DNA of 64,000 nucleotides from an uncultured Pseudomonadota bacterium (GTDB lineage Bacteria; Pseudomonadota; Alphaproteobacteria; RF32; CAG-239), in assembly GCA_902799835.1 (NCBI GenBank), contig CADCCF010000005.1, positions 257,722 to 321,721 of the forward strand. Reading direction: 5' to 3'. A model generated the notes under the pieces. That model saw nothing but the letters and a program-made list of their open reading frames with translations. It did no database searches and was not told the origin of the DNA. The position numbers and the translations under genes were made by a program. Below are positions 1 through 64,000 of this stretch, in pieces (the stretch's first letter is position 1; each line of letters begins with the position of its first letter).

Positions 1-1
1 T

Positions 2-2182
2 AAAACCATAACCAAAGTTACCCAGTTTGAAAATGTTTTGACTAAACAATTGCAAAACATTGATGGTGTAAGCAAAAAGATTGATGATCGTTCAGAAAAT
101 ATCAATAAAACTTTGACCGCTTGCACTCAGAAATTAGATGATATTTCAACATCAAGTGCCAAGACTATCGGTGAGGCAGTAGCTGAATTTAATATCACGG
201 CAGAAAATATTAACACCGTTTCCAAAAACGCAGTTGAATATATTGATAATGTTGCCAAAACAATTGATGATAAAGTTACTGATCTTAATGTTTCTTTCCG
301 TCAACAAGAAGCTGATTTTTACTCGTACAGCAATAAGATGTCTGATAATACGTCTAAGATGATTGATGCTATGAAAAAGCAAATGAACGAAATAAGTTCA
401 GATACAGATAAAATCTATGCTAAAATGGTTATGGTTGAAGAAAATACAACCAGCAAAGCAGATGCAGTTACAGCCAATTTACAAAAATCAGTGCAAAAGA
501 TTTCCGAAATCGGTAAGTCTTTGGATGAGCAACAAAGAAAAGCTGTTCAAAACATTGATGAATCAATGACTAAATTAGTGGAAGTAAATGATGCCGTGCA
601 GTCGCACATCAGTGGATTTTCTTCTAAAGTTAAGGAATTTGATGGCGATATCAAAGAATCTTTTGAAAATTTCAGTATAACATCTGCCAAGCTCAAAGCT
701 TTGCAACAGGACATGATCAAGGAAGGCGGTCAAACATGGCAAAAATTGAATGAACAAGCCAAGTTTATTGAAACAACCAATGCCAAGATTATATCACAAA
801 ATACTTCTATCAGCGAATTATTTGAACAGCAGAAAAATGATATATCAGAGGTAGTAAATTCGGTTATAACTCAAGCTCGTTTGGGTGAGGCCGCTATGGC
901 TCAGCAGTATAAATACTTAACAGACACAACTGTTGAGGTTGCTACCAAAATGCAGGATATCAATAATGATTTCAAAAATCATACCGGTGATATATTTGAT
1001 ACAACCAACAAGTTATCCTATGAGTTTGAAGTATTGGGCGACAGATTGTTAAAAGCTTGTGAAGCTATCAATAAAGCATCTAAAGATTCAATAAAGAGTG
1101 TTGACCAAGTTAACATTCGCTTGTCGCAGTGTGGAGAGGATTTGGATGTTGCAATTCATCAATCTGTAAAGAATATCGGTGGTGTATTCAACGAATATGA
1201 AAAATACATTTCCGGATTTAATACGGTTACTGCCGAAACCTCAACCGGGGTTATTGAAATCAACAATCTTATCTCGGCGCAAAGCGATAAGATGGTGAAA
1301 ATTTCCGATGATACTAAAAAGTTGGTTGATTGTTTCAATACTATTCTGAATGACACCTCAACTCAACTGGCAACCAGAGCTAATGATGCTTATGATAAAG
1401 TGAAAGACTTAGGTGTAAAACTAAAACAATTGAGTAATGAGATGGACGAGGCTACCAGATTAAGTGCTACTCACTTTGAAAAATCCGGTGATAAACTTCG
1501 TGCTTCAGTAAACGAAATTGCTAGCAATGCCGAACGCATATCCAACAACATACTTGCTTCCGGCGAGGTATTTATTAAACAGTCACAAGCTCTTTCGACT
1601 TTAGCTTCATCTACCGCTGACAAAGTAAATTCTAGTCTGAATAATTTGGTGGCAGCCAGTAAGGAATTTGAGGAACGCGGACAGAATATTATCAAAGACA
1701 GTGATGCTTTCAATGACAATATTAATAATCAGATTAAAATTTTGTCAGATAACACCACCAAGGCCGAAAAGGCCATGAAAGGTCTATCTTTAGCCTATCG
1801 TGATGTAAAGGTTGATACCTTTATCAAAGATTCTACCAAGATTATGAAAATTTTGGAGAATGTTTCGGTTGATATCAATCGCTTGCTCAATCCCAAAGGC
1901 GAAGAAGATTTATGGAAAAAGTTTTATAATGGCGATACTCAAATATTTATTCGAACTTTGGCTAAGAACATATCAAACAGCCAAATTGCGGCAATGCGTA
2001 AAGAGTTTGAAAAGAACAGCGAGTTGCGCTCATTAGTCATAAAATATATGAATGAGTTCGAAGCTCTGGTTGAAAAATCCAAAGACCATGAATATGCTGC
2101 ATCACTGATGGCGGTTATTTCCGGTTCTGATTTGGGACGCTTATACTATATTCTGAGCAAAGCCCTCAATAAAATAAATTAG
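2..2182 (+). CDS. Large coiled-coil protein, 5' end cut by window
   Basis: The frame is open from base 2 with no stop, so the gene starts before the window; the TTG at 38 is probably an internal Leu. About 720 residues are visible. The first ~600 are a long helical, coiled-coil-like stretch rich in Asn, Ser, Lys, Asp and Ile, with no membrane segment and resembling a tropomyosin or receptor signalling rod. The last ~110 residues form a more globular module containing 'LWKKFYNGDTQIFIRTL' and 'SGSDLGRLYYILSKAL'. A similar C-terminal module occurs, from memory, in alphaproteobacterial proteins annotated as apolipoprotein-like or hypothetical. dusB begins 6 bp downstream, so the two are probably cotranscribed. 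Function is unknown; a structural or cell-pole role is only a guess. Confidence 0.75.
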   Translation, partial: KTITKVTQFENVLTKQLQNIDGVSKKIDDRSENINKTLTACTQKLDDISTSSAKTIGEAVAEFNITAENINTVSKNAVEYIDNVAKTIDDKVTDLNVSFRQQEADFYSYSNKMSDNTSKMIDAMKKQMNEISSDTDKIYAKMVMVEENTTSKADAVTANLQKSVQKISEIGKSLDEQQRKAVQNIDESMTKLVEVNDAVQSHISGFSSKVKEFDGDIKESFENFSITSAKLKALQQDMIKEGGQTWQKLNEQAKFIETTNAKIISQNTSISELFEQQKNDISEVVNSVITQARLGEAAMAQQYKYLTDTTVEVATKMQDINNDFKNHTGDIFDTTNKLSYEFEVLGDRLLKACEAINKASKDSIKSVDQVNIRLSQCGEDLDVAIHQSVKNIGGVFNEYEKYISGFNTVTAETSTGVIEINNLISAQSDKMVKISDDTKKLVDCFNTILNDTSTQLATRANDAYDKVKDLGVKLKQLSNEMDEATRLSATHFEKSGDKLRASVNEIASNAERISNNILASGEVFIKQSQALSTLASSTADKVNSSLNNLVAASKEFEERGQNIIKDSDAFNDNINNQIKILSDNTTKAEKAMKGLSLAYRDVKVDTFIKDSTKIMKILENVSVDINRLLNPKGEEDLWKKFYNGDTQIFIRTLAKNISNSQIAAMRKEFEKNSELRSLVIKYMNEFEALVEKSKDHEYAASLMAVISGSDLGRLYYILSKALNKIN

Positions 2183-2188
2183 GATAAT

Positions 2189-3163
2189 ATGAGCGAGTAC
2201 CGATTTGACAGCAAAGTTTTTTTAAGCCCGATGGCCGGTATAACCGATCGCCCGTTGCGTCAACTCACTCATTCTTTCGGCCCCGGCAACATAATTTCAG
2301 AGATGGTTGCCGTTAACGCTATTTCGCGCAAAAATGCTAAAACTTATCGTATCGCCGATGTCAGAGATGAAAATTATCCGGTTACGGTTCAGTTAGTCGG
2401 AGGAGAACCGGAGCTTTTTGCTGATGCCATAAAACTTATTGAAGAGCTAGGCGCCGCAGGCATTGATATCAATATGGGATGTCCGGTCAAAAAGATTGTC
2501 AACAACAATTCAGGTTCTTATCTTATGAAAGATATTTCAAGAGCTGCCGCCATCATCACTCAAGCACGCAAATCAACCAGTCTACCCTTAAGTGTAAAGT
2601 TTCGCAAAGGCTGGGATAATAATCATGTTAACGCGGTTGAGTTTGCTAAAATGTGTGAAGATTGCGGGGCTGATTGGATAACCGTGCACGGGCGCACGCG
2701 ATCGGATATGTATTCCGGATGTGCTGATTGGGATATTATCGCTTCGGTAAAACAAGCCGTGCATATTCCGGTTGTTGGTAATGGCGATATTGATTCGCCG
2801 CAAAAAGCTTTGGCTATGATGCATAATACAAATGTTGACGGGGTGATGGTGGGACGTGCCGCCTTAGGACGTCCTTGGCTTATTACCCAGATTCACAATT
2901 TTTTGGAGCAGGGAGTTTTGCCTTCTTCGCCAACTAATGACTTTATCAAAGAAGTTATGTTAAAGCATTTAGCCGGTCTCAAAGAATATTATGGCGAACA
3001 TACGGCCGTATCTTTGGCGCGCAAATATGTTTGCTGGTATTGCAAAGGATTGCGCAACGCTTGTCGCTTTAGAGAAAAGTTTGTGTTGATTAATGATATC
3101 AAACAAGCATATAATTCTATTGAAGAATTTTTTAGCACTCTTGAGGAAGAGGAGAAAGAATAA
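2189..3163 (+). CDS. dusB: tRNA-dihydrouridine synthase (DusB/NifR3 type)
   Basis: FMN enzyme that reduces specific uridines in tRNA to dihydrouridine using NAD(P)H. The 324-residue length is normal. Motifs in order: the FMN-binding N-terminus 'SPMAGITDRPLRQL', 'VQLVGGEP', the catalytic-cysteine segment 'INMGCPVKKI' (about residues 95-104), 'VKFRKGW', 'VHGRTRSDMYSG', 'VVGNGDI' and the phosphate-binding 'GVMVGRAALGRPWL'. The stop overlaps the trkA start (TAATG). In many alphaproteobacteria this gene (nifR3) leads the ntrB-ntrC-ntrY-ntrX-trkA-hfq-hflX string; here the four ntr genes between dusB and trkA are absent. DusB rather than DusA/DusC is chosen from that context and the overall sequence. 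Confidence 0.95.
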   Translation: MSEYRFDSKVFLSPMAGITDRPLRQLTHSFGPGNIISEMVAVNAISRKNAKTYRIADVRDENYPVTVQLVGGEPELFADAIKLIEELGAAGIDINMGCPVKKIVNNNSGSYLMKDISRAAAIITQARKSTSLPLSVKFRKGWDNNHVNAVEFAKMCEDCGADWITVHGRTRSDMYSGCADWDIIASVKQAVHIPVVGNGDIDSPQKALAMMHNTNVDGVMVGRAALGRPWLITQIHNFLEQGVLPSSPTNDFIKEVMLKHLAGLKEYYGEHTAVSLARKYVCWYCKGLRNACRFREKFVLINDIKQAYNSIEEFFSTLEEEEKE

Positions 3164-4518
3164 TGAAAATTATCGTATGCGGTGCCGGTTCAGTCGGCAA
3201 GAGTATTGTCAGTTATCTTACCAAAGGATCCAATGATGTGATTGTGATAGATGACAATCAGCGGCGTTTGGATGAGTTAGCACAAGAGTTTGATGTGTTG
3301 CCGATTGTAGGCAAGCCGTCGCATCCTGATGTTTTGGAGCGAGCCGGAGCCAAAGATTGTGACATTATCTTGGCCGTAACCGAGAGTGATGAGGTCAATA
3401 TGATAATCTGTCAATTAGCCTATAGTCTGTTTAACATAGGTAAAAAAATTGCCGGAGTAAAAAGCGAGACCTTTATGGATCCTTTGTGGGGAATGTTGTA
3501 TAACGATAATCATTTGCCGATAGATTTGCTGATATCTCCGGATATTGATATTGCCGAACATATTTTAAAAATTTTGCAATATCCAGGGAGTTCCGGAATT
3601 CTTCCGGTATGGAACAAAAAGTATTGCATCCTAACCTTAAACATTAATGAGCATAATCCTTTTGTTGAAATGCCACTTAATCAAATAGCCAAACAGTTTG
3701 AAGGGGGCGTTGGTTTTATCAACATCATACGCAATAATGTCAGCTTTTTACCCAGTATGTACGATACAATTCAGTCAGGCGATGAAATCAACCTGTTGGT
3801 TAAGTACAATAACATATATAATGTCATTAGCGCATTTGGTTTGGAAAAAAATACTAATGAACGATTAGTTATCTTCGGCGGTGGTGCCGTTGCCCAGTAT
3901 ATATGCTCGCATATTGAAAATGATGATGTAATAACTTCGGCTCGTTTGATTGAAGAAGATATTGATCAAGCTCGCGAATTGGCAAGGCAGTTCAATCGCG
4001 TAGTTGTTATCAATGGCGAAATGATGAGTGATGTTATTTTGTTTGAGGCTGATATAACTAAAGCTGATGCTGCAATTGCCGTAACCGATAATGATAAAGA
4101 CAATTTGCTTGCTTCAATGATTGCTTCCAAAGATGGTGTCGGTACAACCATTTCTCTGATTAATACTCCGTCTTATAACAATTTGATGTTTAACATTGCC
4201 GATAATACAATTGTTGATCGCAGTGCCATAGCCATTTCACATTTGCTCAAAGAAATTCGTCGTTCATCTATTGCTAATGCTTATTCCATTTCGCGCGGTC
4301 AAGGTGAAATATGGGAAATCGCAGTCGATGATAACAATTCCTGTGTGGCAAAGAAAAATGGTGAGTTAGGCTTGCCCAAGACTTGCCGTATTATTGCAGT
4401 GTTGCGAGGTGATGAATTACTATATCCTGATTTAAACTTCAAGTTGAATACCGGTGATCAGTTGTTGGTATATGTTGATTCTACCCAAGTCAAACAAGCA
4501 GAAGATATTTTTTGCTAA
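3163..4518 (+). CDS. trkA: Trk potassium transporter regulatory subunit TrkA
   Basis: Cytoplasmic, NAD(H)-binding regulator of the TrkH/TrkG potassium uptake channel. The 451 residues are a tandem duplication, each half being a Rossmann RCK_N domain followed by an RCK_C domain. The first nucleotide motif is 'GAGSVG' (residues 7-12) with the acidic end 'VIDDN'; the second, near residue 235, is degenerate ('FGGGAVAQ'). Length matches E. coli TrkA (458). The ATG overlaps the dusB stop by one base, implying translational coupling. No trkH/trkG is in the window. The position between dusB and hfq is the normal alphaproteobacterial one. Confidence 0.95.
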   Translation: MKIIVCGAGSVGKSIVSYLTKGSNDVIVIDDNQRRLDELAQEFDVLPIVGKPSHPDVLERAGAKDCDIILAVTESDEVNMIICQLAYSLFNIGKKIAGVKSETFMDPLWGMLYNDNHLPIDLLISPDIDIAEHILKILQYPGSSGILPVWNKKYCILTLNINEHNPFVEMPLNQIAKQFEGGVGFINIIRNNVSFLPSMYDTIQSGDEINLLVKYNNIYNVISAFGLEKNTNERLVIFGGGAVAQYICSHIENDDVITSARLIEEDIDQARELARQFNRVVVINGEMMSDVILFEADITKADAAIAVTDNDKDNLLASMIASKDGVGTTISLINTPSYNNLMFNIADNTIVDRSAIAISHLLKEIRRSSIANAYSISRGQGEIWEIAVDDNNSCVAKKNGELGLPKTCRIIAVLRGDELLYPDLNFKLNTGDQLLVYVDSTQVKQAEDIFC

Positions 4519-4524
4519 AAGTCT

Positions 4525-4554
4525 TTGACTTTATAAAAAAAATATTATTAGAAT
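4525..4554 (+). promoter_or_regulatory. Predicted sigma-70 promoter of hfq
   Basis: TTGACT (4525-4530) and TAGAAT (4549-4554) are separated by 18 bp in the 70-bp gap between trkA and hfq. This would let hfq and hflX be transcribed separately from the dusB-trkA unit. Sequence match only. Confidence 0.5.
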
Positions 4555-4588
4555 AGTTCAAACAATAATAAATAATAGGAGTAAATCC

Positions 4589-4804
4589 ATGAGTACAGAA
4601 CAAACTGTTGAAAATGACTTTTTAGGTAAATTAAAAGAAGGTGAAGTTGCCGTAACCGTATTTTTGGTAAACGGGGTAAAATTGCAAGGTATTATCACTT
4701 GGTTTGATGACAAATCATTGCTGTTGCGCCGTGACGGACACACTCAGTTGGTTTATAAACATGCAGTCTCGACGATTATGCCGGGCGATGCCGTAGAGTT
4801 ATAA
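4589..4804 (+). CDS. hfq: RNA chaperone Hfq
   Basis: Hexameric Sm-like protein that pairs small RNAs with mRNAs. It is 71 residues, close to other alphaproteobacterial Hfq proteins, with no long C-terminal tail. The Sm1 part contains '[19 protein letters not shown]' and the Sm2 part contains '[12 protein letters not shown]', with the diagnostic YKHA motif that forms the proximal uridine-binding pocket. A good ribosome site (AGGAG) lies 7 bases before the ATG. hflX starts 9 bp after the stop, as in the classical hfq-hflX pair. An sRNA network is therefore expected in this organism. Confidence 0.97.
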
Positions 4805-4813
4805 TTTCCGATT

Positions 4814-6112
4814 TTGGCAAATTTTGAGTTTAATCATCCATCATCTATAAAAGCTGCCGTAATATTTCCCGATATATACGGAGTAGATGTTTCGTTGCCG
4901 CCACAAGCCAGGTTGGAAGAAGCTTGTGGTTTGGCGCGAGCTATTAATCTTGAGATAGCTTGGCAAAATGTCATCAAAATCAAAAATCCCAAAGCCGGAA
5001 CTTTAGTCGGGCAGGGGGTTATAGACGAACTGAAAAACATTATTGCCGAAAAGATGATTGAGTTGATTATCTTTGATACTTCGTTGACGCCGATACAGCA
5101 ACGCAACTTGGAAGAAAAATTCAATGTCAAAGTTATTGATCGCACAGCGTTGATTTTGGAGATATTCGGCGAAAGAGCCCAAACCAAAGAGGGTAAATTA
5201 CAGGTTGAATTGGCGCATTTGACCTATCAACGCAGTCGTTTGGTTCGTAGTTGGACACACCTTGAGCGTCAGCGCGGCGGCGGTGGTTTTTTGGGCGGAC
5301 CTGGCGAAAAGCAAATAGAGCTTGATCGTCGTATCATTGATAACAAAATTCTCAAACTGAAAAAAGAACTGGAAAAAGTAAAACTGACGCGTTCCATTCA
5401 ACGGCAGGCGCGCAGCCGAGTACCTTATCCGATTGTCACCTTTGTCGGCTACACCAATGCCGGAAAATCAACATTGTTCAATTTGTTGACTTCCGGTTCG
5501 GTTTTGGCCAAAGACATGTTGTTTGCCACACTCGATACCGCCATGGGTAAAATCAAATTGCCGTCGGGAAGGGAAATTATCCTATCTGACACGGTTGGCT
5601 TTATCTCGGATTTGCCCCATGAATTGATAATGGCTTTTCGCGCCACCTTAGAAGAAGTGTTGCAAGCTGATTTGATTGTCCATGTTCGCGATGCCGCTTT
5701 TGAAAACTCAGCTCAACAAAAACAGGACGTGCTCAAAGTTTTGGACAGCATTGGTATGAACAATATTACTGAATCCGAAAAATATATTGAGGTCTTAAAC
5801 AAAACTGATTTGCTGAATAACGAACAAAAAGACAAATTGCACTCGCGGTGCAATTCCTCACAAGTGTGTTTATCAGCCATAACCGGCACAGGACAAGACG
5901 ATTTACTCAATTTAATAGATTTCAGATTGAATCGTCAACATCAGGTATTATCAATTGTTTTGCCGTTATCTGACGGCAAAATCATAGCTTGGGTACATTC
6001 CCATGCCGAAATTTTGGACAGTCAAACCCAAGGTGAAAGTTTGCGTCTGACCATCAATGTTTCACCTGAGGTTGCCAGCAAATTGGAATATCAGCTCAAT
6101 CGACAATGTTGA
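4814..6112 (+). CDS. hflX: GTPase HflX
   Basis: Ribosome-associated GTPase that splits stalled 70S ribosomes under stress. The 432 residues hold the HflX N-terminal domain, the family signature '[19 protein letters not shown]' just before the GTPase, G1 'GYTNAGKST', G3 'DTVGF' and G4 'NKTD', followed by a short C-terminal domain. The start is placed at TTG 4814, nine bases after the hfq stop; no ATG fits better and no strong ribosome site is visible, so coupling to hfq is likely. No + strand poly-T terminator follows; the hairpin at 6193-6220 belongs to the opposite gene. Confidence 0.94.
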
Positions 6113-6186
6113 TAACAGTTTTTTGTTTTTTGTGCCGAGTTGCAACTATTTGTTCCAACAAGGCAGCAATAATATAACAACCAATC

Positions 6187-6220
6187 AAAAAAAATCCCTT
6201 TACCATTTGGCAAAGGGATT
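6187..6220 (-). terminator. Rho-independent terminator of the cold-shock gene
   Basis: Inverted repeat AATCCCTTT..AAAGGGATT with extra GC pairing in the stem. Read on the minus strand it ends in a run of eight T, directly downstream of the csp stop. On the plus strand the T run is missing, so it should stop hflX transcripts only weakly. Confidence 0.8.
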
Positions 6221-6241
6221 AAAAATGTTCAAGTATAAAAA

Positions 6242-6469
6242 CTATTCGGCAGCCTTTTCAGCAGCTTCCAACAGCTTTAAATTACCGGCAACAGTTTTTT
6301 CGCGCTCGGTCTTCAGCTCATAGCTAACCTTTTCATTTTCGCGCAAAGTATACATTCCGGCTTCTTTAACAGCAGTAATGTGAACAAACACATCATTTCC
6401 GCCTTCATCCGGAGTAATAAAACCATAACCTTTTTTCTTATTAAACCATTTTACAGTTCCTGTTGCCAT
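6242..6469 (-). CDS. cspA: Cold-shock domain protein
   Basis: Single-stranded nucleic acid chaperone of the CspA family. The protein is 75 residues: '[18 protein letters not shown]' holds RNP1 (KGYGFI), 'DVFVHI' is RNP2, and a lysine/glutamate-rich tail follows. The ORF is open 168 bp further upstream, but ATG 6469 has the ribosome site AAGGA and begins exactly where Csp proteins begin; the upstream part is a ~78-base 5' leader. Long leaders are common in cold-inducible csp genes. The closest family member (CspA/CspE/CspC) cannot be assigned from sequence alone, so the symbol is generic. Confidence 0.93.
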
Positions 6470-6554
6470 CTCTAGTATCCTTATTAAAAAACAGGTTGAT
6501 ATCGGGGCTGTCTTTTTTTTCAAATAGTGCCTCGTGACTTTCATCACAATTGTT

Positions 6555-6583
6555 ATGCTATTACAAAAATTTATTTTATTCAA
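6555..6583 (-). promoter_or_regulatory. Predicted csp promoter
   Basis: On the minus strand, TTGAAT and TAGCAT are separated by 17 bp. Transcription would start near 6547 and give a leader of about 78 bases before ATG 6469. Confidence 0.45.
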
Positions 6584-6689
6584 GAGGTTTTTTGTTTTTT
6601 TGGTGGTAATATAAGATGGCAAATTAAATATTGACAAAAAAGATAAAATATTTAATGGTTAAAAGGTAATGAATAGTCGAGGTATAAGA

Positions 6690-7583
6690 ATGATTGATTT
6701 ACATTCGCATTCCACATTTTCTGATGGCGAGAAAACTCCGAGTGAGTTAGTTGCGATGGCGCATAGTATCGGTTTGACCGCTTTGGCTTTGACCGATCAT
6801 GATACCGTTAGGGGTTGTAACGAGTTACAGCAAGCGGCGCAAAAATATCCCGATTTGTTGGCAATCAACGGGGTGGAATTTAAGGTTGATCATCCGGCGG
6901 ATATCGAAATTATTGCGCTGAATATTACTGATTTGGCACCCTATTTGGCAAGAGAGAAAATGTTGTTGAAAAATCGCGAAGAAACCAGCTATCAGCGCGT
7001 GGAAAAACTTCAAAAACTCGGTTATCATATCTCATGGAAAGATGTTGCGTATGATAAAAACGGCAACCAAAGAAATGCAGTTGTTAAGCCGCATATTGTT
7101 AATTTCTTGTTTGAAACCCAACAAATTGATGACAGAGAGTTTGCTTATCGCAAGTTGTTGGACGAGGGCTGTCCGGCCTATGTCAAAGCTAAAGCTCCCA
7201 CACCGGAGGAAACAATAGATTTTATTCATTCAACCGGTGCTATATCGATTTTGGCGCATCCTTGCCTTATTCACCTGAAAGGCCAAGAGTTGTTTAATGA
7301 AATTGCACGGCTGAAAAAATGCGGACTGCAGGGAATAGAAGTTGAACATTCGGATATGTCAACTGATGAGGTGCGTGAATATAATCAAATCGCCGATACT
7401 CTAGGCTTGCTCAAAAGCGGCGGCTCGGATTATCATGGGCAAAATGCTCACCCCGGTGTTGAGCTAGGCTTTGGCAAAGGCAACCTAAATATTCCCCATG
7501 ACTATATTGCCAAAATTATAGCGGCGACAAATTCTAAACAGATAATCAACAGCAAGAAGATACTTAATTCTGCAGTGAGGTAA
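6690..7583 (+). CDS. PHP-domain phosphoesterase (RNase AM/TrpH-like)
   Basis: Metal-dependent phosphoesterase of the PHP family; E. coli RNase AM (YciV/TrpH) is the best-studied relative and acts on 5' ends of short RNAs and on 3',5'-nucleotide bisphosphates. The 297 residues begin 'MIDLHSHSTFSDG' (metal ligands HSH), followed by 'LALTDHDT', 'NGVEF', 'ILAHPCL', 'GIEVEHSD' and the closing 'GGSDYHG'. I chose ATG 6690 because GAGG lies 8 bases upstream and the PHP motif starts at the first residues; an in-frame ATG at 6669 would add seven residues. It stands alone between csp and a shared terminator. The exact substrate cannot be read from sequence. Confidence 0.88.
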   Translation: MIDLHSHSTFSDGEKTPSELVAMAHSIGLTALALTDHDTVRGCNELQQAAQKYPDLLAINGVEFKVDHPADIEIIALNITDLAPYLAREKMLLKNREETSYQRVEKLQKLGYHISWKDVAYDKNGNQRNAVVKPHIVNFLFETQQIDDREFAYRKLLDEGCPAYVKAKAPTPEETIDFIHSTGAISILAHPCLIHLKGQELFNEIARLKKCGLQGIEVEHSDMSTDEVREYNQIADTLGLLKSGGSDYHGQNAHPGVELGFGKGNLNIPHDYIAKIIAATNSKQIINSKKILNSAVR

Positions 7584-7612
7584 AAAAAAAACGGCTTTTC
7601 GGCCGTTTTTTA
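7584..7612. terminator. Bidirectional terminator
   Basis: AAAACGGC-TTTTCG-GCCGTTTT hairpin with an A run on one side and a T run on the other. It serves both the PHP gene and the convergent gene ending at 7620. Confidence 0.85.
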
Positions 7613-7619
7613 TATATTA

Positions 7620-8330
7620 TTAACTGTTCCGTGCTTTTGCTCGTTCTTGCACGATCTTCTGATGTTCTGGAGTGAGTTGTTTTATTCGTTTGCTTTTCTC
7701 TTCATTTATAGATTTTTTATCGTGCTTTTGCGGATTCAAAGCATCCTGTTTTTGCTCGGCAAGTTTATCTCGAACTCCTTGTAATGTCTTTTTTAAGTCT
7801 TTTTCCACTTCCTTATATAAAGGATACGAAAAATACATATCACTATTCATAAATTCTATTAAAGCACTGCCGTCGTCGACTGTATATTTTATATCTTTGT
7901 CATAACCAGACGAAGTTTCCGGTATGTCAATTTCCTTAGGATAAACCAGCTCACATTGATTACCGCTAACTTCATCTTGCATAGTTATATAAGTTTGGCC
8001 ATTTTTATAACTGACATCGGCTATTTTTCCTTTTTTATAATTATCATATTTTTGAGGATCACCTATATCTGCAGTAAAATTAAGTTCACCGTCAGCATAA
8101 ACATTATCACCGACAATCTTAACTTTTGTTTCATCTGTAATATTTTTATTGCTTTTACCTTTTTTTAAAGAATGCATTGGAAATTCAATATATTTATCAT
8201 CTTCGGTTTTCATAACCCAGTATAGAGTAGGGGAGTTGCCATATTCATTTTTTTGATAATTATAAACTATTTTTCCTTCAAATTCTTCCGGATTTTGTTT
8301 GGAAAATTCTAACTTTTTCAGTTTCGGCAT
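7620..8330 (-). CDS. Hypothetical protein, charged, soluble
   Basis: I do not recognise this 236-residue protein. It has no signal peptide or membrane segment. Residues 1-150 are predicted mainly beta and rich in Lys, Asp, Tyr and Asn, with repeated short beta elements ('GKIVYNYQKN', 'KIVGDNVYADGELNF', 'GKIADVSYKNGQTYITM'). Residues ~170-236 form a highly charged Lys/Glu/Gln-rich helix. A weak AG-rich site (AGAGAAAG) precedes ATG 8330. It is a single gene between the shared terminator and the proS promoter. Lys/Asn/Ile-rich composition matches the AT-rich genome, so recent transfer is not indicated. Confidence 0.75.
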   Translation of the reverse strand: MPKLKKLEFSKQNPEEFEGKIVYNYQKNEYGNSPTLYWVMKTEDDKYIEFPMHSLKKGKSNKNITDETKVKIVGDNVYADGELNFTADIGDPQKYDNYKKGKIADVSYKNGQTYITMQDEVSGNQCELVYPKEIDIPETSSGYDKDIKYTVDDGSALIEFMNSDMYFSYPLYKEVEKDLKKTLQGVRDKLAEQKQDALNPQKHDKKSINEEKSKRIKQLTPEHQKIVQERAKARNS

Positions 8331-8410
8331 AATCTTTCTCTTTGTTTAGTTGAAAACTAAATTTATTATACTATACAGCGGCTTAAAAAGCAATAAATTT
8401 TCTAAAAAAC

Positions 8411-8438
8411 TTTACAATCAAAATTATCGTGTTATAGT
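8411..8438 (+). promoter_or_regulatory. Predicted proS promoter
   Basis: TTTACA (8411-8416), a 16-bp spacer and TATAGT (8433-8438). The leader of about 65 bases before proS contains a G-rich patch (GGGGAGGGCGGGC, 8465-8477), unusual in this AT-rich region. No T-box features were found. Confidence 0.5.
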
Positions 8439-8511
8439 GCGCAGAAGTTGCTTGTCCTCAATGGGGAGGGCGGGCTTTTCATTACGTTATGAAAGAAAGG
8501 AATAAACTATA

Positions 8512-10029
8512 ATGACTATCAAAACTATCCGTAAAGACAATTATCCCGAATGGTATCAAGCAGTTGTGGCCGCCGCTGATATGGCCGAAAACTCAGCCTC
8601 TCCCGGCTGCATGGTTATCAAACCTTGGGGATACGGAATTTGGGAGCGCATCAGAGATGAATTTGATGCCCAAATTAAAGCCCTTGATCATGAAAACTGC
8701 TATTTTCCGATGTTTATTCCTTTGTCATTCTTTCAAAAAGAGGCTGACCATGTTGAAGGTTTTGCCAAAGAAATGGCTGTGGTTACCCATTCGCGCTTAG
8801 AAACCAAAGATGGACACTTAACTCCGGCCTCGCCTTTGGAAGAGCCTTTAATCGTGCGTCCGACCTCTGAGACTATTATTGCCGATTCATTTTCCAAATG
8901 GGTTAAATCTTATCGTGACTTACCGGTTTTGATTAACCAGTGGGCCAATGTGGTGCGTTGGGAAATGCGTCCGCGTCTGTTCTTGCGCACACGCGAGTTC
9001 TTATGGCAAGAAGGACATACTGCTCATTCATCTCATGAGGAAGCAGAATTAGAGACCAAAACCATGTTGGAAGAATATCGCAAGTTGTGCGAAGATACTC
9101 TTGCTATGCCGGTGATTTGCGGACGCAAACCGGAATATGACAAATTCCCCGGTGCGGTTGATACCTATTGCGTTGAGGCAATGATGCAGGACGGCAAAGC
9201 CTTGCAAGCCGGAACCTCGCACTATTTGGGGCAAAATTTTGCCAAGTCGGCTAACATTACTTTTATCAATAAAAACAATCAGCCGGAATTTGCCTATACT
9301 ACTTCTTGGGGTGTTTCAACCCGTCTTATCGGTGGCTTAATTATGACTCATGCCGATGATGAGGGAATGGTTACTCCGCCCAAGATTGCGCCTTATCAGA
9401 TTGTTATTGTGCCGGTAATCAAGAATGAAGCTGATACCGATGAAGTTATGACCTATATCAATGAGTTGCGTGGCGAACTAAACAAAGCTATGCCGTTTGG
9501 TGAAAGAATCAGGATTAAACTGGACAAGCGCGACAAGTCAAGCGTTGATAAATTTTGGGAATGGACCAGAAAAGGCGCACCGATTATCTTAGAGATTGGC
9601 AAACGCGATGTGGAAGCAAACAATGTGATGATGAAGCGCCGTATTTATATCAACACCCCACAAGGCAAACAAGTGGTTTCAAAAGACGATATCATCACCA
9701 ATGCCGCACAATATTTGGCAGATATCCAAGCCGAGATGTTTGCTCGTGCTCAATCTCGTCTGCAAGCCAATATCCGCACCGACATCAAAACACCGGAAGA
9801 GTTTAGAGCTTATTTTGCCAATATGAATGAGTGGATTGAAGACGGTAAATGTGGCAAGGTAGCTTTTGTGCGCGGAAAATGGTCGGGTGATGAAAACAGT
9901 GATGCGCTCTTAAAAGAGCTCAAAATTACCATTCGCTGTCTGCCGTTTGATCAAACGGGCACGCAAGGGGTATGCCTTTTGACCGGAAAGCCGGCAACCA
10001 CAGACGTAATTTATGCCAAATGCTACTAA
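8512..10029 (+). CDS. proS: Prolyl-tRNA synthetase, archaeal/eukaryote-like type
   Basis: Class II synthetase that charges tRNA-Pro. At 505 residues it lacks the large insertion domain of E. coli ProRS (~570) and is longer than the ~430-residue short form usual in alphaproteobacteria. It matches the archaeal/eukaryotic type: N-terminal 'YPEWYQAVV', 'GCMVIKPWGYGIWE' (motif 1 region), 'VRPTSET', motif 2 'RTREFLWQEGHTAH', 'LQAGTSHYLGQNF', motif 3 'TRLIGG', then an anticodon-binding domain and a C-terminal zinc-ribbon-like region ending '..AKCY' with the terminal Tyr typical of this type. The ribosome site AAAGGAA is clear. This type is known in Bacteroidota and some other bacteria, so lateral acquisition is plausible. 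Confidence 0.95.
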   Translation: MTIKTIRKDNYPEWYQAVVAAADMAENSASPGCMVIKPWGYGIWERIRDEFDAQIKALDHENCYFPMFIPLSFFQKEADHVEGFAKEMAVVTHSRLETKDGHLTPASPLEEPLIVRPTSETIIADSFSKWVKSYRDLPVLINQWANVVRWEMRPRLFLRTREFLWQEGHTAHSSHEEAELETKTMLEEYRKLCEDTLAMPVICGRKPEYDKFPGAVDTYCVEAMMQDGKALQAGTSHYLGQNFAKSANITFINKNNQPEFAYTTSWGVSTRLIGGLIMTHADDEGMVTPPKIAPYQIVIVPVIKNEADTDEVMTYINELRGELNKAMPFGERIRIKLDKRDKSSVDKFWEWTRKGAPIILEIGKRDVEANNVMMKRRIYINTPQGKQVVSKDDIITNAAQYLADIQAEMFARAQSRLQANIRTDIKTPEEFRAYFANMNEWIEDGKCGKVAFVRGKWSGDENSDALLKELKITIRCLPFDQTGTQGVCLLTGKPATTDVIYAKCY

Positions 10030-10043
10030 AATGCATAGAAGAT

Positions 10044-10088
10044 AAAAAAAGACCGCATAAGCTGCATAGCTTAGCGGTCTTTTTTTTA
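10044..10088. terminator. Bidirectional terminator between proS and lipoprotein gene
   Basis: Long hairpin GACCGC-A-TAAGC / GCTTA-GCGGTC flanked by an A7 run and a T9 run. It is placed for both convergent genes. Confidence 0.85.
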
Positions 10089-10502
10089 TCTTTCCACGTT
10101 GATTATGACTGTTTTTTCAGTCCCCCACAGAGTTATTTTGTACGGAGCGCCAAATGATTTTCCTCCTTTTTTGTATTCATTTTCATCAAAAGGCGAGGAA
10201 AATTCCACCTGCAGGCTGTCATATCCTGTGGCAAAAAGAACTTCATACTCTCGGCCGGTCTGTGTGTAGGCGTATGATTGTTTTAACAACCTGATATTGT
10301 TATTTTCAATCAGAGCCGAACTTATGTTGTTAAATTTATAAATAACAACATCTCCTTCGACAATTTTATTGTTATAAATAGTCGATACTGCAATCTTTGC
10401 ATTATCAGCAGTCGGATTGTAGAGTTTAAGCTCCTTTTCTTCTTTATCTGTGCAGCTTGCCATCATGATAGCAATAACTGCTAAATAAAATAATTTTTTC
10501 AT
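10086..10502 (-). CDS. Small lipoprotein of unknown function
   Basis: 138-residue protein starting 'MKKLFYLAVIAIMMASC', a short lipoprotein signal with lipobox MASC and lipidated Cys17, so it should be membrane-anchored outside the cytoplasm. The mature part starts with charged 'TDKEEKELK' and is predicted mostly beta. The ORF is open 23 codons further upstream, but the signal peptide fixes the start at ATG 10502. No Shine-Dalgarno is visible upstream (AT-rich 'AATTATTATCA'), a trait shared with other accessory genes here. No family was recognised. Confidence 0.75.
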   Translation of the reverse strand: MKKLFYLAVIAIMMASCTDKEEKELKLYNPTADNAKIAVSTIYNNKIVEGDVVIYKFNNISSALIENNNIRLLKQSYAYTQTGREYEVLFATGYDSLQVEFSSPFDENEYKKGGKSFGAPYKITLWGTEKTVIINVER

Positions 10503-10584
10503 TGATAATAATTTAAAGTTCAGAATTATCGTATAGCAAACTTTTCTTGTGTAGTCAATATGTTTTGACAAAAATTTTACAAAA

Positions 10585-11409
10585 TTATTTACCTTTGAGC
10601 CAGTCTAAAATATCTTTATAGTTAGCTAAATCGAATAATTTAGAATGTTCGCCCTCATCATAAACAATCATTTCTTTAGGCTCATTGGCTGAGTTGAATA
10701 AATTGACCGCCCGCTCAATCGGCACGACTTTGTCTTTTGAGCTGCCCATAATTAACAGCGGAATATCAATCGCCTGGATATTTGCTGTATTATCATACTT
10801 GTCTTTGACAATAAGCTCAAAAGGAAATAGCGGCCATATTCGTTGTTTTACCACATTGAGCAAGCTGTCAAAAGGCACCTCCAAAATCAATCCGGCAAAT
10901 TTACCTCCTTTAGCATTGGCAGCCACATAAGATGAAGTATGGCTTCCCAAAGACATGCCATAAAGCACGATTTGGCGATTGTGATAACCGATGGAATGCA
11001 AATATTCAATAGCCGCCAAAGCATCTTGTTCCAATCCGGTTTGAGTTATATCTCCATTTATACCGCCAAAGCCGCGATACTCCGGCATAAAAACACCATA
11101 GCCCGCTTGCGCGATTGGTTTCAGTTTGTGATAGAATTTTTCTATATTATACGAATTGCCGTGGTAATAAACTATCATCTTTTTGCCCTTTTGCGGGGCT
11201 TTAATCCAACCGTATAATTGCGTGCCGTCAGAAGATTGATAAGTAACCTCACTCACTTTCAAACCATTATCTAATGGAGTGGCAATATCAGCTTTTATAT
11301 TTGTGGGGGCATAGAAAAAATATTGCGGCAAATAATAAACTGCTAAACAAAAAACAATATAGGCGGTCATCGCTAAACCGACCGCCCAACCAACAATCTT
11401 TTTACTCAT
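10585..11409 (-). CDS. Membrane-anchored alpha/beta hydrolase
   Basis: Serine hydrolase of the alpha/beta fold, similar in layout to the Bem46/ABHD13-like group. Residues ~7-30 form one hydrophobic anchor. The oxyanion segment is 'IVYYHGNSYN' and the nucleophile elbow is 'LYGMSLGS' (catalytic Ser). The acid is probably the Asp in 'GSSKDKVVP' and the histidine is in 'GEHSKL', completing the triad. The 274-residue length fits. Its start overlaps the end of the upstream glycosyltransferase gene by 8 bp, so the two are cotranscribed. The substrate is unknown; an esterase or thioesterase acting at the membrane is inferred. Confidence 0.85.
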   Translation of the reverse strand: MSKKIVGWAVGLAMTAYIVFCLAVYYLPQYFFYAPTNIKADIATPLDNGLKVSEVTYQSSDGTQLYGWIKAPQKGKKMIVYYHGNSYNIEKFYHKLKPIAQAGYGVFMPEYRGFGGINGDITQTGLEQDALAAIEYLHSIGYHNRQIVLYGMSLGSHTSSYVAANAKGGKFAGLILEVPFDSLLNVVKQRIWPLFPFELIVKDKYDNTANIQAIDIPLLIMGSSKDKVVPIERAVNLFNSANEPKEMIVYDEGEHSKLFDLANYKDILDWLKGK

Positions 11410-12352
11410 TTTTCAATTTTTCCAATATTTGCGGATAATGGTCTAATACCAACTTCATTTGTTTATCATTGCCGCCTTGCGCAATGTTTATTTGAGTTAA
11501 GGTTTGTTCGGCATTCTCACGCATTTCACGTTCGGCATTTATCAGTTTAATCTTGCGCATTCTACCCCAAAAACTTTTAACTTTAGTTCCTGCCAAAACT
11601 TCCATTGCCCAAAACCAAATATCATCGGCATAAGGAGCAAGTTGCTTAAATAACTCGACATTAGTAACATCTTTATACATAACATGCGGGGGGTATAATA
11701 CTCCGCCGATACCGGTTGCAAAATTGCGGTATGAAGGTTTAATGCTGGTAACATTATGCGGCCATTTGGAGTATGGTGCAACATCACCATGTTTGTCAAA
11801 ACTAAAACGATGACAACGATGACAAATTATATTGTGCGGATATTTAAGATGTTGTTGATAAAGTTTTTTCAACCAGTTTGACGGATAATAAACATCATCA
11901 TCTGCCGTAACTATTACATCATCTGGGTATTCCAACAAACTCCGTACAAGTTTCTTATAAGAGCGTAAATCTTCACACCATCTGATAGTTAATCCGTTTT
12001 TCTGTAAATCTAGCACTTTTTGCGGCACATCCGCTTCTCGATTGGGAAATTGACTGTCAGCCAGCCACAAGATAACCTCATCAGGTTTAATGCTTTGGTT
12101 CAACAAAGAATACAAAGTATAATGAATGTCGTCCATCCTTGGCGGAAAAGAAGTCAAAGACACAATTAATTTAGTGCTTCTTTTATCGGCATTAATTCCG
12201 ATTTCATCAAAGGTCGTCATTTTTTTGTCAATGATACTGCGGTCAATTTGCCGAGGTATTCTTGTTTTTTTATGATAGGTAAAAGTTTTACCTAAAACAG
12301 TTATTTTGCGTAAGTTGCCTTTTTTTTCTTTGTCAAACAATTTCATAATCAT
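11402..12352 (-). CDS. Glycosyltransferase (GT-A fold, family-2-like)
   Basis: 316-residue cytosolic protein. After ~60 residues it shows a GT-A nucleotide-sugar domain: 'LIVSLTSFPPR', 'SLLNQSIKPDEVILWL' and the metal-binding 'VIVTADDDVYYP' (DDD, about residue 148). An acceptor region follows with 'FATGIGGVLYPP' and 'APYADDIWFWAM'. This layout is typical of glycosyltransferases that decorate surface polysaccharide. A second in-frame ATG (12346) is possible; AAAGG 4 bases upstream favours 12352. It is first in a two-gene unit with the hydrolase. No other polysaccharide genes lie nearby, so the acceptor is unknown. Confidence 0.85.
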   Translation of the reverse strand: MIMKLFDKEKKGNLRKITVLGKTFTYHKKTRIPRQIDRSIIDKKMTTFDEIGINADKRSTKLIVSLTSFPPRMDDIHYTLYSLLNQSIKPDEVILWLADSQFPNREADVPQKVLDLQKNGLTIRWCEDLRSYKKLVRSLLEYPDDVIVTADDDVYYPSNWLKKLYQQHLKYPHNIICHRCHRFSFDKHGDVAPYSKWPHNVTSIKPSYRNFATGIGGVLYPPHVMYKDVTNVELFKQLAPYADDIWFWAMEVLAGTKVKSFWGRMRKIKLINAEREMRENAEQTLTQINIAQGGNDKQMKLVLDHYPQILEKLKNE

Positions 12353-12460
12353 AATGCCTTTTGTTTTTATATGTTATTTTGAGCTTAAAATTAATTGACT
12401 TTTCGGTCAAGACTAATATCTTAGTTGTAAAGGTATATTTTATAAAAGAGCGACACAATC

Positions 12461-12856
12461 ATGAAAAAAGTAAATGTTCCGTCATCAATTATAAATTCCA
12501 TGAAAAATATCATGGCTAAGACTAAACGTCGTTTTTTTGGTGCTTCGGCTCGCACCCTCAAAGATGAAAAGGTGACTTTTGAAGAAGCTGTTGATATTCA
12601 AAAAGAAGCATACAGCAAAAGTATCAAGCGTTCATCTAAACAAAATTGTACTCCGCCTTATATGGAGTTATCTGCCCAACTTTTAGCTGAAGAAACTCAA
12701 ATTTTTCAAGCCGCAACCAATCATTTGGCAGCTATTGCCGCCGCACGACCCAAGTATGCTCCTGCCATAAAATCAATTTTTGCCGAGGTAATTGCCAATC
12801 GTCGCTTAAATGACGAAAAACTTGAATATATTAAGCGTAAATTAGACAATATTTAA
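12461..12856 (+). CDS. Hypothetical small helical protein
   Basis: 131 residues, basic at the N-terminus ('KTKRRFFGAS') and otherwise mostly predicted helix, with an alanine-rich segment ('HLAAIAAARPKYAPAIK') and a C-terminal charged helix. There is no signal peptide and no known domain. The ribosome site (AAAGAG) is weak. A TTGAC-TTTTCG-GTCAA inverted repeat lies about 65-80 bp upstream (near 12392) and could be an operator. The gene stands alone before convergent recG. Confidence 0.65.
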   Translation: MKKVNVPSSIINSMKNIMAKTKRRFFGASARTLKDEKVTFEEAVDIQKEAYSKSIKRSSKQNCTPPYMELSAQLLAEETQIFQAATNHLAAIAAARPKYAPAIKSIFAEVIANRRLNDEKLEYIKRKLDNI

Positions 12857-12903
12857 CAATATTCTACTTTTCCAAAGATTATCTTGTTTTGGTTGTAACT
12901 ATT

Positions 12904-14985
12904 TCAGGCTTGGTAATTCTGGATATTTTCATCTTTGCCAAATAAATAGAGTAGGGTGCGCAAAGCTTGTCCGCGGCTTGCTTGCAGAAATTTATCTTTA
13001 TTGATAATCAGTTGAGTATCTTTGTGGGCAATTAGCAACAAGTTGCGATGATACTCCATATCGGCCAACCTAAAGTCTTCCAATCCGCTTTGTCTGGTTC
13101 CCAAAATTTCTCCACCACCGCGCAACTCCAAATCCTTTTCGGCAATCACAAATCCGTCCTCGGTTTGCTTCATGATATTTAAACGTTCACAAGTTATATC
13201 GCTCAAATGTCCGCCATACATCAACAGACAAACAGCTTGACGATTGCCGCGTTTTACTCTGCCACGCAATTGATGCAATTGTGCCAGTCCGAAACGCTCG
13301 GCATGTTCAATAATCATTAAAGTGGCTTGCGGAACATTAACCCCAACTTCAATAACGGTCGTTGCCACTAACAGGCGGATATCGCCATTCTTAAACTTTT
13401 CCATTACGGCGTTTTTTTCTGCCTCTTTCATTTTTCCGTGCACCAATCCGACTTGATTACCGAATATTTGTTTCATATCGGCAAAGCGTGCTTCCGCAGC
13501 GGCCAAATCTGATTTTTCACTTTCTTCCACCAACGGACAAACCCAATAAGCCATAATTCCTTCATCTATTTGATGCTTCAGTCTGTTTATAACTTCGGGT
13601 AATTTACTCAGTGGCATAACTCTGGTATCAACCGGTTTGCGTTCCGCTGGCAATTGATCGATTATTGAGCAATCCATATCCCCGTAGGTGCTTAAAACCA
13701 AAGTGCGTGGAATAGGCGTTGCCGTCATCACCAAAACATCACTGTTTTGCCCCTTTTGTGATAACTTCAATCTCTGTTGCACACCAAAACGGTGTTGTTC
13801 ATCAACAATTGCCAATCCCAAATCATGATAAACAACATCATCTTGAAACAAAGCATGAGTTCCAATAATGATATCTATGGCACCATTATTTAAATTCTCT
13901 AAAATTTGTTTGCGCTCTTTTACCTTGGTTTTACCTGTAAGCAGGGCAGTTTTAATCCCAACCATCTCAGTTAAGGGAGCAATTGTTTCAAAATGCTGTT
14001 GTGCTAAAATTTCAGTGGGTGCCATCAAAGCGCCCTGTAAACCGACCTCAACCGCATTCAACATAGCAAGTAAAGCCACAATGGTTTTGCCGGATCCTAC
14101 ATCGCCCTGCAACAGACGCATCATTTTATATTCCGAAGCCTGATCGGCATAAATTTCACACAATACTTTTTCTTGAGCCTTGGTTAGTTTGAATGGCAAA
14201 TTAGTAATGATCTTATCACGTAATGCCCCGTTGCCTTGGATTGATTTGCCTTTAATTTTTTTGCGTTGTTCACGTACCAACCCCAATGCTAATTGATTAG
14301 CCAATAATTCATCATAAGCCAATCTTGCCCGTTCTTTGGCAAAAGGTTGCAAATCGTTTAAGTTTTGCGGATGATGAGCTCTCAGCAAAGCTGTCTTAAA
14401 ATCAGGCCAGTCTCTTTCCTGTAAGAATTCGCTATCCAACCATTCCGGCAATGAAGGGATTTTATTCATAGCCTGAGCCATAAATTTACTGATCATTTTG
14501 TTGGTAATTCCGGCAGTCAAGGGATATATCGGTTCAAAATCCGGCAGTTCTTTTGCTTCACTTTCATTTAATATAAAATCAGGATGTGCCATTTGCAGTT
14601 GATTGTTAAATTTTTCCAACCTTCCGCTGACAATTTTAGTTGTCCCGATCGGCAAATTTTTGGCAATTGAATCAGCATATACCTTAAAAAATATCAAAGT
14701 GAGTTGCTCAGTATCATCTTCCACCACCACACGATAAGGATGTTGTTTTGTCTTGGGCGGAATATGTTCAACCACTTTTACTTTGATGGTACAGATTTTT
14801 CCGACTATGGCATTTTTCAGCTTCGGCCGATAGCTACGGTCAATAATATTGCTGGGCAGATGAAATAACAAATCGATAATGCGTCTGCCGCCCAAAAGAT
14901 TCTCCATATATTTTAAGCTTTTGGGACCCATGCCTTTCAGTGAAGATATATCAGCAAACAACGGATATAAAATTTCCGGACGCAT
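12904..14985 (-). CDS. recG: ATP-dependent DNA helicase RecG
   Basis: Branched-DNA translocase that remodels stalled forks and Holliday junctions. The 693 residues equal E. coli RecG. The N-terminal wedge/OB domain (1-~240) is followed by helicase motifs: Walker A 'GDVGSGKT', Walker B 'VDEQHRFGV', motif III 'TATPIPRTL', motif V 'TTVIEVGVNVP' and motif VI 'QLRGRVKRG'. Motif VI is odd: the usual GRVGR reads GRVKR, with Lys578 (codon 13252-13254) replacing Gly. Everything else, including 'ERFGLAQLHQLRGR', is intact, so the protein is probably active, but this should be checked. It is divergent from mfd with a 95-bp gap. The gene pair is common in alphaproteobacteria, often with sdhE between; that is absent here. 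Confidence 0.96.
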   Translation of the reverse strand: MRPEILYPLFADISSLKGMGPKSLKYMENLLGGRRIIDLLFHLPSNIIDRSYRPKLKNAIVGKICTIKVKVVEHIPPKTKQHPYRVVVEDDTEQLTLIFFKVYADSIAKNLPIGTTKIVSGRLEKFNNQLQMAHPDFILNESEAKELPDFEPIYPLTAGITNKMISKFMAQAMNKIPSLPEWLDSEFLQERDWPDFKTALLRAHHPQNLNDLQPFAKERARLAYDELLANQLALGLVREQRKKIKGKSIQGNGALRDKIITNLPFKLTKAQEKVLCEIYADQASEYKMMRLLQGDVGSGKTIVALLAMLNAVEVGLQGALMAPTEILAQQHFETIAPLTEMVGIKTALLTGKTKVKERKQILENLNNGAIDIIIGTHALFQDDVVYHDLGLAIVDEQHRFGVQQRLKLSQKGQNSDVLVMTATPIPRTLVLSTYGDMDCSIIDQLPAERKPVDTRVMPLSKLPEVINRLKHQIDEGIMAYWVCPLVEESEKSDLAAAEARFADMKQIFGNQVGLVHGKMKEAEKNAVMEKFKNGDIRLLVATTVIEVGVNVPQATLMIIEHAERFGLAQLHQLRGRVKRGNRQAVCLLMYGGHLSDITCERLNIMKQTEDGFVIAEKDLELRGGGEILGTRQSGLEDFRLADMEYHRNLLLIAHKDTQLIINKDKFLQASRGQALRTLLYLFGKDENIQNYQA

Positions 14986-15080
14986 TAATCAAAACCTTTC
15001 ATTTTTTGCAAAATAAACTTGCAAACCTTAAAGCTATTCTATATAGTTTTTTTGTTTAAGTAAATAACAAGAAAACAGTA

Positions 15081-18000
15081 ATGCAGTATAATATTGACAA
15101 ATATCTCGGTCAAACATTATCTTCGCTTCCCAAAGGTGCTGATACTTTTCTTTTGGGTGCTTTGGCGCACGGAAATGATAATGATATAATTTATATTGTC
15201 AGTAATGGTATTGAATTGTCAAACACTGCCGACATACTGGAATATATCTATCCCGATTTGGATGTATTACGTTTTCCGGCGTGGGACATCACCCCTTATG
15301 ATCGTTCATCTCCCAATAATGAAATTATTGCCCAACGTGTGGCAACTTTATCGGAATTAGCCTTGCGTCCCAGTAGTAAAAAGGGACGAATTATTGTGAC
15401 ATCAGTCGGCGCAATTGTGCAAAAATTACCGCCTAAGAAAATTTTTATCAATGCCTTGCGCGAAATCAAAGTTGGTGGCAAATTAGAATTTAATGAATTT
15501 TTACATTATGCCGCAATGAATGGATATTCCAAAGTTGAACAGGTTTTTGAAACCGGTGAATATGCTCTGCGCGGCGATATTATTGATATTTTTCCGGTCG
15601 GCACACGTGAGCCTTTGCGTATTGACTTGTTTGATGATGAGGTTGAGCGCATCCGTACTTTTGATGTTATGAGCCAACGTACCACCGGAGAATTGGACAG
15701 TTATGTCTTTCGGGTTATGAATGAAGTCATTTTGGATGATAATACGGTTGCATCATTTCGCTCACATTATCGCGAAGCTTTTGGTGTTGGTAGCAGTGAT
15801 GATGAAATTTATGCCGCCATATCCGCCAAGAGCAAATATATCGGTATGGAAAACTGGTTGCCGTTTTTCTATGACAATCAACTGATCAGTCTGTTTGACT
15901 ATTTGCCAGCTGCTAAGATTATTTTGGCTGATGAAGTAGGGGATGCCATAGCTGTCAAAGAAAAAAATATTGCCGATTATTATCAGGCTCGCCTGGAAGC
16001 TTTATCAATCAAAATAAATGACGGTTCGGAAATTTATCGTCCGGTTGCTCCGGAATTACTCTATTTACAGCCATCTAAACTGGAACAAATATTCTCGCAT
16101 AGCCAGGCAATTCGTTTCAATTCGCTGAATTTACCGTCGGCTAACAGTGTCGTTGATATGGAAACTGTGCCAATGCGATCTTTTGTTGGTTTACAAAACT
16201 CAGCGCAAAACTATATTGAATTGCAAGACTTTTTACAAAGTAATCGTAATTTAGCAAGGATTATAGCTTGTTATTCCCAAGGCAGTCGCGAGCGTATTTT
16301 TAACCTTTTGAAAGAACATGATTTTACCGGAATAGTGTTAGCTGACACTTGGGATGATACCATTAGCAAAGCGCAAAAAAACATTGTTCTCACAGTTATG
16401 CCGTTGCCGCATGGTTTCAAAGGTTTTGGTTTGTGCTTGATTGCCGAGGCTGATATTTTGGGCGAAAAGTTGACCCATCGCAAACCCAAAAAGGCCTCAT
16501 CCAAAGATTTTATTGCCGATATCTCTTCAATGTCGGTAGGTGAGTTGGTTGTACACATTGACCATGGTATTGGTCGTTTTTTGGGACTTGAAACTCTAAC
16601 GGTTGATAATGCTCCGCATGATTGCCTCAAAATTGAGTATGCCGGCAATTCCAAATTGTTTGTTCCGGTTGAAAATTTGGAAGTATTATCACGATATGGC
16701 AGTGATGATGCTAATGTTGAACTTGATACTTTGGGCGGTTCGGCTTGGGCGGCTAAAAAAGCCAGAGTAAAAAACAAAATTCGTGATATTGCCGAGAAAT
16801 TGATTAAGATAGCCGCCGAGCGTAAATTGAAAAAAGCTGATGTATTCATTCCTCCGGTCGGAGTTTATGATGATTTTTGTGCCCGCTTTCCCTATCAGGA
16901 GACCGATGATCAACAAAATGCCATTGATGATGTTATTGGTGATTTGTCAGCCGGAATGCCGATGGATAGACTGGTCTGTGGCGATGTCGGTTTTGGTAAA
17001 ACCGAAGTTGCCATGCGAGCGGCTTTTATAGTGGCCTCATCAGGTGCTCAGGTTGCAATTATCGTACCGACTACATTGTTGGCTCGTCAACATTACATGA
17101 ATTTTAAACAACGTTTTGAAGGTTTACCGATAAAGATAAAAATGTTGTCGCGACTGGTTTCGGCAAAAGAGGCAAGCGACACAATTCAAGGGCTTAAAGA
17201 TGGTGCAGTTGAAATCGTAATCGGTACACATGCTTTGTTGGCGCAAAGAGTTGAGTTTTGCAATTTAGGCCTGTTGATTGTTGATGAGGAACAGCATTTC
17301 GGGGTTGCCCACAAAGAAAAAATCAAACAACTTAAATCGGGTGTTCATGTTTTAACCCTAACTGCAACGCCGATACCGCGAACTTTACAACTATCATTAA
17401 CCGGAGTAAAAAATTTAAGTGTTATTGCCACTCCTCCGGTTGATCGCTTGGCGGCGCGTTCTTTTGTAATGCCTTTTGACAATGTCATGATAAAAGAAGC
17501 CATTTTGCGTGAAAAAAATCGTGGCGGTCAGACTTTCTTTGTTTGCCCGAAAATAGCTGATATTCCGCAGGCTCAACAAATTCTTTCCGATATAGTTCCG
17601 CAAGCCAAAGTTCTGATTGCGCACGGACAAATGCCGGTCAAACAATTAGAAGATGTGATGAATGAATTTGCCCAAGGTCAGGGGGATATTCTTTTATCAA
17701 CCACCATTATTGAATCCGGCATTGATATGCCGCAAGTCAACACCATGATTATTTGGCGTGCCGATATGTTTGGATTGGCTCAACTGTACCAATTAAAGGG
17801 GCGTATCGGTCGTTCCAAGGTGAGGGGATATGCCTATTTTACAACTCAACCCAAACGCAAATTATCTGAGATTGCGACAAGGCGTTTAACGGTATTACAG
17901 TCATTAGATTCATTGGGAGCGGGATTTTCTTTGGCCAGTTATGATATGGATTTGCGTGGTTCCGGTAATGTGTTGGGAGAGGAACAATCCGGTCACATCA

Positions 18001-18545
18001 AAGATGTCGGTATATCACTTTATGAGCATTTGCTTGAGGAAGAAATCAATCGCTTGCGTGCTTCGGCAACCGAGACCAAACAAGTCCAATTGCGCGAGTG
18101 GACCCCGCAAATATCAATCGGAATTCCGATAATGATTCCTGATGATTATGTACCTGATTTGGGTTTGCGCTTGGGATTGTATAAACGTATCGGTGATATT
18201 GAGCAACGCGAAGAAATTGCCGATATGCGTGAAGAGTTGATCGATCGTTTTGGTAACTTACCCAAAGAAGTTGACAATCTGCTTAGTGTGGTTGAGATGA
18301 AAATATTATGTTTGGCTTGTGGCATTGACAGGATAAATGCCGGAGCCAAGGGCGCATTAATCGGTTTTCATAACAATGTTTTTGCCGCTCCGGAAAAATT
18401 GATGAATATGGTGCTTACTTCATTTGGCGAGCTCAAAATTCGTCCGGATCAGCGCATTTTCATCGAAAAAGATTTGTCAAGTTATGAAACACGAGTTAAA
18501 GTTATAAAACAGGCTATTACCAAAATAGCCGCTTTACTGGATTAA
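15081..18545 (+). CDS. mfd: Transcription-repair coupling factor Mfd
   Basis: Removes RNA polymerase stalled at lesions and recruits UvrA. The 1154 residues match the family. Order: UvrB-like N-terminal domains with '[15 protein letters not shown]' (~170), RNA-polymerase-interacting domain with '[13 protein letters not shown]' (~495), then the RecG-like translocase with Walker A '[16 protein letters not shown]', Walker B '[14 protein letters not shown]', '[14 protein letters not shown]', the TRG motif region '[18 protein letters not shown]', and the C-terminal D7 domain. Motif VI is canonical here, unlike in RecG. A downstream gene begins 12 bp after the stop. Confidence 0.97.
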
Positions 18546-18557
18546 AGGAAAAAAATA

Positions 18558-19232
18558 ATGCCTGCTACTACCGATAAATTCTATAATCTGAAAATTGACA
18601 TTATATCCAACGGTCGTGTTTGTGTAGAAACCGCCGCAGTGCGTAGCATTATTGATAAAGATGACAGTCAGTATTTTGATATTTATATCTACCGTCTGAA
18701 AAAGGCCTTTATTTTTGAAAAAAATTTCATTCGTCGTATTTATGATCTGAGCCGCGATAAAGCTTATACTGATATGGATAAGTTTATTGCGGACTTTAAT
18801 TGTGAGCTGTCTCAAAGTGATGAAAATGTTAACGGTGCAGCAGCCTTAGCAAAAAAGATGCAACGCAGTGAGGAAATATTACAGCCGTTATTAAGTGACA
18901 TAATTTTGATGCTTTTTATTGCTCGTATAGATATTGATAATGAGCAGTTGAAAGAAAAAGTTATTTTTGAATATATCACATCCAAGCTGCCTAAAACCCA
19001 AATTTTAAGTCTGTTGTATGTGCAAAAATATCTCAATTCTATTACGGTTGAACGTGAGGATTTTTATCGTCATTTGCCCGAGATGCGTAGTAAGAATAAA
19101 GACGAAGCCAATGATTTTTATCAAACTGTTCTTAAAATATGCCTTTCTGATGGACGAATGCACTATGCCGAAAGATTGTACTTGGCAGAAATTGTACAGT
19201 TTTTCCGTCTGCATGATATTGATTTAGTCTGA
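18558..19232 (+). CDS. TerB-like protein of unknown function
   Basis: 224 residues, no signal peptide. The C-terminal segment 'LKICLSDGRMHYAERLYL' followed by 'EIVQFFRLHDID' resembles the TerB/DjlA-type helical repeat, whose signature is an acidic 'ADG.is..E' motif. The N-terminal ~100 residues are not recognised. It lies 12 bp after mfd with ribosome site AAAGGAAA, so it is probably cotranscribed. TerB-like domains bind metal or sit at membranes in other systems; no specific role is claimed. Family assignment is tentative. Confidence 0.7.
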   Translation: MPATTDKFYNLKIDIISNGRVCVETAAVRSIIDKDDSQYFDIYIYRLKKAFIFEKNFIRRIYDLSRDKAYTDMDKFIADFNCELSQSDENVNGAAALAKKMQRSEEILQPLLSDIILMLFIARIDIDNEQLKEKVIFEYITSKLPKTQILSLLYVQKYLNSITVEREDFYRHLPEMRSKNKDEANDFYQTVLKICLSDGRMHYAERLYLAEIVQFFRLHDIDLV

Positions 19233-19276
19233 ATTATACCATATCTGTATTGTTTTTTATCAGTTATCCTCAGTTT

Positions 19277-19309
19277 TTCTTGAGCTAATATATTGATACA
19301 GCTCAAGAA
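19277..19309. other. Perfect 10-bp hairpin upstream of the toxin locus
   Basis: TTCTTGAGCT, a 13-base loop and AGCTCAAGAA. No poly-T run follows on either strand, so it is not a standard terminator. It lies between the TerB-like gene and the shared operator and may end the mfd transcript or mark the locus boundary. Confidence 0.5.
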
Positions 19310-19333
19310 ATTATGATAATATAAAATATTTTT

Positions 19334-19351
19334 TATTGTATATTTACAATA
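19334..19351. promoter_or_regulatory. Palindromic operator shared with the 37.3-kb site
   Basis: TATTGTATATTTACAATA, containing ATTGTA-N4-TACAAT, with another half-site (TACAAT) ten bases on. The same 18-mer with one central base changed lies at 37317-37334, upstream of the gene at 37401. It sits about 60 bp before the toxin start, in a region dense in TATAAT-like hexamers. Confidence 0.6.
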
Positions 19352-19409
19352 TAAATACAATAATATATAGTTTGGGCTAATAACAATTTTTTTAAGAAAG
19401 GAAAAAAGA

Positions 19410-20417
19410 ATGAGCAAAGCCATAGGAAGAGCATTGGGAGCAGGATTAGCCACTCCATCAGTCAACGGTACGGAAAATAACATATTAACCTATCTCCAAA
19501 GATATAACATTCCGCAGCCTGACAACACTATGTTGTTAGCAGGTTTAAGGACACAAAATCCCATAACCTTGGCCATAATGGATCAGCAAAAACAACTTAA
19601 CAACCTTCAACAACAAACTTCTCTCAATCCTGTTTTGCAGCAACAATATAACAACTTATTATTGCAAAGCTTGCAAAATCAGATTCAATCTCAACAGGTA
19701 AATTCACTGCAACCTAATACCGCACCACAATCTCAACTGGTGTCTAACGGTTTAATAAATGATTTAGATAGTATAATCTATGGAGCCTCGCGCGCCTTAA
19801 ACGGTATAACTTATGGCGGGTTTGACTATTTGGGGAATAAATTAGGGATTGATACACAGATGAATAACTATTTGCAAAATCAAGCCGCGGCAGGAATGGG
19901 CAATATAGCACAAACAGTCGGCAATATGGCAGAGCTGGGCGGCAATATTTTGCCATGGTTGGTCGGTGGAACAGTTGTTTCCGGACCGATAAATGCAGCA
20001 TATAACGGTTATAAAATCGGCAAAGCTTATGACAGATTGCAACAAAATCCATATCAGGGGCAAGGTAGTGATGTGATTGCGCGTATGAGGAACCATGCCG
20101 GTGAACCGGTAGTATTGCAGCGTGGTGAAGCCATTCCCGATAATATGGGTAATGTATTAACTAGTGGAAAAAAACTATGGCATACAACTGGAACGGAACG
20201 TAATTATGGCTTAAATAAAATAATGTATAAGCATGAAATGCCGAAAAATGAAGTAACCCAAATTCCAAAGTACATCAGAAATAATACACCTATTGAAATA
20301 ACATCAAGAGGACAAAAAATTTATGCAGTATTAGAACCAGATGGAGAAATTAGAATAGTTACCACTCCACGAGCTATAGGAGAGACAATATCTTCTATGT
20401 ATTTTAAAACAAAATAA
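19410..20417 (+). CDS. Polymorphic-toxin-like protein with BECR-type nuclease tip
   Basis: 335 residues. Residues 1-~110 are Gln/Asn-rich and carry no recognised secretion domain or signal peptide. Residues ~160-200 are glycine-rich and hydrophobic ('GMGNIAQTVGNMAELGGN', 'LPWLVGGTVVSG'). A linker 'GEPVVLQRGEAIPDNMGN' (~231-248) precedes a C-terminal ~85-residue domain with 'NYGLNKIMYKHEM', 'TQIPKYI' and 'ETISSMY'. That pattern resembles the phage-linked barnase/EndoU/ColicinE5-D/RelE (BECR) nuclease families, so an RNase is inferred. The ribosome site AAAGGAAAA is good. Four partial copies of the tip follow downstream. No immunity gene adjoins it, which is unusual. It could also be a prophage structural protein with a nuclease tail. 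Confidence 0.7.
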   Translation: MSKAIGRALGAGLATPSVNGTENNILTYLQRYNIPQPDNTMLLAGLRTQNPITLAIMDQQKQLNNLQQQTSLNPVLQQQYNNLLLQSLQNQIQSQQVNSLQPNTAPQSQLVSNGLINDLDSIIYGASRALNGITYGGFDYLGNKLGIDTQMNNYLQNQAAAGMGNIAQTVGNMAELGGNILPWLVGGTVVSGPINAAYNGYKIGKAYDRLQQNPYQGQGSDVIARMRNHAGEPVVLQRGEAIPDNMGNVLTSGKKLWHTTGTERNYGLNKIMYKHEMPKNEVTQIPKYIRNNTPIEITSRGQKIYAVLEPDGEIRIVTTPRAIGETISSMYFKTK

Positions 20418-20432
20418 ATTTTATATTACAAG

Positions 20433-20455
20433 AAAGCCCTCTTAATGAGGGCTTT
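20433..20455 (+). terminator. Terminator T1 after complete toxin gene
   Basis: AAAGCCCTC-TTAAT-GAGGGCTTT followed by CCCTTTTTA. The same stem recurs after tip copies C and D, so the terminator belongs to the repeated cassette. Confidence 0.85.
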
Positions 20456-20464
20456 CCCTTTTTA

Positions 20465-20626
20465 CTCCTGCTCCCCGCTTCCCCGCCAGAGAGAGATACA
20501 CAATAGGCGATTTCGGTTTCATTCCCATTGGCAAAAAGTACCTTAAGGTAATTTTAAGATAATACTTAATTCAAATAAAGTCAATATAAGATAGAAATAT
20601 TAAAAAAAATCAACCATGAATTATCA
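20465..20626 (+). repeat. Structured repeat R1 of toxin-tip array
   Basis: First of four ~135-160-bp repeats that follow each tip terminator. Shared parts are AGATACACAATAGGCGATT, the 12-bp palindrome TACCTTAAGGTA, AATACTTAATTCAAATAAAG and a closing TGAATTATCA. Hairpin P1 here is diverged (CTCCTG/CAGAGAG with one bulge); P2 is CAATAGG/CCCATTG with one mismatch; P3 is the TACCTTAAGGTA palindrome. Confidence 0.8.
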
Positions 20627-20657
20627 GCTTATAATGTTTTAGTCAGGCGGTGAACCG

Positions 20658-20957
20658 ATGGTATTGCAGCGTGGTGAAGCCATTCCCGATAATATGGGTA
20701 ATCCTATTGTGCATGGTAAAGCATTAGGTAGAGAAACCGGAACTGTTCAAAATTATGGATTAGATAAAGCCATTTATCGCCATGATATATCAAGACAAGA
20801 TGCGCAAAAAATACCTAAAATCATTAAAAAACAACCTGTTGAAACAAATCAGTTTGGTCAAAAAGTGTATGTTGTAAAAGATAATGATGGCACAATCAGA
20901 CTCATAACCTCACCAACACCAAACGGAACAACTATTTCGTCCATATATCGTCCTTAA
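20658..20957 (+). CDS. Orphan toxin-tip copy B
   Basis: 99 residues homologous to the C-terminal third of the 19410 protein. It begins inside the linker ('MVLQRGEAIPDNMGN', the ATG replacing a Val codon), continues with 'QNYGLDKAIYRHD' and ends 'TISSIYRP'. A TAG stop six codons upstream cuts it off from any larger protein. The GGTGA just before the ATG could act as a ribosome site, so it may be translated alone; equally it may be a silent cassette awaiting recombination onto the full gene through the shared linker. The tip differs clearly from copy A, by eye at roughly half of residues, so it is not a recent duplicate. Confidence 0.55.
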   Translation: MVLQRGEAIPDNMGNPIVHGKALGRETGTVQNYGLDKAIYRHDISRQDAQKIPKIIKKQPVETNQFGQKVYVVKDNDGTIRLITSPTPNGTTISSIYRP

Positions 20958-20966
20958 TAACCAAAT

Positions 20967-20992
20967 GAAGCCCATCAATGTTGATGGGCTTC
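20967..20992 (+). terminator. Terminator T2 after tip copy B
   Basis: Perfect 12-bp stem GAAGCCCATCAA / TTGATGGGCTTC with a two-base gap, followed by GTTCTT. It has a different sequence from T1/T3/T4 at the same position in the cassette. Confidence 0.75.
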
Positions 20993-21002
20993 GTTCTTAA
21001 TC

Positions 21003-21137
21003 CTTTATGTGATGAGTCTGACCACATAAAGATACACAATAGGCGATTATCCTATTTCGTTCCTATTGGTAAGAACACTTTTAGAAGTGTATCCTAAAGG
21101 CACTTTTAATATAATCTAAATACCCTAAAAGTCAATC
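21003..21137 (+). repeat. Structured repeat R2 (most diverged)
   Basis: Keeps AGATACACAATAGGCGATT but differs downstream. P1 is a perfect 9-bp stem CTTTATGTG/CACATAAAG with an 11-base loop. P2 is a perfect 7-bp CAATAGG/CCTATTG. At the P3 position the palindrome is replaced by another hairpin, ACACTT-TTAG-AAGTGT. The structure is thus kept while the sequence changes. Confidence 0.75.
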
Positions 21138-21142
21138 TTTAT

Positions 21143-21352
21143 TATGGCTTAAATAAAATAATGTATAAGCATGAAATGCCAAAAGATGAAGCAACCCAAA
21201 TTCCTAAATATCTTAAAAACAATAATCCTATAGAAGTTAGTCCAAGGGGGCAAAATGTTTATATAATAAAAACACCGACAGGAGAATTAAAACTCATAAC
21301 CTCGCCAACCTCTAATGGAACAACAATCTCTTCTATGTATTATCCCAAATAA
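21143..21352 (+). pseudogene. Truncated toxin-tip copy C
   Basis: Homology to the complete gene starts abruptly at 'YGLNKIMYKHEMPK' and runs to the stop ('ISSMYYPK'), so the linker and the first ~35 residues of the tip are missing. It is very close to copy A at both DNA and protein level. An ATG at 21161 would give a 63-residue product without a recognisable ribosome site. It is probably a non-functional cassette or recombination leftover. Confidence 0.6.
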
Positions 21353-21358
21353 ACAAGC

Positions 21359-21381
21359 AAAGCCCTCTTGATGAGGGCTTT
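21359..21381 (+). terminator. Terminator T3 after tip copy C
   Basis: AAAGCCCTC-TTGAT-GAGGGCTTT, the same stem as T1 with one loop base changed. Confidence 0.8.
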
Positions 21382-21392
21382 CCCTCTTTATC

Positions 21393-21553
21393 CTTTGCTT
21401 GAAATTGCAATCCAAACAAAGATACACAATAGGCGATTAAAATCTTTCGTTCCTATCGGAAAGAGTACCTTAAGGTAATTTTAAGGTAATACTTAATTCA
21501 AATAAAGTCAATATAAGATAGAAATATTAAAAAAAATCAACTATGAATTATCA
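21393..21553 (+). repeat. Structured repeat R3
   Basis: P1 is CTTTGCTTG/CAAACAAAG (8 of 9 pairs, 11-base loop), P2 is CAATAGG/CCTATCG (6 of 7), P3 is TACCTTAAGGTA. From AGATACAC onward it is nearly identical to R4. It ends at TGAATTATCA, exactly where the tip remnant D is joined. Confidence 0.8.
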
Positions 21554-21580
21554 ATTTCTTCTATGTATTATCTCAAATAA
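21554..21580 (+). pseudogene. Toxin-tip remnant D (last eight codons)
   Basis: Only the final codons of a tip survive, reading ISSMYYLK and a TAA stop; copy C ends ISSMYYPK. The remnant is joined directly to the end of R3 and followed by a normal cassette terminator, which shows that cassettes are trimmed from their 5' side. Confidence 0.6.
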
Positions 21581-21584
21581 TACA

Positions 21585-21609
21585 AAAGCCCTCTAATCAA
21601 GAGGGCTTT
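21585..21609 (+). terminator. Terminator T4 after remnant D
   Basis: AAAGCCCTC-TAATCAA-GAGGGCTTT, the same stem as T1 and T3 with a longer loop. Confidence 0.75.
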
Positions 21610-21621
21610 CGCCTCTCTATC

Positions 21622-21783
21622 CTTTAACCGACAGTCTAGCACGATTAAAGATACACAATAGGCGATTAAAATCTTTCGTTCCTATCGGAGAAAAGTACCT
21701 TAAGGTAATTTTAAGGTAATACTTAATTCAAATAAAGTCAATATAAAATAGAAATGTTAAAAAAAATCAACCATGAATTATCA
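21622..21783 (+). repeat. Structured repeat R4
   Basis: P1 is CTTTAACCG/CGATTAAAG (8 of 9 pairs, 11-base loop sharing AGTCT with the R2 loop), P2 is CAATAGG/CCTATCG, P3 is TACCTTAAGGTA. It ends TGAATTATCA and is followed by remnant E. Confidence 0.8.
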
Positions 21784-21799
21784 TTTATAATGCTTTAAT

Positions 21800-21910
21800 G
21801 GACCGATAGTGTTGCAGAGTGGTGAAGCCATTCCCGATAATATGGGTAATCCTATTGTGCAGAGTAGAGATTTAAAACGCGCAACCGGAATTGAGGTGGA
21901 AAATTTATGA
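21800..21910 (+). pseudogene. Toxin-tip remnant E (linker only)
   Basis: Reads GPIVLQSGEAIPDNMGNPIV and then diverges to a TGA stop before the nuclease motifs. It is closest to copy B ('NPIV' after the shared linker). A stop lies four codons upstream and no start codon is in frame, so this is a broken cassette and the last unit of the array. Confidence 0.6.
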
Positions 21911-21946
21911 GAAAACTTATGTGATTTATATAATTATTTAAAACGG

Positions 21947-21974
21947 AAAAAGGTCTGTTTCTCAACAGACCTTT
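21947..21974 (-). terminator. Terminator of the 22.7-22.0 kb operon
   Basis: AAAGGTCTGTT-TCTC-AACAGACCTTT; on the minus strand the stem runs into TTTTTCC. It directly follows the stop of the gene at 21982-22314 and also closes the toxin array. Confidence 0.8.
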
Positions 21975-21981
21975 ATGTTTT

Positions 21982-22314
21982 TTAGTATAACGCATCCAAG
22001 ATTTCGACCAGTGGCGCGCGATAGCGAGGGAGCTGGTTATAAGGCACTGGCTGCATCAGCAGCGCAAATGCCTGAGATAGGCTCAAGAAACCAGCTTCTC
22101 CGACACCGCCACAGTTGAGAACTGTGGTTATGTCGTCGAAAGCCACCAGGATTTCCATCCTTTTGGCTTCCTTGATCTTCGCGGTCATTGCGAAGTCGAG
22201 CAAGAAAGGAACTTCCTTAGCTCTAATTCTTCGAGTGCGACGGCAAAGGCTGCCTATCTTTCTCAGATCTTTATCGCGCTCCTCAAGCGGGAGGTCTTCT
22301 ATTACCAGTCTCAT
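21982..22314 (-). CDS. Hypothetical protein, second gene of foreign-looking pair
   Basis: 110 residues, unrecognised, mostly helical, starting 'MRLVIEDLPLEERDKDLR' with an Arg-rich stretch ('CRRTRRIRAKEV'). There is no signal peptide. Its ATG overlaps the upstream stop by 4 bp and has a strong AAAGGAGG ribosome site inside the upstream gene, so the pair is coupled. Codon choice is richer in G and C than in surrounding core genes. It lies directly beyond the toxin array, on the opposite strand. An immunity role is not supported by spacing or orientation but cannot be excluded. Confidence 0.7.
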   Translation of the reverse strand: MRLVIEDLPLEERDKDLRKIGSLCRRTRRIRAKEVPFLLDFAMTAKIKEAKRMEILVAFDDITTVLNCGGVGEAGFLSLSQAFALLMQPVPYNQLPRYRAPLVEILDALY

Positions 22315-22712
22315 TTTGCTGCCTCCTTTCCGAAGCTATCCATGGTCAGTCCATAGACTTCCATGGCAGTTTCTAAGAACGCTGGATAGCACAACTTGAT
22401 GTCGTGCGGATCCATGGCAGAGGTCGCCAGTTTGAGCCTTTCGGCCAAGGTTAGACAACAGTGATATCCTCTGTTACCGCGTGTTGAAAACACGGCGGGT
22501 ATCACCATCATATGCACCCTTTTTCGTTCACACTTGAGCCCGTAAGCATCGTCCCAAGCCTCAACCACCTCATCATAAGTGTAAGGCTTTTTAGTTTCAG
22601 GATTGATACGATGCTTGGCGGCTTTGATGAAGCGGCTGAGACCGACAATTTGGTCTTTCTCATAGAAGTTTCCGTTGAGGGTTGCTCCTTCTTTTATTGC
22701 GATGCTACGCAT
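22311..22712 (-). CDS. Hypothetical protein, first gene of foreign-looking pair
   Basis: 133 residues from ATG 22712 ('MRSIAIKEGATLNGNFYEKD'). A longer frame starting at TTG 22820 is rejected because that TTG is the -35 box of a good promoter and the extra residues translate the leader. There is no Shine-Dalgarno before ATG 22712, only an A-rich run. It contains 'RINPETKKPYTYDEVVEAW' and 'GYHCCLTLAERLKLA'; no family was recognised. Base composition is more GC-rich than its neighbours. It is followed by the coupled 21982-22314 gene and a terminator, making a self-contained two-gene unit. Confidence 0.65.
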   Translation of the reverse strand: MRSIAIKEGATLNGNFYEKDQIVGLSRFIKAAKHRINPETKKPYTYDEVVEAWDDAYGLKCERKRVHMMVIPAVFSTRGNRGYHCCLTLAERLKLATSAMDPHDIKLCYPAFLETAMEVYGLTMDSFGKEAAK

Positions 22713-22791
22713 AATTTTTTTGTGCCGGTTTTTTATCGAGGTTGGCCCATCCTCTTCTAAATAATAAAAATAATGCTTAAAATGTAGAAAT

Positions 22792-22820
22792 AAATTACCA
22801 TTTTTTGTCCAAATCGTCAA
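22792..22820 (-). promoter_or_regulatory. Predicted promoter of the 22.7-kb gene pair
   Basis: On the minus strand TTGACG, a 17-bp spacer and TAATTT. The leader to ATG 22712 would be about 75 bases. Confidence 0.5.
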
Positions 22821-22828
22821 CCTTAAAA

Positions 22829-22863
22829 ATAAAAAAACGCTTCTGTTTTTTTACAGAAGCGTT
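22829..22863 (-). terminator. Terminator of fabF-fabD-lipoprotein operon
   Basis: AACGCTTCTGT / ACAGAAGCGTT, 11-bp stem, with a T7 run on the minus strand 20 bases after the lipoprotein stop. Confidence 0.85.
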
Positions 22864-22883
22864 AAAAATCAAAGAGTTATCTC

Positions 22884-23522
22884 TTATTGCATATTAACCA
22901 ATACAATCTCGACTCGGCGATTTAGCTCACGACCGGCCGCTGTTTTGTTATCGGCAATCGGATTAGATGAACCTAAACCGGTTGCTTTAAGGCGAGTCGC
23001 CGCCACACCCTTAACTCGCAAAAAGTCAGCCACGGCATTGGCTCTTTTTTGTGATAACGGATTGTTGATGGCATCAGTTCCGGTGTTGTCGGTATAGCCG
23101 TTAACATAAACCAAAGTCTTGTCATATTCCGTCAACACTTTGGCAATAGAGGTGACCACCGGTTGAAATGATGATTTGATAAAGGCCTCATTGGTATCAA
23201 AAGTAATGTTGCCCGGCATAACTAAATAAATTTGCCCGTTTTCTTCTCTAACTTGTACACCGGTACCAACCAATTCCTGACGCAATTTGGCAGCTTGATA
23301 ATCCATATAACCACCGGTTCCGGCTCCGGCCAAAGCGCCAATTCCGGCGCCGATTAAAGCTCCTTTTTTACCTCCGGCCAAAGCGCCGATACCGGCACCG
23401 ACCGCCGTACCGATACCCGTACCCCAAGTTGTTTTGGCAACTTTTGATTCTCCGGTATAAGGATCGGTGGCACAAGCACTCAATAACGATATTGCAACCG
23501 CCATACAGATAATTTTTTTCAT
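22884..23522 (-). CDS. OmpA-family lipoprotein (YiaD-like)
   Basis: 212 residues. Signal 'MKKIICMAVAISLLSAC' has lipobox LSAC and lipidated Cys17. Residues ~33-70 form a glycine-zipper segment ('GTAVGAGIGALAGGKKGALI'). The C-terminal ~110 residues are an OmpA-like peptidoglycan-binding domain with 'VNGYTDNTGTD', 'NPLSQKRANAVADFL' and 'GRELNRRVEIVL', including the Asp and Arg that hold diaminopimelate. It is probably in the outer membrane, tethering it to the wall. The ATG is 3 bases after the fabD stop, so it is cotranscribed with fatty acid synthesis genes. Confidence 0.9.
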   Translation of the reverse strand: MKKIICMAVAISLLSACATDPYTGESKVAKTTWGTGIGTAVGAGIGALAGGKKGALIGAGIGALAGAGTGGYMDYQAAKLRQELVGTGVQVREENGQIYLVMPGNITFDTNEAFIKSSFQPVVTSIAKVLTEYDKTLVYVNGYTDNTGTDAINNPLSQKRANAVADFLRVKGVAATRLKATGLGSSNPIADNKTAAGRELNRRVEIVLVNMQ

Positions 23523-23525
23523 ATT

Positions 23526-24452
23526 TTATAACTCCTCTTGGTTTTTGATAATCTCACTTGCGGTTTTAATCTCGACTTCCGGTCTGATTTTTTTTACCAA
23601 TCCGGCCAAAATATTACTAAAACCGACTTCCACAAAACTTTCCGCATTATTTTCAGCAATATAATTAATGCTTTCTTGCCACTTAACTGTATGCGTAATT
23701 TGTTCTTTTAGCAACTCTTTTATTTCATTTATGCTGTCATAAGGTTGGGCGGTCATGTTGCTGATAACTTTTACCTCGGGCAGGGTGATTTTTGCTTCTT
23801 GCAAAGCTTGTTCCATTTTGTCGGCCGCGCTTTGCATCAACGGCGAGTGAAAAGCTCCGGATACCGTCAAAGTTATGGCACGTTTGGCACCACGTTGCAA
23901 AGCTTCTGCATTTGCCGCCGCCACTTCTTTTTCACCACCAGATATAACAATTTGTGTCGGGGCATTAGAATTGCCGACATAACAATTATTCAGAGCGGCA
24001 ATTTGGTTGACTTGTGCAAAGTCCAACCCGATTATTGCCGACATTACACCCTTTTGCTCCAGGCAAGCTTGCATCATATATTCACCGCGTAATTTCAGTA
24101 ACTTGGCAGTATCTTCCAAACTTAAAGCTCCGGCCGCGCACAATGCCGAATATTCTCCCAAAGAATGACCGGCCATAAATTTAACATTTGCTAAATCAAT
24201 CAATCCGATTTGTTTCATAACCTCAAAATAGGCCATCGCCACGCACATAATAGCCGGCTGTGCATGGTTGGTCAGACTCAAATCATCTTCATTTCCGAAA
24301 AATATCAAATCCGACAACTTATAATGCAAAGTCTCATCAACCCGCTCAAAAACATCTTTAGCGACCGCAAAATTATTGTATAAATCCTTGCCCATGCCAA
24401 CTTTTTGTGATCCTTGACCGGAAAACAGCAAAGCCAATGATTTTATTTTCAT
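23526..24452 (-). CDS. fabD: Malonyl-CoA:ACP transacylase FabD
   Basis: Loads malonyl groups onto acyl carrier protein for fatty acid synthesis. The 308 residues match E. coli FabD (309). Motifs: 'LLFSGQGSQKVGMGKDL' at the N-terminus, nucleophile 'GHSLGEYSAL' (Ser near residue 94), the conserved Arg after it, and catalytic His in 'SGAFHSPLM'. It lies 16 bp after fabF. FabG and AcpP, often between these genes, are absent from the window. Confidence 0.96.
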   Translation of the reverse strand: MKIKSLALLFSGQGSQKVGMGKDLYNNFAVAKDVFERVDETLHYKLSDLIFFGNEDDLSLTNHAQPAIMCVAMAYFEVMKQIGLIDLANVKFMAGHSLGEYSALCAAGALSLEDTAKLLKLRGEYMMQACLEQKGVMSAIIGLDFAQVNQIAALNNCYVGNSNAPTQIVISGGEKEVAAANAEALQRGAKRAITLTVSGAFHSPLMQSAADKMEQALQEAKITLPEVKVISNMTAQPYDSINEIKELLKEQITHTVKWQESINYIAENNAESFVEVGFSNILAGLVKKIRPEVEIKTASEIIKNQEEL

Positions 24453-24468
24453 ATTCGTTCCTTAGGGC

Positions 24469-25725
24469 TTAAAGTTTCTTCAAAATCAGCGAGGCATTAG
24501 TTCCGCCAAATCCGAATGAATTGGACATAGCAACTTTTACTTCACATTTCTGTGCCTGATTGGCCACCAAATTCATTCCCTTGGCTTCTTCAATCGGATC
24601 TTCCAAATTTAAGGTTGGCGGAACAATACCTTGTTCAATCGCTTTAGCACAGAAAATTGCCTCAACCGCTCCGGCCGCACCCAACATGTGTCCGATAGCT
24701 GATTTGGTTGATGACATTCTTAAATTATCACATCCGACAAACAATTCACTTACAGCTTTGGCTTCCATAGCATCACCAATCATGGTTGATGTACCGTGAG
24801 CATTGATATAGTCAATATCTTGCGGCTTAAGTCTGGCCTTTTGTAATGCCTGTTGCATTGCGCGCTTCGCTCCGTTGCCATCCGGCGCCGGGGAGGTGAT
24901 GTGATAGGCATCACCCGAGCAGCCATAACCGACAATCTCAGCATAAATTTTGGCACCGCGTTTAATCGCGTGTTCATATTCTTCCAAAACTACAACTCCG
25001 GCTCCTTCACTGATAACAAATCCGTCATGTCCCTTATCCCATGGACGAGAAGCTTTTTGCGGAGTGTCATTATAGCTGTGGGACAGAGCTCTGGCTTGAG
25101 CAAAACCACCGACTGATAACGGATAAATTGCCGATTCTGCGCCACCGGCTACAATCACATCAGCATCATCAAGTACAATGCTTTGATATGCATTAATAAT
25201 AGCATGGGCACCGGTTGCACAAGCCGTAACTGTTGCCATGTTGGGGCCTTTGAAACCATAACGCATCGAAACATGTCCTGAGGCCATATTGATAATACTG
25301 GAGGGAATAAAAAACGGACTGATGCGGCGAGGTCCGGCTTCAGCTAAAGATTGTGAAGTGCTGTAAATAGTCTTTAGACCACCGATACCTGAGCCGATAA
25401 TAACACCGGTGCGATTTTTTTCTTCCTCGCTTTCCGGTTTCCAATTGGCGTCATTAACAGCTTCTTGGGAAGCGGCCAAAGCAAATAACACAAAATCATC
25501 CACACGACGTTGCTCTTTAGGTTCCATTACCAAATCTGGATTAAACTGTCCTTTTTCTTCTCCGAAAATGACTTGTCCGGCAATTTGTGACACATATTCC
25601 GAAGCATCAAATTTTTCGATTTTGCTGATGGCTGATTTGCCTTCCAACAATGAATTCCATGCTAAATCAACTCCCATTCCGAAAGGAGTTAATGAACCCA
25701 AACCGGTAATAACAACTCTTCTCAT
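24469..25725 (-). CDS. fabF: 3-oxoacyl-ACP synthase II (FabF)
   Basis: Condensing enzyme that elongates acyl-ACP with malonyl-ACP. 418 residues. Active-site Cys is in 'VTACATGAHAI', the two His in 'NAHGTSTMIGD' and 'SAIGHMLGAAGA', and the C-terminal 'NSFGFGGTNASL' loop is present. The ribosome site is weak. It is the first gene of a fabF-fabD-lipoprotein unit. Cys-His-His (not Cys-His-Asn) excludes FabH. Confidence 0.96.
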   Translation of the reverse strand: MRRVVITGLGSLTPFGMGVDLAWNSLLEGKSAISKIEKFDASEYVSQIAGQVIFGEEKGQFNPDLVMEPKEQRRVDDFVLFALAASQEAVNDANWKPESEEEKNRTGVIIGSGIGGLKTIYSTSQSLAEAGPRRISPFFIPSSIINMASGHVSMRYGFKGPNMATVTACATGAHAIINAYQSIVLDDADVIVAGGAESAIYPLSVGGFAQARALSHSYNDTPQKASRPWDKGHDGFVISEGAGVVVLEEYEHAIKRGAKIYAEIVGYGCSGDAYHITSPAPDGNGAKRAMQQALQKARLKPQDIDYINAHGTSTMIGDAMEAKAVSELFVGCDNLRMSSTKSAIGHMLGAAGAVEAIFCAKAIEQGIVPPTLNLEDPIEEAKGMNLVANQAQKCEVKVAMSNSFGFGGTNASLILKKL

Positions 25726-25834
25726 AATTTCTGTCCGTAATTTATATAGTTAAAAAATCAAGCGTAAAGTAGCGGTAATCAAAATCAAAGTCAACCGCTC
25801 AAACTCAATATTACGGCTTTTTAACATTATGTGA

Positions 25835-27355
25835 TTATTTGATATATTCTTGCAAAATTTGCGGCGTTAAAATGGGTGGAAGCAATACAAAATCATCGGA
25901 TTTTCCATCATAATATACATATAACGGAACTCCGGCACGATGATATTTTTTTAAGCCTTTAGCAACCATGGGATTAGCTGTTGTCATGTCTGCTTTTAGC
26001 AGCAAAATGTTTTTGTTTTGGCTCAAATTATTCATGGTTTGTGAATAAAGCGATGTCTTTTTATTAACCAGACAAGTTATGCACCAGTCAGCAGTAAAAT
26101 CAATAAATACCGGCTGTTTGTTGGTTAAGGCTTGTTCAACTTTATCTTCGGAATATTCTTGCCAATCCATGTGCGAATAATTTATTTTTATCCCCAATTG
26201 TGAAAATAACAACCATCCCAGCCAAAAGCAGGTGAACAACAGCGGTATCCCTAAAATCATTTTTAAAGTACGCATCCATTTGCCGGGGTGCGGCAAGACT
26301 TTTTGCATGAATTTAGGGAATATGGTTAACAAGGCAAAAGGTAAAGCATAGCCAATCCCAAGGCTGAAAAACACTGGAAAATAAACATAACCAGGTGCTG
26401 CTATGGCATAACCTATTGCCGCCCCCATAAAAGGAGCAGTGCAGGGACTGGCTATCAAAACCGCCAACAATCCTGAAGCAAAAGCATCGGTCTGGCAGTT
26501 CTTGAATCGCAAAACTGAAAGCTTGTTCAGCCACCCCGCTCGTAAATTAACTATCTCAAAAGCCAATAAAGTCAGTATAATAAACAAAATCAGCATGCCG
26601 CCGATAAACCAAGGACTTTGCATTTGAAAACCCCAACCTAAATGCGGATTCATTACTCTTAGCCATCGCAACAAGGCAGCCAGTCCCAACATTGACAATA
26701 CCACCCCCAAGGTGTAGAAAAAGGCTTCGTTGATGCGATGTTTGGGTTCAGCTTTCAGACATGATAAAATTTTTATCCCCAGCACCGGCAAAACACAAGG
26801 CATCAAATTTAAGATTAAACCGGCCAAAAAAGCCATTATGACAGCTTTCCATAAGTTCAAATTATCAGATTGGGTTCCGGCAAATGAATTTTCGGCTTCT
26901 TTAATCTTTTTAGCAAATTCAGGGGATTTTTGTGGTAAAATCAATAAGTTAGTTTTTTGAGGTAGACATTCATCATCAGTACAAACCTGCCAGCTTAAAT
27001 CAATATTCATATTCTGCCAAATGCCGTCATTTTTTATAGTGGTTTTGTAAAAAGCTTTATTTTCATAACCATCATAAATAAAACCGCTCATATCAAAGCG
27101 CTTAGGGCGGCTGTAACTGGTCTCTAAAATCTCAGCATTATCAGGCAGATGCCAATCAATTATCAAGGGTTGCCCGAATTCCTGCTCATAAGGTGCAAAA
27201 ATATGCCAACCGCTTTGAATATCAAATTCCAGCAGAATCTCTCGCCATCCTTGATCAGTATAATTATTCCAAGCCTTAACAACAACTTGCGCTTTAGCGG
27301 TTATTGCTAAGGCGCAGAAAATAATACTTGCCGCAATCAGCTTGATTTTTCGCAT
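25835..27355 (-). CDS. DsbD-like thiol:disulfide interchange protein
   Basis: 506-residue inner membrane protein that would carry electrons from cytoplasmic thioredoxin to periplasmic substrates. An N-terminal signal (~22 residues) leads to a periplasmic domain with the cysteine pair in 'CTDDECLPQ'. A multi-helix DsbD core follows with 'LNLMPCVLPVLGIKIL' and 'ASPCTAPFMGAAIG', the two conserved transport cysteines. The C-terminal thioredoxin domain carries 'DWCITC' (about residues 424-429). Layout fits DsbD/ScsB; the N-terminal domain is shorter than in ScsB. The start overlaps the upstream gene stop by one base. It may support folding of cysteine-rich exported proteins such as the one at 41255. 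Confidence 0.9.
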   Translation of the reverse strand: MRKIKLIAASIIFCALAITAKAQVVVKAWNNYTDQGWREILLEFDIQSGWHIFAPYEQEFGQPLIIDWHLPDNAEILETSYSRPKRFDMSGFIYDGYENKAFYKTTIKNDGIWQNMNIDLSWQVCTDDECLPQKTNLLILPQKSPEFAKKIKEAENSFAGTQSDNLNLWKAVIMAFLAGLILNLMPCVLPVLGIKILSCLKAEPKHRINEAFFYTLGVVLSMLGLAALLRWLRVMNPHLGWGFQMQSPWFIGGMLILFIILTLLAFEIVNLRAGWLNKLSVLRFKNCQTDAFASGLLAVLIASPCTAPFMGAAIGYAIAAPGYVYFPVFFSLGIGYALPFALLTIFPKFMQKVLPHPGKWMRTLKMILGIPLLFTCFWLGWLLFSQLGIKINYSHMDWQEYSEDKVEQALTNKQPVFIDFTADWCITCLVNKKTSLYSQTMNNLSQNKNILLLKADMTTANPMVAKGLKKYHRAGVPLYVYYDGKSDDFVLLPPILTPQILQEYIK

Positions 27356-28029
27356 TATTTTTTACTTTTGCGAGCGATATTCAGTTTGTAATAGGCTCTG
27401 GATATAATAATCAAAGCCTTAACCAAACACCAACATCCCAGTAAAATTGCAATCGGCATAAAGGCAAAAGGCATAATGCACAAAATTACAAAAGCGGTCA
27501 ATGTTTCGCAACCTTGAGCTAATCCGCCAAGATAGAAAGGCGATGCTTTGGTGTCGGCTGATTTTTGGTCAATAATTCCATAGGTCAGCATGGTTGTTGC
27601 CGAGGCCATAAAGGCAAATAGCAAAAAGCAAGCAGCTTGCGCATTACTTTCATCAGCCAAAGCAAATCCGAAAATCACACCGCCGTAAAAAATAAAATCG
27701 AGTGCCGTATCAATAAATTTACCGAATTCGGTAATGCCCTGATTGCGAGCGACAGCTCCATCCAAAACATCACAAAAACGATTGATTAAAATACAAATCA
27801 GAGCTTCAAAATACATATTCATGGCCAAAAAGTTGATTGCCATCATTCCCACAATAAATCCGAAAATGCTTAAACTTGTTGCACTAATATTCTTTTTGGC
27901 CACATATTTACCCCAAACATTGACCTTTTTTTGCCATTTTTCTTGTATACAAGCTGAGTTTTTACAAAATTCCGATTCTTTTATTTTGGTTAATAACTCA
28001 TTGAATTTTTTGCTCATTTCCTTAGGCAT
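27355..28029 (-). CDS. CDP-alcohol phosphatidyltransferase family protein
   Basis: Membrane enzyme that moves a phospho-alcohol from a CDP-activated donor. The signature D-x2-DG-x2-AR-x8-G-x3-D-x3-D is complete in 'CDVLDGAVARNQ' and 'EFGKFIDTALDF' (about residues 96-120). There are four to five membrane helices. I chose ATG 28029, preceded by AAGGA, over an upstream ATG at 28083, because the longer frame would run through the rnf promoter. 224 residues. The acceptor (glycerol phosphate, inositol or other) cannot be told from sequence. It is cotranscribed with the DsbD-like gene (one-base overlap). Confidence 0.88.
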   Translation of the reverse strand: MPKEMSKKFNELLTKIKESEFCKNSACIQEKWQKKVNVWGKYVAKKNISATSLSIFGFIVGMMAINFLAMNMYFEALICILINRFCDVLDGAVARNQGITEFGKFIDTALDFIFYGGVIFGFALADESNAQAACFLLFAFMASATTMLTYGIIDQKSADTKASPFYLGGLAQGCETLTAFVILCIMPFAFMPIAILLGCWCLVKALIIISRAYYKLNIARKSKK

Positions 28030-28051
28030 GGTATATTTTTTCCTTAATTTG

Positions 28052-28079
28052 TTGACATTAAATCTAGATATAATATAAA
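28052..28079 (+). promoter_or_regulatory. Predicted promoter of apbE-rseC-rnf operon
   Basis: TTGACA, 16-bp spacer and TATAAA, about 50 bp before apbE in the divergent intergenic region. Confidence 0.6.
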
Positions 28080-28129
28080 ACAATTTTTATAATTTGTAAA
28101 AATCAACTTAACATTTATGCAAGGTTAAT

Positions 28130-29125
28130 ATGCGAATTTTTCACTACATTTCAATATTGCTTTTTATGCTGGCTGTCGGAATTTTTATCTATCAATATTC
28201 TCCGCATTACCAAATTATCAAAGGAGATATTTTCGGTACATATTATAACATCAAGATAAAAACAGACAACAAAAACAGTGAGTTAAAAGATAAAATTAAA
28301 TCAAAACTTCAAGAAATAAACTCCATAATGTCAGTATTCGAGCCGACCAGTGAAGTATCAAAGATAAACCAAACTGAAGCTCATCAAAAAATAGAATTAT
28401 CGCCATCTATGCGTGAAGTTATTAAGGCATCAGATAAGGTTTATTGGCAGTCACAGGGTTATTTTGATCCGACTTTAGGTCAACTTATTGATTTATGGGG
28501 ATTTGGCGCTACAAATTCGGTTAATCCGTCAGCTGACGAAGTTAAACAAGCCTTGCGTTCGGCAGGTTTTAACAAATTAAAGTTTTCTAAAGATTTTCAA
28601 TATGTTACCAAGACAAGTTCACAAACTAAACTCAATTTGTCAGCTATTGCCAAAGGCTGGGCAACTGATGAAATAGCAAAATTATTGGATAACGAAGGCT
28701 ATAACAACTATATGGTTGAAATCGGCGGTGAGATAAAAACTAAAGGCTATCGCGAGCAGGAAGAGCCATGGAGTATCGGTATCAATCGTCCTTTATCCGG
28801 TGCAACCGACAATATAATGGTCATTTCTTTGAGTAATATGGCGGTTGCCACTTCGGGTAATTATCGCAACTTTTACTCTGCTGATGGCAAAATTTTGGGG
28901 CATACCATTTCTTTTATGACCGGTGAACCGGTGGAAACGGATGTGGCTTCGGTCAGCGTTTTTCATTCTTCATGCATGATGGCTGATGCTTATGCTACTG
29001 CAATTGTTGCCATGGGCGTTACAAAAGGTTTAGAGTTTGCTAATCACCAAAAGCTGAAGGTGATTATTTTTGATAATGAATTTAATCAACATTTATCTCA
29101 ATCAGCTCAAAAAATGTTTCGGTAG
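28130..29125 (+). CDS. apbE: FAD:protein FMN transferase ApbE
   Basis: Attaches FMN covalently to threonine in RnfD, RnfG and similar proteins, using FAD. 331 residues. One N-terminal hydrophobic segment (~5-25) anchors it on the periplasmic side; there is no lipobox. Motifs are 'QGYFDPTLGQLIDLWGFG', 'LNLSAIAKGWATDEIA', 'MVEIGGEIKTKG', 'ATSGNYRNF' and 'MMADAYATAIVAMG', which carry the FAD and Mg sites. It is first in the operon and immediately precedes its likely substrates. The ribosome site is AAGG. Confidence 0.95.
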   Translation: MRIFHYISILLFMLAVGIFIYQYSPHYQIIKGDIFGTYYNIKIKTDNKNSELKDKIKSKLQEINSIMSVFEPTSEVSKINQTEAHQKIELSPSMREVIKASDKVYWQSQGYFDPTLGQLIDLWGFGATNSVNPSADEVKQALRSAGFNKLKFSKDFQYVTKTSSQTKLNLSAIAKGWATDEIAKLLDNEGYNNYMVEIGGEIKTKGYREQEEPWSIGINRPLSGATDNIMVISLSNMAVATSGNYRNFYSADGKILGHTISFMTGEPVETDVASVSVFHSSCMMADAYATAIVAMGVTKGLEFANHQKLKVIIFDNEFNQHLSQSAQKMFR

Positions 29126-29131
29126 GGATAA

Positions 29132-29554
29132 ATGAGTGAAATTGTAAAAAACGGTTTAGTCAAGGCAATTAAGAGCAACTGCATCGATGTAGAGATTATC
29201 TCTTGTTCGGCCTGTTCCGGTTGTACAATCAGCTCATCTTGCAGTATGAGTGAAACTAAAAGACGTATTGTAACAATTCAAGGCAACTACGCAGAGCAAT
29301 ATCAAATCGGCGATAAAGTCGAAGTTGTCATGAGTGATCGTCTTGGTCTGCAAGCTGTTGTTTATGCCTTTGTAATTCCGCTGGTACTTTTGTTAATTGC
29401 GGTTGCTTGCTGTCATGGTTATGGTTTTGATGATATTATCAGTGGCATATCTGGAATAATTGTCTTGATTCCGTATTATTTTGTTTTATTCTTAAACCGA
29501 AATCGTTTAGAGAACAAATTTTGTTGCAGATTAAAAAATAGTTCAAGGGATTAA
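29132..29554 (+). CDS. rseC: RseC/MucC-family membrane protein
   Basis: 140 residues. A cysteine-rich N-terminal domain ('CSACSGCTISSSC', residues ~25-37) is followed by two membrane helices (~75-95 and ~100-120) and a basic tail. This matches RseC, which in E. coli works with Rsx (Rnf) in keeping SoxR reduced. It lies six bases after apbE and three before rnfB, so it belongs to the Rnf operon. In Bacteroidota rseC also sits directly before rnfB (from memory). The likely role is assembly or redox function of Rnf. Confidence 0.9.
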   Translation: MSEIVKNGLVKAIKSNCIDVEIISCSACSGCTISSSCSMSETKRRIVTIQGNYAEQYQIGDKVEVVMSDRLGLQAVVYAFVIPLVLLLIAVACCHGYGFDDIISGISGIIVLIPYYFVLFLNRNRLENKFCCRLKNSSRD

Positions 29555-29557
29555 ATA

Positions 29558-30388
29558 ATGGATAACCTGATATGGTTGAATACCTTAGTTTTAGGGGGAG
29601 TTGCTTTTGTTGCAGCTCTGGTGTTGTACTTTGTTTCACGTCGTTTTTATGTGGCACCGGATGAAACAGCCGAAAAAATAGCTGCTGAACTGCCGCAAGC
29701 CAATTGCGGCGGATGCGGTTATGCCGGTTGTTCAGACTTTGCTTCGGCTTGTTCCAAAGCCGATGAGAACGGATTTGCCAATTTGTATTGTCCGGTCGGC
29801 GGAGCGAAAGTTATGAGTAAGGTTGCCAAGATAAAAGGATTTAGTGCTGCCAAGAAGAAACCTTCGGTAGCCGTTTTGCATTGCCAGGGAACTTGTTCAC
29901 AGGCTCCGGCCAAAGTTATTTATGATGCGGTGTCATCATGTCGTATTGCCAATCAAATCTCAGTCGGAAAGAGTGGCTGTCCTCAAGGGTGTTTGCATCT
30001 TGGCGATTGCGTCAAAGTATGCAAGTTCGGAGCTCTCTCATTTGATGAAGAAACCCAGATGCCTGTGGTTGATCGTAAAAAATGCACATCTTGCGGCGCT
30101 TGTGTAAAGGCTTGCCCGCGCGGGCTTTTTGAGATTAGAGAGCTCAGTGCCAAAGGTGCATTGTTATATGTTGCTTGCCGTAACACACAAAAAGGTGCTG
30201 CTGCTCGTAAAAACTGTTTGTCGGCTTGTATCGGTTGCCAAAAATGTTCCAAACTAAATTCCGAAATTAAAGTTGAAAACAATTTATCAACCATTCCGAT
30301 GAGTGTTGATGCTGATGAGTGGGGGCAGCAATTGGCTGAAGCTTGCCCGACCAAAGCCATAGTTTATAAGGAGAAAGCCCATGCCTAA
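29558..30388 (+). CDS. rnfB: Rnf complex ferredoxin subunit RnfB
   Basis: Entry point for electrons from ferredoxin into the Rnf pump. 276 residues. An N-terminal membrane helix is followed by the four-cysteine cluster 'NCGGCGYAGC' (~50-58) and later Cys of the same domain, then Cys-rich 'CQGTCSQAP', a ferredoxin-type 4Fe4S motif 'CTSCGACVKACP' (~174-185) and a further motif 'CIGCQKC'. Length and cluster number fit anaerobic RnfB proteins longer than the E. coli form (192). It overlaps rnfC by 8 bp. Confidence 0.95.
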   Translation: MDNLIWLNTLVLGGVAFVAALVLYFVSRRFYVAPDETAEKIAAELPQANCGGCGYAGCSDFASACSKADENGFANLYCPVGGAKVMSKVAKIKGFSAAKKKPSVAVLHCQGTCSQAPAKVIYDAVSSCRIANQISVGKSGCPQGCLHLGDCVKVCKFGALSFDEETQMPVVDRKKCTSCGACVKACPRGLFEIRELSAKGALLYVACRNTQKGAAARKNCLSACIGCQKCSKLNSEIKVENNLSTIPMSVDADEWGQQLAEACPTKAIVYKEKAHA

Positions 30389-31703
30389 GACTTATACTTT
30401 TCCTATGGGTGGTATTCATGTCAACAAGTACAAAAACACTTCTGATATTTCGATTGAGTTTGCCGGTCTGCCGGAATTTGTTACCATACCGGTAAAACAA
30501 CACATCGGAGCTCCCTCCAAAATTATTGTTAACAAGGGCGATAAGGTTAAGGTTGGTACTTTATTGGCCGATTTTGACGGGGTTGTTTCTTCAGATGTCC
30601 ATTCTTCAGTTTCCGGCGAAATCGTTAAAATGGAAGCTCTGCCCAATGCTAACGGTTACGAGGAAACCATGATTACCATCAAAGTTGAGGGTGATGAATG
30701 GGAGCCGTCAATTGATCGCTCGCCGGATGTGGTCAAAGAAATTAATTTCACTCCGGAAGAAATTGTGCAAAAAATTCGTGAAAGCGGTATTGTCGGCATG
30801 GGTGGTGCCGGATTTCCCACTCCGATAAAAACCTCGATACCGGAAGGGAAAAAAGCTGAAATATTGATAATCAACGGCATTGAATGTGAACCTTTTTTAA
30901 CTGCTGATGATCGTTTAATGCAGGAATATGCCGAACGTATTATAATGGGTGCTCGAGTTTTAAATCGTGCTCTAGGTATTCAAAATGCCGTTATTGCAAT
31001 TGATGAGAACAAACCTAAGGCAATTGACGAGTTACAACGCTTGAGTAAGTTGTATATCGGGGTTAATGTCCGCGTATGCAAAACCAAATATCCTCAAGGC
31101 GGTGAAAAGCAGTTGATTAAAGCCATCACCGGCAAAGAAATTCCGTCCGGAAAATTGCCGATTGATGTTGGTTGTGTGGTACAAAATGTCGGTACGACCT
31201 TTGCGGTATATGAAGCAGTGTTGAAAAATAAGCCATTATTTGAACGCATTATAACTGTTTCAGGTAATGCTTGCGCCAATCCGGCCAATTATCGGGTAAG
31301 GGTGGGAACACCGGTTTCATTTTTGATTGAAAAAACTAAAACATCAATGGACGATGTTGAAAAGGTTATCTTAGGCGGTCCTATGATGGGAACTACCATC
31401 ACCAATATCAATGCTCCGACCACCAAACTAACTTCCGGAGTTTTGTTATTCAAAGGTGCCGAGTTTAATAAACATCATCAAACCAACTGTATCCGTTGCG
31501 GTAAATGTGCAGGTGCTTGTCCGATAGGATTGCGACCTTTTGCTATTAAAGATGCATTTTTGCATAACAGCGGGGTTGTTGAGCTGAAAGAACTGCACGC
31601 TCTTGATTGCATAGAATGCGGTTGTTGTGCTTATAGTTGTCCGGCTCATTTGCCATTGTTGGATTATTGTAAGTTGAGCAAACAAGAACTACGAAAGAAA
31701 TAA
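30381..31703 (+). CDS. rnfC: Rnf complex subunit RnfC
   Basis: NAD-binding peripheral subunit of Rnf. 440 residues: an N-terminal barrel-sandwich segment, an FMN/NAD-binding SLBB-type core with 'GMGGAGFPTPIKTS' and 'LIINGIECEPFLTADDRLM', then two 4Fe4S motifs 'CIRCGKCAGACP' (~370) and 'CIECGCCAYSCP' (~410). It lacks the long Ala/Lys tail of enterobacterial RnfC. Confidence 0.96.
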   Translation: MPKTYTFPMGGIHVNKYKNTSDISIEFAGLPEFVTIPVKQHIGAPSKIIVNKGDKVKVGTLLADFDGVVSSDVHSSVSGEIVKMEALPNANGYEETMITIKVEGDEWEPSIDRSPDVVKEINFTPEEIVQKIRESGIVGMGGAGFPTPIKTSIPEGKKAEILIINGIECEPFLTADDRLMQEYAERIIMGARVLNRALGIQNAVIAIDENKPKAIDELQRLSKLYIGVNVRVCKTKYPQGGEKQLIKAITGKEIPSGKLPIDVGCVVQNVGTTFAVYEAVLKNKPLFERIITVSGNACANPANYRVRVGTPVSFLIEKTKTSMDDVEKVILGGPMMGTTITNINAPTTKLTSGVLLFKGAEFNKHHQTNCIRCGKCAGACPIGLRPFAIKDAFLHNSGVVELKELHALDCIECGCCAYSCPAHLPLLDYCKLSKQELRKK

Positions 31704-31707
31704 GATC

Positions 31708-32697
31708 ATGTTAAAAGTTTCTACTAATCCTCATATGCAGACCACACGTGACACCAAGTCATTGATGTTTGATGTGGTTATCGCACTGATGCCGGCGGCC
31801 ATTGCCGCGCTGCTGTTTTTTGGCGTTGATGCCTTAAGAGTTATCTTAACTTCGGTTGCAGCTTGCGTGATGTTTGAATATTTGGCCTGTCGTTATTGGC
31901 TGAAAAACGGTAATACCACCACAGATTATTCCGCTGTCATAACCGGCTTGTTGTTGGCTTATAATTTACCGTCAACCATGCCTTGTTGGATGATTTTAAT
32001 CGGAGCATTTGTTGCGATTATTTTGGCTAAAATATGTTTTGGCGGCTTGGGGTGCAATATCTTCAATCCGGCTTTGGTCGGTAGAGTGTTTTTATTCATC
32101 TCATTTCCGGTGCAAATGACGGTTTGGCCTAAACCTTATTTATTCAGAATGTTTTCACCTGATGGTGAAACCGGAGCCACGACGTTGCGCATGATAAAAA
32201 GCATTAGCCAAACAGCTGATTCATCTCAGGCTATGTATGCTTTTGAAGATTTGCCCGAATATTGGGAAATGTTTGTTGGCAATACGGGAGGATGTATCGG
32301 TGAAGTTTCAGCTTTGGCTCTGTTGCTCGGTTTTGGCTACATGCTATGGCGCCGAGTTATTTCGTGGCACATTCCGGTCGTTTTTATCGGTACAGTTTTA
32401 TTGTTAACATCAGTTTTGTATTGGACAACCGGCAACGCCAAATTTTTGCCTTTAGCGCATATATTTTCCGGCGGTCTGATGTTGGGTGCTATATTTATGG
32501 CAACTGACTATACAACTTCACCGATGACAATTAAAGGGCAGGTAATATATGCTGTTATGGGAGGAATTTTAACCGTTATTATCCGTGCTTTCAGTGCATA
32601 TCCGGAAGGAATTTCTTTTGCTATTTTAATTATGAACGCTTTTGTACCTTTGATTGATAAATTTGCCGTTCAGCGTTATTTCGGGGAGAAAAAATAA
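31708..32697 (+). CDS. rnfD: Rnf complex membrane subunit RnfD
   Basis: Integral subunit with about nine membrane helices carrying covalent FMN. 329 residues. The flavinylation site is 'GETGATTL' with Thr158 as the predicted FMN acceptor (TGAT). 'CNIFNPALVGRVFL' and 'FMATDYTTSPMT' are typical RnfD/NqrB-family segments. ApbE is encoded at the head of the operon. The stop overlaps the rnfG start (TAATG). Confidence 0.95.
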   Translation: MLKVSTNPHMQTTRDTKSLMFDVVIALMPAAIAALLFFGVDALRVILTSVAACVMFEYLACRYWLKNGNTTTDYSAVITGLLLAYNLPSTMPCWMILIGAFVAIILAKICFGGLGCNIFNPALVGRVFLFISFPVQMTVWPKPYLFRMFSPDGETGATTLRMIKSISQTADSSQAMYAFEDLPEYWEMFVGNTGGCIGEVSALALLLGFGYMLWRRVISWHIPVVFIGTVLLLTSVLYWTTGNAKFLPLAHIFSGGLMLGAIFMATDYTTSPMTIKGQVIYAVMGGILTVIIRAFSAYPEGISFAILIMNAFVPLIDKFAVQRYFGEKK

Positions 32698-33278
32698 TGA
32701 ATAAAGATTTGTTCAAACCGGTTATCACTTTAACTTGCATTGCTGTGATTATGGCATTTATCTTAGGATTTGTCCATCGCCTAACGGCTGAACCGATTGC
32801 TTTAGCTAAAAATCAACAGGAACTGGATGCCATAAAATTGGTGACAGGTGAGTTTGATAATGATCCTTTTGCTGAAAAAATGACCATCACTACCCCGAAT
32901 AAAAAGCAAAAATTTATTATGTATCCGGCTCGTGTTAATGGTAAATTAAGTGCTGTTGCGGTCAAAAGTTATACCAATACTGGATTTGGCGGAAGAATTG
33001 ATGTTATGACCGGATTTAATGTTGATGGTTCAATCAATATATTTAAGATTATATCTTCTAATGAAACTCCCGGTTTGGGCTCCAAGACAGATGAGCACCG
33101 TTTCAAGAAGCAGTTAAAAGATTTTCACCCGGCCAAACAGATTTTAAAAGTTAAACAAGACGGTGGAGATGTTGATGCTGTTACAGCAGCAACCATCAGT
33201 TCACGTGCAGTTTTAAGAGCCATTGAACGTGCTTATTCCGCTTTACAAAATTTTAATACGAGGGACAGCAATGAGTAA
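32697..33278 (+). CDS. rnfG: Rnf complex subunit RnfG
   Basis: Periplasmic FMN-carrying subunit. 193 residues with one N-terminal helix (~8-26) and an FMN-binding domain. 'NETPGLGSK' is conserved. The flavinylation motif reads '[10 protein letters not shown]': the usual SGAT is TAAT, keeping the acceptor Thr166 but replacing the Gly with Ala. It overlaps rnfE by 8 bp. Confidence 0.94.
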
Positions 33279-33867
33279 TACCAGTTTAAATAATTTAACG
33301 CGAGGGATTGTTAAAGAAAATCCGGTTTTGGTAATGCTTTTGGGAATGTGCCCGACTTTAGGCGTTACTACTTCGGCGATTAATGGGCTTGGTATGGGTT
33401 TGGCAACGATGTTTGTTTTGATGATGTCAAACATAGCAATATCTTGCGTGAAAAAAGTCATACCTAACATTGTACGCATACCATCTTTCATCGTTATTAT
33501 AGCATCATTTGTTACAGTATTAGAAATGTTAATGCAGGCCTATACTCCAGGTTTATATGCAGCTTTGGGAATTTATATTCCGTTGATTGTTGTTAATTGT
33601 ATAATTTTGGGGCGCGCTGAAGCTTTCGCTTCTAAAAACACGGTTTTCCAGTCGTTGCTTGACGCTATTGGTATGGGTATTGGTTTTACCTTGGCATTGG
33701 TGTTGTTGGGTGGTATTCGCGAGTTGCTGGGTAATGGCTCAATATTCGGATTTTCTTTTGTTTCGGAAAACGCAACACCTTTATTGATATTTATCATGCC
33801 TCCGGGAGCCTTTTTGGCTTTGGGTGGAATTATTGCAGTTGTTAACAAATTGAGAGGGGTAAACTAA
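33271..33867 (+). CDS. rnfE: Rnf complex membrane subunit RnfE
   Basis: 198 residues with about six membrane helices, homologous to RnfA and NqrD. '[18 protein letters not shown]' near the N-terminus holds the conserved Cys that with RnfA forms a membrane iron-sulfur site in the family. The start is placed at ATG 33271, preceded by GAGGG; a longer frame from 33223 lies inside rnfG. The segment '[21 protein letters not shown]' carries the second conserved Cys region. Confidence 0.95.
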
Positions 33868-33868
33868 G

Positions 33869-34444
33869 ATGACTTACTTAATGATATTTATCACCGGCAT
33901 TTTTGTTAACAACATCATTTTGTCGCAGTTTTTGGGAATATGCCCGTTTTTGGGTGTATCAAAAAAGATTTCTACCGCTTTTGGTATGGGCATGGCCGTG
34001 ACTTTTGTGATGACCTTAGCGACAATTGTAACTTATCTTTTATATTACACATTCTTGCGCCCCTATGGTTTAGAGTTTATGACCACGGTAGCTTTTATTT
34101 TGGTAATTGCTTCTTTGGTGCAAATGGTTGAGATAATCTTGAAGAAAAGTTCGCCGGCCTTATATCGTGCTTTAGGAATTTTCTTGCCGCTTATTACTAC
34201 TAATTGTGCAGTATTGGGTATTGCAATTTTGACCATTCAAAAGAATTTTACCCTTATTGCCGGAATCTGCTATTGTTTAGCAGCCGCTTTAGGCTTTACC
34301 TTAGCTATAATTGTTTTTGCCGGTATTCGTGAACGCTTAGAGCATACCGATATTCCGCCATTAATGCGTGGCACTCCGATAGTTTTAATAACTGCGGCTT
34401 TGTTGTCTATGGCATTTATGGGCTTTGCCGGAATATCTTACTAA
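33869..34444 (+). CDS. rnfA: Rnf complex membrane subunit RnfA
   Basis: 191 residues with six membrane helices, paralogous to RnfE. 'NNIILSQFLGICPFLGVS' and 'LGIFLPLITTNCAVLGIA' carry the conserved cysteines. It starts one base after rnfE and is the last gene of the operon. Its final four bases overlap the stop of the convergent uracil-DNA glycosylase gene. Order apbE-rseC-B-C-D-G-E-A differs from the A-B-C-D-G-E order of gammaproteobacteria. Confidence 0.96.
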   Translation: MTYLMIFITGIFVNNIILSQFLGICPFLGVSKKISTAFGMGMAVTFVMTLATIVTYLLYYTFLRPYGLEFMTTVAFILVIASLVQMVEIILKKSSPALYRALGIFLPLITTNCAVLGIAILTIQKNFTLIAGICYCLAAALGFTLAIIVFAGIRERLEHTDIPPLMRGTPIVLITAALLSMAFMGFAGISY

Positions 34445-35073
34445 AGCAACGCTTTGATTTTTTTGATGACATCCTCAAACATTTTTTGCGTTAGTACCCC
34501 GGTATTTACGTTATAGCGTGAGGTATGGTAGGAATTTATCATAATTAAATTATGCTTTTCCAATTTATGAACAATTCCATGAGCAAATTTAAAGGACGAT
34601 TTTTTGTAACCCAACACTCCCAGTACGGCGTTATGTGCCACGCTTCCTAAAGTCAGGATTATTTTTAAATTTTTCATGGCTGCAATTTCTTCAATTAAAA
34701 ACTTGCCACAAGTTTTAACTTCATCGGTTGTTACTTTGTTTTGCGGAGGAACACAGCGCACCGAATTAGTAATACGCACATCAATCAGCTCAAAACCATC
34801 ATCAGCTGTTTTACCATAATTTCCCTGCGCCAATCCGAATTTTTTTAAGGCCGGATAAAGAATATCACCGGCATAATCATTGGTAAACGGACGACCGGTT
34901 TTATTGGCGCCGTTCAGTCCGGGAGCCAGTCCCACCACCAAAATTTCAGCATCCAAATTACCAAATGCCGGAACCGGAGCATTATAATATGACGGAAACT
35001 TTTTGACGTTTTCTTTGCGAAATTCAATCAGGCGAGGGCATAAACAGCAATTTTTTTGAGGAGAACAACACAT
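34441..35073 (-). CDS. Uracil-DNA glycosylase, family 5-like (UdgB)
   Basis: Removes uracil and related damaged bases from DNA. 210 residues. Motif A is 'GLAPGLNGANKTGRPFTNDYAG', shortened here to its core GLAPGLNGANKTGRPF, characteristic of families 4/5. Motif B is 'SYHTSRYNVNTG'. Cysteines near the N-terminus ('CCLCPRL') and in the middle ('SVRCVPP', 'VKTCGKF') are positioned to hold the 4Fe4S cluster of these families. Family 5 is favoured because the activating Asp/Glu of family 4 motif A is not seen and GANKTGRPFT is typical of UdgB. It is convergent with rnfA (4-bp overlap). Confidence 0.85.
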   Translation of the reverse strand: MCCSPQKNCCLCPRLIEFRKENVKKFPSYYNAPVPAFGNLDAEILVVGLAPGLNGANKTGRPFTNDYAGDILYPALKKFGLAQGNYGKTADDGFELIDVRITNSVRCVPPQNKVTTDEVKTCGKFLIEEIAAMKNLKIILTLGSVAHNAVLGVLGYKKSSFKFAHGIVHKLEKHNLIMINSYHTSRYNVNTGVLTQKMFEDVIKKIKALL

Positions 35074-35183
35074 TGTATTTCCTAAAATTTATATTTAATT
35101 TAATGCAATATTAGAAAATTAATGTAAAAAAATATTTAATCCCCCCTTTAAAATTTTTTTATGCAAATTATCTAAATTTTGCA

Positions 35184-35201
35184 AACCGAATAAATTCGGT
35201 T
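35184..35201. promoter_or_regulatory. Inverted repeat upstream of outer-membrane protein gene
   Basis: AACCGAAT-AA-ATTCGGTT, perfect 8-bp arms, about 55 bp before the ATG at 35257. It could be an operator or a leader stem. The flanking DNA is very AT-rich, so the GC-containing palindrome stands out. Confidence 0.45.
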
Positions 35202-35256
35202 GAAATAGGACTAAAGTGAAAACAAAAACCTATTTATAAATGGAGTTTTAAATAAA

Positions 35257-35826
35257 ATGAAAAAGACATTATTACTTGCAGGCGTTGCCTGTGTTATGAT
35301 GACTGCTCAGGCTCAAGCCGGCGATTGGTACAACAATATGATGCATAACACAAAAATTTATGTCGGAGCTGATTATGCCTTTGACAGTGTTGATTTCAAA
35401 GGTGCATTAAATGAAGCCAAAGAAGATTACAATTCCGGCATTTTCAACGTTGGTGCCAGAATGGGGTATATGGGCGTTGAATTATTTGGGCAATGGGCAT
35501 TTGGTGATAGTAAAGATACACCGGATGGTAAATTAAAAACCAATATCAATGCTTATGGTATGGATTTGTACGGATATTTACCTTTGGGTTGTGAGGGTAA
35601 GTATGATATAATCGGTACTTTAGGTGTTGCCGATTATTACTACAAAGGATTTTTGGAAGAAAAGAACGACACCAACAATCACATCGGTTGGCGTGTCGGT
35701 GGCGGTGCCATGTATAACTTTAACGAGCACGTATCCGCTCGTTTGATTGGTCGTTATGCTTATATCGGAGCTTCGGATTTGAACCACGTTGCTGAAGTTA
35801 CCGCCGGTATGCGTTATAACTTCTAA
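35257..35826 (+). CDS. Small outer-membrane beta-barrel protein
   Basis: 189 residues. Signal peptide 'MKKTLLLAGVACVMMTAQAQA' with cleavage after AQA. The mature part shows alternating beta strands ('IYVGADYAFDSVDF', 'GWRVGGGAMYNFNEHVSARL') and ends '..AGMRYNF', a C-terminal Phe typical of outer-membrane barrels. The size suggests an eight-stranded barrel like OmpA/OmpX or alphaproteobacterial Omp25. GGAG lies before the ATG. It is a single gene with its own terminator. Function is not known; it is probably abundant. Confidence 0.85.
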   Translation: MKKTLLLAGVACVMMTAQAQAGDWYNNMMHNTKIYVGADYAFDSVDFKGALNEAKEDYNSGIFNVGARMGYMGVELFGQWAFGDSKDTPDGKLKTNINAYGMDLYGYLPLGCEGKYDIIGTLGVADYYYKGFLEEKNDTNNHIGWRVGGGAMYNFNEHVSARLIGRYAYIGASDLNHVAEVTAGMRYNF

Positions 35827-35850
35827 ATAAAACCTTAAGTTTAATAACAT

Positions 35851-35890
35851 AAAAAAATCCTTGCATCTATATAGTTGCAAGGATTTTTTT
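35851..35890. terminator. Bidirectional terminator
   Basis: AAAAAAATCCTTGCA / TGCAAGGATTTTTTT with a 10-base loop; it can serve both the barrel gene and the convergent gene ending at 35905. Confidence 0.88.
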
Positions 35891-35904
35891 GAGTTGCTTT
35901 CCAC

Positions 35905-36465
35905 TCACGCTACCAGAAATTGACAATCGATTTCTATGGTGTCGTTGCTGTGGCTTTTGGGTTCTACTTGGGTTTTAGGATTTCTCAATATCCCCGCATT
36001 AATTTCTTTGGATGACAATTGACGCACAATCTCATTTGTGTTTTCTACATTCAATATCGTTTTGAATTCTCTTTCGGTAAAACACATGGCATCTGCCAAA
36101 TAGAAGATTCTGCGTTTTTCCAAGGTGCCGCCCAATTTTGAGTTAATATCAGCCTTTATTCTGCTAGGCGCTATTTCAGCTAGATGTTTCGGCAGTCTGA
36201 CCGATGACTGCAAGAAAACCACATTTCGTTGCGTCAAAGCAAAATCAAGCTGTTCCTGGTATATTTTTTCTGCCAGTTCATGAACATTAAGCGCAAAACT
36301 GTTTTGCCCCAGAGGCTTAAAGAATTGGGTTCTCTGCAACATCCAAACTCTTCTTTTGGTGCGCACAATAATCTGCAGACCTGCTATTCTTTCACCATCT
36401 TTCAATTTGGAAAAACCCCGCATAAAAGAGGTAAGAACATCATAAATTGCTTCTTTTGTTAACAT
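35905..36465 (-). CDS. Unknown protein, paralogue with degenerate alpha-CTD-like region
   Basis: 186 residues. Near residue 29 'GLQIIVRTKRR' parallels 'GWQLIIRKHN' of the neighbouring 36582 protein. Residues ~115-150 ('LEKRRIFYLADAMCFTERE' onward) align without early gaps with the RNA-polymerase-alpha-CTD-like region of that neighbour, sharing L, R, I, D, CF, E, N and N positions, but the helix-hairpin glycine loop (NIGNKR) is replaced by NVENTN. Both end in a short beta segment. There is no Shine-Dalgarno before ATG 36465. It is monocistronic with a terminator on each side. Function is unknown; a DNA- or polymerase-binding role is inferred only from the paralogue. Confidence 0.7.
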   Translation of the reverse strand: MLTKEAIYDVLTSFMRGFSKLKDGERIAGLQIIVRTKRRVWMLQRTQFFKPLGQNSFALNVHELAEKIYQEQLDFALTQRNVVFLQSSVRLPKHLAEIAPSRIKADINSKLGGTLEKRRIFYLADAMCFTEREFKTILNVENTNEIVRQLSSKEINAGILRNPKTQVEPKSHSNDTIEIDCQFLVA

Positions 36466-36535
36466 AATATAAGATTTTTAAATTAATAATTCATAAGTGT
36501 ATCTTTGCTTTTATCTTATTTTGTATAATTTGTCA

Positions 36536-36572
36536 ATAAAAAATCCCTGATACCGCGAAAGGTATCAGGGAT
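36536..36572 (-). terminator. Terminator of the 36582-37220 gene
   Basis: ATCCCTGATACC-GCGAAA-GGTATCAGGGAT, 12-bp stem, with a T run on the minus strand ten bases after the stop. Confidence 0.88.
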
Positions 36573-36581
36573 ATAGTTAAG

Positions 36582-37220
36582 TTAAAGGTTCTTGTCCTTT
36601 ACTACAACTTGCAACTCCAAGACGACAGAACCATTCATCACCTTGCGGGGGCGCTTGAGAGCTTGCCACGCAGTGTGGTAGTGATCTAAAGTCTCATCAA
36701 GAGCATTCAAGCGTTTGTTTCCGATATTGCGCAGATCGGCAATTTCCTCACGGCCGAAACAAACTAGATCACCGATGGTGTGAATATTGCGCTGGCTCAA
36801 GCAATTGATGATGGCGTTGATGTCGTTAGTGCGGCAAGCTTGGTTTGGCGTGAGTTCCAAAGCTTTTTGCAAGCTGGTACCCAAAATAGTCCGACCTTCG
36901 CGGGAGCATTGAGCTACGCCGCAATCAAGATAAACCTTGTCGATACCTTGCGCCTCGAAACGCTGTTGCTCAGTATATGCCTTGATGGCTATGGCTCCGG
37001 AATCAAGCAACACTTCGTGCTTGTCATCGCTGAGTTTATACACCATTTTTTCAAGACCGCAAACATACGCGCTTTTTGATATTGCTGCATCATTGTGCTT
37101 TCGGATAATCAGCTGCCATCCGTAAATGGTTTTGTCTCCAACCTCATCTTTGAGGAATTTGGTAATTTTCTTTTCGCGCAACGCAATAATTTCTTGCGGC
37201 GCCATAAATTTTCTATCCAT
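36582..37220 (-). CDS. Unknown protein with RNA polymerase alpha-CTD-like domain
   Basis: 212 residues. Residues ~134-178 resemble the alpha subunit C-terminal domain: 'INCLSQRNIHTIGDLV' matches the alpha pattern NCL..x..I..IGDLV, and 'LRNIGNKRLNALDETL' matches LK.PNLGKKSL.EI...L. The equivalents of DNA-contacting Asn268, Gly296 and Lys298 of E. coli alpha are kept; Arg265 is not. The first ~110 residues ('TIYGWQLIIRKHND', 'LDSGAIAIKAYTE') are not recognised, and the C-terminus is a beta strand. It is paralogous to the 35905 protein. It has no Shine-Dalgarno, a GC-richer codon choice and its own terminator. It could bind promoter DNA or a transcription factor; this is inference. Confidence 0.72.
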   Translation of the reverse strand: MDRKFMAPQEIIALREKKITKFLKDEVGDKTIYGWQLIIRKHNDAAISKSAYVCGLEKMVYKLSDDKHEVLLDSGAIAIKAYTEQQRFEAQGIDKVYLDCGVAQCSREGRTILGTSLQKALELTPNQACRTNDINAIINCLSQRNIHTIGDLVCFGREEIADLRNIGNKRLNALDETLDHYHTAWQALKRPRKVMNGSVVLELQVVVKDKNL

Positions 37221-37265
37221 AATTGATTAATTTGTAGTGATACTAATAAATTTAATGGCGACACA

Positions 37266-37281
37266 AGAACACATTTGTTCT
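37266..37281. promoter_or_regulatory. Palindrome AGAACA-N4-TGTTCT
   Basis: Perfect 6-4-6 inverted repeat, 46 bp upstream of the minus-strand ATG at 37220 and next to a TTGACA (minus strand, 37286-37291). Position suggests an operator for the alpha-CTD-like gene. Confidence 0.45.
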
Positions 37282-37316
37282 GCTCTGTCAACAAAAATAT
37301 ATTTTTTTTGTAAATA

Positions 37317-37334
37317 TATTGTATTTTTACAATA
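37317..37334. promoter_or_regulatory. Second copy of the shared 18-bp operator
   Basis: TATTGTATTTTTACAATA; differs at a single central position from the site at 19334-19351. A further half-site (TTGTAAAT) lies directly upstream. It sits 67 bp before the ATG at 37401. Confidence 0.6.
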
Positions 37335-37350
37335 AATCACCTATATAAAA

Positions 37351-37368
37351 AATGATAGCGTTATCATT
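37351..37368. promoter_or_regulatory. Palindrome AATGATA-GCGT-TATCATT
   Basis: Perfect 7-4-7 inverted repeat, 33 bp before the ATG at 37401. It may be an operator overlapping the promoter or transcription start. It resembles metal-regulator boxes only loosely. Confidence 0.4.
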
Positions 37369-37400
37369 GTGTTAATATATTTTAAGAAAAGGATTGAATT

Positions 37401-37652
37401 ATGCCAAAAAAACTTTCAAAATATGATACAAGATGTACTCCGGCCAGTATTGTTAGAAATTATGCAACAATACGTAAAGATACTCCTGTGTCAAGACAAA
37501 TAACTACTGGCTCAAAACTCGGAGATATGGCTTTATATCAGATACCAAGGATTGGAAAATTGATAAAAGCATATAATCGTATGGATGCAATAGGAACAAA
37601 TGCTTTGCGTTTACAACAAGCTAAAGAAAATAGTTGTCAAAGCAAGAAGTAA
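37401..37652 (+). CDS. Small basic hypothetical protein
   Basis: 83 residues, Lys/Arg-rich, starting 'MPKKLSKYDTRCTPASI', with 'QIPRIGKLIKAYNRMDAIG' as a possible amphipathic helix. It has no signal peptide and no recognised family. The ribosome site AAAGGA is good. Upstream DNA carries two palindromes, one identical in design to the toxin-locus operator, so the gene is probably regulated with that locus. The next gene begins 36 bp downstream with its own GGGGAG site, so the two may form an operon. Confidence 0.6.
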   Translation: MPKKLSKYDTRCTPASIVRNYATIRKDTPVSRQITTGSKLGDMALYQIPRIGKLIKAYNRMDAIGTNALRLQQAKENSCQSKK

Positions 37653-37688
37653 CTGCTTTTAAATAATATAAAAGGGGAGTGTCAACTT

Positions 37689-38075
37689 ATGAAACTGTAT
37701 TCTCAAGAAGCCTTGATATTAGGTGGTATATATGGAGTTTTAGATACTCCCTTTGCTTATATGAAATTTGAATACATAACAGATTTTTTGTTTATTGCAT
37801 TTGTTGTGTTTATTTTTATGTTGTTATTTAATCGTGTACCCAAGTTTGTTTCTTATATACAAAGCAATTATCCCATAGCATCATATTATTTGGCAGCTAT
37901 TGGTTGGGTACCGTACTTTTTAATATTGATTTTTTTTATAATAATCTTGATGTCTTTTGTCAGTGAATATATAGCTGAAAATATTGCCACAATTATGTTT
38001 TCGCTACAAGGAGTTGATTTAATTTTGATGGGTTTGTCTTTATTGGCGGCATTTGGCAGAAAAAAATTGAGATAA
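37689..38075 (+). CDS. Small membrane protein of unknown function
   Basis: 128 residues with three clear hydrophobic segments (~30-48, ~70-92 and ~103-122) and a basic end 'FGRKKLR', suggesting a cytoplasmic C-terminus. The ribosome site is GGGGAG. It follows the 37401 gene and is probably cotranscribed. The order small soluble protein plus membrane protein, under two operators, would suit a regulated stress or effector module, but no function can be claimed. It is convergent with lepA, 9 bp away. Confidence 0.65.
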   Translation: MKLYSQEALILGGIYGVLDTPFAYMKFEYITDFLFIAFVVFIFMLLFNRVPKFVSYIQSNYPIASYYLAAIGWVPYFLILIFFIIILMSFVSEYIAENIATIMFSLQGVDLILMGLSLLAAFGRKKLR

Positions 38076-38084
38076 AATCCGTAC

Positions 38085-39893
38085 TTACTCATCACCAATT
38101 CTCAAGGCCTCGATAAAGGCGGATTGTGGGACTTCAACTTTACCAAATTGACGCATACGTTGTTTACCTTTCTTTTGTTTATCTAGCAATTTGCGTTTGC
38201 GAGTAACGTCGCCACCATAACATTTGGCTGTAACATCTTTGCGCAAAGCCGATATGGTTTCACGCGCCACTACGCGTCCTCCGATACAGGCTTGCAACGG
38301 AATTTTGAATAAATGCCTCGGGATAAGATCTTTTAATCTTTCACAGATTTGGCGTCCGCGTGCTTCAGCCTCGGTTTTGTGGCAGAGAAAAGCCAAAGCA
38401 TCAACCGGTTCCTCGTTAATCAGAATCTGCACTTTGACCAAATCGGAAGTTTGATAATCAATTAGCTCATAATCAAAGCTGGCATAACCGGAGGTAATTG
38501 ATTTTAAGCGATCATAAAAATCAAATACAATTTCATTCAGCGGAATCTTGTAAACCACCATGGCACGCGAGCCGACATAGGTCAGTTCGACTTGCTCACC
38601 GCGCCGTTCGGTGCAAAGCTTTATTACCGAACCCAAATATTCATCCGGTGTCATAATCGTTGCTTTAACCATAGGTTCTTCGATTGAGGCAATCTTGGTA
38701 GGATCAGGCATATCGGCCGGATTATGCAGAGTAATAACATCACCATTGGTCATATGGATTTTATAAGCCACTGAAGGAGCAGTTGTAATAAGATCAAGGT
38801 CAAATTCGCGTCCTAAACGTTCTTGAATAATCTCCATATGGAGTAAACCTAAAAATCCGCAACGAAAACCCAAACCCAAAGCGGCGGAATTTTCATTTTG
38901 ATAGTCAACACTGGCATCATTGAGCTTGAGTTTAGCTAAAGCATCTTTCAAAGCTCCATATTGGCTGGAATCTACCGGAAAGATTGAACAGAACACCACC
39001 GGTACTGAGGGTTTAAAGCCTTTCAACGGCGCATCACAAGGCAATTTATCGTTGGTAATGGTATCGCCGACACTGCAATCACCGACACTTTTGATGCTGG
39101 CGGTTATAAAACCAACCTCACCGGGATAGAGTGCATCAACATCAGTCATCTTCGGCGAAAATACTCCAACTCTATCAACCAAATAGGTGGCATTGTTAGA
39201 CATCATGCGAATAGGCGTTTTTTTGCGTAACACACCATCATAAATTCGCACCAAAATCACCACACCGAGATAGCTGTCATACCAGCTGTCAATTAAAAGA
39301 GCTTTGAGTGGTTTGTTTTCATCACCTTGCGGGGCAGGGAGTTTGGTGACAATTTCTTCTAACAAATTATCTATTCCCAATCCGGTTTTGCCCGACGTTT
39401 CAACTGCGGCAGAAGTATCAAGTCCGATAACATCTTCAATCTGTTGCTTAACTTTTTCCACATCAGCTGATGGCAAATCAACTTTGTTCAAGGCCGGAAT
39501 AATCTCATGATTATTGTCAATTGCCAAATAAACATTAGCCAAAGTCTGAGCTTCGACCCCTTGAGTGGCATCAACCACCAAAATTGAACCCTCACAAGAA
39601 GACAGTGAGCGCGACACTTCATAAGAAAAATCCACATGCCCCGGAGTGTCAATCAAATTGAGTTGATAGGTTTTACCATCTTTGGCTTTATAATTTAGAC
39701 GCACGGTTTGCGCTTTGATGGTAATGCCGCGCTCGCGCTCAATATCCATATTATCCAAAACCTGTTCGGTCATCTCGCGTTTATCCAAACCGCCGCAACT
39801 TTCAATCAAACGATCGGCAATGGTCGATTTGCCATGGTCAATATGGGCAATAATTGCAAAATTACGAATTAAATTTATATCGTGATTACTCAA
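38085..39893 (-). CDS. lepA: Elongation factor 4 (LepA)
   Basis: Translational GTPase that acts on stalled or initiating ribosomes. 602 residues, as usual. G1 'AHIDHGKST' (15-23), switch I with '[10 protein letters not shown]', G3 'DTPGHVDF', G4 'NKVD', followed by EF-G-like domains and the LepA C-terminal domain with '[20 protein letters not shown]' (19 of these residues are the family signature) and '[11 protein letters not shown]'. Confidence 0.97.
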
Positions 39894-40036
39894 TTTTTTC
39901 TAACTCCAATTCAAAAACTTAACCCCACCATAACCGAAATAAAAAATTTCGCAAGTATTTTTAGTTTGACTAACCGTAATAAAAAGCGCATAATAAATTA
40001 TTATCACAGCTATTATTGGGAAGGGAGGACAAACAA

Positions 40037-40474
40037 ATGAAAAAAATGATAGATATTGATTTCGGCTCGCATCGTTATGACGAATTAGTCGAATTGCGTT
40101 ATAAAGTTTTGTTGGAACCTCTCGGCCTGAAATTTCTCGATTCTCACCGTGAACAAGAAGCCGGTTATTTGCATATCGGCTGTATTGAAAATTTGGACGA
40201 CAGATTAGTCGGCGGTTTGATGATGATTCCGCTTGATGACAAAACCATTCGCCTGATGCAGGTCGCGGTTGACGGACGCTATCAAGGCGAGGGGGTGGGC
40301 AAAAAAATGATTGAATATGCCATCTCAAGAGCTAAAGAAGCAGGCTTTTCCGTTATGATAATGCATGCCATGCTCAATGTAGTTGGTTTTTATGAAAAAC
40401 TCGGTTTCAAACAACAGGGCGATATTTTTGAAGAAAACGGCGTAACTTTCGCCAAAATGACCAAGAAAATTTAA
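40037..40474 (+). CDS. GNAT-family N-acetyltransferase
   Basis: 145 residues. Acetyl-CoA site 'VDGRYQGEGVGKKMIEYA' (Q/RxxGxG/A pattern) and C-terminal 'AMLNVVGFYEKLGFKQQGD', the usual motif B with the catalytic-side Tyr. The early 'YDELVELRYKVLLEPLG' resembles the ElaA/YitI-like group. Start at ATG 40037, with GGGAGG eight bases upstream; an upstream TTG frame (40016) includes the ribosome site itself and is rejected. The acceptor is unknown. Confidence 0.85.
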   Translation: MKKMIDIDFGSHRYDELVELRYKVLLEPLGLKFLDSHREQEAGYLHIGCIENLDDRLVGGLMMIPLDDKTIRLMQVAVDGRYQGEGVGKKMIEYAISRAKEAGFSVMIMHAMLNVVGFYEKLGFKQQGDIFEENGVTFAKMTKKI

Positions 40475-40544
40475 ACTGGACAAAATTAAAAAATCATGTA
40501 CCATAAGCATAGTTTACCTATGTTTAATTTAATAATTATGTCTT

Positions 40545-41063
40545 ATGGAAAAAATTTCAATTGATGGCTGCCGTCGCCCCATGCGTTTTGCAGTCTTTTC
40601 CGATGGATTCAAAGTGTTCAAAGTAACACGAGAACAAGCAGTCCGCTTTGTCAAAAGTGAGCTTCCTGCGTTGATGGGCAATCCTCTTCATGAAAGAGAA
40701 TGGTACCACGGGTACATCATCATGGACCTTGGTGATGGTCGTGTCGAGGTCGGTTATCTTCATGGCGACTTATCCAAAGCCACCAAAGGTGACCACATCC
40801 CTCCTAAGTACTCTAATAAAGGATGTGCTTATGTCGCATCAAGGGAGTTTTACATCGTGCAGACTTTTGCCGATTGCGATTTCAAGATTCCCTATGGAGG
40901 AAGCGACAAACAATGGTTCGTTGACAACCTCAAGGGAAAGCTGGTCAATATGCAGCTCAATCCTGAGTTGAAGAAAGTCCTCACCGGATTTGAGGAAGAA
41001 GTTCTCGATAATTACTTTGGCAAAGGTAATTGGGAGAAGTTCTTCTGTCGTGTATGGTCGTGA
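40545..41063 (+). CDS. Hypothetical protein, stand-alone foreign-looking gene
   Basis: 172 residues, unrecognised, with mixed alpha/beta content ('MRFAVFSDGFKVFKVTREQ', 'WYHGYIIMDLGDGRVEVGYL'). GC content is visibly higher than in neighbouring genes. There is no Shine-Dalgarno before ATG 40545 (AATAATTATGTCTT). A possible promoter TGGACA-16-TACCAT lies at 40477-40504, and a strong terminator follows at 41106, so it is a self-contained unit like those at 22.7, 35.9, 36.6 and 55.2 kb. Confidence 0.68.
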   Translation: MEKISIDGCRRPMRFAVFSDGFKVFKVTREQAVRFVKSELPALMGNPLHEREWYHGYIIMDLGDGRVEVGYLHGDLSKATKGDHIPPKYSNKGCAYVASREFYIVQTFADCDFKIPYGGSDKQWFVDNLKGKLVNMQLNPELKKVLTGFEEEVLDNYFGKGNWEKFFCRVWS

Positions 41064-41105
41064 AGATCATCAGCTCTGAAAATACCAGCAATGGTAATCA
41101 TCTAC

Positions 41106-41138
41106 AATCCCCTTGAGTTTAGATTCAAGGGGATTTTT
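41106..41138 (+). terminator. Terminator of the 40545-41063 gene
   Basis: AATCCCCTTGA / TCAAGGGGATT with an 8-base loop and a T5 tail. Confidence 0.88.
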
Positions 41139-41254
41139 AAATTAAGAATTATCGTCTAAAACAGTTAAAAAAAAGTAAATATTTTGTTGCAATTACTGAT
41201 AATGATTATATTATAAACAGCGGATTGTTTCGATAAATTGGAAATAACTGTCTG

Positions 41255-44200
41255 ATGCTGAAAAAGACTTTGTTTTTTTTGTTGTCTTTTTTGCTGAGCC
41301 AAAGCATTGCTTGGGCCAGTATTGTCAGTATTAACAACACCAAATATACAGCCACTCGGAGTTATGATTTTAATAACACTGATGGTGGCGAAGAGACAAC
41401 CATCCCCGGAGTTTTAGAAAACTCGGGTAATCAAACAGATAGTGGTTCCGGCGGCGAATATGCTAATGGCGGTGAAACGCCAGAGCCTGATGATCCGGAA
41501 CCGGAAAACGATACTTATGGTTCATGTTATTTCAATTGTTTAGATATCGGAGCTGTTGATTGCGTATATAGTGATATAGGTTCAATAGCCCCCGATACTA
41601 CTGCATATTGCACCTGTCCCGATACCGGCGCCAATGTTTTGCTCTGCGATGATAGTGTTTTTAACTCTTCCAATGCCGTTAATTATGCCTCTTATGCTCG
41701 CGGATACGGTATGAGTAAAGATCCTAACTTATCTTTAGATTCAAGCACCGGGCAATATCATCAATATTTTTACTATCTGCCAAACTTTGATACCGGAGAA
41801 TTTTGTCCGTTTAAAGCTCAAAACAATATCTCGGTTGTGATATCCGCACTTTCGGCAGGCTACTACAATAACACCAAGTCAATCAGTTGCTCCAATCCTT
41901 TATTTGGTCTATCATTAATTGGTGATTCATCTTATGGAATTCAAAGTTGTCTTCCGCCCCAAGCTGTCAACAACAATCAAAATGTTTCAATTTGTGTTTA
42001 TGAGCCGACCAGTGCTGATATCGAAGATTATCGCAATAATATTGATTATACCAGAACTGGTAATGATACCGGACTTGAAAATTGCGCTTCAAAAATTAAC
42101 AAGCTGACCTCTTCCAATAATCGCTCGGTATATGCCATGAGCAGCAATAGTGATATTCCGAACAATGCTGAAGATTACTATTATTTATATCAGCCTGACA
42201 GTGCACATAGTATGGTGAATGATTATTATGCCACGGAGTGTTTTATTGATTGCGGTACCTCAACCGCGCCTATTATTGGGCAGAGTTATGATATTTCACC
42301 TTATTGCCAAGGATATTATTACCTGCAGGATTGTAATAACTTTAAGAGTGCTGAGGGCAACAGTTATTATCTCTCCAATTCTTATAAAGAATATATGAAT
42401 GCTGTTGCCGAGCACGCTTTTTCCGGAAAGACTGAAATTTGTTACGATAATGTTGACAATATCAAAATGTCTTTTGTGCGTTGTGGTTTAAAACACAGTG
42501 TTGATGCAACTAATGGTGTTTACAATGAAACCGAATGTAATCTGGGTAACGGAACTTGCACCGGAGGTACCGGAACATATACTTGTGATGGCAATAAATA
42601 TTGTTCCCAATGTACATGTAACAGCAATTTAGTTACTTTGGCGCAATGGTGTGCAGCATCAGGAATTACAACAAATTGCAACACAAACAACTATGTTCAC
42701 TATGGCAATGCCTGCAATTATGATGGTGAGCTAAAAGCCGAAAGATGGGTTTTGCAATCTTGTTCCAACGAAAATCAATATTTAGCCATAGCTGATACTG
42801 GATCAACCTATGCTCAGCTAAAGACCGGTTATGGAACCGGAATCCAAGCGGAATACTGTTATGATGGCGAAGCTCTTAAATGGCAAGTTACTTGTGATAG
42901 TGATTACAGCATGTTGTGCTATCCGACAGCAACTTCAACAGAAGATTGGTGCATCCACGGACATAATGATGAAACAACCATGCGTAGCGAGGCTCAATCA
43001 GCCAATCCTAACAAATATTGTCAAGTTAGTGTTGTTAATCAAGGTGTTTGTGGTTATAGCGTAGTTTTGAATGATGGTACAGTGATAATCGCATCTGATG
43101 ACGTTAAGATATACAAAGTATCGTCGGCCAACGAATGTTATGCTAAATTCGGTAAAGCCGCTACGGCTCAGGTATGCAGTAATAGTGCCAGTAGCAGTGA
43201 TATAGATGGATATAATTGCTATTATGACTTGCGCGCTTTCAAATATTCAACCAATACAGCCAACGGAGCCAAGTTGTGTGAAGTGCGTCATGATTTACGC
43301 GGTGACTATGTGTTATATAATGGACAAAAGCGTTGGGCAGAATGCAACTGTGTCGATTTGTATAAATACTCAATTTATAACTGCAGCGGCAGTACCGGTT
43401 CGGCTGTTTTAAGCGGTAATGCCTGCAAACAGGATTTATCTAATGTCAACTATTCAGCCTCATTGATTGAAAAATGGCGCAAAGCAGGGCTGCCTTATGA
43501 TGCTGAACATAATCAAATTACTATCAGTTCAGTCAATTTGCATCCTTATTGCAAATGCAAACCCGGTATAGACTATACTTGTGATACTAATCCCGGTCGA
43601 ATTGAAGGTGACCCTAGTGGTGATACTTGCACAATTGATGGCAAGACTTATTATTCATCATGTATCTGTCATCCTGACGATTTGCCGGATAACTGGGCTG
43701 ATAGCTATTTCAGTTGTCCATCAGGTTCTAAACCAACCGGAGTTTGGAAAGATAATGGTTGTGGACAAAAGATTTATCAGTGTTCCAGCACAGTTACCTG
43801 TACAGATGAATATACCAAAACTTGCGATGGTGTCGGTGAGGTTGGTGACGGACAAGGCTGCCAAGATAATGAAGGAAATTACATACGTTGGAAAGCTTGC
43901 AAATGCAGCAGTGAGCATAGCTATGAATGTACAGAAAACAATGAAGGTGTCGGCGAAGCTTGTACGGCCGATGGTGGTGAAAAATACACAGCCTGCAGTT
44001 GTCCTTCCAATTACCAAGCTTGTGTCGCCCCGGCAGTTGTCGCCTCAGGAGCTACTGTCTGCATGATGATAAATATGAGCGGTCAAGCTCGAACTGAGTA
44101 TTATTCAGCCTGTACATGTCCATCATCATACACCAGTTGCAGTACGGACGGACAAGAAGGTGATCCGTCTTATCCCACTTGTGTTTCCGGTGGCGTAACC

Positions 44201-44830
44201 TTGTATGAAAAATGCAAATGTCCCGATAGTTATGACAACTGCAATGATCCTACCAAATATCCTTTGGTTACCGTAATTCCAAACGCCTATACCGGCGTAA
44301 CGACATCCGGTTACGGGTCTTGTAAAGTGCCTAATGTCGCATGGACGGAATATCGTTATCAAGCCTGTAAATGTAATGAAGAAAAATTTGTAGTATGTGA
44401 AGGAATCGGAGCTACAGCTATAGGTGTATCTTGTAAAACTGATTTTGATGCCACAACCATGTGGACCGGCTGTCAATGTGGTAGCGGTTATACCGATCAA
44501 TGCTTGGCAAGTGAAGGCAAAATTGTTGATCCAAATCTCACCTATGACTATTGTCAGATTGGCAGTGGTGCCAAGTATTATAAGGAATCAAGTTGCTTAT
44601 GCGAAGCCGATGGCTGGATTGCCTGCACCGGTAATGGACAAAGTGGTCTAAACAGTCCATGTCATATAACTGGCAGCAGTGAGCCCAATAAATATAAGGG
44701 TTGTGGCTGTGAAAGTGCCTATTCACACAAATGTGATGGTGCCGGCGAAGTGCCACCGACTGATGCCAGCAAAATATGCATCACATCATCAGGTACCACT
44801 TTCTATTCAGAATGTGACCACGCAGATTAA
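41255..44830 (+). CDS. Giant cysteine-rich exported protein
   Basis: 1191 residues. Signal peptide 'MLKKTLFFLLSFLLSQSIAWA' with cleavage after AWA. A low-complexity acidic linker (~55-80, 'NGGETPEPDDPEPEND') follows. The rest is rich in Cys, Ser, Asn, Tyr and Gly. From about residue 765 to the end there is a tandem array of ~35-45-residue units of the form Y..C.C....Y..C....G.G..C...G...Y..C.C, seen for instance in 'YTACSCPSNYQAC' and 'YEKCKCPDSYDNC'. No membrane anchor or sorting motif is seen. It is probably a secreted or surface-attached, disulfide-stabilised protein. The window encodes a DsbD-like protein that could supply disulfide isomerisation. No named family was recognised. Confidence 0.8.
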   Translation: MLKKTLFFLLSFLLSQSIAWASIVSINNTKYTATRSYDFNNTDGGEETTIPGVLENSGNQTDSGSGGEYANGGETPEPDDPEPENDTYGSCYFNCLDIGAVDCVYSDIGSIAPDTTAYCTCPDTGANVLLCDDSVFNSSNAVNYASYARGYGMSKDPNLSLDSSTGQYHQYFYYLPNFDTGEFCPFKAQNNISVVISALSAGYYNNTKSISCSNPLFGLSLIGDSSYGIQSCLPPQAVNNNQNVSICVYEPTSADIEDYRNNIDYTRTGNDTGLENCASKINKLTSSNNRSVYAMSSNSDIPNNAEDYYYLYQPDSAHSMVNDYYATECFIDCGTSTAPIIGQSYDISPYCQGYYYLQDCNNFKSAEGNSYYLSNSYKEYMNAVAEHAFSGKTEICYDNVDNIKMSFVRCGLKHSVDATNGVYNETECNLGNGTCTGGTGTYTCDGNKYCSQCTCNSNLVTLAQWCAASGITTNCNTNNYVHYGNACNYDGELKAERWVLQSCSNENQYLAIADTGSTYAQLKTGYGTGIQAEYCYDGEALKWQVTCDSDYSMLCYPTATSTEDWCIHGHNDETTMRSEAQSANPNKYCQVSVVNQGVCGYSVVLNDGTVIIASDDVKIYKVSSANECYAKFGKAATAQVCSNSASSSDIDGYNCYYDLRAFKYSTNTANGAKLCEVRHDLRGDYVLYNGQKRWAECNCVDLYKYSIYNCSGSTGSAVLSGNACKQDLSNVNYSASLIEKWRKAGLPYDAEHNQITISSVNLHPYCKCKPGIDYTCDTNPGRIEGDPSGDTCTIDGKTYYSSCICHPDDLPDNWADSYFSCPSGSKPTGVWKDNGCGQKIYQCSSTVTCTDEYTKTCDGVGEVGDGQGCQDNEGNYIRWKACKCSSEHSYECTENNEGVGEACTADGGEKYTACSCPSNYQACVAPAVVASGATVCMMINMSGQARTEYYSACTCPSSYTSCSTDGQEGDPSYPTCVSGGVTLYEKCKCPDSYDNCNDPTKYPLVTVIPNAYTGVTTSGYGSCKVPNVAWTEYRYQACKCNEEKFVVCEGIGATAIGVSCKTDFDATTMWTGCQCGSGYTDQCLASEGKIVDPNLTYDYCQIGSGAKYYKESSCLCEADGWIACTGNGQSGLNSPCHITGSSEPNKYKGCGCESAYSHKCDGAGEVPPTDASKICITSSGTTFYSECDHAD

Positions 44831-44848
44831 AAATTAAATAACTTGCAG

Positions 44849-45760
44849 TTAATACAAAGCCCTTGGTTTAACAAAACTTGGCATTTGCGATGTTTCATTA
44901 TTGATTGATGATGCAGATGAAACATCGATATTGTTGTTTCTTTCAACCGTCAGACCGGTTGCAATATATATATCTTTGGTGTTTTCTACCGGTTTATAAA
45001 ATTTTTCTATCGCCGAGATTTTCTCACCTTTACCCAAAATCAAATATCCTCCTTGTGGTTGGTGAGCACATATGCGTTCCAAAATCATGCTTTGATGTTC
45101 ATCATCAAAGTACCTTAAAACATTACGACACATTACAACTTCAAATTTGGTTGAACCGGCAATATCATCAAGCATATTATAGCGACGAAAATCAATCATC
45201 TTACGCAAAAATTCTTTAGCTTGCCATTGTTCATTGTTTTTATCAAAATATTGTAAAATATCACGTGCATTAAGTCCGGTCTGAATTTCAAATCCGTTAT
45301 AACTTCCTCTTTGCGCTTTGTTAATGGCAACGCTTGACATGTCAGAGCCTGTAATATTAATTTTCCATCCGGAAAAATCTTTTTTACATTTATCAAAGAT
45401 AATAGCAATACTGTAAGTTTCTTGTCCGCTTGAACAACCTAAGCTCCATATATCAATTTCTTTTTTCGCGCGACATTTATCTTTTAACTGAGGTAGAACA
45501 ACATTCTTGAAATTGGCAAAAACTTCAGCATCACGAAAGAACATAGTATCAGAAAAGGTCAAAGCCTCAACAACTTGATTAATCAAATTGCGATTGCCAA
45601 ACTTAAGTTCATTTACCAAATCTTCAACTGAATTGTAGTTTTTGCTACGAATGAAACCAGATATTTTCTTTTCAATAATAAAATATTGTTCTTCATTAAA
45701 CTGCCATCCGGCATTTTCTTTCAGTAATTCCAATAAAAACTCAAAATCCTTTTTCAGCAT
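44849..45760 (-). CDS. cheR: CheR-type protein-glutamate methyltransferase
   Basis: Methylates glutamates of chemoreceptors using S-adenosylmethionine. 303 residues: an N-terminal helical domain, then 'ALTFSDTMFFRDAEVF' (the T.ne..FFR motif with some changes), SAM-binding 'SLGCSSGQETYSIAI' and 'VVMCRNVLRYF' with the conserved RNVL. The extra ~30 C-terminal residues are Ser/Asn-rich. No chemoreceptor, CheA or CheW gene is in the window. It overlaps the receiver gene by one base, so chpT, receiver and cheR form one operon. Confidence 0.9.
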   Translation of the reverse strand: MLKKDFEFLLELLKENAGWQFNEEQYFIIEKKISGFIRSKNYNSVEDLVNELKFGNRNLINQVVEALTFSDTMFFRDAEVFANFKNVVLPQLKDKCRAKKEIDIWSLGCSSGQETYSIAIIFDKCKKDFSGWKINITGSDMSSVAINKAQRGSYNGFEIQTGLNARDILQYFDKNNEQWQAKEFLRKMIDFRRYNMLDDIAGSTKFEVVMCRNVLRYFDDEHQSMILERICAHQPQGGYLILGKGEKISAIEKFYKPVENTKDIYIATGLTVERNNNIDVSSASSINNETSQMPSFVKPRALY

Positions 45761-46137
45761 CAGATTAGTCCTTTTGCAATTAGTATAGCCATTTTCAATT
45801 TCGAAGCGATAATATCTTCGTCAAACGGACGCATTATAAAATCATCCGCACCACTGTTTAAAGCCAAACTGATAATATTGTCATCTTTTGCATAAGCACA
45901 AAACATGAATATCGGTTGTTTAACTTTTTTATCGTGTCTGATGCTGTACAGTACATCAATCCCGTCAATTAAAGGCAATTCCCAATCACTGATAATCAGA
46001 TCAGGCTGGATACTCATGTAATTTTTTAGCAATTCGTCGCCGTTTTCAGCTTCAGTTACATTATACCCGAAGTTACTCATAATTTTGGAGAGTAACATTC
46101 GCATAATTTTTGAGTCATCGGCTATTATACAATCCAT
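45760..46137 (-). CDS. Single-domain response regulator with altered switch residues
   Basis: 125-residue CheY-like receiver. Acidic pocket D7-D8 and phospho-acceptor D51 ('IISDWELP') are intact. The conserved Thr/Ser at the end of beta-4 is Cys80 ('FMFCAYA') and the conserved Lys in beta-5 is Arg103 ('FIMRPFDE'). Both are normally needed for the phosphorylation-induced switch, so this receiver may signal atypically or act as a phosphate sink. It lies between chpT and cheR; the partner is probably ChpT. The start is six bases from the chpT stop. Confidence 0.88.
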   Translation of the reverse strand: MDCIIADDSKIMRMLLSKIMSNFGYNVTEAENGDELLKNYMSIQPDLIISDWELPLIDGIDVLYSIRHDKKVKQPIFMFCAYAKDDNIISLALNSGADDFIMRPFDEDIIASKLKMAILIAKGLI

Positions 46138-46142
46138 GTCAT

Positions 46143-46742
46143 TTAATCCTGTACTAGTGTAAGACGATAATATTCACCGTCTGATGTTAATTTTATTTTT
46201 TCCAGTCCGTATCGTTCAACCAATAAAGCCAAGTGGGCAGTATTGGCATCAACACAGTCAATATTTCCTTGTAACAAACCTTGCAGTTTTTGCCACTTGT
46301 CATTTGAGATACGATGAGTTGTGCTTATTTGAGCAATAATGTTGCTATTATCTGTAATACTAATACTTCCGCCTCTAATTAATAAATCGGCCATAATCAT
46401 TGTAACAACCATGGCTGTCTTATGATTTTTACTGTTATTGACGGCAAAATCTAGAGTTATGGGATAATCGCTGTTTCCCAAACTGGTCAGATAATTCTCA
46501 GTTGTTTGCATCACCAATTCTCTGCTATCAAGGTTGTTGTTATCAACGCCGAAAGCCATGCGAAAAAATTTCATACGAGATGTCAAATTAAAAGAACTTG
46601 TTTTTAATATGCTTTTAATATCATCCAAGAAATCCATATCGCCTTCTTCCAAAAGTTCGGAAGCGTTGGCAACAGCACCGATATTACCGATAATATCATG
46701 ACTGATACGAGTGCATATTAATTCCGAAATCAAATTTTTCAT
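46143..46742 (-). CDS. chpT: ChpT-like histidine phosphotransferase
   Basis: Alphaproteobacterial phosphotransferase that relays phosphate from CckA to CtrA and CpdR. 199 residues. The N-terminal helix pair starts 'MKNLISELICTRISHDIIG' with phospho-acceptor His15 in the family pattern SRI.HD, followed by 'AVANASELLEE'. The C-terminal domain is a degenerate ATPase-like fold. In Caulobacter ChpT is essential for cell-cycle control; CckA and CtrA are not in this window. Its operon partners here are a receiver and CheR. Confidence 0.8.
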   Translation of the reverse strand: MKNLISELICTRISHDIIGNIGAVANASELLEEGDMDFLDDIKSILKTSSFNLTSRMKFFRMAFGVDNNNLDSRELVMQTTENYLTSLGNSDYPITLDFAVNNSKNHKTAMVVTMIMADLLIRGGSISITDNSNIIAQISTTHRISNDKWQKLQGLLQGNIDCVDANTAHLALLVERYGLEKIKLTSDGEYYRLTLVQD

Positions 46743-46759
46743 TTTTTCATCTCTTTGTT

Positions 46760-47989
46760 TTAAAAGTTATAAAAATCACTGTTTATAAATCTCTTATCCT
46801 CTTGAGACATACGGGTATAATCCATCTCAACAAACATCGGATCTTCCAGTTTTAACCAACCGGTGTTAGCCTTAAGATATGGTTTGCTACCACCTAAACC
46901 CCAAGTAACCATGTTTTTATCATCAGGTACTCCGTATTTGCGATTAATTCGCCGCCAAAAATCATAAACTTTCAAATTACGAATATAAACAGCTTTGGGG
47001 GAATTACCATTAATACTGGCAATAAGAGAGCGATATTCTATTTTGTATATTTTATTGCCGGTAAAGTTACTGGTTAAATAAAATTCGAGCTCTTCTTTGG
47101 TTTCAAACTTGGCAAACTTCATATATTGCACATATTCAAATCCATCTTTTTTAGCTTTTTGAATAACGCAGGCTTGTGTGCGCTCATAACCGACGATTCC
47201 TGAATTGCGACATTTTTCTTCATTGCGCCATTTGATGAAGTTGGGAATTTGGAATTTGGCATTTATTTTTTTGAATCCGCGATTGGTAAGAATATCTTCA
47301 GCTTGTTGCGGATTCATACGCAACATCACACCGGCTATATCAAAAACCGAAGCATTAGATTTACCATTTTTAGTTTTTTGACGATAGTTGCGCATCATTC
47401 CTTCAATATCGCTGTCCGCATCATCATAATTGTCATCTTGGTTGTTTGTGTTTTCTTCATTATTATTAATTTTTTCATTGTCGTCACTTCCTAATAATTT
47501 ACTGGGAGAAAGTTCAGTAAGTTTTTCAATCCATGTTCCTTCAATAATACTTTCTCTTTTTTTCGGATCAGTTTTTTTCAATTCCTCGGTCAAAGAGCTA
47601 TCTGTTTTATCTTCTTCTGGTGACGTTATCGGATTTTGGGTTTGAATATTAGGTTTAGGCGGCAAAAAAATCTGTTCTTTTTTAGGTTCAACAGCTTGTT
47701 GCGTTGATTCTGGTTTGTCGGATGTATTGTTATTATTTTTGTTCGTTTCTTTAGAGAATTCTTTTGCTTGGTCTGGAGTCATAACATCATCAGCCAAAAA
47801 GCCTTCAGGTGGCAAAACATCTTCTTCAGCTTCTTCGGGGGAAGGCATCCAAACAGCATCATTTGGATTATCAAAACTAAAGTCAATTGATTCGTCATAA
47901 GCCTCACCATCCTCGCTGGCAAAAGCCGGGAAGATAAGCAATATACAGGCGAAAAATATTCTAAACAACTTCAAATCAAACAACCTCAT
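46760..47989 (-). CDS. Exported hypothetical protein with acidic disordered region
   Basis: 409 residues. Signal peptide ~1-24 ('FACILLIFPAFAS'). Residues ~25-200 are disordered and acidic, rich in Asn, Glu, Pro and Lys. Residues ~205-409 form a folded domain with 'VFDIAGVMLRMNPQQAEDIL', 'GYERTQACVIQKAKK' (one Cys pair) and 'MVTWGLGGSKPYLKAN'. 'MNPQQAEDILTNRGF' recalls a small helical, EF-hand-like or PASTA-like sensor element, but nothing firm. It lies 17 bp upstream of chpT on the same strand, so it could be the first gene of that operon and its periplasmic input. Confidence 0.7.
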   Translation of the reverse strand: MRLFDLKLFRIFFACILLIFPAFASEDGEAYDESIDFSFDNPNDAVWMPSPEEAEEDVLPPEGFLADDVMTPDQAKEFSKETNKNNNNTSDKPESTQQAVEPKKEQIFLPPKPNIQTQNPITSPEEDKTDSSLTEELKKTDPKKRESIIEGTWIEKLTELSPSKLLGSDDNEKINNNEENTNNQDDNYDDADSDIEGMMRNYRQKTKNGKSNASVFDIAGVMLRMNPQQAEDILTNRGFKKINAKFQIPNFIKWRNEEKCRNSGIVGYERTQACVIQKAKKDGFEYVQYMKFAKFETKEELEFYLTSNFTGNKIYKIEYRSLIASINGNSPKAVYIRNLKVYDFWRRINRKYGVPDDKNMVTWGLGGSKPYLKANTGWLKLEDPMFVEMDYTRMSQEDKRFINSDFYNF

Positions 47990-48058
47990 TTGCAGTAATT
48001 TTATAAGCTTTTATTGTATTTGGCAAACATAATAGCAGACTTATGAACGAAGTTTTTA

Positions 48059-48087
48059 TTTACATTTAAAACTAAAAAAGTTATAAC
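48059..48087 (+). promoter_or_regulatory. Predicted trmFO promoter
   Basis: TTTACA, 17-bp spacer and TATAAC, about 40 bp before ATG 48126. Confidence 0.5.
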
Positions 48088-48125
48088 GTATCGCATAAGT
48101 TAAAGGTTTAATAATAAGGCATGAT

Positions 48126-49490
48126 ATGGCATCAGACAAAGAAGTTTATGTTATCGGGGCAGGATTGAGCGGAGCAGAGGCTGCTTGGTTTTTGGCTCAG
48201 CGGGGAATTAAAGTTATAATAAAAGAGATGCGTCCACTTCAGACTTCACCGGCTCACAAAACCGATAAAGCTGCCGAGTTGGTGTGTTCTAATTCCTTGC
48301 GCAGTGACGATGCAAGTTGTAGCGCAATCGGACTTTTACATCAAGAAATGCGTCAAATTGGCTCATTAACAATGCAAGCTGCCGATGCAACAAAAGTTCC
48401 TGCCGGCGGTGCACTGGCTGTTGACAGAGAAGGTTTTTCAGCTTTTATAGATGATAAATTGCGCCATCATCCTCTTATTACATTTACAGCAGAAGAAATA
48501 ACCGCTTTGCCGCCTGCCGATCAATCTGCGATTGTAGCAAGCGGACCTTTAACTTCTCCGGCGCTAATTCAAGCTATTATAGCAGAAACCGGAGGTGAAT
48601 GCCTGAATTTTTTTGATGCGATTGCTCCGGTTGTTTATAAAGATAGTATTGATTTTTCGCAATGTTGGTACCAATCGCGCTATGACAAAGGCGACAAATT
48701 TGATTATATCAATTGTCCTTTAACGGAAAAGGAATATTATGATTTTGTTGATGCTTTGTTAAACGCTGAAAAAACAGAATTTCACGATTTTGAAAAAGCT
48801 TCATATTTTGACGGTTGTTTGCCGATTGAGGTTATGGCTGAGCGCGGTAAAGATACTTTGTTGTTCGGCCCGATGAAACCGGTAGGTTTGACCAATCCGC
48901 ATAATCCTGATGTTAAGCCTTATGCGATTGTGCAGTTGCGGCAAGATAATAAAAACGACACTCTGCGTAACATGGTCGGTTTTCAAACCAAAATGAAATA
49001 TGGTGAACAGGAAAGAGTTTTCCGTATGATACCGGCATTGCGCAATGCTGAATTTGCTCGTCTTGGTGGTATCCATAAAAATACTTTTATCAAAAGCCCG
49101 ATAGTCCTTGATGACTTATTAAGATTAAAATCTAAACCACATATAACTTTTGCCGGACAAATTACCGGTTGCGAAGGCTATTGTGAAAGCGCATCCGTAG
49201 GAATATTAACCGGAATTTTTAAATTTTGTGAATTAACTGGTCGCAGTGCTCCCATGCCGCCGGCAAGCACGGCATTCGGTGCAGTTTATCAACATTTGCG
49301 TGATGCTACTAATATCAACGATTATCAGCCGATGAATGTTAATTTTGGATTGTTTGCTCCGCTTGAGCCACAAATATCTGCTAAAGGAAAACTCATCCAT
49401 CTCAAAGGTTCACAGCGTAAAAATGCCTATTGCCAAAGAGCTTCAAACGATATTCTTCCGTGGTTGGATAAAATATCAACTTTGTTATAA
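48126..49490 (+). CDS. trmFO: Folate/FAD-dependent tRNA m5U54 methyltransferase TrmFO
   Basis: Makes ribothymidine at tRNA position 54 with methylene-tetrahydrofolate and FADH2. 454 residues. FAD-binding '[21 protein letters not shown]' appears at the N-terminus (core GAGLSGAE), then '[12 protein letters not shown]', '[11 protein letters not shown]' with the catalytic Cys of the family, '[10 protein letters not shown]', '[18 protein letters not shown]' and '[13 protein letters not shown]'. Common in Firmicutes and alphaproteobacteria, where it replaces SAM-dependent TrmA. Confidence 0.97.
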
Positions 49491-49551
49491 TTTCATTAAT
49501 AAATGAATGATATAATATATAATAATATCATACAAAGGATAATATAGGTCT

Positions 49552-50388
49552 ATGGACGAATTAATAAAAAAGTTGTTTAAGAATTCAGAAGAAATGCTTT
49601 CCGGATGTTTGTACATGATGTCAGCTAAAAAACGTCATGCCATATATGGTATTTGTGCCTTTGCTGAAATTATTGATGATATTTTGAATAGCAAACAAAC
49701 AACTTCAAAAAAAATAGAGTTACTTGATGCCTGGCAACAAGAAATTGAAAAGTTCTATAACCATGCTAAACTGCGTTCTTTAGCTGGACGTGCTTTGTTC
49801 AAAAATTTTGCCGGATTGAATTTGGTTAAGGAAGATTTCTTAGTATTTATTGATAACGGACGTCAAGAATTGTTAAATCCGCCACAAGTGCTTTCAGCCA
49901 ACAAGTATAATCAAAGTTGTGATAGTAAGTCAGGGGCATTTATTCGGCAGCTGTTACGAGTTTTGGGTTGTCATAATGAAGAAAAGATTGCAAAGTTGAG
50001 CGATTGTCTCGGCAAAGCATTGCAAACTACGGTATATCTGCGAGATGTGAAAGAAGATGCCGCTGATGGCAAAATATATATGCCCAAAGATTGTTTGCAA
50101 AAAGCCGGTATTTCATCGACAAAACCATCAGAAATCATAGTTGATAACAACTTAAAGTTAGCACGTAGCGAGCTTGGCAAATTTGCTAGTTTTAATTACA
50201 CAGAAGCGTTTACTGAAATCAATTCTTTTGATAAAAAAACTTCACAACGATTAAAGGCATTTTTTTATCCTTACAAATATTGCTTTGATGTTATGGAAAA
50301 AAGAGGTTGGGAAATTATAACTCCCAAACCTCGAATTACTGCTTTTACTAAAGTTTGGTTGTTAATCAAGGCTTATACGGAGAAATAA
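49552..50388 (+). CDS. Squalene/phytoene synthase family protein (HpnC/HpnD-like)
   Basis: Head-to-head prenyl synthase that would join farnesyl diphosphates. 278 residues. The second Asp-rich motif 'YLRDVKEDAADGKIYMP' (DVxED, 166-170) is perfect. The first, 'AEIIDDILN' (42-46), is altered: the usual R-x-x-D-D-x-x-D reads E-I-I-D-D-I-L-N. That matters because both motifs bind Mg-diphosphate. The next gene, two bases away, is an HpnE-like FAD protein, supporting a HpnC/HpnD role in squalene formation. No squalene-hopene cyclase is in the window. HpnC versus HpnD cannot be decided. Confidence 0.85.
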   Translation: MDELIKKLFKNSEEMLSGCLYMMSAKKRHAIYGICAFAEIIDDILNSKQTTSKKIELLDAWQQEIEKFYNHAKLRSLAGRALFKNFAGLNLVKEDFLVFIDNGRQELLNPPQVLSANKYNQSCDSKSGAFIRQLLRVLGCHNEEKIAKLSDCLGKALQTTVYLRDVKEDAADGKIYMPKDCLQKAGISSTKPSEIIVDNNLKLARSELGKFASFNYTEAFTEINSFDKKTSQRLKAFFYPYKYCFDVMEKRGWEIITPKPRITAFTKVWLLIKAYTEK

Positions 50389-50389
50389 G

Positions 50390-51469
50390 TTGAGTGATAT
50401 TCCGATTTGTCATATTATCGGTGGCGGATTAAGCGGAGTTGCTTGTGCTTATTTTTTAAAAAAATATTATCCCGATTTTCATTCGACCATATATGAAGCC
50501 AAAGAATATATCGGAGGGAGATCATGTAGCTATTTTGATGACGAGTGGAATATGCATATTAATAATGCCGCTCACATGGTTTTGAGTTCTGATAAATTTA
50601 TGAAAAATTTTGTTCATGAAGAAGAATGGTGCGATAAAGTGCTGTTCTTTGATATGGAAACTCTAGGCGGTAATATTACGTTAAATGACAATATGGATAT
50701 TATTTGCCGCAAGATATGTAATACAGCTTATGATGATATCAGTTTCAAAGTCAAATCTCGTGTCTTAAGAAATTTCAAATCTAACCACTTTATGCATCCC
50801 AAATTTTATGCTTTTAATTGTGATTTAACTCAAAGAGTGATCAATGTATTGGCCTCTTATGCTGATGAGATTCATTGTAGTTGTAAATTGACCAAAGTTA
50901 TGTCGAGAAAAGGTCATGCTCATACTTTATGTTTTGGCAACCGCAGTGTTAGGGTGCGTCCTTGTGATAGGGTTATTTTTGCTTTGGATAATGTGAGTGC
51001 TGTACCTTTTTTAAAAATTCCCTCATTGGAATATAACAATTCAGTCAACATATCTTATTATACTTCCCAGACCATATTTCTGCCGCATGGGGCATCTTTT
51101 GTCGGTGTAAAAGGCGGAGTTGTTGATTGGATATCAATATCGCCTAACGTGGTTTCAGCACAGATATGCAACTATGAAAATAATTTTACCACATTTGATA
51201 AATTGGCTTTATATGTATGGAGTGAAATATCCCGTATACGCGGAGTTAATTCGGCTTTTATGCCATCGTATCGTATAGAGGTTAACCGTTATGCTTCGGT
51301 AAAAATGGACGGCATCAACAATTCTCTTCGCCCTAATAATGCCAAAACAATCTACGATAATATTTTTATGTGTGGTGACTGGACAATGAAAAATTATCCG
51401 TGTACACTCGAGGCAGCCGCACTGTCGGGTGAACGGGCTGTTAGGACAATGCTCAAATTTCTCAAATAA
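50390..51469 (+). CDS. FAD-dependent amine-oxidase-type desaturase (HpnE-like)
   Basis: 359 residues. FAD Rossmann motif 'HIIGGGLSGVACAYFLKK' near residue 10, then 'IYEAKEYIGGRSCSY', and C-terminal FAD motif 'MCGDWTMKNYPCTLEAAA'. These match the hydroxysqualene-dehydroxylase/HpnE group. The start is TTG 50390, preceded by GGAG within the end of the previous gene. Shorter than typical HpnE (~410-430). The pairing with the prenyl synthase suggests the two convert farnesyl diphosphate to squalene. Confidence 0.82.
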   Translation: MSDIPICHIIGGGLSGVACAYFLKKYYPDFHSTIYEAKEYIGGRSCSYFDDEWNMHINNAAHMVLSSDKFMKNFVHEEEWCDKVLFFDMETLGGNITLNDNMDIICRKICNTAYDDISFKVKSRVLRNFKSNHFMHPKFYAFNCDLTQRVINVLASYADEIHCSCKLTKVMSRKGHAHTLCFGNRSVRVRPCDRVIFALDNVSAVPFLKIPSLEYNNSVNISYYTSQTIFLPHGASFVGVKGGVVDWISISPNVVSAQICNYENNFTTFDKLALYVWSEISRIRGVNSAFMPSYRIEVNRYASVKMDGINNSLRPNNAKTIYDNIFMCGDWTMKNYPCTLEAAALSGERAVRTMLKFLK

Positions 51470-51480
51470 GGATCATTAAA

Positions 51481-52740
51481 ATGAATACAAAAATTTCCAC
51501 TTTGAATAATGGATTACGAATTATCACTCAGGAAAGACCAAATTTGGAAACAGTTTCAATCGGTATTTGGGTAAAAACCGGCTCAGCCTGCGAAAATGAA
51601 CGTAATAATGGTATATCTCATTTTTTGGAGCATATGTCTTTTAAGGGAACCAATTCGCGTACAGCTTTACAAATAACCGAAGAAATTGAAGATGTCGGAG
51701 GACAGTCCAATGCCTATACCTCGCGTGAATGCACGGCTTATTATGCCAAAATGATGAAAGAAGACGCTGAAATTGCAACCGATGTTTTGATTGATTCGGT
51801 AAAAAATTCAATTTTCCCGCAAGAGGAATTAGTCAAAGAACGCGATGTCGTTGTGCAAGAAATTAAACAAACCATAGATACTCCTGATGATATAGTGTTT
51901 GATTATTTTCAAGAAACTGCTTTTCCCAAGCAAGCCTTGGGGCGTTCTATTCTTGGTCCGATTGAAAAAGTCAAAAATTTCAGTCGTGAAGATTTATTAA
52001 GTTATATCAGCACCAACTATGCCGCGGAAAATATGGCTGTTTGTGCTGTTGGTAATATCAAGCATGATGATTTTGTAAATATGGTCGCTGCGCGTATGTC
52101 TGATTACAAAGCAAAAGTAGAATTTGTTAAAGATAAACAACAATATCAAGGTGGTTTTTGCGCTCAAAAGCGTGATATTGAACAAAGCCATGTTTTAGTC
52201 GGATTTAAGAGCTGTTCTTACAAGGATCCGCATCATTGTGCCACGGTTCTTCTGTCAGCAATTTTGGGTGGAGGAATGTCGTCACGTCTGTTTCAGGAAA
52301 TTCGCGAAAAGAGAGGATTGGTTTATTCGGTTTACAGCTTTAATTCAATGTTTAGCGAGAGCGGATTATTCGGTATTTATGCCGGCACTGAAGCTAAAGA
52401 TGTTCCGGCACTTATGCCGGTAGTGGCTGACGAAATCAAAAAAATTTGCAATGATTTGGTCTCAGAAAAAGAATTTATTCGCGCCAAAACTCAAATCAAA
52501 GCCGGTTTAAAAATGGGATTGGAAAGCTCATCGTCAACGGCCGAAGTCTTGGCAAGACAGTTGTTAATGTATGATCGTACTTACACAATTGCCGAGTTAG
52601 TTGAAAAATATGAGGCTGTAACTTTGGAAGATATTCGAATGGTTGCATCCGAGATATTCTCAACGACACCGACCTATACATTGCTCGGAGCTTATGATAA
52701 GTACATGGAATATGATGAATTGCAAAAGGCGTTAGCATAA
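51481..52740 (+). CDS. M16-family zinc metallopeptidase
   Basis: 419 residues, similar to mitochondrial processing peptidase beta and the bacterial M16B group. The inverted zinc motif HFLEH is in 'ISHFLEHMSFKG' (~residue 44-48), with the distal Glu ~75 residues later. A glycine-rich loop 'AILGGGMSSRLFQEIREKRG' is present, closing the second domain as in MPP. No signal peptide, so it is cytoplasmic; alphaproteobacterial members are thought close to the mitochondrial enzyme. Ten bases after the desaturase stop, so possibly cotranscribed. Confidence 0.93.
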   Translation: MNTKISTLNNGLRIITQERPNLETVSIGIWVKTGSACENERNNGISHFLEHMSFKGTNSRTALQITEEIEDVGGQSNAYTSRECTAYYAKMMKEDAEIATDVLIDSVKNSIFPQEELVKERDVVVQEIKQTIDTPDDIVFDYFQETAFPKQALGRSILGPIEKVKNFSREDLLSYISTNYAAENMAVCAVGNIKHDDFVNMVAARMSDYKAKVEFVKDKQQYQGGFCAQKRDIEQSHVLVGFKSCSYKDPHHCATVLLSAILGGGMSSRLFQEIREKRGLVYSVYSFNSMFSESGLFGIYAGTEAKDVPALMPVVADEIKKICNDLVSEKEFIRAKTQIKAGLKMGLESSSSTAEVLARQLLMYDRTYTIAELVEKYEAVTLEDIRMVASEIFSTTPTYTLLGAYDKYMEYDELQKALA

Positions 52741-52786
52741 ATTTAAATATTAAGCGCTACCATAATCAAAAATTGTGGAGGACCAA

Positions 52787-53854
52787 ATGTCACGAGCAGA
52801 AGATATTTTTCAAAAATTGATATATTTCGGTGAAGATGCCATAGATGAGTTCATTGTTAATCGTCAAAGTGAAGAATTGTTTTTGGATTTTAAACAAGCT
52901 GCTTCTGATGGCAAAAATTATAATACTCTACACAAAGATGATCGACGCAACTTAGCCAAAGCCATTTCAGGATTTGGTAATTCCGAAGGCGGCGTGGTGA
53001 TATGGGGAGTAGAGTGCTCTCGTGATGTTGAAATAGGCGATGTTGCCAAAGCCAAAGTTAAGGTCAGAAATGTTCATCGTTTTATGAGCTGGTTGGAAAA
53101 TGCTATTTCCGGCTGCACCATTCCCAGTCACAACCATGTTCGCAATCATATTATCAGTGTGGACGAGGAGGGCGATGGTTATGTTGCGACCTATATTCCC
53201 AAAAGTGATGTTGCCCCATTGATGACGGCCAGTAACTCAGCAATATATATTCGTTCCGGCTCTAACAATGTTCCGGCACCTTATGCTGTGATTGCCGGCA
53301 TGTTCGGACGTTACCCGCAACCCAATATTGAAATTAAGATTACCGATCGCAAAATTGAAGCATTAGCCAATCAGGATGAAGATATTTTGTACCCCAACAG
53401 TATTGATAATCCTCCCGAACAATACGTTAAAGTATCTTTTGAACTGCAAGGTGAGAATCGTTCCAATGTCATTGCTCGCGAGATGTTTTTGTCAGCCAGT
53501 GTTGTTAATGAGGGTGGGGAATATAACAAAGTTCGCTTTTCCAATTATAACCAAATGGAAGTTATTTCCGGTATAGAAGGCCAATTAAATATTATTACTC
53601 GTCCGGAATTGCGTTTGCCGCCGCGAGGAACAATTCGCTTTTGTTCTTGTGAAATTATTTTATCGCCCTATGCCGAAGATGATTTTCAGCTTGAGGGAGT
53701 TATTGGTGCCAATATGGCAATGCCGCGTGATTTTCGCCTCTATATTCCCAAAAACAGGCTACGTTCATTTGTTGCCAAAGTTATTCGCGGTGAAGAAGAT
53801 TATGCCATGCTGATGAATGAGTTTTTCCAAGACTTTTTCCGAGGAGATTTCTAG
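52787..53854 (+). CDS. AlbA_2 (Schlafen-type) domain protein
   Basis: 355 residues. The N-terminal ~180 residues are an AlbA_2/Schlafen-AAA-like domain: '[14 protein letters not shown]' (the E.l.fK pattern), '[20 protein letters not shown]' and '[11 protein letters not shown]'. The C-terminal ~170 residues are a beta-rich domain, not recognised. Start at ATG 52787, with GGAGG six bases upstream; a GTG at 52775 would place the ribosome site inside the gene. rnhA follows one base after the stop. Family members bind nucleic acid or ATP in varied roles including defence; none can be assigned here. Confidence 0.85.
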
Positions 53855-53855
53855 A

Positions 53856-54302
53856 ATGCCGGAAGTTGAAATTTTCACTGATGGAGCCTGTTTGGGAAAT
53901 CCCGGAGCCGGCGGTTGGGGAGCAATTTTGCGTTGCAAAGGTGTAGAAAAAGAAATCAGCGGAGCAGCCTGCGATACTACCAATAATCGTATGGAGCTAA
54001 CAGCAGTTATTGAAGCTTTAAAAGCTTTAAAAACTTCATGTAATGTTGCTATCTGTACTGATAGTCGTTATGTTATGGATGGTGTTACTAAGTGGTTACC
54101 TAATTGGTTACAAAATGGTTGGCGCACTGCCAATAAAAAAACTCCTGTAAAAAATGTCGATTTATGGCAAGAACTCGAGTCGCTCTTAGAAAAACATAAA
54201 ATAGAATGGATTTGGGTTAAAGGTCATAATGGACATCCTGAAAATGAGCGCGTTGACGAATTGGCGCGGAATCAAGCAAAATCAATGGTTAAAGATTCGT
54301 AA
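53856..54302 (+). CDS. rnhA: Ribonuclease HI
   Basis: Cleaves RNA in RNA:DNA hybrids. 148 residues. Catalytic residues are visible: Asp in '[13 protein letters not shown]', Glu in '[12 protein letters not shown]', Asp in 'ICTDSRYV', and the C-terminal Asp in 'ENERVDELA', with His in '[10 protein letters not shown]'. Start at ATG 53856, after GAGGAG; a longer frame from 53817 overlaps the upstream gene. Probably coupled to the AlbA_2 gene. Confidence 0.97.
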
Positions 54303-54313
54303 ACAAATTTTAC

Positions 54314-54342
54314 TTGATTTAGACAAAAAAATATGTTATGGT
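54314..54342 (+). promoter_or_regulatory. Predicted promoter of the 54386 gene
   Basis: TTGATT, 17-bp spacer and TATGGT, about 44 bp before ATG 54386. Confidence 0.4.
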
Positions 54343-54385
54343 TTAAGCAGTTCTGAACAACTGTTTAATAACGGATGTGAATTGA

Positions 54386-55069
54386 ATGGAAAAACGACGA
54401 ATACAACCCGCAATTTCGGGAACAGCCAGTAAAAATGAGATCAAGCGATCTCATAGTAGTACTGACACCTTTGAAACTAAAGAGGAATTTATTGCTCACT
54501 TGATTAAAATCGGTGAGATTAAGAAAAGCGCCCGCTCTGATAGCACAGACGGGCTTATTTATTTACAAGGGTGTTTAAAAATAGATAAAAGAGTAAAAAA
54601 ATTTCTTTCGTGGAATGATGTAGTGACAACTTCAGCAGTAGTTGAACCGGGAATGATCAGTCGCTATCAATATTTACCGAAAACATATAAAGGGGTAACT
54701 ACCACTTTAATCGCTCCTGACTTAAAGTCATATATGGAACATAATAACTATGGAGCAGAATACAAAGATAATAAGTGGTATGTAAGCACATTGCGAATTC
54801 CCGAATCGGCCACTCACCTTGATTTTTCAAGTGTTAGCACTGATTTGACATTGTTTTACGGACATCAAATTTCTTTGTCGAGTTTACCTTATTCTAAAAG
54901 CATATTGGGATTATCACCATATAGCCTGGGTATAGACTGTCCCAATGCACGTAGGATAGCTCAACAAAAAGGCTGCGGTAAAGAAATACTGAAAACATTG
55001 CCACCATCTAATATGTTTACGGACATCATAGGTAGTTTTAGCGGTTTCTTTAGCACTCCTCGCAGATAG
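54386..55069 (+). CDS. Hypothetical protein, soluble
   Basis: 227 residues, no signal peptide. The basic, Ser/Thr-rich N-terminus ('KRRIQPAISGTASKNEIKRS') is followed by a folded region with 'TKEEFIAHLIKIGEIKK' and 'DGLIYLQGCLKIDKRV'. The middle ('RIPESATHLDFSSVSTDL', 'ISLSSLPYSKSILGL') weakly recalls leucine-rich repeats. The DNA contains two hairpins inside the coding region (GAGATC-AAGC-GATCTC near 54437 and GCCCG..CGGGC near 54530). The ribosome site is poor. No family was recognised. Confidence 0.6.
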   Translation: MEKRRIQPAISGTASKNEIKRSHSSTDTFETKEEFIAHLIKIGEIKKSARSDSTDGLIYLQGCLKIDKRVKKFLSWNDVVTTSAVVEPGMISRYQYLPKTYKGVTTTLIAPDLKSYMEHNNYGAEYKDNKWYVSTLRIPESATHLDFSSVSTDLTLFYGHQISLSSLPYSKSILGLSPYSLGIDCPNARRIAQQKGCGKEILKTLPPSNMFTDIIGSFSGFFSTPRR

Positions 55070-55102
55070 AAAAATTTATTGTCAATTTTTGCTTAAAAAA
55101 CA

Positions 55103-55131
55103 TTGCGCCAAATTGCAAAAAATGATATAAA
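55103..55131 (+). promoter_or_regulatory. Predicted promoter of the 55170 gene
   Basis: TTGCGC, 17-bp spacer and TATAAA, 39 bp before ATG 55170. Confidence 0.45.
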
Positions 55132-55169
55132 ACGATTTGAAAAGAAATTATTAATTAACACTAAGCATT

Positions 55170-55754
55170 ATGGATGATGATGGAATATCACCAAAAGGCT
55201 ATCTCCCGGCCTATCTGCAAAACATCCTCAATACTTCTATGGAAATCCATAGAAAAGAGGATAAAAGAATAGATAAAAGGGAGTATAATCGGCGTCGACA
55301 GTGTCGCAAATGGCTCTCCGAAAGAGGCACGGTTATGTGTTGTTTTTTGGAGGATGTCAAATGTGAACGCACTGAAGGATGCCCGGTTATATGGGAGGAG
55401 TGTAACCGCAAAGGTTCCACGGTTGTCGTTGATAACCATGGGAACAAAAAATGCGCTTTCGTTCTTCCTAAAAACAGAGATGACGGAAAGCTTGCGCTGA
55501 TCCCGCTCGAAGTCGGTGACTATGTCTTTCGCGCTCAAAGAACTTTTCTCTATGGCCGTCCGAAACGCATTCGGTTGTGCTATCAGGTCGTTGCCATTGG
55601 CGGTGACTTGGGCGAGGGAAAAGTTCTGCTTCGTCTCGAGAATATCGGGATGGAGAATGAGTGGAAGGAAGTTATCGATGAGTCGTTGTCTAAAGCTGCC
55701 AGTGCAGTTTATGAGCGACTGAGCGGAGTGGCTACAATGCCATTCGTCGTTTAA
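55170..55754 (+). CDS. Hypothetical protein, stand-alone foreign-looking gene
   Basis: 194 residues, basic, Arg/Lys-rich in the first third ('DKREYNRRRQCRKWLSERG'), with four cysteines in 'CCFLEDVKCERTEGCP' and a later beta-rich part ('VGDYVFRAQRTFLYGRPKRI'). The Cys spacing could hold a metal but is not a standard zinc finger. There is no Shine-Dalgarno upstream of the ATG (ATTAACACTAAGCATT). GC is higher than in neighbours, and its own promoter and terminator make it self-contained. Confidence 0.68.
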   Translation: MDDDGISPKGYLPAYLQNILNTSMEIHRKEDKRIDKREYNRRRQCRKWLSERGTVMCCFLEDVKCERTEGCPVIWEECNRKGSTVVVDNHGNKKCAFVLPKNRDDGKLALIPLEVGDYVFRAQRTFLYGRPKRIRLCYQVVAIGGDLGEGKVLLRLENIGMENEWKEVIDESLSKAASAVYERLSGVATMPFVV

Positions 55755-55774
55755 AAGTGATTAACCTCATAAAG

Positions 55775-55796
55775 CGCCCCACTTAGGTGTGGGGCG
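55775..55796 (+). terminator. Terminator of the 55170-55754 gene
   Basis: CGCCCCAC-TTAGGT-GTGGGGCG, 8-bp GC-rich stem followed by TTCCCATTTT. Confidence 0.75.
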
Positions 55797-55812
55797 TTCC
55801 CATTTTAAAAAC

Positions 55813-55841
55813 TTGACACCATATGGTCCATATGGTACTAT
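55813..55841 (+). promoter_or_regulatory. Promoter with palindromic operator in its spacer
   Basis: TTGACA (55813-55818), exactly 17 bp, then TACTAT (55836-55841). The spacer is filled by the perfect palindrome ACCATATGGTCCATATGGT (55818-55836), which would put a bound repressor squarely between the -35 and -10 boxes. It drives the gene at 55890. Confidence 0.7.
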
Positions 55842-55889
55842 CAGGATATAAAAAAATTACTATCTCTAAGAATTTTAAAATCTATCAAT

Positions 55890-56072
55890 ATGAAAAAAAT
55901 TAAAAAGGGGTACACATTAGCACTGCTGATATGTGTTTTGATTGCCTGCTTTGTGGCAATAGTTTTTTTGGCAAAAGCCGAAAGTGGTTGGACTCTTTTG
56001 GCATATCTGCTAGGAATTATTGCAGCAGTTGCCGTTGCGTTTATAATTATACTGCAACATGAAAAAAAGTGA
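55890..56072 (+). CDS. Small two-helix membrane protein
   Basis: 60 residues. A basic start 'MKKIKKGY' is followed by two hydrophobic helices (~9-28 and ~34-55) and a charged tail 'QHEKK'. Both ends are likely cytoplasmic. It has no Shine-Dalgarno (AATCTATCAAT before the ATG). Single gene, tightly regulated by the operator promoter immediately upstream. Size and layout resemble type I toxins or stress-induced small membrane proteins, but nothing more specific can be said. Confidence 0.6.
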   Translation: MKKIKKGYTLALLICVLIACFVAIVFLAKAESGWTLLAYLLGIIAAVAVAFIIILQHEKK

Positions 56073-56408
56073 AGTTGACAAGGTTCTCTTTTTTAAGTGG
56101 CGTGGGTTAGTTGCTTGATACCTTTCAAACTCAAGTGAAATAGAGGCACAGGTTACCACCTTAAGCCTCTTTTTTTTATTTAAAAAGAATCGGTAGCCTG
56201 AAGTTCCGATTCGCCGTAAAAATGTCGTAAATTCGTTGAATAAGTCGTTAAAAATTCCTAAAAACCCCTAAAAATAAGCAAAAATTACAAAAAAATGTGT
56301 GTTAATCCATATTTTATTTGACTTTTATATATCATATGTCTCAAAATTCTACTCAGAGGTTGGGTAATACGAGCCTCAGCTTAAAATAACCATGAAAGGA
56401 AAATTGAA
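56073..56408. other. 336-bp gene-free region before HU
   Basis: No convincing coding sequence. It holds a terminator hairpin (56142-56178), a GAATCGG/CCGATTC inverted repeat near 56188-56213, and the AT-rich HU promoter region with TTGACT near 56320 and ribosome site AAAGGA. The stretch 56075-56180 begins with TTGACA and ends in a terminator, so a small RNA is possible. Confidence 0.4.
56142..56178 (+). terminator. Terminator upstream of HU
   Basis: AGAGGC .. AGG-TTACCA-CCT .. GCCTCT followed by T8. It closes either the small membrane protein transcript or a possible small RNA. Confidence 0.8.
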
Positions 56409-56681
56409 ATGAATAAAACAGAATATGTAGATGCAGTTGCTAAAGCCGCTGGTGTTTCCAAAGCTGAAGCTGCTAAAGTTTTGGCTGCTGAAATTGCTAC
56501 CATTACTAAAGCTTTGAAAAAAGGTGAAACCGTTCAAATTACCGGTTTCGGTTCTTATTCAGTTGCTAAGCGTGCTGCTCGCAACGGCCGCAACCCTGCT
56601 ACCGGCAAAACTATTAAAATTGCCGCTTGCAAGGCTCCTAAGTTCAAAGCTGGTGCTTTGTTGAAAAAGGCTGTAAAGTAA
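56409..56681 (+). CDS. hup: DNA-binding protein HU
   Basis: Nucleoid protein that bends DNA non-specifically. 90 residues. 'MNKTEYVDAVAKAAG' starts the helical dimer part, and 'ITGFGSYSVAKRAARNGRNP' followed by 'ATGKTIKIAACKAPKFKAG' forms the DNA-gripping arms with the conserved RNP. The ribosome site AAAGGAAAA is strong. Codons are highly biased (GCT, AAA), a sign of high expression. HU-alpha or -beta type is not assigned. Confidence 0.95.
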   Translation: MNKTEYVDAVAKAAGVSKAEAAKVLAAEIATITKALKKGETVQITGFGSYSVAKRAARNGRNPATGKTIKIAACKAPKFKAGALLKKAVK

Positions 56682-56709
56682 TTTCTGTTTAAGTGTTATT
56701 TTACTGAAA

Positions 56710-56746
56710 AACCCCATCGATTATTCAATCGGTGGGGTTATCTGTT
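56710..56746 (+). terminator. Terminator of HU
   Basis: AACCCCATCGATT-ATTC-AATCGGTGGGGTT, 13-bp stem with one G:T pair, then TATCTGTTTTTTT. It lies between HU and the convergent helicase. Confidence 0.85.
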
Positions 56747-56753
56747 TTTTTAT

Positions 56754-59042
56754 TTAGCTGACTATCTTAAGATAGCTGGCCATAATTTTTTTAATGCCGC
56801 CATTTTCAAAACATACCTGCACGGCGTTGCCGTCTTGTGCTACAATTGTGCCATTACCGAAAGTCTCATGACGCACTTTTTTGCCTAAATTATTATTTTG
56901 ATATTTGGGGCGAGTGTAGGTGTACCGATTGCTACCGTCTGAATAACTTTCTTCATAATCATCATTGTTATAATTACGACGATTATAATTGGGATTAAAA
57001 CTTGAGCGATTAGCACTGAAATAAGAACATTTGTTAATCAACTCAATATGTTCACTCGGCAGTTCATCAATAAACCTTGAGGGGAGATTATTTTTCCATT
57101 CGGCATACATTTTGCGATTAAAGGCCATGGAAATAAACAAACGGTGTTTGGCACGTGTTATAGCAACATAAGCTAAACGCCTTTCTTCTTCCAAGGATTC
57201 CGCTCCTTCATCTAAAGCACGTTGATGCGGAAACAATCCTTCTTCCCAGCCGGGAAGAAAGACCACCTCAAACTCCAAACCTTTGGCAGAATGAAGTGTG
57301 ATAATCCTAACTTTGTTACCGGTGGAATCTTCATCATTATCCATAACCAGGCTGACATGTTCCATAAAAGCTGCCAAGTTGGGGTATTGCTCATGATCAC
57401 TCATCACATTAACCAGTTCGCGCAAGTTGTCCATTCGTCCCGGTGCCTCGGCCGAACTATCATCTTTTAGGCTTTGCCAATATCCCGAATCTTGAATAAT
57501 TGCTTCGGCTACATCATTAGGTGCTTCATTTTCAACCCTTTCGCGCCAATTATTAAAATTATTCCATAATTCACTGATTGAATTTTTGGTCTTACCGCTC
57601 AAACTACCGTTTTCCAACATCTCGCTGATGGCTTGATACATTGAAATATGTTTTAGTTTTGCATATTCTTGAAATTTTTCTACTGTTTTGGCTCCGATGC
57701 CGCGCGTCGGTTTGTTGATAATCCGTTCCAAGGCTAAGTCGTCAGAAGGCTGTAACACAACCCTTAAGTAAGCAATAATGTCACGAATTTCGGCACGTTC
57801 ATAGAATTTTTGTCCGCCGATAACTTGATAAGGAATAGCTTCAGAGATAAATTTCTCTTCCAATATGCGGGTTTGCGCTGCCGTACGCACCAAAACCGCC
57901 ATTTGCGCATAGTCATATCCGTCATGACGCGCATTTTCAATTTCTTGTGCAATAAAACCGGCTTCTTCTTCACCATTGTATGTGCTTACCACCTTAATCT
58001 TGGTATTATCAACATGCAAAGCCGGTGAATTTTCTGCCACTTTCAAAGTTTTGCCCAAACGACCTTCATTATTGGCAATTAAATGCGAGGCCGCCGCTAA
58101 AATATGTGCTGTCGAGCGATAGTTTCTTTCCAAACGAATAGTTTGTGCATCAGCAAAATCATGATTAAAACGCAAGATGTTTTCGATTTCAGCTCCGCGC
58201 CACGAATAAATCGATTGGTCATCATCACCGACACAGCACAAATTGCGATGTTTTTGGCATAGCAGGCGAATCAACAGATATTGACTTACATTGGTGTCTT
58301 GATACTCATCCACCATAATGTATTTGAAGCGGTTTTGATAGTGTTCCAACACATCTTTGTGTTGTTGTAAAATTTGCAATGCATATAATATAATATCTCC
58401 GAAATCGACACAGTTTAGCTCGCGCAAACGTTGTTGATACAATGTATAAACCTTAACCAACACATTTTCTTTATGTTCTAAGCACAAGCGTTCCGGAGTT
58501 AATCCTTTATCTTTCCACAAAGATATTTTTTCAAGCAAGCTGGCCGGCGGATATTTTTTATCATCAATAGCATTATCTTGGCATATTTTTTTGATTAAAC
58601 GCTTTTGGTCATCTTCCCCCAAAATGGTAAAATTGGGTTTTAAGTCAACTAATTCGGCATGAGCTCGCAGAATTTTAACACAAATACTATGAAATGTTCC
58701 TAACCAAACCGAAGTTGCCGCATCGCCGATCATGCTAAAAACTCGCTCTTTCATTTCACCTGCCGCACGGTTGGTAAAAGTAACCACCAAACATTCCCAA
58801 GGATTAGCCATGCGATTAGCCAAAATATAAGCCAAGCGTGTAGTCAATACTTTAGTTTTGCCGGTTCCGGCTCCTGACAGTACCAACAACGGACCTTGAG
58901 TAGTTTCAACCGCACGCCGTTGCTCGGGATTCAAAATATCAAGCCAGTCAAAGCGTGGCATCAGTTTTGCCGAGTTGTTGGTCGGTGTAACAGAAGTCTG
59001 AATATCAGCATCATCTAAAGAAAATATATCATCCATTATCAT
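56754..59042 (-). CDS. uvrD: UvrD/PcrA-family DNA helicase
   Basis: SF1A 3'-5' helicase for repair and removal of recombinase filaments. 762 residues. Walker A 'LSGAGTGKTKVLTTR', motif II 'VDEYQDTN', motif III 'DDDQSIYSWRGA', motif IV 'LERNYRST', motif V 'ITLHSAKGLEFEVVFL', motif VI 'EERRLAYVAITRA'. A C-terminal Tudor-like part 'KVRHETFGNGTIVA' is the RNA-polymerase-interacting region of PcrA/UvrD. An alternative ATG six bases downstream (59036) is possible. Naming UvrD versus PcrA is a matter of convention. Confidence 0.96.
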   Translation of the reverse strand: MIMDDIFSLDDADIQTSVTPTNNSAKLMPRFDWLDILNPEQRRAVETTQGPLLVLSGAGTGKTKVLTTRLAYILANRMANPWECLVVTFTNRAAGEMKERVFSMIGDAATSVWLGTFHSICVKILRAHAELVDLKPNFTILGEDDQKRLIKKICQDNAIDDKKYPPASLLEKISLWKDKGLTPERLCLEHKENVLVKVYTLYQQRLRELNCVDFGDIILYALQILQQHKDVLEHYQNRFKYIMVDEYQDTNVSQYLLIRLLCQKHRNLCCVGDDDQSIYSWRGAEIENILRFNHDFADAQTIRLERNYRSTAHILAAASHLIANNEGRLGKTLKVAENSPALHVDNTKIKVVSTYNGEEEAGFIAQEIENARHDGYDYAQMAVLVRTAAQTRILEEKFISEAIPYQVIGGQKFYERAEIRDIIAYLRVVLQPSDDLALERIINKPTRGIGAKTVEKFQEYAKLKHISMYQAISEMLENGSLSGKTKNSISELWNNFNNWRERVENEAPNDVAEAIIQDSGYWQSLKDDSSAEAPGRMDNLRELVNVMSDHEQYPNLAAFMEHVSLVMDNDEDSTGNKVRIITLHSAKGLEFEVVFLPGWEEGLFPHQRALDEGAESLEEERRLAYVAITRAKHRLFISMAFNRKMYAEWKNNLPSRFIDELPSEHIELINKCSYFSANRSSFNPNYNRRNYNNDDYEESYSDGSNRYTYTRPKYQNNNLGKKVRHETFGNGTIVAQDGNAVQVCFENGGIKKIMASYLKIVS

Positions 59043-59140
59043 TCTTCTTGTTTTTTTAACTTTTAATCAATATATATAAAGTATGTAGAGTTTAAAATAA
59101 AGAACAAAATTAGAATTTTTAGCAAAAAAGGCAGGTAAAT

Positions 59141-60103
59141 ATGTCGGATGTAAGAGAAAAAATTGTTGAGTTGCAAAATTTGTTGAACTCAAAAATAATT
59201 GGGCAACGTGATTTAATCAACAAATTGATTATAACCCTGTTAGCCGATGGCAATGTTTTGGTTGAGGGTGCTCCGGGTTTGGCTAAGACTAAAGCAATCA
59301 AAACGTTAGCTTCTTTGATAAAGGCCGATTATAACCGAATCCAATTTACTCCTGATTTGCTCCCTTCAGATATTACCGGTAGTGATATTTATCTCAACAG
59401 CACAGGTACATTTGAATTTCGTAAAGGTCCGATTTTTGCCAATTTGGTTTTGGCTGATGAAATAAACCGTGCTCCGGCCAAAGTTCAGTCGGCTTTGTTG
59501 GAAGCAATGGCTGAACGACAAATCAGTGTCGGCGGCAAAAGATATCAATTACCCGAATTGTTTATGGTCATGGCAACCCAAAACCCGATTGAACACGAAG
59601 GAACCTACAATTTGCCGGAAGCTCAATTGGACCGCTTTTTGATGTATGTCAAAATTGATCAGCCCGATGCAGTTGCAGAAAAAGAGATTTTGCATTTAGT
59701 ACGCGGTGAGGCCTTGCAAGAAACCGCACCGGAAAAATTTTCGCTTAGTGTTGAGGATATACTATCAGCCCGTCGTCAAGCTCTCGAAATTCATATGAGT
59801 GAGGCTTTGGAAGAGTATATTGTCCAACTGATTATGGCAACACGTAATATCGAAAAATATAATGCCAAATTCAAGAACTATATCAGTTTTGGCGCATCTC
59901 CGCGTGCCACAATTGCACTTGATCGTTGTGCCCGCATTAACGCATGGCTTAATGGCAAAAAATTTGTTACTCCGGAAGATGTTCACACTGTTGTTAAAGA
60001 TGTTTTGCGTCATCGAATAATATTGAGTTTTGAGGCTCAAGCTGAAGGTGTCAGCTCCGATGATATTATTGATAACATTTTACAAAAGGTAGCTTTGCCT
60101 TGA
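59141..60103 (+). CDS. moxR: MoxR-type AAA+ ATPase
   Basis: Chaperone-like ATPase that acts with DUF58 and vWA partners. 320 residues. Walker A 'VEGAPGLAKTKAIKTL' (GAPGLAKT), Walker B 'LVLADEINRAPAKVQSALLE', sensor 1 'VMATQNPIEHEG', sensor 2 'GASPRATIAL'. It overlaps the DUF58 gene by 4 bp. There is no vWA (BatA/B) gene nearby, although that is common in the family. Confidence 0.94.
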   Translation: MSDVREKIVELQNLLNSKIIGQRDLINKLIITLLADGNVLVEGAPGLAKTKAIKTLASLIKADYNRIQFTPDLLPSDITGSDIYLNSTGTFEFRKGPIFANLVLADEINRAPAKVQSALLEAMAERQISVGGKRYQLPELFMVMATQNPIEHEGTYNLPEAQLDRFLMYVKIDQPDAVAEKEILHLVRGEALQETAPEKFSLSVEDILSARRQALEIHMSEALEEYIVQLIMATRNIEKYNAKFKNYISFGASPRATIALDRCARINAWLNGKKFVTPEDVHTVVKDVLRHRIILSFEAQAEGVSSDDIIDNILQKVALP

Positions 60104-61047
60104 TAAAATTGGATAAAATCAAAAATTTTTTTCAAAAAGATGAATCACAGCACGGCAATGGTCTGAGTGCTGATTTGTCAGAATTGATGGGAATGCGTCG
60201 CTATGTTTCCATTATTCGCAACACCAAAGACAAAGCCGCATCTTCGGTTGATAGCGGTAACATCAAATCGGCATTTCGCGGTCGTGGAATTGAAATGGAA
60301 GAAATTCGTCAGTATCAATTCGGTGATGATATCCGAGATATTGATTGGCGCGTTACAGCTCGCATGAATGAGCCTTATACCAAAGTTTATGCTCAAGAGC
60401 GTAATCGCGAAATTTATGTTTGGTTGGATTTATCTCCGATTATGTTATTTGGCTCCAAAACCGAACTCAAATCGGTTACCGCAGCCAAAATAGCCGCTTT
60501 GTTAGGTTGGATTGCACTTGATAATAAAGACAGGTTCGGTTGTGTGGTCTTTGATGGTCAACAATCTTGGCTGTTCAAGCCACGCAATGATCGATCATAT
60601 ATCGCTGCCATATGCAAAAAAATTGCCGAGATTTCGCAAAAAGCGCTTAACAATTCGCGCAATGACACCGACGCTAAACTCAAATCATTGAAAATGCTGA
60701 GCCGTCAGGTCAAAAAAGATGGTAGTGTGTTTATTATCAGCTCTATGATGTTTTGGGAAGAAATATATAACAGTGATTTGGCTTATTTAGCTAAAAACAA
60801 TCGCCTGTTTTTGTTCAATATTTATGATGAGTTGGAGCGCAAGGCACCGCGTTCCGGTCAATATATGGCTCAATTTGGTGAGGATAGATTAACTATTGAT
60901 TCATCAAATAAGGAATATAATAAAAATTACCGCGACTATTTTGCAAAAAAATATCAGGAGCGTCATGATTGGTGTAAACATTTCGGATGTCAATTGGTTG
61001 ATTTTTCGCAAAATTCCAGCGTGATAAGAAACTTAAAAATATTTTAG
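60100..61047 (+). CDS. DUF58-domain protein (MoxR partner)
   Basis: 315 residues; starts with TTG 60100 overlapping the moxR stop (TTGA). The DUF58 signature is present: 'IEMEEIRQYQFGDDIRDIDW', shown here to the conserved D-I-D-W, followed by 'VTARMNEPYTKVY' and 'VWLDLSPIM'. The latter is the start of a vWA-like fold (DxS pattern). No membrane helices are seen, unlike some DUF58 proteins. Its role with MoxR is probably assembly or folding of envelope or metal proteins. Confidence 0.9.
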   Translation: MIKLDKIKNFFQKDESQHGNGLSADLSELMGMRRYVSIIRNTKDKAASSVDSGNIKSAFRGRGIEMEEIRQYQFGDDIRDIDWRVTARMNEPYTKVYAQERNREIYVWLDLSPIMLFGSKTELKSVTAAKIAALLGWIALDNKDRFGCVVFDGQQSWLFKPRNDRSYIAAICKKIAEISQKALNNSRNDTDAKLKSLKMLSRQVKKDGSVFIISSMMFWEEIYNSDLAYLAKNNRLFLFNIYDELERKAPRSGQYMAQFGEDRLTIDSSNKEYNKNYRDYFAKKYQERHDWCKHFGCQLVDFSQNSSVIRNLKIF

Positions 61048-61055
61048 AAGGAAAC

Positions 61056-61084
61056 TTGACAAAAAAATGATATTGTGGTAGATT
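61056..61084 (+). promoter_or_regulatory. Predicted promoter of the TPR gene
   Basis: TTGACA, 17-bp spacer and TAGATT, about 44 bp before ATG 61128. The match is close to consensus. Confidence 0.6.
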
Positions 61085-61127
61085 ATTTATCGTAAAATTA
61101 TTTTGAACATTATAAAGAGAGAAGAAA

Positions 61128-62099
61128 ATGGTTAAATCAAACGACAATGCAGCATATAAAAGAGGACAAGAGCTTCTGGACCAAGGACAGTATGAGGAAG
61201 CTATTGAACATTTTAACAAGGCGATAGAAGAACAACCGGATTCATGGAAATCGCTTAATTCAAAAGGGTTTGCCTACCAAAAGCTTAGCCGTTATACTGA
61301 AGCGGTTGAGTGTTTTGATCGAGCTTTGGCAATCAATCCCAAGTCAGTCGAGGTTCTTAATAATAAGGGCGTTACTTTGAGTATGCGCGGGCTTTATAAA
61401 GACGCTATTAAGTGTTTTGATGAAGCTATTGCTGATGATGGAACTTCTCTGGAAGCATTGAATGGCAAGGCAATTGCATTACAACATATGTTTTCATACA
61501 AAGAGGCTTTGGATGTTTTGGAAGAAGCTATGAAAATTGATAACAAACATTCACAGACCTTGCTCAGTGTCGCAGTTACATTACAAAAATTAAAACAATA
61601 CGAAAGAGCAATTTCGTTTTTCAAAAAGGTTTTGGCCGCAGATAAAAATAACATTAAAGCATGGAACGGTGTCGGCGTAACCTATCAGTTGATGGGAGAT
61701 AATAATTCGGCCATTAAATGTTTTACCAAAATTTTGAATATTGACAGTCATGAAATTCAAGCTTGGATTTCTATCGGTTTCGTATATCAAAAAATGTTGA
61801 AATTTAATGATGCTTTGAAGTGTTATAAAAAAGCACAAAGCATAATCGGTAATCGTTATCATCACAAACTATATGACGGATTAGCCTCATGTTTAACCAA
61901 GTTATCTGAATTTGATCAGGCCAGTGAGGTTTATCAGCAGATATTCCAGCGTGAAGAAGGTAAAAAGAAATGGGATGCTCAACGTTCATTAAAGTTTGTT
62001 AACAAGTTAAAACGCAAAAAAGCAATGGGCGTGTTACCGTCATTAGTTCCTGATGAGACAGGTGAGGGAACACCCAAGCCGAACGCTCCGCAAGAGTAG
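61128..62099 (+). CDS. Tetratricopeptide-repeat protein
   Basis: 323 residues with about seven consecutive 34-residue TPR motifs from residue ~8 to ~260, each with the W/L-G-A-P pattern (for example 'GQYEEAIEHFNKAIEEQP', 'SRYTEAVECFDRALAINP'). The C-terminal ~60 residues are basic then Pro/Glu-rich ('GVLPSLVPDETGEG'). No signal peptide, so it is a cytoplasmic scaffold. It has its own promoter; a link to moxR-DUF58 is possible from position only. Confidence 0.9.
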   Translation: MVKSNDNAAYKRGQELLDQGQYEEAIEHFNKAIEEQPDSWKSLNSKGFAYQKLSRYTEAVECFDRALAINPKSVEVLNNKGVTLSMRGLYKDAIKCFDEAIADDGTSLEALNGKAIALQHMFSYKEALDVLEEAMKIDNKHSQTLLSVAVTLQKLKQYERAISFFKKVLAADKNNIKAWNGVGVTYQLMGDNNSAIKCFTKILNIDSHEIQAWISIGFVYQKMLKFNDALKCYKKAQSIIGNRYHHKLYDGLASCLTKLSEFDQASEVYQQIFQREEGKKKWDAQRSLKFVNKLKRKKAMGVLPSLVPDETGEGTPKPNAPQE

Positions 62100-62110
62100 T
62101 TGATTTTATA

Positions 62111-62139
62111 AAAAATGGCGCTGTAAAACGCCATTTTTT
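62111..62139. terminator. Bidirectional terminator
   Basis: AAAATGGCG / CGCCATTTT with an 8-base loop, flanked by A and T runs, between the TPR gene and convergent pncC. Confidence 0.88.
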
Positions 62140-62616
62140 TTAATTTTTTTTCAAGAACTTAACCAGATTGTCCAACACCTTATTTGCAAATTGTTCTTTC
62201 ATCTTAATTCTGGGGGTATCGGATGGCAGATTAATCTCAAAACTAAGCTGTTTTCCAAGACCGCAAATAGTTGAAAACATCACTCCGGCCGGTTTGCCGT
62301 CAGCACCGCTCGGTCCGGCTGTTCCGGTGGTGGAAACACAAATATCGGCTTGAGTTATATTTTGTAATCCTTGTGCCATTTCAATTGAGCATTCTTGGCT
62401 GACCGCACCGAATTTGCGCAAAGTCTGATTCGAAACTCCTAAAATATTGTGTTTAGCTTCATTGCAATAGGTTACAAAATTCAGTTTAACATAATTGGAA
62501 CTGCCGCTGACATCGGTAAGTTTTGAGCTGAGCAACCCTCCGGTGCAAGATTCGGTCGTTGCTATGGTTAAATGCCTTTCATTGAGCAGTTGTCCTATTT
62601 TTTCTTCCTTTTTCAT
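62140..62616 (-). CDS. pncC: Nicotinamide-nucleotide amidase (CinA C-terminal family)
   Basis: Hydrolyses NMN to nicotinate mononucleotide in NAD recycling. 158 residues, equal to a stand-alone CinA C-terminal domain. 'TIATTESCTGGLLSSKLTDV' near the N-terminus holds the catalytic Ser (TESCTGG), followed by 'VTYCNEAKHNIL', 'GAVSQECSIEMAQG' and 'STTGTAGPSGAD'. It directly follows dut. Confidence 0.94.
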   Translation of the reverse strand: MKKEEKIGQLLNERHLTIATTESCTGGLLSSKLTDVSGSSNYVKLNFVTYCNEAKHNILGVSNQTLRKFGAVSQECSIEMAQGLQNITQADICVSTTGTAGPSGADGKPAGVMFSTICGLGKQLSFEINLPSDTPRIKMKEQFANKVLDNLVKFLKKN

Positions 62617-63063
62617 TTATTTTACTCCTGATGATCCGAAACCGTTTTCTCCACGTACAGTTTCACTCAATTCTTCCACCTCAACCACTTGTGGCTTGAA
62701 AATCGGGCAAACCACCATTTGAGCGATTCTATCCAGTGGCTGAATAGTGACCTCATGATTGTTGAAGTTGAAGACATTTATTTTTATTTCACCGCGATAT
62801 GAAACATCAACTGTCCCCAGTTGCGCTACAATTCCTTTCGCCGTCAGGCCGGAACGTGGACGAATTTGTATTTCAACCGAATTATTATCGCTTGTGTTAT
62901 AATCAGTTAATTCTACACAAATACCAGCCGGAATTGTAGCAATTCCAAATGCCACTATAGTCAATGGTTCTACAATATCAGCGCGCAAATCATAACCGGA
63001 ATCACCATCTTTTGAGCTTATTTTAGGTAGGTTAGGATTGAGGTATTTTATATTAAGTTTCAT
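62617..63063 (-). CDS. dut: dUTP pyrophosphatase
   Basis: Cleaves dUTP to dUMP, keeping uracil out of DNA and providing the dTMP precursor. 148 residues. The five motifs are visible: 'DSGYDLRA', 'IQIRPRSGLTAKG', 'QLGTVDVSYRGEIKI', 'DRIAQMVV' and the C-terminal 'RGENGFGSSG'. Start at ATG 63063 with AAGGGA upstream; a longer frame from 63087 lacks support. Complements the uracil-DNA glycosylase at 34.4 kb. pncC begins directly after the stop. Confidence 0.96.
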   Translation of the reverse strand: MKLNIKYLNPNLPKISSKDGDSGYDLRADIVEPLTIVAFGIATIPAGICVELTDYNTSDNNSVEIQIRPRSGLTAKGIVAQLGTVDVSYRGEIKINVFNFNNHEVTIQPLDRIAQMVVCPIFKPQVVEVEELSETVRGENGFGSSGVK

Positions 63064-63190
63064 ATTATTTCCCTTATAATTTATCATAAACCAACAATAA
63101 CAAACCTGTTAATTAAGGCAAGAACATTTATGTAATTTTACTTGCTTTTATTACTGCAAAAGCTATGATGAATCAAAATTGAGGTAGTAA

Positions 63191-64000
63191 ATGAAAACCA
63201 ATAAAACCTTTATTGTATTTTTGCTTTGTCATTTGTTGATTTGGTCGGTTTTGCCGATATTATTGCGTGCCAATTTACCAATGGATTCGGCAGAAGCTTT
63301 AATCTGGGGAATGGTTGGCGAATGGGGCACCAATAAACATCCGCCATTATCCGGTTGGTTGGCTGATTGGATTTGGCTATTGAGCGGAAAAAATCCTTAT
63401 TCGCTTTATGTTTTGAGCCAAATTTTGGTCTGTGGCGGATTGGTTTACATTTATAAGTTGGCTCAATGTTTTTTAAGTGCTGAAAAATCTCTTGTAACCG
63501 CCCTTTTGATGGAAGGGGTTGCTTATTACAGTATATTAACTCCTGAGTATAATTGTAATATCGTGGCATTGTTGTTGTGGCCGGCTTGCAGTTATTATTT
63601 TTATCAGGGAATTAAGCTCAATCGTTGGTCTGACTGGTTGTTGTTTGGAGTTTTTGCCGGACTTAATATTCTCAATAAATATGTTTCCGGTGCTCTGTTA
63701 TTGAGTTTAGGTCTTTATTTGTTACTCACTCCGCAGGGTAGGATTCGATTAAAGTCTGGGAAGCTTTATTTTAGTGCGGCAGTTGCCTTTGTCCTGATAA
63801 TTCCACATTTTATTTGGTTATATAATCGTGATTTTTTTGTGCTTGATTATTTCTTAGGTCGTGCTTCGGGACATAGTTTAGCTTATGGATTGGGACACAT
63901 CGTTTATCCGCTCAAATTTTTGGCAGCTCAAATACTAACATCTGTTGCTGTATGGATAGTTATATTGACGGCTCGTCATTATGCTAGACATCAGGAAATA
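63191..64000 (+). CDS. Membrane glycosyltransferase, ArnT/PMT-like (cut by window end)
   Basis: The frame is open from ATG 63191 to the last base: 270 codons, no stop. The ribosome site is GAGGTAG. The protein starts with a membrane helix, then 'LPMDSAEALIWGMVGEWGTN' and 'KHPPLSGWLADWIW'. That D/E-x-E..KHPP arrangement in the first periplasmic loop is typical of GT-C dolichol/undecaprenyl-phosphate-dependent glycosyltransferases of family 39/83 (ArnT-like). At least six more helices follow. It probably modifies lipid A or surface glycans. Confidence 0.85.
   Translation, partial: MKTNKTFIVFLLCHLLIWSVLPILLRANLPMDSAEALIWGMVGEWGTNKHPPLSGWLADWIWLLSGKNPYSLYVLSQILVCGGLVYIYKLAQCFLSAEKSLVTALLMEGVAYYSILTPEYNCNIVALLLWPACSYYFYQGIKLNRWSDWLLFGVFAGLNILNKYVSGALLLSLGLYLLLTPQGRIRLKSGKLYFSAAVAFVLIIPHFIWLYNRDFFVLDYFLGRASGHSLAYGLGHIVYPLKFLAAQILTSVAVWIVILTARHYARHQEI

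Follow-up and report, generated by a model that had tools for sequence, protein, structure and literature searches.

The C-terminal domain of the RNA polymerase alpha subunit (alpha-CTD) is a main landing pad for bacterial activators, and its appearance in a protein other than RpoA raises the question of what the module does there. The window analyzed here, a 64,000-nucleotide stretch on contig C5 of an uncultured alphaproteobacterial genome (G000; 1.5 Mb, 7 contigs), contains two adjacent genes, A and B (Table 1). A first-pass annotation had assigned A an alpha-CTD-like module outside RpoA and had described B as a degenerate partner; both ORFs were confirmed at the positions it gave. Three relatives harbor the same pair and are designated G026, G007, and G028.

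Table 1. Features of the A-B locus (window coordinates)
Feature	Position	Strand	Basis
Gene A, 212 aa: orphan N-terminal domain, alpha-CTD module, C-terminal strand	36582..37220	-	ORF
Orphan N-terminal alpha/beta domain of A, residues 1-124	36849..37220	-	AF2 secondary structure; profile
Alpha-CTD module of A, about residues 125-185	36666..36848	-	Pfam; Foldseek; hhalign to RpoA CTDs
Final (C-terminal) beta strand of A, residues 199-208, following the alpha-CTD module	36597..36626	-	AF2 model; counterpart in B
Gene B, 186 aa, full-length paralogue of A	35905..36465	-	ORF; hhalign A vs B; shuffles
Putative alpha-CTD-like module of B, degenerate and lacking the NIGxK hairpin, about residues 104-160	35986..36156	-	AF2 model of orthologue; weak sequence support
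Intrinsic-terminator-like hairpin after A, between A and B; perfect 12-bp stem and T tail	36543..36572	-	Scan
Putative promoter-like TTGACA site for B, weak -10	36508..36536	-	Sequence comparison
Putative -35-like TTGACA upstream of A	37287..37292	-	Comparison of upstream regions

It is close to certain that A carries a genuine alpha-CTD domain, as the first-pass annotation had proposed. Residues 138-178 match PF03118 (RNA_pol_A_CTD) with 34.1 bits (E=2.3e-8; curated cut-off 23.8 bits), and the scores of the orthologues in G007 (23.5 bits) and G026 (18.4 bits) place the A family near this cut-off. Searching with a profile built from A retrieves solved RpoA chains (best E=7e-6), and profile-profile alignment with the RpoA CTDs of relatives gives E=2e-9 over 52 columns. 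The comparison with the genome's own RpoA, whose true gene lies on contig C3, yields Z=8.0 with none of 1000 shuffles as good; together with the Pfam score, the shuffles exclude chance similarity. A is nevertheless no RpoA, which comprises an alpha-NTD and an alpha-CTD over about 330 residues: A lacks the alpha-NTD, aligns with RpoA across the CTD only, and reaches 31.5 against a cut-off of 227.8 in the rpoA equivalog model. The AF2 model of A (mean pLDDT 80.5, pTM 0.76, from nine aligned sequences) retrieves almost only RNA polymerase alpha chains from the PDB, and isolated alpha-CTDs are matched with a Foldseek probability of 1.00, a TM-score to the target of up to 0.84, and an E-value of about 3e-3; no PDB E-value passes 0.001 for A or B, the matched module being a quarter to a third of the protein. 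Thus, neither a different fold nor a missing alpha-CTD match, the two outcomes that would have spoken against the assignment, appeared in structure prediction or profile search.

The accompanying claim that alpha-CTDs are rare outside RpoA did not hold. In the same bacterial family, small proteins of G095, G138, G146, G151, and G043 exceed the PF03118 cut-off outside RpoA, and many phage proteins among the viral predicted structures of BFVD are named for this domain; an account of standalone alpha-CTD proteins was not found in the open-access papers searched. The proteins of G095 (139 aa), G146 (140 aa), and G138 (232 aa, beside rplQ-rpoA) have other N-terminal parts and keep the equivalents of Arg265, Gly296, and Lys298, a full set that A lacks. 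Phage proteins annotated as "RNA polymerase, alpha subunit, C-terminal" (A0A6J5MNY7, A0A2P1JY10) are likewise small non-RpoA proteins with an alpha-CTD fold, but only this part aligns convincingly with A, and no counterpart of the N-terminal domain was recognized in them. With the alpha-CTD of RpoA itself, A shares the fold, the core motif NI..IGDL, and the Gly-x-Lys hairpin, whereas it differs in lacking an alpha-NTD and in having an unrelated N-terminal domain and a trailing beta strand. What sets the locus apart is therefore its orphan N-terminal domain, its two paralogues side by side, and the disappearance of DNA-contact residues, and the pair overall is a real but modest oddity. Two proteins of the family stood out in these searches. 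The 232-aa protein of G138 (L061 1321-2019) scores 62.7 bits for the alpha-CTD, keeps Arg265, and is encoded directly after rplQ beside rpoA, and a 1150-aa protein of G148, from another genus (L060 340-3792), contains the PF03118 alpha-CTD three times and falls slightly short of the cut-off for sigma-70 region 4.

B is a paralogue of A over nearly its whole length. The annotation had aligned the two proteins over about 32 residues; the nine identities in about 30 residues, including the CF pair, were recovered, but the similarity is not confined to that stretch. Local alignment joins residues 21-168 of A with 17-142 of B (Z=6.0, 0/1000 shuffles), and profile-profile alignment covers 147 columns (E=2.4e-5), the match within the G007 pair alone being weak (Z=2.0). 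The models share the order helix, strands, helix, strand, helical module, and final strand. Across the four genomes, A copies are closer to A copies and B copies to B copies than A is to B, indicating that the duplication is older than the split of the four species. The B module has lost the NIGNKR loop, as had been noted, and thus has no NIGxK hairpin. In the AF2 model of the G007 orthologue (pLDDT 79.8, pTM 0.77), whose alignment contained A sequences so that it is not fully independent of A, alpha-CTD structures top the PDB list (probability up to 1.00, TM up to 0.80), and the B module likely has the alpha-CTD fold at the level of fold. Sequence comparisons are fainter: neither B nor its orthologues match PF03118, and B reaches only E=0.64 against the Caulobacter alpha-CTD, E=0.015 with a probability of 3% in hhalign against the alpha-CTD, and Z of about 2.3 in shuffles. 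Its match to the SAM model PF22993 (E=5e-5) is below that model's cut-off, yet better than that to the alpha-CTD.

Arg265 is crucial for the contact between alpha-CTD and UP element (PMC2988021). Alignment of the window copy of A with its own RpoA places Ala136 at Arg265, Asn139 at Asn268, Gly167 at Gly296, and Lys169 at Lys298, in agreement with the residues that the annotation had listed as kept and lost, with Arg170 at the position of Ser299 and Ala173 at that of Glu302. Comparison of the four copies shows that Asn268 is not conserved within the A family: it is kept in G000 alone and replaced by Lys, Lys, and Gln in the others, while the Arg265 position is Ala in G000 and G026 and Ile in G007 and G028. 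The one constant element across all four is the Gly-x-Lys hairpin. A thus does not possess the Arg265 and other minor-groove residues by which UP-element binding is recognized, and the A and B modules both lack the full DNA-contact set. Because Arg265 is missing from all four copies and Asn268 from three, classic UP-element binding by A appears unlikely, which weakens the suggestion of a free alpha-CTD acting on such elements.

The N-terminal domain of A is predicted by AF2 to fold as helix 8-27, strands 32-42 and 49-57, helix 74-90, and strand 96-105. Its profile matches the four clade genomes only, with no further occurrence in 153 genomes of the order or in a class sample of 385, and none of the structures listed, solved or viral, matches its fold. 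In addition, Cys100 and Cys105 (C-x4-C) are invariant across the A copies and absent from B, and may constitute a metal or redox site.

Protein searches of 94 relatives recovered A and B in 4 of the 35 genomes of the genus. The relatives with the pair include metagenome-assembled genomes labelled uncultured proteobacterium isolate RUG10873 and RUG10672 and uncultured Alphaproteobacteria bacterium, where RUG stands for rumen uncultured genomes. The LepA ends of the four are 98-100% identical, compared with at or below 95% for other members of the genus, indicating that the pair-bearing genomes form one clade. In all of them the two genes are kept together in constant order between a gene for an outer-membrane protein (OMP) and lepA; in the window, the OMP gene lies on one side and two small ORFs and lepA on the other. 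In the six other members of the genus that were inspected, a MATE-like gene (named by eye) comes after this OMP gene in place of the pair, so that the OMP-lepA junction is derived in the pair clade. No homologue of the pair was detected in viral contigs, plasmids, or phages. A gave three "plasmid" matches, one of which was opened and proved to be an ordinary rpoA; a second carries the annotation RNA polymerase alpha. The opened record, NZ_OY725917.1, is labelled a Bacteroides plasmid, holds a ribosomal-protein/rpoA operon, and is probably a mislabelled chromosomal piece. A Bacteroidota origin of the pair is unsupported.

Both genes are maintained under purifying selection, as indicated by low dN/dS values for A (0.13, G000-G026; a rough value, since dS of 1.63 is near saturation) and for B (0.15, G000-G026; 0.18, G007-G028). 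Divergence along the locus is mosaic. When G000 is compared with G026, DNA identity is 93-100% across B and the region beyond A, whereas it drops to 55-70% in the core of A (about 36660-37080). The synonymous divergence (pS) of A is 0.15 in the first 25 codons and up to 0.93 in the middle, and amino-acid identity falls to a minimum of 33% at codons 161-187, inside the alpha-CTD module. The dS of B is 0.11, compared with 0.75 for lepA. The far greater divergence of the A core than of B points to allele exchange, and the simplest reading is that the region was recently exchanged between species with a divergent A core retained or swapped in. Positive selection in A is unsupported; the synonymous sites of the core diverge too, which fits allele replacement better. 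The sub-clades are deeply diverged, with about 30% amino-acid identity for the pair against 98% for LepA. The A gene of G028 is split across two contigs, and its hand-joined sequence was used for profile searching only.

A and B are probably separate transcription units, as suggested by the hairpin and T run and by promoter-like sites of their own. A hairpin with a T run occupies the equivalent place in G026, G007, and G028, where it is followed by TTGACAAATT, with TATAAT in G007 and G028; the consensus scan did not list the TTGACA site of B. All four genomes have TTGACAGA in common upstream of A. An A-B operon was dropped as a candidate arrangement, given a terminator-like hairpin between the genes in 4/4 genomes.

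Our preferred reading, held tentatively and at less than even confidence, is that A and B are accessory regulators docking through an exapted alpha-CTD. They would be clade-specific accessory proteins from an old tandem duplication, in which a novel N-terminal alpha/beta domain probably serves for assembly and, as a guess, might join A to a second A or to B, and an exapted alpha-CTD fold is carried near the C-terminus of each. Since the A module has retained its core and its Gly-x-Lys hairpin but lost the minor-groove residues, we infer that it would most likely dock on the DNA backbone or on a protein partner in the transcription machinery rather than read UP elements; the B module, its hairpin lost, could serve protein contacts only. 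Together, the two may act as small transcription regulators whose target differs between strains. Strict co-expression is disfavored by the separate signals for promoter and terminator, and the exchange of B between G000 and G026 alongside a still divergent A core does not suggest tight coevolution. A strain-variable heteromer is a more speculative and rather improbable elaboration, in which the assembly domain would present two modules of alpha-CTD fold, of which one bears a DNA-docking hairpin and the other lacks it, as a detachable, swappable alpha-CTD that recruits or blocks RNA polymerase or an activator. A resident pair that carries the alpha-CTD fold on a new domain, stripped of DNA-reading residues and with exchanged alleles, would show how the module can be put to use outside the polymerase, and if the pair does contact the transcription machinery, it would reveal, as an experiment of nature, which surfaces an alpha-CTD can do without.

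The same module could be a helix-hairpin-helix/SAM-like scaffold recruited for a job outside transcription, such as binding mobile or damaged DNA or oligomerization. The constancy of the Gly-x-Lys hairpin alone, a feature common to helix-hairpin-helix proteins, the better score of the B module against the SAM model, and the position of the pair beside the lepA 3' end, which accepts small insertions, all favor such a role; however, A matches the alpha-CTD far better than any helix-hairpin-helix or SAM model, and the match extends to the residues that follow the hairpin and, in G007, to the LGM end. We regard this explanation as slightly less likely than the preferred reading. Less probable is a fast-evolving conflict module, either a counter-measure against phages or mobile elements or a toxin-antitoxin-like system. 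Patchy occurrence, the divergence of the pair between sub-clades relative to LepA, mosaic allele replacement, and the insertion-prone neighborhood are compatible with conflict, but both genes are retained at one locus in four species like resident genes, with low dN/dS, no integrase or phage gene was recognized beside them, and matches in the defence library and PHROGs are only weak. In the PADLOC models the best value among nine members is 0.0083, with PglW at 0.016; a link to BREX PglW, weak and for A running through the alpha-CTD stretch only, was dropped. A last reading, which takes up the annotation's idea of titration, makes A a mimic of the alpha-CTD that would titrate activators or compete with RpoA, with B tuning it. 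The module is recognizably an alpha-CTD and matches its own RpoA, yet a mimic would need the contact surfaces. In the alignment, no copy retains Arg265, the window copy has other residues at Ser299 and Glu302, and the similarity of A to RpoA is limited to the core. The stretch of A that varies most lies in the module, which is odd for a surface facing a constant partner, and we consider mimicry improbable.

The 3' end of lepA in G026 looks as if it were an insertion site. Its last ~70 bases are repeated (L019 4442-4511, 5783-5852, and 6479-6548; 94% and 60% identity), the repeats surround small inserted blocks with ORFs of 80 aa, 86 aa, 140 aa (cupin-like), and 190 aa, and no integrase was seen near them. 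Pairs encoding a small basic protein and a short membrane protein occur in the window (37401-38075, without a Pfam match) and in G026 (L019 3758-4429 and 4655-5239), where the leaders preceding the two pairs are 96% identical.
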